DNA from: a virus
Virus record (IMG/VR): IMGVR_UViG_3300034407_000782
Span: 1-24,453 of that record
Reading direction: 5' to 3' (one strand)
Length of the DNA stretch: 24,453 bases
Positions 1 through 24,453 of this stretch are shown here, piece by piece. Under the pieces are notes generated by a model, which saw only the letters and a program-made list of their open reading frames with translations, did no database searches and had not been told where the DNA came from. The position numbers were made by a program, and so were the translations under genes. Each line of letters starts with the position of its first letter. Within the stretch, counting starts at the first letter, position 1.

Positions 1-1
1 A

Positions 2-514
2 ACTTATCAGATGTATCTTAATCTTTCAAATGCACAAGACACCTCAGTATTAACTGCTTGGAACGATACAGCACCAACATCTAGTGTTATAAGTTTAGCA
101 CCTACTGGATATGGAAGTAACAATGCAAGTGCAACTTATTTAATATATGCTTGGCACGGAGTTGAAGGCTTTAGTAAATTTGGAAAATATACAGGAAACG
201 GCAGCTCAGATGGTTCGTTTATTTACACAGGATTTCGACCAGCTTGGTTAATGATTAAGTGTACTTCACATGGAAATAATTGGATTATGTGGGATAATAA
301 AAGAAGTGTAATTAACCCTTGTGATAATGTTCTTTATCCAGATTTAACTCAAGCTGAAACAACATCTGGAAATGATTTAGATTTTTTATCTAATGGTTTT
401 AAGTGTCGTGGAACTAACTCAAATTATAATGGTTCATCAAGAACATATATCTATATGGCTTTTGCATCTCACAGCTTTGTTGGAGATGGTACTAATCCAG
501 TAACAGCTAGATAA
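2..514 (+). CDS. Tail fibre / tail-associated protein, C-terminal part (DUF7483-like), 5' truncated
   Basis: The reading frame is already open at base 2 (T-Y-Q before the first ATG at 11), so the gene begins outside the window and only about 170 C-terminal residues are seen. The segment with KYTGNGSSDGSF, IYTGFRPAWLMIK, LYPDLTQAE, DFLSNGFK and TYIYMAFASHSF matches from memory the DUF7483 pattern found at the ends of tail fibre or tail-spike-like proteins of marine phages. The role would be an external virion part contacting the host surface. Its position before a tail-assembly-like gene fits. The identity of the missing N-terminal part is not known. Confidence 0.75.
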   Translation, partial: TYQMYLNLSNAQDTSVLTAWNDTAPTSSVISLAPTGYGSNNASATYLIYAWHGVEGFSKFGKYTGNGSSDGSFIYTGFRPAWLMIKCTSHGNNWIMWDNKRSVINPCDNVLYPDLTQAETTSGNDLDFLSNGFKCRGTNSNYNGSSRTYIYMAFASHSFVGDGTNPVTAR

Positions 515-554
515 ATATGAATAAATATGGTATATAAATAAAAGGAGATAAAAA

Positions 555-1199
555 ATGTGGGCAATAGTTAAAAATAATCAATTAATAGAAATAAGTAATG
601 GCAATAAACCTATTACAGTAGGAGATGTTGTTCATCCAAAAGATATATTTAAACATTGGACTAAATCACAATTAAAAGATATTGGTGTATATGAGTTTAT
701 ATCTGGATCAACACCAGATGATAAGTTTGAAACTGCAACAACTACATCTTATAAAATAGATGATTCTAAAGGTACAGTTACAGAAACTATTAATAAAAAA
801 GATAAAGCAATAGCCGATACTTTATATACTTCTCAAAACAAAACTGATGGTGTTATTCCAGAAGGTAAAGATGTAGGAGATGTAGCAAGTAAAGGATTAA
901 AAACTATATATACAGAACAAATACAAAAACAAGCATCTAGTTTATTAGCACCTACAGATTGGATGGTAGTAAGAAAAGCGGAAGATTCTAGTAAATCTAT
1001 ACCAAGTGCAGTTACAACGTATAGAGCATCAGTGAGAACAGAAGCTGATAAAATAGTACAAGCAATAAGTGATTGCGATACTCTTGACAAATTAAAAGCA
1101 TTGTTTGTTACAGAATATAATGAAGATGGATCAGTTAAGACTAAAGCTACAATGGACATATTACCAGATGATGAAGATATTGAGGGTTATAAAAGATGA
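555..1199 (+). CDS. Tail fibre assembly chaperone-like protein
   Basis: A protein of 214 residues with a good ribosome site (AAAGGAGAT, seven bases before ATG). The N-terminus (MWAIVKNNQLIEI, then DVVHPKDIFKHW and LKDIGVYEF) is typical of small proteins placed directly after tail fibres. The C-terminal block with LLAPTDWMVVRKAED, IPSAVTTYRASVR resembles the phage tail assembly chaperone family, in which LxPTDWxVxR, IPxxVxxYRxxVR recurs. The inferred job is helping the preceding fibre fold or attach. The acidic C-terminus (DILPDDEDIEGYKR) is unusual. The family placement is from remembered motifs, so moderate. Confidence 0.65.
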   Translation: MWAIVKNNQLIEISNGNKPITVGDVVHPKDIFKHWTKSQLKDIGVYEFISGSTPDDKFETATTTSYKIDDSKGTVTETINKKDKAIADTLYTSQNKTDGVIPEGKDVGDVASKGLKTIYTEQIQKQASSLLAPTDWMVVRKAEDSSKSIPSAVTTYRASVRTEADKIVQAISDCDTLDKLKALFVTEYNEDGSVKTKATMDILPDDEDIEGYKR

Positions 1200-1315
1200 T
1201 GATTACTAAAAATCTTATTCAATTTGGTAATTTTTTAATTAAGATACCTAAAACTATGAAGGGTGTATGGGATAAATCTGAAAACAGATGGGGTTACAAA
1301 AAAAATGGCTACTAG
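1196..1315 (+). CDS. 39-residue hypothetical protein
   Basis: The start codon overlaps the stop of the preceding gene as ATGA, a classic translational-coupling arrangement, and a GAGGG lies upstream. The protein starts MMITKNLIQFGNFLIKIPK and ends in WDKSENRWGYKKNGY. It is basic with an amphipathic N-terminal half and has no recognisable domain. It overlaps the next gene's ATG by 11 bases. The compact coupling and sensible composition are the only evidence that it is real. A second ATG directly follows the first, so the start may be one codon later. Confidence 0.5.
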   Translation: MMITKNLIQFGNFLIKIPKTMKGVWDKSENRWGYKKNGY

Positions 1316-1499
1316 AACTATCCATGATGTAGCCGCTGAAATGGAAGCACATGAAAGAGAATGTGCTGTGTATAGAGATATGACAAAAATGCAATTAGAA
1401 AAATTAGAAGGTAGAATAAAAAGACTTGAGATGTTAATTATGGCATCTACAATATCTACAGCATCTTTAATATTAGTAATTGTAATGAAAACAATATGA
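1305..1499 (+). CDS. Small coiled-coil plus single-TM protein (holin/spanin-like candidate)
   Basis: A protein of 64 residues from the ATG at 1305 (MATRTIHDVAAEME). A longer GTG version from 1263 is open but would lie almost entirely inside the preceding small ORF. Residues about 8-40 are charged and heptad-like (EAHERECAVYRDMTKMQLEKLEGRIKR in outline), followed by one hydrophobic segment at the C-terminus (about residues 43-61: LIMASTISTASLILVIVM). This N-out/N-in single-span layout is seen in type II-like holins and in small phage membrane proteins, but nothing fixes its function. It ends in ATGA with the next gene. Confidence 0.65.
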   Translation: MATRTIHDVAAEMEAHERECAVYRDMTKMQLEKLEGRIKRLEMLIMASTISTASLILVIVMKTI

Positions 1500-1765
1500 G
1501 AAAAGAACATAAAAGTAAAACAGGTGGATTAACAGCAGCAGGTAGAAAATATTTTAAAAGAAAAGAAGGTGCTAATTTAAAACCTCCTGTTAAAAAAGGA
1601 ACTAATCCTAGACGAGTTAGTTTTGCCGCAAGATTTGCAGGCATGAAAGGACCTATGAAAGATAGTAAAGGTCGACCTACTCGTAAAGCATTAGCATTAA
1701 AAAAATGGGGATTTGGTAGTGTTTCATCTGCAAGAAAATTTGCACAAAATAATAAGAAAGCATAA
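1496..1765 (+). CDS. Basic DUF6321-like protein
   Basis: A protein of 89 residues, strongly basic. The pattern K-TGGLTAAGRKYFKRKEGANLKPPVKKG near the N-terminus, then RRVSFAARFAGMKGPMKDSKGRPTRKALALKKWG, is the DUF6321 signature remembered from marine phages and metagenome contigs. The biochemical role is unknown. The positive charge suggests nucleic-acid or virion association (inference). The start codon shares ATGA with the upstream stop, so translation is coupled to the membrane-protein gene before it. Confidence 0.7.
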   Translation: MRKEHKSKTGGLTAAGRKYFKRKEGANLKPPVKKGTNPRRVSFAARFAGMKGPMKDSKGRPTRKALALKKWGFGSVSSARKFAQNNKKA

Positions 1766-1771
1766 TGTATT

Positions 1772-2236
1772 ATGTTAATAGATCCATTAACTGCATTTGC
1801 TGCAACTAAATCTGCAATATCTTTAATACAACAAGGTATAAAAGTAGGTAAAGATTTAACTGATCTTGCTAGTCCTATTATGAAATGGGCAGATGCAGAA
1901 GCTCATATAGATACACACTCTAGCAATAAAGGTAAAAGTATGTTTGGTAAGTTTAGTAATATTGAAAAAAATGCTATAGCTGCTCATTTACGAAAAATGG
2001 AAATAGAAAAAATGAGAAAAGAATTAAGAGAAATATTTTTATTATATGCACCAGATGGGTTAGTTCAGTGGGAATCATTACAAAAAGAAATAGCCAGACA
2101 AAGAAAGATACATAAAGATGCTATTAAAAAGCAAATAGAAGCTCGTAGGCAGCGATTAAATACTATAATGTGGATTATTGCCATTGTGGGTGGTATTGGC
2201 TTTCTAGCTTTAGAATTTTATGTTTTATTATACTAA
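1772..2236 (+). CDS. C-tail-anchored membrane protein, function unknown
   Basis: A protein of 154 residues. The N-terminal part (DPLTAFAATKSAISLIQQGIKVGKDL) looks helical and amphipathic. Residues 65-130 are a charged helical region, and residues about 132-152 form one transmembrane helix (TIMWIIAIVGGIGFLALEFYVLLY in outline) at the extreme C-terminus. The N-terminal bulk would lie in the cytoplasm or in the virion. Proteins of this shape follow the tail module in other marine podovirus-like genomes, where they are unassigned. A role in DNA ejection or lysis is conceivable but not shown. It converges with the leftward phosphoesterase gene, overlapping it by 9 bases. Confidence 0.65.
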   Translation: MLIDPLTAFAATKSAISLIQQGIKVGKDLTDLASPIMKWADAEAHIDTHSSNKGKSMFGKFSNIEKNAIAAHLRKMEIEKMRKELREIFLLYAPDGLVQWESLQKEIARQRKIHKDAIKKQIEARRQRLNTIMWIIAIVGGIGFLALEFYVLLY

Positions 2237-2926
2237 TTTTTTAGTCCACCTACCTCTAGTATTTAACATCATAGGTAATAATCTTGGAACTCCATCTATA
2301 ATCATACCACAACCTACAATAAATCGTGTTTTAAAGTTTTTAGCATAACCAAATGCCATACTTTTTTGATTTATTAAGCAACCTACATTCATAGCAAAGT
2401 ACAAATTATCTGGATTTGCCCACCATTGTATAAGAAATTTAGTATGATAATGCCCTTGTACTGCTGACATACCCATAGTTTGTGATACTTTAAGGACATC
2501 TGTTGCTCTACCATGTGTAAAAAAACATTTTTGTTTATTAGACATTTCTAGTGTAAGATCATCTGTCCATTCCCATTTTTTTGTGCCAAGAAAATCACCA
2601 TAACTTTTAAGAAATTCTTTGCTCATTCCATATTTCAATGCTCTGCGATAGACCATACTAGAGTGATTACTTTCTACTTCAATCATATTAGGGAATACAG
2701 ATTCTAATTCTTTAATATATTCTTTTGCAAGTCGTAATTCATCGCCTGCTGATGGTAAGTCTGGGTTATGAGAGTGCATACTAATTGCATGAAAGTCTAG
2801 TAGATCACCAATGTTAACAATAAAGTCTGGTTTGTATTGTTTTTTAATTTCTTTAAGAAATGCAAAACTATCTTTATGATGATAGGGTATATGCATATCA
2901 CTAATAACTAGTATTTTTTTATACAT
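2228..2926 (-). CDS. Calcineurin-like metallophosphoesterase
   Basis: A protein of 232 residues with the ordered metal-binding motifs of the family: D10-M-H12 (ISDMHIP), G40-D41 (VNIGDLLDFH), N87-H88 (VESNHSS, with the usual Gly before Asn replaced by Ser), H138 (FFTHGR) and G158-H159-x-H161 (VQGHYH). The set predicts a two-metal hydrolase of phosphodiesters or phosphomonoesters. The substrate cannot be read from the sequence. Phage members are often proposed to act on nucleic acids, nucleotides or modified phosphoproteins. It is the last gene of the leftward lysis block and converges with the + strand membrane-protein gene. Confidence 0.88.
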   Translation of the reverse strand: MYKKILVISDMHIPYHHKDSFAFLKEIKKQYKPDFIVNIGDLLDFHAISMHSHNPDLPSAGDELRLAKEYIKELESVFPNMIEVESNHSSMVYRRALKYGMSKEFLKSYGDFLGTKKWEWTDDLTLEMSNKQKCFFTHGRATDVLKVSQTMGMSAVQGHYHTKFLIQWWANPDNLYFAMNVGCLINQKSMAFGYAKNFKTRFIVGCGMIIDGVPRLLPMMLNTRGRWTKKLV

Positions 2927-2940
2927 TTTATTTACCTAAG

Positions 2941-2949
2941 TTATCCACA
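2941..2949 (+). other. Perfect DnaA-box consensus (TTATCCACA)
   Basis: The nonamer TTATCCACA, identical to the high-affinity bacterial DnaA box, lies in the short gap between the phosphoesterase start and the endolysin stop. It stands alone, and no cluster of boxes is visible nearby. A single 9-mer in AT-rich DNA may be chance. Confidence 0.35.
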
Positions 2950-2975
2950 GGTATAAAAGTACCATATTTTAGGGA

Positions 2976-3413
2976 TTATGCAAGACTTTGCATGATTTCA
3001 GCTAGGTGTTCTGCTCTGTTTTTAGTTTGTTTTGCCCATTTAGAATCTAACATTTGTGCAGATGCTTCGGCATAATCTTGATTTTCTAATGCTGCCCACA
3101 TTTTTTTAAACTTACTTACTCCACCCATACCTAATTGAAAAATCATTTCAACTATAATTTCGGCTGCTTTGTTTTTAATGATAGTGTTTCCAATTAATTT
3201 TTCTGCTTGGTTTACAGCTTCATTAAAATCACCCTCAAAAACATCATTAAGGTATTGTATATCATAAGTCTTTCCATCAATCCATTCTTCATCATCTGTG
3301 CATAAGTGTCCATATCCTATGGTTCTTTTGCCTAATGTATCTTTGTACACAGTATCACAGAACCCTTCATGGGTTTTGATTCTTTCTTTAAGTTGTTCTA
3401 AATTGTCAAACAT
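2976..3413 (-). CDS. Endolysin, T4-type lysozyme (glycoside hydrolase family 24)
   Basis: A protein of 145 residues, usual size for the family. The catalytic triad of T4 lysozyme is in register: E16 in THEGF, D25 in YKDT and T31 in GKRTIGYGHL, spaced 9 and 6 as in T4 E11-D20-T26. The enzyme would cleave the beta-1,4 link between N-acetylmuramic acid and N-acetylglucosamine. There is no signal peptide or N-terminal anchor, so export needs a holin. The ATG overlaps the stop of the holin-like gene upstream (TAATG), the expected lysis-cassette arrangement. Confidence 0.92.
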   Translation of the reverse strand: MFDNLEQLKERIKTHEGFCDTVYKDTLGKRTIGYGHLCTDDEEWIDGKTYDIQYLNDVFEGDFNEAVNQAEKLIGNTIIKNKAAEIIVEMIFQLGMGGVSKFKKMWAALENQDYAEASAQMLDSKWAKQTKNRAEHLAEIMQSLA

Positions 3414-3781
3414 TATTTTTTTATTTTAGCTATGCTTTTTAGCCCAAATGATCCTGCAATCGAAGCTAAAATTCCGTATGATATCCAATCTGGACAATCA
3501 TTTTTAAGAAATAAAAAACCTTGTTGCATATAAGGTTGTAAAGAAGGAACAAAACTAGCAAATATTATACCTATAAATGTTAGTGTCCATGCTTCGTCTT
3601 TCCATGAATTATCAGATGCTGACATAGCTTTATCTTCCCATGTACCATCTGCCTCTATTTGTTTTTTTGTTGCTTGAAGTTTAGTAAGTTCTACTTGGGT
3701 TTTTAATTTTGCTTTTTCTTGCTTACCCTTGATGTATGTTCCAACTAAATTAGCAACAGGTGCTATTAATGCTTGAAACAT
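3413..3781 (-). CDS. Putative holin (GTA-holin-like)
   Basis: A protein of 122 residues. The N-terminal 10-15 residues are amphipathic (MFQALIAPVANLVGTYIKG), residues 18-45 are highly charged (KQEKAKLKTQVELTKLQATKKQ), a SxxxWKDEAW motif precedes the first membrane helix (about 64-82) and a second helix lies at about 100-117, ending in a basic tail. This matches the architecture of GTA_holin_3TM-type holins, which carry a short W-K-D-E/W box before the first span. Position directly upstream of, and coupled to, the endolysin gene supports the role of opening the inner membrane at lysis. Confidence 0.72.
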   Translation of the reverse strand: MFQALIAPVANLVGTYIKGKQEKAKLKTQVELTKLQATKKQIEADGTWEDKAMSASDNSWKDEAWTLTFIGIIFASFVPSLQPYMQQGFLFLKNDCPDWISYGILASIAGSFGLKSIAKIKK

Positions 3782-3883
3782 CTACCAAACATTCAAAAGA
3801 ATTATTATTAGTAATGCAAGAACTACCCATTCATACATAGTCAATGCTAGGTTTTCCCATTGTTCTTTTATTTTATCCCACAT
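3782..3883 (-). CDS. 33-residue single-TM protein in the lysis cassette
   Basis: The ORF reads MWDKIKEQWENLALTMYEW followed by a hydrophobic stretch VVLALLIIILLNVW. A charged, Trp-containing N-terminal half precedes one membrane helix at residues about 19-32. Its stop codon lies directly beside the ATG of the holin-like gene with no gap. No clear ribosome site is visible, which lowers confidence. Location suggests an antiholin, second holin or spanin-like element (inference only). Confidence 0.5.
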   Translation of the reverse strand: MWDKIKEQWENLALTMYEWVVLALLIIILLNVW

Positions 3884-3933
3884 AACAACAATGTTAGGGG
3901 GATTTATAGATTATGCAAGTGTATTTAAGTTAA

Positions 3934-4821
3934 CTAAAATAAGGTGTCATTGAAGTGTTTACACCATTTATTTACTCTGCAATAGTTGGCACATCTTATA
4001 TCTTCACCTGCTCTATGCACTATTAAACAACCTTTACCTTCTTGCATATTCTTTTCAGTAAGATATTGTTTTGCTTTTTCTAGTGTAGGTAATACCCTTA
4101 ATGCAGATTTTCTACCATCTTTCATAACTGCAAAGCTATCTTCTTTTCTCCATCTTTCTTTAGGTGTACATATATCTGGTTCTGTTATTTCTGATTGTTG
4201 GTGTAGTTTTATTCTTTCCTTAATAAAATGCTCTTGTTCTTCTTCTGACCATAACCTAATAGGTATTTTGACCACTTGTGCTTGAGGGTAGTTATCTGAT
4301 TTACTAGCTTGTAGTTTAGACCAATCTCTTAATATAGCTATGATGTATAATTTATTTATATTTATGTTGACTTTATCTGGATTCTTTCTAACTAAAAAAT
4401 CTAATATATTTAATTGTTCTTCCCATTCATCTTTACCATTTTGCAGGGCATCTAAAGCTGACCAAGCTGAAGTAACTTTAAAATCTATTAGTTCCCCATC
4501 ACTTGTTATATAATCAAATTGACCAGATATTGTCCAATTATTAGTAGTGGCTATATCTTTATAAAATAATCTTATTTCTGATAAATCGTTTTCTGTTTCT
4601 GCCCTCTCTATTATATGATGTACTGACTGTCCAATCAAAGACCATATTCTATCTGATACATCTTCTTCTATTTCACTTTGATGTTTTATTTCTAAGTGTC
4701 TAATTAAAGGGGGTGCTATTAAACGTGTAGTGGATATATCTGATCCAGAGGGGTCATAAGGATCATTCTCTACTGCACGTTTAATAGCTAGGGGAAGGTT
4801 CATTTTATTAGTTAAATTCAT
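3934..4821 (-). CDS. PD-(D/E)XK nuclease, RecB/Cas4-like exonuclease
   Basis: A protein of 295 residues. The core motifs are in order: G64-Q-S-V-H68-H-I-I-E72 (helix with the family His), G100-Q-F-D103 (metal aspartate), D113-F-K115 (ELIDFKVTS, the D/E-x-K) and a following QLN motif (EEQLNILDF). Near the C-terminus four cysteines occur (GCLIV, RCANYC, KWCKHF), a spacing reminiscent of the Fe-S cluster cysteines of Cas4/AddB-type nucleases. It likely degrades or resects DNA ends for recombination or host DNA breakdown. It lies downstream of the SSB-like gene. An alternative start is Met7. Confidence 0.82.
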   Translation of the reverse strand: MNLTNKMNLPLAIKRAVENDPYDPSGSDISTTRLIAPPLIRHLEIKHQSEIEEDVSDRIWSLIGQSVHHIIERAETENDLSEIRLFYKDIATTNNWTISGQFDYITSDGELIDFKVTSAWSALDALQNGKDEWEEQLNILDFLVRKNPDKVNININKLYIIAILRDWSKLQASKSDNYPQAQVVKIPIRLWSEEEQEHFIKERIKLHQQSEITEPDICTPKERWRKEDSFAVMKDGRKSALRVLPTLEKAKQYLTEKNMQEGKGCLIVHRAGEDIRCANYCRVNKWCKHFNDTLF

Positions 4822-5023
4822 TATTATATATCCTTTTATCTATCTTAAAGTTTTTTATTCTAGTGCATTTAATTGCAACTATATCTATTGAACTGTTATC
4901 AAATTGTTTTTTTATATCATAAAACAAACCATCATTGCATTTGGATTGTAATGGCATAGCATATTTAACCCAAAGTTTATTTTGATATTCAAACCATACT
5001 GTTACTATAAATATTTTAAACAT
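4808..5023 (-). CDS. 71-residue hypothetical protein
   Basis: The protein begins MFKIFIVTVWFEYQNKLWVKYAMPL and has a mixed beta-type pattern with SSIDIVAIKCTRIKNFK near the end. No domain is recognised. It overlaps the nuclease gene by 14 bases and the 42-residue gene upstream by 8, which fits a tightly packed leftward operon from the SSB promoter. The N-terminal hydrophobic residues are too broken by charged residues for a secure signal peptide. Confidence 0.55.
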   Translation of the reverse strand: MFKIFIVTVWFEYQNKLWVKYAMPLQSKCNDGLFYDIKKQFDNSSIDIVAIKCTRIKNFKIDKRIYNNEFN

Positions 5024-5144
5024 CTAAAAACTTATAATACTTTCTATATTCTTCTGGAACAAATATATCTCTACCTTTATGGTCTTTAATAACTGTTCCT
5101 TTTAGGTCAATTAAATATCCATCTTTGTTATAGAACTCTATCAT
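5016..5144 (-). CDS. 42-residue hypothetical protein
   Basis: The protein begins MIEFYNKDGYLIDLKGTVI, continues KDHKGRDIFVPEEYRKYYKFLDV, and looks like a short beta-hairpin plus helix. It sits 7 bases after the SSB-like stop codon and overlaps the 71-residue gene. The sequence has normal protein-like composition and the spacing fits the operon, so it is probably real. No function can be given. Confidence 0.55.
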   Translation of the reverse strand: MIEFYNKDGYLIDLKGTVIKDHKGRDIFVPEEYRKYYKFLDV

Positions 5145-5151
5145 TCCGTCA

Positions 5152-5748
5152 TTAAAATGGTACTGTGTCATCTGGATCTATATCACTTTCACCATGTTCT
5201 TTTGCATCACTTTGATCTTGTCCTTCAAGTTCCTTAGATTGTAGTATCATATTTCTAATACCTTCTCTTAGTTGATTGAATATAGTTAGATCACCCTTTT
5301 GATATTGGTCAATACTAAATATTAATGATTTATTGTGCTGAATACCAACTTCATCTTTTGTAGGCAATACTGTAGCTACTTTAGGTTTACCATTATTGCC
5401 CTCTATAACATTAAGCTGACATACTTTGCCAACAAGATTGCTTATATCAAAACCTTTTTTTTCATCTTCTGTAAAAGGTCTACCTCTCCAAGACGTTAGG
5501 TCTTTAGATAGGTTAGCTTTTTCATACAAACTATTATTGTAGAAATTACTAATCTCAAAAGGTTCTTCACTATCTTTGTTATGGACTTCCCAAGTTATCA
5601 TAACTTTTCTTTTCCAAGACACTTGACCTTGATATTCATTTCTTTGTGTACCTAAATCTATAACCCTAATGCATCTTGCATTATGAACCCCTGTTGATAG
5701 TTGAGGGTACTTAGATTGTTGGCTATCATCTTTTACTATTAAGCTCAT
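5152..5748 (-). CDS. Phage single-stranded DNA-binding protein (SSB-like)
   Basis: A protein of 198 residues. Residues about 15-135 have the beta-rich pattern of an OB-fold phage SSB (GVHNARCIRVIDLGTQ, KRKVMITWEV, LVGKVCQLNVIE). The last 30 residues are acidic and end in DPDDTVPF, which is the amphipathic C-terminal tip that bacterial SSBs use to recruit partner proteins. It would coat single-stranded DNA at the fork and during recombination, and could recruit host SSB partners. It is first in a leftward operon with the PD-(D/E)XK nuclease, with a ribosome site AAGGGAAA before ATG and a strong divergent promoter upstream. Confidence 0.75.
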   Translation of the reverse strand: MSLIVKDDSQQSKYPQLSTGVHNARCIRVIDLGTQRNEYQGQVSWKRKVMITWEVHNKDSEEPFEISNFYNNSLYEKANLSKDLTSWRGRPFTEDEKKGFDISNLVGKVCQLNVIEGNNGKPKVATVLPTKDEVGIQHNKSLIFSIDQYQKGDLTIFNQLREGIRNMILQSKELEGQDQSDAKEHGESDIDPDDTVPF

Positions 5749-5777
5749 TATTTTCCCTTTGTTGTAATTATCTAATT

Positions 5778-5806
5778 AATATAAGTTAATATAAATAATA
5801 TGTCAA
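5778..5806 (-). promoter_or_regulatory. Leftward promoter for the SSB/nuclease operon
   Basis: Read on the minus strand there is a perfect -35 TTGACA (5806-5801), a 17-base spacer and -10 TATATT (5783-5778). Transcription would start about 25 bases before the SSB ATG, leaving room for its ribosome site. The spacer contains a TTAAC element also present in other promoters of the window. Confidence 0.7.
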
Positions 5807-5819
5807 CAACATATTGACA
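5801..5819. promoter_or_regulatory. 19-bp palindromic operator formed by two back-to-back -35 boxes
   Basis: TGTCAA, seven bases, TTGACA: a perfect 6-bp inverted repeat. Each arm is also the -35 hexamer of one divergent promoter. A dimeric regulator or two polymerases would compete for it. The Cro-like gene next to it is the obvious candidate binder (inference). Confidence 0.6.
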
Positions 5820-5841
5820 AAAGTTAATAAAATTATAATAT
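5814..5841 (+). promoter_or_regulatory. Rightward promoter for the Cro-like gene, predicted leaderless
   Basis: A -35 TTGACA (5814-5819), 16-base spacer and -10 TAATAT (5836-5841; TATAAT is also present two bases earlier). The ATG of the Cro-like gene starts 7 bases after the -10, the usual transcription start, and there is no ribosome site, so the mRNA probably begins at or next to its start codon. Confidence 0.65.
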
Positions 5842-5848
5842 ATGTAGT

Positions 5849-6046
5849 ATGAGTTACGAATTAGCTATAGAAAGAAAACAAGAAATCATTACTAAATATG
5901 GTGGTGGTAAAAATTTATCTAGGATATTAAAAATATCTCACCCTGCTGTTTCTAAGTGGGAAGTGATCCCAGAATTAAGAGCATTTCAAATCTCTAAATT
6001 AGGTGATTACACAGTAGATTATATTAGACCAGATTTAAGTTCTTAG
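5849..6046 (+). CDS. Cro/YdaS-like helix-turn-helix regulator
   Basis: A protein of 65 residues. Residues about 11-40 (QEIITKYGGGKNLSRILKISHPAVSKW) form the Cro/YdaS helix-turn-helix, with A33-V-S-K-W at the recognition helix. The C-terminal LRAFQISKLGDYTVDYIRPDL is the dimerisation segment typical of lambda-Cro-like proteins. The job is DNA-binding repression, most likely of the divergent promoters immediately upstream. There is no cI-like partner, integrase or excisionase visible, so this is better read as a lytic timing switch than as a lysogeny control. No Shine-Dalgarno sequence precedes the ATG. Confidence 0.78.
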   Translation: MSYELAIERKQEIITKYGGGKNLSRILKISHPAVSKWEVIPELRAFQISKLGDYTVDYIRPDLSS

Positions 6047-6076
6047 CAAACCCACAGTACATAAGGATTGCAGGTG

Positions 6077-6137
6077 TATAGCATTGCTATAGCATTGCCA
6101 TAGCATAGCTTTAACACAAGTATAGCACCATGCTATA
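6077..6137. repeat. 11-bp-phased iterons and palindrome, candidate replication origin
   Basis: TATAGCATTGC occurs twice in exact tandem (6077-6087, 6088-6098), a third copy has two changes (CATAGCATAGC, 6099-6109), and after exactly one further 11-base interval a TATAGC at 6121 starts the palindrome TATAGC-ACCAT-GCTATA (6121-6137). All elements share an 11-base phase, about one helical turn, so a bound protein would sit on one face. The array lies between the Cro-like gene and the replication genes, as origins do in many phages. Function is inferred. Confidence 0.6.
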
Positions 6138-6146
6138 GTTTTGCTA

Positions 6147-6272
6147 ATGGCAAAAGCATCCCCTTCATCTTCATCTTCACCTTCATCTTCAACTACACCT
6201 TCACTACAAGATATAACAGTAGTAGCAACTAATTTAAAAAAAATTGTTGACAATATATTTTGGTTAACCTAA
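6147..6272 (+). CDS. 41-residue Ser/Pro-rich ORF (uncertain)
   Basis: The ORF starts MAKASPSSSSSPSSSTTPSL and continues QDITVVATNLKKIVDNIFWLT, so a low-complexity Ser/Pro head precedes a helical tail. The head is encoded by an imperfect CTTCAT/CTTCAC hexanucleotide repeat, which could equally be a pyrimidine tract belonging to the origin. There is no ribosome site, and the -35 and most of the next promoter lie inside its 3' end. The protein-like tail favours a real gene slightly. Confidence 0.35.
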   Translation: MAKASPSSSSSPSSSTTPSLQDITVVATNLKKIVDNIFWLT

Positions 6273-6275
6273 ATT
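6247..6275 (+). promoter_or_regulatory. Promoter of the replication operon, predicted leaderless
   Basis: A perfect -35 TTGACA (6247-6252), 17-base spacer containing the palindrome GGTTAACC, and a weak -10 TAAATT (6270-6275). The ATG of the DUF1376 gene begins exactly 7 bases later and has no ribosome site, repeating the layout seen at the Cro-like gene. Confidence 0.6.
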
Positions 6276-6282
6276 AACAACT

Positions 6283-6660
6283 ATGAGAAAAACAATTAGT
6301 CAAGAACAATCTCCTGCATTTCAATTTTATGCAAGTGATTGGATTAGTAATCCTAACAGATTAAGGTTATCGTTAGAGGAACAAGGTGCTTATGTATTAT
6401 TATATTGCTATTGTTGGCAAGGGTTTGAGATAGAATATGATGAAGAAGTATTGAGTAGAATGTGTAATTGTAGGATAGATAAACTAAAAACAATTATGCC
6501 AAACATAATACATTTATTTAAGCAGATAGAAAAGAATGGTAGAATATATCTACAGTGCATACAAGCTGAAGAAGAAAGAAAAGAACAAGAACTTAATAGA
6601 GTGAAGAGAAGTAAAGCAGGTAAACTTGGAGCAAAAATAAGATGGAAGAACCTAAAATGA
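6283..6660 (+). CDS. DUF1376 replication protein (initiator / helicase-loader-like)
   Basis: A protein of 125 residues. The block SPAFQFYASDWISNPNRLRLSLEEQGAYVLLYCYCW in outline is the DUF1376 signature (PAFQFYxxDW...R.L..EEQGAY..LL...W), a winged-helix-type domain found at the start of phage replication proteins that act like lambda O or DnaT-like primosome factors. Only the N-terminal domain is present, and the C-terminus is a basic helix (NRVKRSKAGKLGAKIRWKN). It lies directly after the iterons and promoter and before the primase, so origin recognition is a reasonable inference. It overlaps the next ORF by ATGA. Confidence 0.75.
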   Translation: MRKTISQEQSPAFQFYASDWISNPNRLRLSLEEQGAYVLLYCYCWQGFEIEYDEEVLSRMCNCRIDKLKTIMPNIIHLFKQIEKNGRIYLQCIQAEEERKEQELNRVKRSKAGKLGAKIRWKNLK

Positions 6661-6722
6661 CATTAATATTAATTACAATATATTTATTAATAGGAATTAT
6701 TTGGTATTGGTATGAGCAGTAG
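6657..6722 (+). CDS. 21-residue membrane micro-ORF
   Basis: MTLILITIYLLIGIIWYWYEQ is almost entirely one hydrophobic helix. Its ATG overlaps the preceding stop (ATGA) and its end overlaps the next small gene by 11 bases. Coupling supports translation, but the length makes the call uncertain. Confidence 0.4.
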   Translation: MTLILITIYLLIGIIWYWYEQ

Positions 6723-6873
6723 AAAAAGAAAACCAACAGATAAAATACTTGGGTGGTCAATAAAGGTTTACTTTAGCACAGGTAAAGTTGAAGAACTTAA
6801 TTTATGTCCAGAAGAAACTGCAAAGATGATTGATAGTTATATTAAAGAAACAATTAATAGGAAGTATTTCTAA
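6712..6873 (+). CDS. 53-residue hypothetical protein
   Basis: The protein starts MSSRKRKPTDKILGWSIKVY, then FSTGKVEELNLCPEETAKMIDSYIKETINRKYF. A basic head, a short beta pair and a C-terminal helix are suggested. It overlaps the primase ATG by one base (TAATG), so it is translationally coupled to the replication genes. No family is recognised. Confidence 0.55.
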   Translation: MSSRKRKPTDKILGWSIKVYFSTGKVEELNLCPEETAKMIDSYIKETINRKYF

Positions 6874-7667
6874 TGCAGTACAAAGATTTTTTATTTCCTT
6901 TTGGAGAACACCATAGTTTTCAAACTTTTTGTGATAAAGGTAAAAATAAAAAAATAATAAAGCAGTTGCATGGTACAATAGATCAACACATTCAAGAACT
7001 TACTGCACTAAATAAAAAGGGTGCAGGTGTTTACTTTACAGTAAATCAAACTGACTTATTTGGTAGAACAACAAAGAACATTACTAAAGTAAGGGCAGTA
7101 TTCTGTGATTTTGATGGTACACCTATGCCAGATAATTTTAATATACCACCACATTTTATTATAAATACTAGTCCTAATAAGTTTCATACCTATTGGCTAG
7201 TAGAAGATATGCCATTAGAAAGTTTTACACTTTATCAACAAGCATTAGCAAGTAAGTTTGGTTCAGATAGAGCAGTAAAAGATTTACCAAGAATAATGAG
7301 GGTTGCAGGTTTTTGGCACAATAAAAAGAAACCATACCCTGTCAAGATAGTTAAGCAAAATATTATGACACCATACACAATGGAAGATATTAGAGATGGA
7401 CTAGGACTAGAAAGACCAAAGAAAAAAATAATTAAATATAACCCTACTAATTTAGTAAGGAATAAAGACTTTCAAGTTAAGGGTGTTGGTTTAGGTGGTA
7501 GGCATGAATATCTTGTAAAGATGTTAGTAGCTATGAGAATGAGAGGGGAGAGTTATGAATATGCAAAAGATCAAGTATTGACATTTGCTAACAGATGCAA
7601 CCCCCCAGAAAGTTATAGTGAAGTTATGTTTCAACTAAATGATATATGGAATAGATATGGAACTTAG
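6873..7667 (+). CDS. DNA primase, archaeo-eukaryotic (RepB/PrimPol-like) type
   Basis: A protein of 264 residues. The metal-binding pair is D79-F-D81 in RAVFCDFDGTP, followed by N/SPNKFHTYWLV with the nucleotide-binding H105, and D137-L-P-R140-IMRVAGFWHNK, in the order expected for RepB-like AEP primases. The C-terminal 65 residues (GGRHEYLVKMLVAMRMRGESYEYA...) look like a PriCT helical primase C-terminal domain. It would make RNA or DNA primers on SSB-coated template, with the neighbouring helicase unwinding. It is smaller than fused primase-helicase proteins of other phages. The helicase here is a separate gene overlapping its end. Confidence 0.82.
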   Translation: MQYKDFLFPFGEHHSFQTFCDKGKNKKIIKQLHGTIDQHIQELTALNKKGAGVYFTVNQTDLFGRTTKNITKVRAVFCDFDGTPMPDNFNIPPHFIINTSPNKFHTYWLVEDMPLESFTLYQQALASKFGSDRAVKDLPRIMRVAGFWHNKKKPYPVKIVKQNIMTPYTMEDIRDGLGLERPKKKIIKYNPTNLVRNKDFQVKGVGLGGRHEYLVKMLVAMRMRGESYEYAKDQVLTFANRCNPPESYSEVMFQLNDIWNRYGT

Positions 7668-9138
7668 AGAGTATCAAGAGTTTGCAATAGAAAATGTCAA
7701 GCAAGAATTTGCTAAAGGTAACAAAAGAGTTTTATTAGTTGCACCAACAGGTAGTGGTAAAACAGTTATTGCTAGTAGAATGATTGAGAAAACTGAACAG
7801 AAAAGAAAAGCTAGTTTATTTGTTGCACATAGAAGAGAACTAGTGAAACAATGCTCAACAAAGCTACATCAGTTTGGTATAAATGCAGGTGTAATTATGG
7901 CAGGCATTACTAATGCATGGCACTTTGATACACAAATTGCAAGCATACAAACTTTTATATCAAGAAAAGATGATGATGATTTTAATAAACCAAAAGCTGA
8001 TTTACTAATTATAGATGAAGCACATAGGTCAACAAGTAAATCATTTAGAAGACTATTAGATGAATATCCAGATGCTTATGTTGTTGGTTTAACTGCAACC
8101 CCATTAAGAAATGATGCAAGTGGTTTGGGTGATATATATGATACACTAGTAGAAGTTAGTGATATAAAAACATTAACAAGTCAAGGTTTTTTAGTTCCTT
8201 GCAAAGTATATGCACCTACAATACCAGATTTAAAAGGTGTTGCCACAGTAAGGGGTGATTATGATGCAAGAGAATTAGATAAGAGAATGAATAAAGTCAA
8301 ATTAGTTGGTGATTTAGTAGAGCATTGGATTAAGTTTGCACTTGATAGACCAACAGTAGTATTTGCTAGTAGTATTGCTCACAGTAAATATATATGCAAA
8401 ATATTTAATCAGAATGGTATACCAAGTGGACACATAGATAGTGAGATGCCAGATATAGAAAGAGAAAGACAACTAAAGATGATGCAACAAGATAAGATAA
8501 GAGTCTTGTGTAATTGCCAGATACTTACAGAAGGTTGGGATATGCCCAAGATATCTTGTGTAGTATTAGCTAGACCGACTAAAAGTGTAGGGTTATACTT
8601 ACAAATGGTGGGTAGAAGTCTAAGACCATTTAAAGATAAGAAAGATACAATGATTATAGATCACTCTGGAGCAGTATATCAAAATGGTTTTCCAGATGAA
8701 AAGAGAGAATGGAAACTAGAGTATAGTAAAGAAGATAAAAAGAAACTAAAAGAACCAAAAGAAATAATTAAGCAACCATTCACTTGTGTAAATTGTGATT
8801 TTGTTTACAAACCTACAAAAGAAAACCCAGAATGTCCTAATTGTAGTTTTGTTCCAACAAGGAAAGAAGTGCAATTATTAATTAAACAAGGTAGATTACA
8901 AGAAGTAAAGAAACCAAAAGAGAATATTAAAACAGAGGATAAGAAAAGTTTTTATGCCCAACTATTGTTTATTGGCAGACAAAAAGGGTATAAAGAAGGG
9001 TGGAGTAGTTATGTATTTAGAGAAAAATTTCATCACTTTCCTCATTCTAAAATGGTTTTACCAAAACCACCGACACCAGAAGTTATAAACTTTCTGAAAC
9101 ATTTACAAATAAAAAAAGCAAAGGGATTAAGATTATGA
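7657..9138 (+). CDS. SF2 DNA helicase (UvsW/RAD25-like) with C-terminal zinc ribbon
   Basis: A protein of 493 residues from the ATG at 7657 (MELREYQEFAIENV, preceded by GGA); a start at 7639 would add six residues. Motifs in order: Q-type REYQ, Walker A APTGSGKT (about 29-36), DEAH box IIDEAHRS (about 118-125), motif III GLTATPLR, and motif VI QMVGRSLRP (about 316-324). A four-cysteine ribbon (CVNCDF...CPNCSF) follows at about 377-396. It would unwind DNA or remodel forks using ATP, similar to UvsW-type helicases. It lies between primase and recombination genes and overlaps the primase stop by 11 bases. Confidence 0.92.
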   Translation: MELREYQEFAIENVKQEFAKGNKRVLLVAPTGSGKTVIASRMIEKTEQKRKASLFVAHRRELVKQCSTKLHQFGINAGVIMAGITNAWHFDTQIASIQTFISRKDDDDFNKPKADLLIIDEAHRSTSKSFRRLLDEYPDAYVVGLTATPLRNDASGLGDIYDTLVEVSDIKTLTSQGFLVPCKVYAPTIPDLKGVATVRGDYDARELDKRMNKVKLVGDLVEHWIKFALDRPTVVFASSIAHSKYICKIFNQNGIPSGHIDSEMPDIERERQLKMMQQDKIRVLCNCQILTEGWDMPKISCVVLARPTKSVGLYLQMVGRSLRPFKDKKDTMIIDHSGAVYQNGFPDEKREWKLEYSKEDKKKLKEPKEIIKQPFTCVNCDFVYKPTKENPECPNCSFVPTRKEVQLLIKQGRLQEVKKPKENIKTEDKKSFYAQLLFIGRQKGYKEGWSSYVFREKFHHFPHSKMVLPKPPTPEVINFLKHLQIKKAKGLRL

Positions 9139-9476
9139 GTGAACAAGAATTAGAAAAAAGAATGGAAGAAATTAGACAGATTGGTGATTCATATGCTTCA
9201 GCTAAAGCTAACCTAAACTATCTGGAACATTATAGAAAGATAAGGTTAGCACAAATGATGAAAGAAAAAATGTCTACTTGTGCCAATATGTCAGTTGCAA
9301 AAGCTGATTTAGAATCAAGAGCAGAAGAAGAATATATTAAACTTTGTAAGGACCTAAAAAATGCAGTAGAACAAGAATCAAAACTTGCTTGGTCCAAAAA
9401 AATGGTAGAGTTAAAATTTGAGTTTTGGAAAACTAATCAAATATCGGCTATGAGTGAACGAAAAAAATATGGGTAA
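9135..9476 (+). CDS. Coiled-coil hypothetical protein
   Basis: A protein of 113 residues, almost entirely helical and charged. LEKRMEEIRQIGDSYASAKANLNYLEHYRKIRLAQMM and ADLESRAEEEYIKLCKDLKNAVEQESKLAW in outline suggest a long coiled coil. It resembles unassigned proteins that sit beside recombination or replication genes in many phages. The start overlaps the helicase stop (ATGA) and the end overlaps the HNH nuclease start, so the four genes are one operon. No catalytic motif is visible. Confidence 0.7.
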   Translation: MSEQELEKRMEEIRQIGDSYASAKANLNYLEHYRKIRLAQMMKEKMSTCANMSVAKADLESRAEEEYIKLCKDLKNAVEQESKLAWSKKMVELKFEFWKTNQISAMSERKKYG

Positions 9477-9774
9477 AAAGAAACCAACACTCAAAGAACA
9501 AAAACACATGGAAAGAGTTGCAAGTATTGGTTGCATAGCTTGTAGAAAATTAGGTATCTATGATAGTCCTGCTGAAATTCACCACATAAGAAGCAAAACT
9601 GGAATGGGAAAAAGGTCAAGTCATTACCTTATTTTACCACTTTGTCCACCTCATCATAGAACAAGTAATGAAAGTTATCATTATTCTCCACAAAAATTTG
9701 AAAATCGTTTTGGTAGCCAAATGAAACTGTTACAAGAAGTGTTAGATATTTTAGGTAGTTTGAGTCAAGATTAG
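9469..9774 (+). CDS. Ref-like RecA-dependent HNH nuclease
   Basis: A protein of 101 residues from ATG 9469 (MGKKKPTLKEQKHMERVASIG); an in-frame GTG at 9454 is possible. The pattern GCIACRKLGIYDSPAEIHHIRSKTGMGKRSSHYLILPLCPPHHR, seen here in pieces, contains the CxxC, the HH of the HNH motif and the CPxHHR zinc/metal site of the P1 Ref family. Ref cuts DNA at RecA displacement loops and stimulates recombination. The C-terminal FENRFGSQMKLLQEVLDILG is also typical. It closes the rightward replication operon and converges with the leftward small-gene block. Confidence 0.82.
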   Translation: MGKKKPTLKEQKHMERVASIGCIACRKLGIYDSPAEIHHIRSKTGMGKRSSHYLILPLCPPHHRTSNESYHYSPQKFENRFGSQMKLLQEVLDILGSLSQD

Positions 9775-9983
9775 TCTTTAAACCAACTCAACCACTCTCT
9801 TTGCCCTTTGTTTTTGTGCCATTTTTCCCAATGGTCATACTTTATGCAAACATACCAATCAAAATCATATTTTTGTTTTAATTTGTATATTGCAACATGA
9901 CAATTATTATACAGGTGATTAAAAACAACTGCTTGTTCTTTAGGTGAGTTTAATAATGCTATAACTATAAATAATGTTTTCAT
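9771..9983 (-). CDS. 70-residue hypothetical protein with hydrophobic N-terminus
   Basis: The N-terminus MKTLFIVIALLNSP looks like a short, weak signal or membrane segment. The rest is Trp- and Lys-rich (FDWYVCIKYDHWEKWHKNKG...WLSWFKD). No family is recognised. It is the last gene of the leftward small-gene run and shares ATGA with the zinc-ribbon gene upstream. Its stop overlaps the end of the HNH gene on the other strand by 4 bases. Confidence 0.6.
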   Translation of the reverse strand: MKTLFIVIALLNSPKEQAVVFNHLYNNCHVAIYKLKQKYDFDWYVCIKYDHWEKWHKNKGQREWLSWFKD

Positions 9984-10204
9984 TTGTATATGTTTGGATC
10001 ATATCCACCTAAATTAAAATTTCTTTCAGGTTCGTTTTTTGTTTTAACTTGTTCTTCACTCAACTGTTTTATGGTTTTTTCCCAGCAAGGCAAACAAACC
10101 ACCCCAAATTTCATTCCTATTGCATACATACTGTTTTTATCTACATCAAAATAATTTTTACAGGAATCACATTGTAAACTTCTTTGCTTATTCGTTTTTT
10201 TCAT
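9980..10204 (-). CDS. Small CxxC zinc-ribbon-like protein
   Basis: A protein of 74 residues with two CxxC pairs: C12-DS-C15 in LQCDSCKNYF and C37-LP-C40 in VVCLPCWEK. The 20-25 residue gap between pairs fits a zinc ribbon. The tail (EPERNFNLGGYDPNIYK) is polar. Such proteins may bind DNA, RNA polymerase or another protein, but which cannot be told. It overlaps neighbours on both sides (ATGA downstream, 17 bases upstream), so it is part of one coupled leftward message. Confidence 0.65.
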   Translation of the reverse strand: MKKTNKQRSLQCDSCKNYFDVDKNSMYAIGMKFGVVCLPCWEKTIKQLSEEQVKTKNEPERNFNLGGYDPNIYK

Positions 10205-10382
10205 TTTCTATATAATTTAATATGCTATGTAAATCACTTAATACTTCTTGCATACAATCACATTCAGTATAAGTGTTTTCCCAATACATAACAACTTTTT
10301 TTAATTGCAATTCTATTTCATTAATATGATTTGCAGTTTTTGGTAATGGGTCAAAATTATCTATATTATATTTCTTCATCAT
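10188..10382 (-). CDS. 64-residue hypothetical protein
   Basis: The protein starts MMKKYNIDNFDPLPKTANHI and is mostly helical and acidic afterwards, with C-D-C in the middle (TYTECDCMQEVLSDLHSIL). It overlaps the 54-residue ORF upstream by 17 bases and the zinc-ribbon gene downstream by 17. No family is recognised; the gene architecture supports expression. Confidence 0.55.
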   Translation of the reverse strand: MMKKYNIDNFDPLPKTANHINEIELQLKKVVMYWENTYTECDCMQEVLSDLHSILNYIENEKNE

Positions 10383-10530
10383 AATCTTCCATTATTTCAT
10401 CTATAGTATTGTAACCTAACTTGTACCCCAAGCTAGTGATTTGATTAGCTAGTAAAATCTCACATTTATCTGATTGGTTTGCTAGTGCTTGATTATATTC
10501 TTGTATAAGTTTTTTTAATTGTAAATTCAT
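10366..10530 (-). CDS. 54-residue hypothetical protein
   Basis: The protein begins MNLQLKKLIQEYNQALANQS and ends in an acidic tail (IMEDYDEEI). It looks all-helical. Its ATG overlaps the stop of the 49-residue ORF as ATGA. Coding-like composition and coupling on both sides support it. No function is evident. Confidence 0.5.
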   Translation of the reverse strand: MNLQLKKLIQEYNQALANQSDKCEILLANQITSLGYKLGYNTIDEIMEDYDEEI

Positions 10531-10676
10531 AGGTCTATTGTTTTAAGTTTTTTATCTAAATCTTCTTTTAAGTCATCATCAAGACAATCAAAATAATCCA
10601 TATAAAATTTATATGCTTTTTTGTATCGTTTTAATTCATTCTCAGTTCTTTTTAATTTTAATTCAATATCTTTCAT
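10527..10676 (-). CDS. 49-residue charged helical protein
   Basis: The protein begins MKDIELKLKRTENELKRYKK and then AYKFYMDYFDCLDDDLKEDLDKKLKTIDL, a coiled-coil-like head followed by an acidic cluster. It shares ATGA with the ORFs on both sides. No family is recognised. Confidence 0.5.
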   Translation of the reverse strand: MKDIELKLKRTENELKRYKKAYKFYMDYFDCLDDDLKEDLDKKLKTIDL

Positions 10677-10753
10677 AGTATCACCATATAAAGTAATATT
10701 TGTAATGTTAATACACCTACAAAAAACAATGCTAGTATTTTAATTAAATTCAT
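10673..10753 (-). CDS. 26-residue membrane micro-ORF
   Basis: The peptide reads MNLIKILALFFVGVLTLQIL then LYMVIL, a single hydrophobic helix with one N-terminal Lys. It shares ATGA overlaps with both neighbours, which is hard to get by chance in a chain of this length, so it is probably translated. It might be a small membrane effector. Confidence 0.45.
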   Translation of the reverse strand: MNLIKILALFFVGVLTLQILLYMVIL

Positions 10754-10995
10754 TCTGTATCACATGGTTTGGTGTTAGTATCATCTGATTCAATAATAGT
10801 CCATGATGGATTATTTGGTTGAACATCATATATACATTTATCGTTTCTATATATTTCAATAGGTTTGGCTAATTGTTTTTGTATTTCTGAAAGTTCTTTT
10901 GTCATTTCAAATATATCCACATTTTTAATATGCTCAATATCCATGCAATTTAAATCATCTATAATTTTACCTAATCGTTCAATTAACTTTATCAT
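10750..10995 (-). CDS. 81-residue hypothetical protein, first gene of the micro-ORF operon
   Basis: The protein begins MIKLIERLGKIIDDLNCMDI, has a helical first half and a polar, acidic tail (SDDTNTKPCDTE). A ribosome site AAGGGG lies 8 bases before the ATG. About 40 bases upstream is AAGTTAACTATTATG, a GTTAAC element joined to a -10-like TATTAT but with no convincing -35. It lies just after the terminator of the Dam block, so it probably has its own promoter. No family is recognised. Confidence 0.6.
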   Translation of the reverse strand: MIKLIERLGKIIDDLNCMDIEHIKNVDIFEMTKELSEIQKQLAKPIEIYRNDKCIYDVQPNNPSWTIIESDDTNTKPCDTE

Positions 10996-11088
10996 TTTAA
11001 ACCCCTTATTTTCCTGCTTTGTTTTTATTCATAATAGTTAACTTACATTAATTATTATTACATTGCAAATACTTTTTTTATTTTATGC

Positions 11089-11119
11089 AAAAAAAAACCC
11101 TTACTAATTAGCAAGGGTT
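11089..11119 (-). terminator. Rho-independent terminator after the Dam methyltransferase gene
   Basis: On the minus strand AACCCTT, a ten-base loop carrying the palindrome CTAATTAG, and AAGGGTT form a 7-bp stem followed by seven further T residues. It lies 23 bases beyond the Dam stop codon and separates the Dam block from the micro-ORF operon. Confidence 0.85.
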
Positions 11120-11141
11120 CTTTTAGCAAGGATTCTTAATA

Positions 11142-11672
11142 TTATTTTATTTTATTTTTCATTGATATTTTTTCAATATAAAAAACTTGACTCATTGATA
11201 AATCATTTTTATCTAATAATCCATATTTACGGCTAAACACAACAACACAACTAGGAAAAGGCGCTGAATTTTTAGCATTACTAAACTTTAATCTACCCTT
11301 GATGTATCGTATTTGACCATAAATACAGTAGTCATGCCAATACTTTGTATCAGTTCTAGTTGGTATCAACATCACAACTGTACAACCTTTTAAACTTTCC
11401 TCGTATGCTTTTTTTACAAACTCACCAATTTTTGAATAAGGTGGATTGCACCAGATAAAAGGTTCAAAATTATTTTCATCTTTTAACAACATAGACCAAT
11501 CATAATTTAAACTATTTTGGTCTTTAGTTGTGTAAAATGTGTTTACTTTTGTATTCTCATGAGTGGCACAGATATCATAATCAAATTCAAATTCATTGTT
11601 TAATCTATCATATAAATGCTGTGGCGTTTCCCATTCATCAGAATTTTTTGAAAATAAAACTTTATCTATCAT
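11142..11672 (-). CDS. dam: Phage DNA N6-adenine methyltransferase (Dam, PF05869 type)
   Basis: A protein of 176 residues, normal family length. Diagnostic motifs: DEWETPQ (12-18) near the N-terminus, the catalytic NPPY (76-79) in IWCNPPYSKIG, IPTRTDTKYWHD (about 103-114), RLKFSNAKNSAPFPSCVVVF (127-146), where FPSC is typical. It transfers a methyl group from S-adenosylmethionine to adenine N6. In phages this usually protects DNA from host restriction, and no restriction enzyme is seen in the window. It is the last gene of a leftward run of small hypothetical genes and is followed by a strong terminator. Confidence 0.9.
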   Translation of the reverse strand: MIDKVLFSKNSDEWETPQHLYDRLNNEFEFDYDICATHENTKVNTFYTTKDQNSLNYDWSMLLKDENNFEPFIWCNPPYSKIGEFVKKAYEESLKGCTVVMLIPTRTDTKYWHDYCIYGQIRYIKGRLKFSNAKNSAPFPSCVVVFSRKYGLLDKNDLSMSQVFYIEKISMKNKIK

Positions 11673-11875
11673 TGATATTTCCTTTTTATGAATTGTATTA
11701 TTATTTTATAACAGTAATAAAAAAAAACAGTTGCACTTATTATATATATAAAAAATACACTAATTAATTGTCTATCTGATAATAGATCAGATTTATACTG
11801 CATTAATAAGAAAAGAATAAGTGAGATAATCCCACTTATTCCTATTATAATTGATTGTTTATATAATTTAGTCAT
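11669..11875 (-). CDS. Two-span membrane protein
   Basis: A protein of 68 residues. Two hydrophobic helices at about 8-25 (IIIGISGIISLILFLLM) and 40-60 (VFFIYIISATVFFYYCYKI), joined by the short polar loop QYKSDLLSDRQL and ending in a basic tail. The loop is probably outside the cytoplasm by the positive-inside rule. It shares ATGA with the Dam gene. A role in superinfection exclusion or membrane defence is possible but unsupported. Confidence 0.6.
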   Translation of the reverse strand: MTKLYKQSIIIGISGIISLILFLLMQYKSDLLSDRQLISVFFIYIISATVFFYYCYKIIIQFIKRKYQ

Positions 11876-11900
11876 TGTTCATCTCACTTTCTTTTTAAAA
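11872..11900 (-). repeat. Duplicated translation-start segment, copy 1
   Basis: Minus strand TTTTAAAAAGAAAGTGAGAT...ACAATGA spans the ribosome site (AGAAAGTGAG) and ATG of the two-span membrane protein. Copy 2 at 12095-12123 matches at 27 of 29 bases and serves the 67-residue gene. Confidence 0.7.
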
Positions 11901-12098
11901 ATTAATTGTGTAAGTTTCTTCCATTAAAATTTCTTCTTCAATATCTTTTAAAAATTCTTCATCATCTTTAAAAGAAAATCTGAATTCAGAATCATATCTA
12001 AAAGTTTTTTTACTTACTGAATCATAAACAACAGTGTCCATTGTGCCATCATCTATAATTTGTAAATCAATTATATATTTTTTAGTTAATTTACTCAT
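11895..12098 (-). CDS. 67-residue acidic hypothetical protein
   Basis: The protein starts MSKLTKKYIIDLQIIDDGTM, then alternating beta segments (TVVYDSVSKKTFRYDSEFRFSF) and an acidic C-terminus (DDEEFLKDIEEEILMEE). Small acidic beta proteins are common among phage host-interaction and DNA-mimic proteins, but this alone is not proof. It has its own ribosome site, nearly identical to that of the next gene. Confidence 0.55.
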   Translation of the reverse strand: MSKLTKKYIIDLQIIDDGTMDTVVYDSVSKKTFRYDSEFRFSFKDDEEFLKDIEEEILMEETYTINF

Positions 12099-12123
12099 TG
12101 TTTAACTCACTTTCTTTTTAAAA
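12095..12123 (-). repeat. Duplicated translation-start segment, copy 2
   Basis: Partner of the copy at 11872-11900 with two mismatches in 29 bases. It overlaps the last codons of the 47-residue ORF and contains the ribosome site of the 67-residue gene. Confidence 0.7.
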
Positions 12124-12261
12124 GTTTTCAATTAAAAAGTTTTCTATTGTTTTATAATTTGCTTTATCTTTTAAAAGTTTTATTAATTCTTCATTTTCCA
12201 AAGCAATTCCAACATCAATTAAATATTTGCCACATAAAGCATAGAAATCAAATTTAGTCAT
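12118..12261 (-). CDS. 47-residue hypothetical protein
   Basis: The protein starts MTKFDFYALCGKYLIDVGIA, then LENEELIKLLKDKANYKTIENFLIENF, and looks helical. Its ATG overlaps the upstream stop by one base (TAATG). The sequence resembles nothing I can name; composition and coupling support it. Confidence 0.5.
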   Translation of the reverse strand: MTKFDFYALCGKYLIDVGIALENEELIKLLKDKANYKTIENFLIENF

Positions 12262-12611
12262 TATGCCACCTCTAATTTATTGTTTTTAAAATAATCATGC
12301 ATGACATCATAACCAACTATATAAACATACATATTAACAACTTTTTCAGGTTCTGAAAAGTCTGTGTAAACTTCCCCAAAATTGTCATTTTCATATTCTT
12401 TTATCATTTCTATTATATTAAATACTTCATCAGATAACCATAATTTAGCTTGATGTCTTCCTATAATATAATAATCTTCATTAAATGCTTGATGGTGTAT
12501 ATCGCTAAAATCAGTTTCATTTAAATAATCTTTATTATAATGTAACTGTTCTTTAATAAAATCTTCAAAATGTGAATAGATTTCATCATATTTATAATAA
12601 TTATTTGTCAC
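12261..12611 (-). CDS. Acidic phage accessory protein of a widespread small family
   Basis: A protein of 116 residues, strongly acidic. The patterns HHQAFNEDYYIIGRHQAKLWL and YENDNFGEVYTDFSEPEKVVNMYVYIVG recall a family of small proteins found in phages and plasmids, often beside antirestriction genes, with a conserved FNxDYxIIGxxxAxxWL and YExDNFGEVxT. I cannot name a tested function. Its position upstream of Dam and its charge make an anti-defence role a fair guess. It starts with MTNNYYKYDEIY and shares a base with the next ORF. Confidence 0.6.
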   Translation of the reverse strand: MTNNYYKYDEIYSHFEDFIKEQLHYNKDYLNETDFSDIHHQAFNEDYYIIGRHQAKLWLSDEVFNIIEMIKEYENDNFGEVYTDFSEPEKVVNMYVYIVGYDVMHDYFKNNKLEVA

Positions 12612-12640
12612 TACTTACCCCTTTTTTTATTTATTAATAT

Positions 12641-12679
12641 ATTTGCTTATGCAAATGACAAGGGAAATTAATCCCTTGT
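12641..12679 (-). terminator. Paired hairpins between two accessory genes (weak terminator or attenuator)
   Basis: ACAAGGGA-6-TCCCTTGT (12658-12679, 8-bp perfect stem) and ATTTGC-4-GCAAAT (12641-12656, 6-bp stem) stand one base apart just downstream of the 101-residue leftward gene. No U-run directly follows either stem on the minus strand, so they may slow or process the message rather than end it. Confidence 0.45.
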
Positions 12680-12689
12680 TTCGTCTAAT

Positions 12690-12995
12690 CTATTTTTTAA
12701 TTTTATAAGACTCGTCAGATTTGCTGTTTAATCTAATAAATTCTGGTTTTTCAAAGTAAGAATGTTCAACAAATTCATTATTAAACTTTACTTCATAACC
12801 TTTATTTTTTAATAGGTTTAATAATTTTGTAGAATCACAATCTTCTTCCAAATAAACACAGGCATTTTCATTATTATAATATGAAAAATTGGAAAATTGA
12901 TTTTTATCTATTTCTAAACCTTGCAAATCATATTTAGAAATTTTTATATATCCGTGAGATTCATTATCTAAAAATGTTAATATTAATTTATTCAT
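12690..12995 (-). CDS. 101-residue hypothetical protein
   Basis: The protein starts MNKLILTFLDNESHGYIKIS, a beta hairpin, then an acidic stretch with two cysteines (NACVYLEEDCDST) and a helix plus hairpin (LLNLLKNKGYEVKFNN). No family is recognised. A ribosome site (AAAGGGG) precedes the ATG and a strong leftward promoter lies upstream, so it is the first gene of the accessory operon that ends with Dam. Confidence 0.6.
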   Translation of the reverse strand: MNKLILTFLDNESHGYIKISKYDLQGLEIDKNQFSNFSYYNNENACVYLEEDCDSTKLLNLLKNKGYEVKFNNEFVEHSYFEKPEFIRLNSKSDESYKIKK

Positions 12996-13037
12996 TATTT
13001 ACCCCTTTATTAAGATTAATATAATTAACATAAGTTA

Positions 13038-13065
13038 ATATTATAATAACTTTAGTTAATGTCAA
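13038..13065 (-). promoter_or_regulatory. Leftward promoter of the accessory/Dam operon
   Basis: On the minus strand: -35 TTGACA (13065-13060), 16-base spacer, -10 TAATAT (13043-13038), with TATAAT also readable two bases earlier. This is the same box arrangement as the promoter of the Cro-like gene, again with TTAAC and AGTTA elements in the spacer. Confidence 0.65.
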
Positions 13066-13083
13066 CAATTAATTTTAACTCTA

Positions 13084-13092
13084 TGTTATAAT
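13084..13092 (+). promoter_or_regulatory. Extended -10 promoter for the terminase-small candidate
   Basis: TGTTATAAT is a perfect extended -10 (TGn plus TATAAT). There is no good -35 at 17 bases, which extended -10 promoters do not need. It is followed by a short leader with ribosome site AGGTGA before the ATG at 13115. Confidence 0.6.
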
Positions 13093-13114
13093 TTATTAAT
13101 AAATAGGTGAAACT

Positions 13115-13537
13115 ATGCAAAATAAAAGGTTGACAAACAGCGAGGAGCTTTTCATAAACTATATCTTACAAGGGTTAAAAACTCCTGATGCAGTAAGAAA
13201 AGCATATCCAGATTGTAAGTACCCTTCACAATATGGATATCAGTTATTAAGAAAGAATTATATAAAAGATCAGATACAACAAAGAAACTTTCAACAATTA
13301 GAATCTGGGGTAAGTATTGCAATAAATAAGCTGATTGAATTAGTAAACGATAAGAAAGCACCTAAATCAGTTCAACTATCAGCTAGTTGTCAATTACTAG
13401 ATAGGAACAATTATAGTGGCACAAGTAAATCTGAGATAGTAAACAAGATAGAAAATCTTAGCGAGGAACAGCTTCAAGTAGAGTTAACAAGCATACTAAA
13501 TCAGTTAGGTATTAATAAAGACTCTATTACACATTAG
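13115..13537 (+). CDS. Terminase small subunit-like DNA-binding protein
   Basis: A protein of 140 residues. The head LTNSEELFINYILQGLKTPDAVRKAYPDCKYPSQYGYQLLRKNYIKDQIQQR in outline has the LTxxExxFxxxYxxGxxxxxAxxxA(Y/G) pattern of small terminases, where it forms the helix-turn-helix that binds the packaging site. The middle (AINKLIELVNDKKAPKSVQLSASCQLLDRNNYS) and the C-terminal helix (LSEEQLQVELTSILNQLG) also fit. It would recognise phage DNA and regulate the large subunit. It lies 760 bases before the large terminase, separated by a noncoding gap and two small genes. Confidence 0.65.
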   Translation: MQNKRLTNSEELFINYILQGLKTPDAVRKAYPDCKYPSQYGYQLLRKNYIKDQIQQRNFQQLESGVSIAINKLIELVNDKKAPKSVQLSASCQLLDRNNYSGTSKSEIVNKIENLSEEQLQVELTSILNQLGINKDSITH

Positions 13538-13804
13538 ATAAATGATAACATATATAATAGTATCAATAACATTATATATATTCTTTTAATCATGAAATAA
13601 TACCATTCACTCACTCACTCACTCACCTAAGGATAAATTTTGGATATATAGTTATAATGTGGCAAAAAATCCAATAAAATCAATTATTTAGCACCCCAAC
13701 ACCCCAAAATGCCGAAATGTTGCTATATGTATGCTTTATTCCGCACAGCGAAGGGGATATTTAGATATTAACTTTTGTTAACTACTTGTACATAGGTTAA
13801 CTTT
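13538..13804. other. Noncoding control gap before the resolvase/terminase operon
   Basis: No credible gene is seen. It contains five tandem TCAC units (13607-13626), a C-rich patch (CACCCCAACACCCC, around 13690), a patch unusually rich in G and C for this genome (CCGCACAGCGAAGGGG, around 13741) and two GTTAAC sites near 13778 and 13796. A weak promoter (TTGTAC, 17 bases, TACAT) ends near 13814. Its place between small and large terminase makes it a candidate packaging recognition site. Confidence 0.45.
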
Positions 13805-13819
13805 GTGGTACATATGGGT

Positions 13820-14107
13820 ATGGCTGATAAGGCATGGAAGCAAAGAGAACGTAAAGTAGCTGCTTATTTTGGTGGTCAGAGGACTCCCTTGAGTGGTGGT
13901 AATGGCAAGATCACAAGGGCAGATGTAATTCATGATAAATTATTTATTGAATGTAAGCTCAGAAAGAAGCATACTGTAATAACATTATGGGATGACACAA
14001 ATGCTATGGCAAAGAAAGAGGGTAAGACCCCTGTTGTAGCTTTATGTGAAAAGGGTAGGGCAGGGTTTTGGATAATGGTTCATAGTGATGATCTTGATAA
14101 GCTATGA
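13820..14107 (+). CDS. PD-(D/E)XK Holliday-junction resolvase-like nuclease
   Basis: A protein of 95 residues from the ATG at 13820 (MADKAWKQRERKVAAYFGG). An ATG at 13814 and a GTG at 13805 are also in frame. The fold motifs are D35 (TRADVIH), then E44-C-K46 (LFIECKLRKK), the minimal D...E-x-K site, followed by a helix with T-VITLWDDTNAMAKKEGKTPVVAL. These small nucleases occur beside terminases and probably trim branched DNA before packaging. It overlaps the next gene by ATGA. The function is family inference. Confidence 0.68.
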   Translation: MADKAWKQRERKVAAYFGGQRTPLSGGNGKITRADVIHDKLFIECKLRKKHTVITLWDDTNAMAKKEGKTPVVALCEKGRAGFWIMVHSDDLDKL

Positions 14108-14304
14108 TAGAATGGATAGCAAGTATAACAGCTATAGGGAGTATTTGGTTATATGGTAATGGGTGGAAATATGCAGGATATTTTGGATTGGTTAGTCAAT
14201 TTTTTTGGTGGTGGTTTTCATTTATATATGATTTAACATCTATGTATGTATTGTGTTTATTTATGACAGCTACCCATATTCGTAATATTATTAAAATGAA
14301 ATGA
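14104..14304 (+). CDS. Small aromatic-rich membrane protein
   Basis: A protein of 66 residues with two or three hydrophobic segments (IASITAIGSIWLYG, YAGYFGLVSQFFWWWFSFIYDL, MYVLCLFMTATHI) and a basic tail (RNIIKMK). It overlaps the nuclease before it and the terminase after it by 4 bases each (ATGA). Small membrane proteins at this position are known in other phages but have no assigned role. It might be a lysis accessory. Confidence 0.6.
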   Translation: MIEWIASITAIGSIWLYGNGWKYAGYFGLVSQFFWWWFSFIYDLTSMYVLCLFMTATHIRNIIKMK

Positions 14305-15713
14305 ATGATTTAGCGAGAGCATTAGAAATAGCCAAAGAATTGGAATTTCGGAAAAAGACTAATCAGATGGCACAGTATGAGCCATATGAGTATCAAAAGA
14401 AATTTCATAATAGTAAAGCTACCCAACGATTATTGATGGCAGGTAACAGGGTAGGTAAATCATTTAGTGGTGCTATGGAAATGGCATATCATTGTACAGG
14501 GTTATATCCAGAATGGTGGGAAGGGAGAAAGTTTGATAGACCTGTAAGATGTTGGGTTGGTGGTGTATCTAATGAAACTACTAGAGATGTATGTCAAAAA
14601 GAATTAGTAGGACAACCAGATGACCCTAGTGCCAAAGGTACAGGTAGTATTCCTTTAAAACTAATCGGAGAAACAGTAAGAAAACCAGGAGTTCCTAATG
14701 CAGTTAATAGTGTAGTCATACGACATAAGAGTGGAGGATATTCTCGGATAGGTTTTAAAGCATATGAGATGGGTAAAGAAAAATGGATGGGTGAGTCATT
14801 AGATGTTATTTGGTTAGATGAAGAACCACCACAAGGTATATATTCACAAGCACTAACAAGAACTGCTGATAAAGGGGGTATTGTGTATATGACATTTACA
14901 CCAGAACAAGGTATGACCGAAACAGTAGCACAGTTTGTAAACAATTTAAAAAAAGGTCAAGACCTTATACAAGCAACTTGGGATGATGCACCTCATATGA
15001 CTAAAGAAGTAAGAGAACAAATATTATCAGCATTACCACCCCATGAAAGAAAAATGAGGGAAAAAGGAATACCCCAATTAGGGTCTGGATTGGTATTCCC
15101 AATTAATGAAGATGATATATTATGTGAGCCATTTGATATACCAGATTATTATCCTAAACTATGTGGTATAGATTTTGGTTGGGATCACCCTACAGCTTGT
15201 GCATGGATAGCTTGGGATAGAGATAGTGATATTGTATATATGTATGATGGATATAGTATACGACAAGAAACTGTACCTGTTCATGCATCAGCAATAAAAG
15301 CAAGGGGTAAGTGGATTCCTGTTATATATCCTATGGATGGTAGGCAAGCAGATAAAGGTAGTGGTAAAAGTTTAGCTATGCAGTATAGAGATGAAGGTGT
15401 TAATTTATTACGAGAACATTTTACCAATCCACCACAAAATGGAATGAAAGAAGGTAGTGGAGGTATAAGTGTAGAAGCAGGGGTAATGGAAATGTTAACA
15501 AGATTTCAAACAAAAAGGTTGAAAATATTTTCTAATCAAAGTAAGATACTAGAAGAAATTAGGTTGTATCACAGGAAGAATGGTAAGATAATTCCTATGA
15601 ATGATGACATAATATCTGCATTGCGATATGCAGTAATGTCATTGCGAAAGGCAAGAACAAGGAATACCGAACCTATGCAGATACAATCTGATTCTAGTTT
15701 TAACATTTTTTAA
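14301..15713 (+). CDS. terL: Terminase large subunit
   Basis: A protein of 470 residues. The ATPase domain has Walker A GNRVGKS (48-54) in LLMAGNRVGKSFSGAM, Walker B VIWLDEEPP (169-177, D173, E174/E175) and coupling motif YMTFTP (about 196-201). The nuclease domain starts with CGIDFGWDHPTA (D291), continues with D346 and ends near D435-D436 (PMNDDIISALRYAVM). The protein pumps DNA into the prohead and cuts it. The length and motif order fit Terminase_6-type large subunits. The stop is followed by AAGGAG and the basic mini-protein genes. Confidence 0.93.
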   Translation: MNDLARALEIAKELEFRKKTNQMAQYEPYEYQKKFHNSKATQRLLMAGNRVGKSFSGAMEMAYHCTGLYPEWWEGRKFDRPVRCWVGGVSNETTRDVCQKELVGQPDDPSAKGTGSIPLKLIGETVRKPGVPNAVNSVVIRHKSGGYSRIGFKAYEMGKEKWMGESLDVIWLDEEPPQGIYSQALTRTADKGGIVYMTFTPEQGMTETVAQFVNNLKKGQDLIQATWDDAPHMTKEVREQILSALPPHERKMREKGIPQLGSGLVFPINEDDILCEPFDIPDYYPKLCGIDFGWDHPTACAWIAWDRDSDIVYMYDGYSIRQETVPVHASAIKARGKWIPVIYPMDGRQADKGSGKSLAMQYRDEGVNLLREHFTNPPQNGMKEGSGGISVEAGVMEMLTRFQTKRLKIFSNQSKILEEIRLYHRKNGKIIPMNDDIISALRYAVMSLRKARTRNTEPMQIQSDSSFNIF

Positions 15714-15723
15714 GGAGCATATT

Positions 15724-15807
15724 ATGCCAATGGGTAAAGGAACATACGGAACAAAAGTTGGAAGACCACCAAAGAAAAAGAAAATGATGAAGAAAAAAAA
15801 GAAATGA
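15724..15807 (+). CDS. 27-residue Lys-rich mini-protein (GRPPKKKK type)
   Basis: The protein reads MPMGKGTYGTKVGRPPKKKK plus MMKKKKK. An AT-hook-like GRP core sits in a run of lysines, and similar MPMGKGTYG..GRPPKKKK proteins recur after terminase genes of marine phages as I recall. The ribosome site AAGGAG is 8 bases before ATG. Its stop overlaps the next ATG (ATGA). DNA binding is likely from charge alone. Confidence 0.6.
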   Translation: MPMGKGTYGTKVGRPPKKKKMMKKKKK

Positions 15808-15911
15808 ACAAAGCAACAGTACGAAAAGTAATTTCTGGTTTAAAAAAAGCATCTAAATCTCATGCAGCACAAGCTGCTACATTAGAAAAAATGTTGAAAG
15901 GAAAAAAATAA
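15804..15911 (+). CDS. 35-residue basic mini-protein
   Basis: MNKATVRKVISGLKKASKSH then AAQAATLEKMLKGKK is a basic amphipathic helix. It is coupled upstream by ATGA and downstream by TAATG. No family is recognised, but position in a coupled run of basic proteins supports it. Confidence 0.55.
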   Translation: MNKATVRKVISGLKKASKSHAAQAATLEKMLKGKK

Positions 15912-16036
15912 TGGTAAAAAAATTATCTCCAAAACAAAAAAAAATTGCTAAAATGTCCTCACCTAAAGGTAAAATTACTGGTGCAGATTTTAAAAAAATT
16001 AAAAGAACAAAAAAAGGATTATTAAAAAGATCATGA
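15911..16036 (+). CDS. 41-residue basic mini-protein
   Basis: MVKKLSPKQKKIAKMSSPKG then KITGADFKKIKRTKKGLLKRS. Nearly a third of residues are lysine. The KIAxMxxPKGKITGADFxKI pattern is like small phage proteins near the portal. Coupled TAATG upstream and ATGA downstream. Confidence 0.55.
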   Translation: MVKKLSPKQKKIAKMSSPKGKITGADFKKIKRTKKGLLKRS

Positions 16037-16203
16037 AAGGTACACATAAAACTAAATCTGGTAAGACAGCTAAGAAAGGTCTTTACTATAATATTAACAA
16101 AAGAAAGAAAGCTGGAACTTCTAGGACTAAAAAGAAATCAACTATTAGTTCTAAAGCATATGCAAATATGAAAAAAGGTTTTCCTAAAAAAAAGAAAGGA
16201 TAA
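16033..16203 (+). CDS. 56-residue basic mini-protein
   Basis: MKGTHKTKSGKTAKKGLYYN, then INKRKKAGTSRTKKKSTIS and KAYANMKKGFPKKKKG. The KTAKKGLYYNINKRKKAGTSR segment is similar to a recurring phage pattern (KKGLWYNINKRKKAG). It is strongly cationic, so nucleic-acid binding or virion association is expected. It starts in ATGA overlap with the previous ORF. Confidence 0.6.
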   Translation: MKGTHKTKSGKTAKKGLYYNINKRKKAGTSRTKKKSTISSKAYANMKKGFPKKKKG

Positions 16204-16206
16204 GTT

Positions 16207-16407
16207 ATGGGTGGATTTTTTTCAAGACCAAAACGACCTGCTCCTCCTCCTCCTCCTCCTCCTCCAGCTCCTGTTGAAGATCCTAAAAAAAAGGACACAG
16301 CAGAGAGAAGAAAAAGGGGTCAAGTTAGAGGAATGGGATATGGTCAAGGAACTACACTTGGTGGTGGTGAAGAAGCATCAACTGCGAGAACTATTCTTGG
16401 GCAATGA
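16207..16407 (+). CDS. Pro/Gly-rich small head protein, paralogue 1
   Basis: A protein of 66 residues: MGGFFSRPKRPAPPPPPPPP, a polyproline run, a charged linker (DPKKKDTAERRKRGQVRG), then GYGQGTTLGGGEEASTARTILGQ. The pattern MGG, proline stretch, RxRG, (Y)GxxTxLxxG, TAxTxLG is that of small proteins placed near the portal in podovirus-like phages. The C-terminal motif recurs in the gene at 16839. The CCTCCT repeat encoding polyproline makes other frames open, but these are shadows. It ends in ATGA overlap with the GNAT gene. Confidence 0.65.
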   Translation: MGGFFSRPKRPAPPPPPPPPAPVEDPKKKDTAERRKRGQVRGMGYGQGTTLGGGEEASTARTILGQ

Positions 16408-16829
16408 TTGTTGCTAAAACTGATAAAAAATTAGCAAAAGAAGTTTTAGGATTTGTTGCACCAAGAGCACATATTCAAGGAGTAGATACTGATTATACTC
16501 ATATAGGTTATTATGAAAATGATAAAATAATTGGTGGAGCTATCTTTTCTCACTATGATGGATTTAATATTTGGATGCATTTAGCACTTGATGACCCTAA
16601 AGCTATGAGAAGAGGTTTTGCAAAACAAGTATTTGACTATTGCTTTTATACCTGTAAATGTGTTAGAGTAACAGCAATGACAAAACCTAATAACATTAGA
16701 TGTAGACGATTAATTGAATCAGCAGGATTTAAACAAGAAGGTGTTATTAGAAAAATTATTAAAGAAGGTATGAAATATTATAATGGTGTTTTGTACGGAT
16801 TGTTAAGAAATGAATGTAAATATTTATAG
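16404..16829 (+). CDS. GNAT-family N-acetyltransferase
   Basis: A protein of 141 residues. The strand-helix pattern of GNAT is seen: THIGYYENDKIIGGAIFSHYDGFNIWMHLALDD, then motif A-like AMRRGFAKQVFDYCFYTCKC for acetyl-CoA binding and VRVTAMTKPNNIRCRRLIESAGFKQEGVIRK, where NxRxRRLIExAGFxxEG is the typical motif B. It probably acetylates a protein or small molecule. In phages such genes lie in the head module with unclear targets. It overlaps the Pro-rich gene by ATGA, and the partner paralogue follows 9 bases after its stop. Confidence 0.82.
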   Translation: MIVAKTDKKLAKEVLGFVAPRAHIQGVDTDYTHIGYYENDKIIGGAIFSHYDGFNIWMHLALDDPKAMRRGFAKQVFDYCFYTCKCVRVTAMTKPNNIRCRRLIESAGFKQEGVIRKIIKEGMKYYNGVLYGLLRNECKYL

Positions 16830-16838
16830 GAGAGTGTA

Positions 16839-17072
16839 ATGGGTGGAGGAATGAAAACACCAAGTATGCCATCACCACAACCAATGCCAGAAATTGATGA
16901 TAAGGTGGCAGAGTCAGAAGCAAAGCTAGAAGCTGAAAGACAAAGAATGGTAGCACTTGGAAAACAAGGTTCTTATGGCACATTATTAACATCTGGTGAA
17001 GGTGTAAAAGAAGAAGCACAAACAGCACAAACATTATTAGGTGGTGTAAAAAAAACCAATAGAATAACTTAA
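16839..17072 (+). CDS. Small head protein, paralogue 2
   Basis: A protein of 77 residues with a ribosome site AGGAG. It starts MGGGMKTPSMPSPQPMPEID, has a charged helix (AESEAKLEAERQRMVALGKQG) and ends with SYGTLLTSGEGVKEEAQTAQTLLGG. The end resembles the partner at 16207 (YGxxTxLxxGE...TAxTxLG), so both are probably relatives with divergent linkers. It overlaps the portal ATG by one base. A minor head or connector role is likely by position. Confidence 0.65.
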   Translation: MGGGMKTPSMPSPQPMPEIDDKVAESEAKLEAERQRMVALGKQGSYGTLLTSGEGVKEEAQTAQTLLGGVKKTNRIT

Positions 17073-18736
17073 TGGCAAATTTTGATTATATAAAAAAAAG
17101 ACTTGCACAATTAGAAAGCCATAGAGGAACATGGGAAGAACATTGGCAAGACATTCTTGATTATGTAATGCCACGAAAAGCAGAAGTAGTATCTAAAAGA
17201 GAAAAAGGTGAAAAAAGAACAGAAGTATTATTTGATTCTACTGCTATAACTGCAAACAATTTATTAGCTGCAAGTTTACATGGCACATTAACATCTCCAT
17301 CATTACAATGGTTTCATTTAAAATTAAGAAGTGCTGAACTAAATCAAAACAGAGATGTACAATTATGGTTAGAAAATTCTGCAAAAAGAATGTATGACCT
17401 ATTTAATGAATCTAATTTTAATACAGAAGTACATGAGTTATATCTTGATTTATGCTCTATAGGTACAGGTGCATTATTTGTAGAAGAAAGTAAGAAAGGA
17501 TTTAATGAGGGTGGTATTCATTTTAATACATTACACATTAAAGAGTTTTATATTAAAGAAAATAATGATGGCAGAATAGATACAGTTTATCGTAAGTATA
17601 ATTTAACAGCAAGACAAGCTATACAAGAGTTTGGTGAAAAGAATGTTGGAGAAAAACTTGTAGAAGCAGCTAAAGAAAAACCAGATAAAGAATTTACATT
17701 TATTCATGCAGTAGAACCAACTGAAGATTATGAAAGAGCAATGGGTAAGGTAAAAACTAAATTACCTTTTTATTCATGTCATGTATGTATAGAAGATAAG
17801 ATGACAGTAAGAGAAGGTGGGTATAATGAGTTTCCATACCTTGTACCTAGATGGGCAAAAGCAACAGGTGAGATATATGGCAGATCACCAAGTTATAATG
17901 CCTTACCAGATATTAAAACATTAAACAAAGCAGTAGAAATAGGATTAAAAGCATGGGCAAAAGCTATTGATCCACCATTACTTGTAACAGATGATGGTGT
18001 AATTGGTAGAGTAAGAATGACACCTGCTGGTATAACTGTTGTAAGAAATGAAGGTAGTGTAAGACCATTACCTATTGGTAGTAATTGGCAGATAACAGAT
18101 ATGAAAGAAAACCAATTACGAACTGCAATACGACAAGCATTTTATTCTGACCAATTACAATTACAACAAGGTCCTCAAATGACAGCTACAGAGGTACAAG
18201 TTAGATATGAATTAATGCAAAGATTATTAGGACCAACATTAGGTAGATTCCAAAGTGAGTTTTTAAATCCATTAATTGAAAGAGTATTTGGTATTATGTT
18301 AAGAGCAGAAGCATTAATACCTGCACCAGAAATAATACAAGGACAAACAGTAGATGTAGAATATGTAGGACCATTAGCACGATCACAAAGAATGGAAGAA
18401 TCTATTGCTATTGATAGATTATATGCATTAGCTATGCAAGTAGGACAGATTGACCCAAGTATTATGGATAATATAAACCATGATGTTGCAATAAGGTCCA
18501 GGGCAAATTTATTAGGTGTTCCTAAAACTGTATTACGAGGTACAGAAGAAGTTGCAGAAATGAGAGAAATGAGAGCACAACAACAACAACAAGCACAAGA
18601 AATGGCTATGCAACAACAACAAGCACAAACTGCATTAACACAAAACCAAGCTGTTAAAGAATTAGGTTCACCAGAAGCACAACAAGGTGCAGAGCAAGTG
18701 GAAGAATCGGCAAGGGCACTTGGTCTAGTTGAATAA
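17072..18736 (+). CDS. Portal protein, T7-type head-to-tail connector
   Basis: A protein of 554 residues, normal size. The start IKKRLAQLESHRGTWEEHWQDILDYVMPRKAEV, then LFDSTAITANNLLAASLHGTLTSPSLQWFHL and WLENSAKRMYDLFNESNFNTEVHELYLDLCSIGTGALFVEE in outline is the head-tail connecting family (PF12236). A dodecamer would form the DNA channel. The C-terminal barrel region contains Gln-rich AQQQQQAQEMAMQQQQAQ, a low-complexity end found in other marine portals. TAATG links both ends to neighbours. Confidence 0.93.
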   Translation: MANFDYIKKRLAQLESHRGTWEEHWQDILDYVMPRKAEVVSKREKGEKRTEVLFDSTAITANNLLAASLHGTLTSPSLQWFHLKLRSAELNQNRDVQLWLENSAKRMYDLFNESNFNTEVHELYLDLCSIGTGALFVEESKKGFNEGGIHFNTLHIKEFYIKENNDGRIDTVYRKYNLTARQAIQEFGEKNVGEKLVEAAKEKPDKEFTFIHAVEPTEDYERAMGKVKTKLPFYSCHVCIEDKMTVREGGYNEFPYLVPRWAKATGEIYGRSPSYNALPDIKTLNKAVEIGLKAWAKAIDPPLLVTDDGVIGRVRMTPAGITVVRNEGSVRPLPIGSNWQITDMKENQLRTAIRQAFYSDQLQLQQGPQMTATEVQVRYELMQRLLGPTLGRFQSEFLNPLIERVFGIMLRAEALIPAPEIIQGQTVDVEYVGPLARSQRMEESIAIDRLYALAMQVGQIDPSIMDNINHDVAIRSRANLLGVPKTVLRGTEEVAEMREMRAQQQQQAQEMAMQQQQAQTALTQNQAVKELGSPEAQQGAEQVEESARALGLVE

Positions 18737-18936
18737 TGGAATTAAAAGAATTACAAAAAATGTATAGAATTACTTTTGACTCTGGAGAAGGGAAAGAAGT
18801 ATTAGCAGATTTAAAGTCTGCTTACTACCATAGAAGTTCGTTTACCAAAGACCCTTATGAAACAGCATATAAGGAAGGTCAACGAGCTGTCTTAATACGA
18901 ATAATCAATCTATTAAAGGAGCAAAAAAATGATTGA
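18736..18936 (+). CDS. Bbp19-like small protein
   Basis: A protein of 66 residues: YRITFDSGEGKEVLADLKSAYYHRSSFTKDPYETAYKEGQRAVLIRIINLL in outline. The pattern F-S-x-GxxVLADLxxxYxxRSSFxxDPYxTAxxEGxRxVLLRI is the Bbp19 family, small phage proteins between portal and scaffold with unproven head-assembly role. It overlaps the portal by one base and the scaffold by 8. Confidence 0.78.
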   Translation: MELKELQKMYRITFDSGEGKEVLADLKSAYYHRSSFTKDPYETAYKEGQRAVLIRIINLLKEQKND

Positions 18937-19765
18937 AGAAACGACCACAACAGAAGGTAACTCTGTAGAACAACCTGTTGAGCAAACAGAAAGTTCTGTA
19001 TTAGGGTCTACTGTAAGTGATAATCAAGATTGGAAATCAACATTACCAGAAGATTTAAAAAACGATCCTACATTATCAAATTTTAAAGATGTAGAATCAT
19101 TAGCTAAAACAGTAGTGCATCAACAAAAAGTATTAGGAAATCGCATTCCTATACCAAAAACTGATGAAGAAAAAATGGAAGTCTATAATAAATTAGGCAG
19201 ACCAGAAGCTGCTGATAAATATGAGGTAAATGTACCAGAAGATTATTCTGCATATTTTACTCAAGACCAGATAAGTCAGTTTAAGAATGTAGCTCATCAA
19301 ATGGGTTTAAACCAACAACAAGTAGAAGGTCTTGTTAATTATCAAATGGAATCTATAAAGAATCAAGGAGATATGTATGCATCCCAAGTAGATGTACAAA
19401 GACAAGAATCTGAAGCTATGCTTAAAAAAGAATGGGGTTATGATTATGATAGCCAAGTTCGTAATGCTAGGAGAGCAATAGATGTTTATGGTGATAATGA
19501 AATAAAAGAGCTAATGAATACAGAAGCAGGGAATCATCCTGCAGTTATTAGAATGTTTGCTAGATTAGGTAAAGATATTACTGAAGATATGGCACAAAAT
19601 ACTCAAAATAATAGTTTAGCTACTTCACCATTAGATGCAAAACAAGAAATACAGGACACTTTTAATAACCCAGACCATGCCTATCACAACCCTAGGCATA
19701 AAGATCATCAACCTGCTGTAGAAAAAATGCGACAGTTACATGAAAAAGTGTATGGTAATTCTTAA
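18929..19765 (+). CDS. Capsid assembly scaffolding protein
   Basis: A protein of 278 residues, acidic and mostly helical. A low-complexity head (MIEETTTTEGNSVEQPVEQTE) is followed by DWKSTLPEDLKNDPTLSNFKDVESLAKTVVHQQKVLGNRIPIPKTDEEKMEVYNKLGRPEAADKYEV, the typical portion of podovirus scaffolds. The C-terminal AYHNPRHKDHQPAVEKMRQLHEKVYG is also typical. It would guide coat assembly and leave. It lies directly before the capsid gene, as expected. Ribosome site AAAGGAG. Confidence 0.82.
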   Translation: MIEETTTTEGNSVEQPVEQTESSVLGSTVSDNQDWKSTLPEDLKNDPTLSNFKDVESLAKTVVHQQKVLGNRIPIPKTDEEKMEVYNKLGRPEAADKYEVNVPEDYSAYFTQDQISQFKNVAHQMGLNQQQVEGLVNYQMESIKNQGDMYASQVDVQRQESEAMLKKEWGYDYDSQVRNARRAIDVYGDNEIKELMNTEAGNHPAVIRMFARLGKDITEDMAQNTQNNSLATSPLDAKQEIQDTFNNPDHAYHNPRHKDHQPAVEKMRQLHEKVYGNS

Positions 19766-19831
19766 AAAAGTATGATATTATTTTTTATGTATGTATTGCC
19801 CTTATGGATAACAGTACATAAAGTCTAACGA

Positions 19832-19856
19832 CTATAAACGAGGTTTCCCTTTATAG
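19832..19856 (+). promoter_or_regulatory. Hairpin in the scaffold-capsid gap
   Basis: CTATAAA-11-TTTATAG, a perfect 7-bp inverted repeat with GG/CC inside the loop, located about 50 bases before the capsid start. No U-run follows, so it is not a standard terminator. The 140-base gap is otherwise gene-free and has a strong ribosome site AAGGAG before the capsid gene. A processing or regulatory element that separates capsid from scaffold dosage is possible. Confidence 0.4.
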
Positions 19857-19905
19857 GATAAAAACTGCATAAATAATAATATTAATTTTAATAAGGAGAA
19901 CTCAA

Positions 19906-20769
19906 ATGAGTGTTCAAATTACTACAGCTTTTGTAGAACAATATAAAAGCAACGTATTCCATTTGGCACAACAGAAAGGCTCAAGATTAAGAGATGCAGT
20001 TAGAACAGAAACTGTAACAGGTAAATCTCACTTTTTTGAAAGAATTGGTGATACTGCTGCTCTTAAAAGAACATCTAGACATAGCGATACACCTAGAGTT
20101 GATACCCCTCACTCTAGACGTAAAGTTACTATGGATGATTATGATTGGGCTGATCTGATTGACCAAGAGGACAAAGTTAGAATGTTAATTTCCCCACAAT
20201 CCGAGTATGCAATGAGTGGTGCTTGGGCAATGGGTAGAGCAATGGATGATGCAATTATTTCTGCAGCTAGTGGAAATGCTTTCGGTGGTGTATCTGGTGG
20301 TACAACTGTAGCATTACCTTCTGGACAGAAAATTGTTCACGGCTCTGCTGGATTAACTCTAGCAAAATTAATTAGTGCAAAAGAAGTATTAGATGCTGCT
20401 GATACTGACCCAGACGAACCAAGATATATGGTTGTGTCTGCAAAACAGTTAAGCGACCTTTTAGGTAGCACAACTATTACTTCAGCAGATTTTAATTCTG
20501 TTAAAGCACTAGTACAAGGTGAGTTAGATACTTTCTTAGGATTTAACTTTATCAGAAGTGAACGACTAAGCACAGATAGCGATGGAAATCGTTCTGTACT
20601 TGGTTTTTGTCAATCTGCAATAGGTCTTGCACTTGGCAGAGATATTGAAACAAGAATCTCTGAAAGAGCTGACAAGAACTATGCAACACAAGTATTTTTA
20701 TCAATGACAATCGGAGCTACGAGAGTAGAGGACGAAAAAGTTGTAGAAGTTGCTTGTACAGAGTCATAG
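19906..20769 (+). CDS. Major capsid protein
   Basis: A protein of 287 residues. MSVQITTAFVEQYKSNVFHLAQQKGSRLRDAVR, then SHFFERIGDTAALKRTSRHSDTPRVDTPHSRRKVTMDDYDWADLIDQEDKVRMLISPQSEYAMSGAWAMGRAMDDAII in outline, is the phage capsid family PF19821-type, HK97-fold relatives of podovirus coats. It forms the icosahedral shell. A strong ribosome site and a hairpin-containing leader suggest high, separately tuned expression. Positioned between scaffold and decoration-like genes. Confidence 0.88.
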   Translation: MSVQITTAFVEQYKSNVFHLAQQKGSRLRDAVRTETVTGKSHFFERIGDTAALKRTSRHSDTPRVDTPHSRRKVTMDDYDWADLIDQEDKVRMLISPQSEYAMSGAWAMGRAMDDAIISAASGNAFGGVSGGTTVALPSGQKIVHGSAGLTLAKLISAKEVLDAADTDPDEPRYMVVSAKQLSDLLGSTTITSADFNSVKALVQGELDTFLGFNFIRSERLSTDSDGNRSVLGFCQSAIGLALGRDIETRISERADKNYATQVFLSMTIGATRVEDEKVVEVACTES

Positions 20770-20780
20770 GGAGGTAAATC

Positions 20781-21326
20781 ATGGCAACAGCTAAATCTGT
20801 AGAGATTACAAACTTAGATGCATCTCCTAGAGTCATTTCCGAAGTCGGAAGTGTTCATGGCAAGATGAGAGTATTTGCTGATACTATTGCAGCAGGTACA
20901 GGTGATATTGACAATGATGATGTAATTATGATGGCAGAAATCCCATCTAATGCTAAAGTTATGTCAATAAAACTTTACAATGATGACCTTGATTCAAATG
21001 GTTCACCAACATTAGCAGCTAATGTAGGTCTATATAATGGAGCTACTAAGTATACTATTGCTGGTACTGAAACAGCAGCAGAAGCAGTTATTGATGAAGA
21101 TTGTTATGCATCAGCTATAACAACTTTACAAGCAGCTAATACTGCAGGTGTTGAAGTTGCATTTGAAGCAAAGAATGTCAATGCAATAGCTAATCATGCA
21201 TGGGAAGATGGTGGTCTTACTGAAGACCCTAAAGTCCCATTAAGGATTGCCTTAACAATGTCTAATGTTGCAGCAACAGCAGCAGCAGGTGATATTACTA
21301 TGGTAGTTACTTATATTACTGATTAG
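20781..21326 (+). CDS. Capsid-associated structural protein (decoration-like)
   Basis: A protein of 181 residues with ribosome site GGAGG. It is beta-rich, Ala/Thr/Asp-rich and starts MATAKSVEITNLDASPRVIS, with VFADTIAAGTGDIDNDDVIMMAEIPSNAKVMSIKLYNDDLDSNG in outline. The composition and position directly after the coat gene fit a virion surface or head-stabilising protein that recurs in marine podovirus-like genomes. It has few basic residues. The role is inference. A terminator follows its stop. Confidence 0.68.
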   Translation: MATAKSVEITNLDASPRVISEVGSVHGKMRVFADTIAAGTGDIDNDDVIMMAEIPSNAKVMSIKLYNDDLDSNGSPTLAANVGLYNGATKYTIAGTETAAEAVIDEDCYASAITTLQAANTAGVEVAFEAKNVNAIANHAWEDGGLTEDPKVPLRIALTMSNVAATAAAGDITMVVTYITD

Positions 21327-21346
21327 AATAATAGGCTAAACAATTT

Positions 21347-21372
21347 GGGGGTTTGCAAATGACCCCCTTTTT
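21347..21372 (+). terminator. Strong rho-independent terminator after the capsid operon
   Basis: GGGGGT, nine-base loop, ACCCCC, then TTTTT. A 6-bp all-GC-rich stem in AT-rich DNA with a T-run, 20 bases after the decoration-like gene's stop. It would end the abundant capsid message before the lower-dose tail genes. Confidence 0.9.
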
Positions 21373-21389
21373 GTTATATTAGGAGTATC

Positions 21390-21971
21390 ATGGCAACAGA
21401 AGTATCAATATGTTCAAATGCTTTAAGGAGGTTGGGTGATAGTCCTATTACCTCATTAACAGAAGATAGTGAAAGAGGAAGATTGTGTAATGCATTTTAT
21501 GAACCATCAAGAGATGCAATATTAAGATCACATACTTGGAATTTTGCTATTAATAGAGCAAACCTGGCAAAACTATCTACATCCCCAGCATTTGAATATG
21601 CAAATCAATTTGCATTACCAACCGACCCATTTTGTTTACGAGTGTTAAAAATGGAGTTTGAAGATTATGAATTTAAAATAGAAAATTTAGCAGGACAAGG
21701 TAGAGTATTACTTACAGATGAAGGAGAAGCTAAAATAATTTATATTGCTAGAGTTACTGACCCTAGTTTATTTGATTCTATGTTTGTTGATGTATTAACT
21801 GCTAAACTAGCAGTAGATTTGGCATATCCTGTAACAAATAGCACAACACTACAAGCACAAATGCAAAAATTATTTGAAAGAAAATTATCCGAAGCACGAA
21901 GTCTTGATAGTACAGAAGGATCAACAGATAGTCTTATATCAACTGTATTTACTGACTTTAGAGCACCCTAA
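21390..21971 (+). CDS. Tail tubular protein A (T7 gp11-like adaptor)
   Basis: A protein of 193 residues, near T7 gp11 length. The start ATEVSICSNALRRLGDSPITSLTEDSERGRLCNAFYEPSRDAILRSHTWNFAINRANLAKL in outline is the tail tubular protein A/adaptor signature (NxAlxxLGxxxIxSlxExSxxAxxxxxxYxxxrxxxLrxhxWnFA). It forms the ring that joins portal and nozzle. Ribosome site AGGAG. Its stop overlaps the next ATG (TAATG), giving coupling to the nozzle gene. Confidence 0.92.
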   Translation: MATEVSICSNALRRLGDSPITSLTEDSERGRLCNAFYEPSRDAILRSHTWNFAINRANLAKLSTSPAFEYANQFALPTDPFCLRVLKMEFEDYEFKIENLAGQGRVLLTDEGEAKIIYIARVTDPSLFDSMFVDVLTAKLAVDLAYPVTNSTTLQAQMQKLFERKLSEARSLDSTEGSTDSLISTVFTDFRAP

Positions 21972-24453
21972 TGGCAAGAGTACATCCATTTCAAACAAAC
22001 TTTACATCTGGAGAAATATCACCTAAATTATTTGGTCAAGTAGATTTTAAAAAATATAATAATGCTGTAGAAACTATGGAGAATATGACAGTATTCCCTC
22101 AAGGTGGATCGGAAAGACGATATGGTTCACGATTTGTATGTGAAGTTAAAAATTCAGCAAATACAACAAGGCTTGTTCCTTTTGAATTTAATATTGAACA
22201 ATCTTATATATTAGAGTTTGGTAATTTATATATAAGATTTTACAAAGATAATGGTCAAATAACAGAAGCTACAAAAACAATTACAGGTATTACTAAAGCA
22301 AATCCAGCAGTAGTTACAGCAACATCTCATGGTTACTCTAATGGAGATCATGTATGGATTAATGATGTTGGAGGTATGACAGAAGTAAATTCAAGAAGAT
22401 ATACTGTAGCCAATAAAACTACAAATACCTTTGAATTATCTGGAGTAGATTCTAGTAATTATACAACTTATACTTCTGGCGGTACAGCAGCTAAAGTATA
22501 TGAAATAGCAACAGAATATACATCTTCACAGTTAGCTGAATTACAATTTGCACAATCAGCAGATGTTATGTACATAGTTCACCCTTCACATGAACCAACA
22601 AAATTAACAAGAACAGGGCATACAAATTGGAGTATTACAGATGTAGATTTTGAAAAAGGACCATATTTAGATAAAAATACAACTACTACAACATTAAATC
22701 CTTCAGCACATACAGTGGGAACAGGAAGGACAGTTGTAGCTAGTTCAACTACAGGTGTAAATGGAGGAGATGGTTTTCAATCTACAGATGTAGGTAGGTT
22801 GTTAAGATTCAGAAGTGGTCATGCAAAAATTACAGCAGTAGCAGATACATTAAATTTTACAATAGAAATATTAGTAGATTTCGGATCAGCTACTGCATCA
22901 GATGATTGGCAGTTAGGTGCATATTCTGATACAACAGGATTTCCAAGAGCAGTTAGTTTTTTTGAACAACGATTAATATATGGTGGCAGTACAAGTTATC
23001 CTCAAACAATATGGGGTTCACAATCTGGATTATATGATAATTTTGATGAAGGTGATGCAGAAGCAGCAGATGCATTTATATATACTATTGCAGCAAATAA
23101 AGTTAATACAATTAGATGGTTAGCTCCATCTAAAGATTTAATAGTAGGTACAGCAGGATCTGAATATAAAGTAGGTAGACCAACAGGTGAGCCATTAAAA
23201 CCAGATAATATAAATATTGCACAACAAACAACTTATGGTGTATATCCTGCAAGACCAATACAAATTGGTAATGTTGTTTTATTTATACAAAGACAACAAA
23301 AAAAAATTAGGGAATTTTATTATAAGTTTGAAGATGATGCATATTCAGCACCAGACATGACTATATTATCAGAACATATTACAGGTGATGGTATTACTGA
23401 AGTAGATTTTGCACAAGAGCCAGACTCTGTGTATTGGGCAATACGAAAAGATGGTGTGTTTTTAGGTATGACATATCAAAGAGAAGAAAATGTTGTAGCA
23501 TGGCACAGACATATGTTTGGTGGTAAAACAGGAACAGCAACAGTTACAGTTACAGATTATGATAATATACCTGTAGGTAGTCGTATTGTATTAACAAAAT
23601 CAGACGGAACAAAAGTAACATTTACATCAGAAACAGCAGGAAGTTCTTCACCATCAGAAACAAATGGATGGCGACCTAATACAAACAATGACACAACTGC
23701 TGATAATATATTTACAGCTATAAATGCTCATGCAGATTTTACAGTAGCAAATCCTGCTTCAAATGTAGTAACTATTACAGAAACAAGTCCACAAGCTACA
23801 GGATTTTTAACAGTAGAAACAACCGATTCTACAAGATTAGCAGCAACAAGTGAATCACATTCTAAAGCTAAAAGTGTAGCAAGTATTCCAGAAGGTGGAG
23901 AAGATCAAGTATGGGTAATAGTAGAACGAGTTATAAATGGTTCAACAACACAGTATGTAGAGTATCTTGATTCTACTTCTAATATGGATAGTTATTTAAC
24001 AGGTACAGTAAATTCATCATCTACAAGTGTTACATCTTTAGACCATTTAGAAGGACAGAAAGTACAAATATTAATAGGAGATGCAGTATATCCACCACAA
24101 ACAGTAACAAGTGGTGCAATAACAGTAAATTTACCAACAGCATTATCTACTAAAACAATAAATGTAGGATTAGGGTATGTAAGTACATTAAAGACATTAA
24201 AACCAGAATTTGGTGGTCAAGCAGGTACTTCACAAGGTAGAAAAAAAAGATATAATGAAGTTATGGTAAGATTTCTTAATACAGTAGGTGCAACAATAAA
24301 TGATGACCAATTACCATTTAGATCATCTGCAACACCTATGGGTCAGAATATACCAGAGTTTACAGGAGATAAACGAGTAACAAATTTAGGATGGGATAGA
24401 GATGGGCAGATTACTGTCAAACAAACTCAACCCCTTCCTATGACAATATTAGG
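21971..24453 (+). CDS. Tail tubular protein B (T7 gp12-like nozzle), 3' truncated by the window
   Basis: An open frame of 827 codons runs off the end. It starts MARVHPFQTNFTSGEISPKL, a typical nozzle beginning (Q.NFtaGEiSP.L.gR.D...Y..a...m.N....P.GG..rRpG). Later segments GPYLDKNT, SFFEQRLIYGGSTSYPQTIWGSQSGLYDNFDEGD and KDLIVGTAGSEYKVG in outline are family hallmarks. The last residues read DRDGQITVKQTQPLPMTIL, close to the usual C-terminal end, so only a few residues are missing. It forms the tail nozzle through which DNA is ejected. Confidence 0.92.
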   Translation, partial: MARVHPFQTNFTSGEISPKLFGQVDFKKYNNAVETMENMTVFPQGGSERRYGSRFVCEVKNSANTTRLVPFEFNIEQSYILEFGNLYIRFYKDNGQITEATKTITGITKANPAVVTATSHGYSNGDHVWINDVGGMTEVNSRRYTVANKTTNTFELSGVDSSNYTTYTSGGTAAKVYEIATEYTSSQLAELQFAQSADVMYIVHPSHEPTKLTRTGHTNWSITDVDFEKGPYLDKNTTTTTLNPSAHTVGTGRTVVASSTTGVNGGDGFQSTDVGRLLRFRSGHAKITAVADTLNFTIEILVDFGSATASDDWQLGAYSDTTGFPRAVSFFEQRLIYGGSTSYPQTIWGSQSGLYDNFDEGDAEAADAFIYTIAANKVNTIRWLAPSKDLIVGTAGSEYKVGRPTGEPLKPDNINIAQQTTYGVYPARPIQIGNVVLFIQRQQKKIREFYYKFEDDAYSAPDMTILSEHITGDGITEVDFAQEPDSVYWAIRKDGVFLGMTYQREENVVAWHRHMFGGKTGTATVTVTDYDNIPVGSRIVLTKSDGTKVTFTSETAGSSSPSETNGWRPNTNNDTTADNIFTAINAHADFTVANPASNVVTITETSPQATGFLTVETTDSTRLAATSESHSKAKSVASIPEGGEDQVWVIVERVINGSTTQYVEYLDSTSNMDSYLTGTVNSSSTSVTSLDHLEGQKVQILIGDAVYPPQTVTSGAITVNLPTALSTKTINVGLGYVSTLKTLKPEFGGQAGTSQGRKKRYNEVMVRFLNTVGATINDDQLPFRSSATPMGQNIPEFTGDKRVTNLGWDRDGQITVKQTQPLPMTIL

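Follow-up and report, generated by a model that had tools for sequence, protein, structure and literature searches.

The tandem repeats just upstream of the DUF1376 gene in this marine phage are most likely the place where it starts copying its DNA. We analyzed the 24,453-nucleotide (nt) stretch of IMG/VR record IMGVR_UViG_3300034407_000782 (the window). We put at about 0.8 the probability that positions 6077 to 6213 are a replication origin at which the DUF1376 protein binds the iterons and opens the adjoining tract, and at which the phage primase and helicase, or host factors, are loaded. A candidate phage origin beside the replication genes had been proposed from the letters of the window; the proposal is now supported by a layout common to 55 relatives, by the co-occurrence of the element with DUF1376, by similar elements inside other DUF1376 genes, and by the predicted fold of the protein. 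Table 1 gives the features; the element lies, as that sequence-only reading had it, between the Cro-like gene and the DUF1376 and primase genes.

Table 1. Features of the candidate origin and its neighbors (positions in the window)
Feature	Positions	Strand	Description
P22 Cro/YdaS-like regulator	5849–6046	+	PF14549, E 1.9e-12; PF15943, E 3.7e-5
Whole element (array, joint, tract, box)	6077–6213		Just 5′ of the DUF1376 promoter and gene
Iteron array, 11-bp phase	6077–6155	+	Seven units
Iteron units 1 and 2	6077–6087, 6088–6098		TATAGCATTGC, exact tandem
Iteron unit 3	6099–6109		CATAGCATAGC, two changes
Iteron unit 4, degenerate	6110–6120		TTTAACACAAG
Iteron unit 5	6121–6133		13 bases
17-base palindrome	6121–6137	None	TATAGCACCATGCTATA; 7-bp arms, 3-base center; not conserved
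Iteron units 6 and 7	6134–6144, 6145–6155		TATAGTTTTGC; TAATGGCAAAA; 11-base phase continues
Dyad TTTTGC-TAATG-GCAAAA	6139–6155	None	Made by the last two iterons
Joint GCATCCC, array to tract	6156–6162	+	In relatives TATCCC, TATAGCC, or TATAGCT
Tract, seven hexamers CTNCAN	6163–6204	+	Triplets C-(T/A)-N; probable opening/loading site
CAAGATA box	6207–6213	+	End of tract
DUF1376 promoter-like site	6247–6275	+	TTGACA-17-TAAATT
Operator-like dyad	6264–6277	None	TTAACCTAAATTAA; overlaps the DUF1376 promoter; candidate site for Cro, separate from the iterons
DUF1376 protein, 125 aa	6283–6660	+	Winged helix only; PF07120, E 2.1e-8
Primase with RepB-primase-like domain	6873–7667	+	PF16793, E 1.4e-11
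Superfamily 2 helicase	7639–9138	+	PF04851, E 2.1e-34; phrog_16, DNA helicase

The exact tandem 11-mer, the third copy with two changes, the further 11-base interval, and the 17-base palindrome were all present as previously described. The period of about one helical turn extends beyond what had been noticed, since the array continues to position 6155. The palindrome fared less well as a part of the element. Because the 11-base phase runs on past it, the palindrome is simply two neighboring iterons, a 13-base unit and the first bases of its successor; it is incidental and is missing from most relatives. We found 25 iteron matches (≤2 mismatches) across the window, where 11.5 were expected, and 100 shuffles all gave fewer; seven of these matches fall within 6077 to 6144. 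The array thus has the tandem repeats at fixed helical spacing of an iteron-type, initiator-linked origin.

The pyrimidine-rich hexanucleotide repeat reported beside the array turned out to be seven strictly phased CTNCAN hexamers followed by CAAGATA. As a single strand the tract is unstructured, whichever strand is taken, and its + strand is rich in C and poor in G. It is conserved and strand biased but, unlike most unwinding elements, it is not AT rich.

The DUF1376 protein as query retrieved 80 viral loci, and the DNA upstream had the same layout almost throughout; where the tract did not adjoin the DUF1376 gene, an inserted reading frame separated the two, with the tract lying farther upstream. 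A nonredundant set (array likeness ≤85%) contained 55 elements. The layout is kept in all 55, including an isolate, Pelagibacter phage EXVC032P Baldr. The presence of CAAGAT, 0 to 2 bases past the last hexamer, and of the tract in 55 of 55 is partly by construction, because both were in the search pattern; that pattern specified neither the iterons and their phase nor how many hexamers there are. CAAGATA is complete in 53 of the 55, and TTGAC follows the box in 54, usually 8 to 47 bases away. The same 11-mer spacing at this locus, which the sequence-only reading had suggested looking for in relatives, was found: autocorrelation of the 55 arrays was 0.42 at a lag of 11, versus about 0.25 at lags unrelated to the 11-base unit, with further peaks at 22, 33, and the half-steps 5/6 and 16/17. 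The iteron consensus is YATRGCWWTGC. GCYATRGC, the dyad at the iteron junctions, has 52 occurrences versus 1.4 in shuffles. Among 377 hexamers, positions 1, 2, 4, and 5 are C, T, C, and A in 95 to 99%; positions 3 and 6 are free to vary, but G is avoided at position 6. At the end of the array the relatives differ, 27 of the 55 having the last-iteron hairpin and 15 having GCGATTT (one has both); the GCGATTT variants mostly are without the 6-bp stem. A search of bacterial genomes in the GTDB collection gave three matches to the element, which we judged from their sequence to be due to chance.

Because the first search had used the DUF1376 protein, we also scanned with DNA alone. The tract pattern was followed by DUF1376 in all 179 stretches with enough downstream DNA; in the five stretches lacking DUF1376, the sequence ends within 54 to 452 bases. 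A scan of viral contigs with the iterons only gave 80 loci, 73 of which have DUF1376 40 to 632 bp downstream, although these counts overstate independence because the compared phages are partly related. Five of the remaining seven loci are cut by a contig end, and for the other two a DUF1376-type protein is encoded at another place in the record; in one of these, G003, three iterons lie within the DUF1376 gene itself. When the iteron pattern was read backwards, it gave 2 loci versus 80 forwards. A looser iteron scan added 36 records, of which 22, including nearly all the long ones, have DUF1376. In a different phage, L206, four iterons end just 5′ of a gene for a 282-residue DUF1376 protein. 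A small set of 15 control contigs gave a single weak DUF1376 match (22 bits).

The DUF1376 protein had been named as the natural candidate binder, and this near-complete co-occurrence, the in-gene elements described below, and a predicted fold closest to that of RepA_N initiators strengthen the suggestion. The window protein matches PF07120 at 34.9 bits, above the Pfam cutoff of 30.1; a Pfam scan detected DUF1376 only and not RepA_N (PF06970). In PHROGs, the window protein and the relatives are named primosomal proteins. The AlphaFold model is a confident winged helix (pLDDT 88). When it was compared with the PDB by two aligners, RepA_N plasmid initiators, including a Rep-DNA complex, ranked first. 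The top structures (4pql, 4pt7, 5kbj, and 4pta) gave Z scores of 6.7 to 7.8 and rmsd values of 2.3 to 2.8 over 75 to 78 residues, but the likeness is moderate (best Z, 7.8) and unrelated winged helices reach the same range. Foldseek E values for the RepA_N structures were 0.003 to 0.013.

In the 500 bases upstream of more distant, full-length DUF1376 genes, the array is mostly absent; it was found within the genes instead. Iteron-like units occur in the linker, directly past the winged-helix part, in 19 of 40 distant DUF1376 genes versus 3 of 890 control windows taken from elsewhere in the same loci; about half of these genes have no recognizable TATAGC iteron in the linker. The in-gene element lies some 330 to 450 bases past the DUF1376 start. 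In two of these phages (L229 and L248) it reads ATAGTTTTGCCAATGGCAAA...ATAGCTCTT, with two bases different in a third (L234), and is nearly identical to ATAGTTTTGCTAATGGCAAAAGCATCCCCTTC of the window. The window and L229 elements share 25 of 33 bases; the DUF1376 proteins share 39 of 125 residues. In many distant genes the in-gene tract continues as 8 to 16 triplets C-(T/A)-N, which translate as a Ser/Thr/Ala linker. At 15 loci from phages of >50% G+C, TCT and TCA make up 61% of the serine codons in the linker versus 23% elsewhere (P = 0.0003), and therefore selection acts on the DNA itself. That the element lies beside or inside the DUF1376 gene in many unrelated phages, and is kept in relatives, points to DUF1376 as the protein that starts replication and makes it the putative initiator.

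Related elements also occur in other settings. In a second group of phages (G036:13346-13415, G029:5221-5268, and G035:17400-17438), the array occurs with a (CTTCTA)n tract of the opposite polarity and is intergenic, 8 to 10 kb from DUF1376; several members also have iterons inside the DUF1376 gene, making two copies per genome. In a third setting (L207:200-300, L322:1986, L323:4347, and L326:10342), iterons lie between a tRNA-like 3′ end, GGTTCGAGTCCTAGCTAGGGTTCTATAGC, and GGAGTAG repeats; ARAGORN called no tRNA at these ends. A CNTCAC-hexamer element in G001 (19825-19950; L201:1400-1530) is beside the terminase small subunit gene and 3.8 kb from a weak DUF1376-like gene, which counts against the origin reading.

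A Cro-like gene lies upstream in every relative that allowed the check (54 of 54). In the window, the divergent promoter region (5776 to 5809) and the DUF1376 promoter (6244 to 6277) have TTAA-rich dyads in common, which are candidate operators for Cro. In relatives, TTAA-n-TTAA is enriched at these two promoter regions (37 versus 4.7 and 28 versus 6.8 in shuffles) and is not enriched in the array (3 versus 4.0). In neither the window nor L010 did a scan find an intrinsic terminator separating cro from the array. GC skew in the window and in Baldr tracks gene direction and, after correction for this, gave no sign of an origin; it neither supports nor refutes one here. The leftward gene cluster of the window includes a Dam-like adenine methyltransferase gene (11142 to 11672), which was in none of five checked relatives with room for it.

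The most serious rival to the origin reading is that DUF1376 binds the iterons only as an autoregulatory operator or copy-control site, with replication starting somewhere else. In its favor, array and tract directly precede the DUF1376 promoter in the window, and some phages have a second copy of array plus tract about 8 kb from the DUF1376 gene. An operator has no need of a triplet tract, however, and in distant phages the element is in the gene, with the tract under codon-level selection; the genes downstream, moreover, are those for a primase and a helicase. We consider this explanation improbable, but it is the one to which we give the most weight after the origin. Still less probable is that the array is a set of operators for the Cro/YdaS-like regulator. 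The constant presence of Cro upstream would fit, but the motif at the promoter regions is a different one, other phages have the iterons inside the DUF1376 gene, and by eye we saw no Cro-like gene beside the L206 iterons.

The remaining alternatives concern the tract or the whole element. An RNA-level signal in the cro transcript, either a rut-like C-rich, G-poor leader or a nut-like hairpin, would account for the composition and lack of structure of the + strand and for the hairpin before the tract in half of the relatives; with only half having one, we rejected a conserved RNA hairpin. Such a signal is very unlikely because it leaves the 11-bp phasing unexplained, the GCGATTT variants mostly lose the hairpin, tracts of the same kind lie within translated genes of distant phages, and an Rfam search gave no match. 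We give even less credence to selection of the tract as the coding sequence of a small Ser-rich peptide, with the DNA pattern as a by-product. A Ser/Pro frame with an ATG runs into the tract in 37 of the 55 relatives, and the tract of distant phages does encode a linker, but AATAG variants have lost the ATG, GCGATTT variants have it in another frame, and the frames past the tract differ. For the window's group, we rejected a conserved peptide on these grounds. Coding alone also would not need the linker codon choice of the GC-rich phages, which differs sharply from that in the remainder of the genome. An annotated CDS of Baldr (OQ414636.1, 32360-32731; L197:7572-7943) begins inside the element (MANTSPSSS...); its true start is probably an internal ATG (MDYLNF). 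The in-gene tract as a Ser/Thr-rich linker explains the Ser-rich frame annotated there, and the frame at the tract is probably a relic of the linker (compare PMAKNSSSS in L229 with MAKASPSSSS in the window). We regard as equally remote a packaging (pac) site recognized by the small terminase. The related element in G001 adjoins the terminase small subunit gene, whereas in the window that gene (13115 to 13537) is 7 kb off with no array there, and the position of the element is tied to the replication genes.

The replication origin that we favor resembles several known systems in part. Lambda O and SPP1 gp38 have tandem iterons in the initiator gene, between the DNA-binding and C-terminal parts, a placement like that in the distant DUF1376 phages; the initiator family here is different, however, the iteron spacing is shorter, and the window element is upstream of the gene. 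The Rac prophage of E. coli (racR-ydaS-ydaT-ydaU-ydaV) has the same gene order, a regulator and then DUF1376 (YdaU), and has an active origin, oriJ. In ydaU of E. coli K-12 (L372:6472-6563), TGTTCAA repeats at 33, 33, and 12 bp lie directly past the winged-helix part, and the strongest lags are 11 and 33; compared with the window, the iteron sequence is another one and there is no CTN tract.

RepA_N origins (pSK41 and pTZ2162) and that of the Vibrio satellite PLE likewise combine a winged-helix N-terminal initiator domain with repeats that have inverted subrepeats (PMC5703833, PMC7145576). The N-terminal domain of pSK41 RepA_N binds four sites within its own gene, central in rep as are the in-gene elements of the distant DUF1376 phages (PMC5703833), and a RepA_N protein drives replication from the PLE origin (PMC7145576). 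Unlike these proteins, DUF1376 has no PF06970 sequence match, and the repeats in the window are 11-bp iterons spaced by one turn. Descriptions of RepA_N origins include A+T tracts, whereas here the tract is of C-(T/A)-N triplets; in the window's group, the element is outside the gene and the DUF1376 protein has no C-terminal domain.

The order of parts is that of the DnaA boxes, GC-rich joint, and DnaA-trios with a DnaD recognition element, i.e., double-strand sites, a short C-rich joint, and a strand-specific triplet repeat (PMC10201434, PMC10797057). In contrast to that system, the binder that we propose is DUF1376. In 51 of the 55 elements, any DnaA box (TTATCCACA) would have at least two mismatches. 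Nor are the triplets DnaA-trios, 3′-(G/A)AT-5′ (CTA or TTA on the other strand); in the window's group, CTA makes up about a tenth of triplets, and CTT, CAT, CAC, and CAA dominate. In a search of part of the literature, we found no paper that describes this origin or uses the name EXVC032P.

From this anatomy and conservation, the selection on the DNA, and the association with DUF1376, we infer the following mechanism. DUF1376 would bind the 11-bp iterons, which recur at each helical turn, and stack as an oligomer along one face of the DNA. Stacking would open the adjoining tract, which has C-(T/A)-N on one strand and G-(A/T)-N on the other, and the initiator or loading factors would hold one of these strands. 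Loading could then follow, either of the phage primase and helicase, whose genes lie just downstream, or of host factors. The tract is thus the probable opening and loading site; which strand would be held, and by what, is suggested by its likeness to DnaA-trios and the DnaD element (PMC10201434, PMC10797057). Cro probably acts at the separate TTAA dyads. Because the iterons adjoin its promoter, DUF1376 may regulate its own gene as well. The DUF1376 gene of the window's group is cut down to the winged helix, with the element upstream, whereas many other DUF1376 phages have an element of this kind within the putative initiator gene, where it separates the winged-helix part from the C-terminal part.

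A broader hypothesis, for and against which we see about equal weight, is that DUF1376 is a large, unrecognized family of phage initiators. Its portable origin module would be 11-bp iterons leading into a strand-specific C-(T/A)-N tract, DnaA-trio-like but working without DnaA. The module would often be part of the gene, imposing a Ser/Thr-rich linker on the protein, and in the marine pelagiphage relatives it would have moved outside. The origin reading assigns a probable role to a widespread domain of unknown function and provides a sequence recipe for locating origins in many uncultured phages, marine ones included. Baldr, which grows on Pelagibacter HTCC1062, is a cultured phage in which each step is testable. 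The results also suggest that an initiator unrelated to DnaA may make use of a strand-specific triplet tract adjoining its sites, an arrangement known from DnaA origins.
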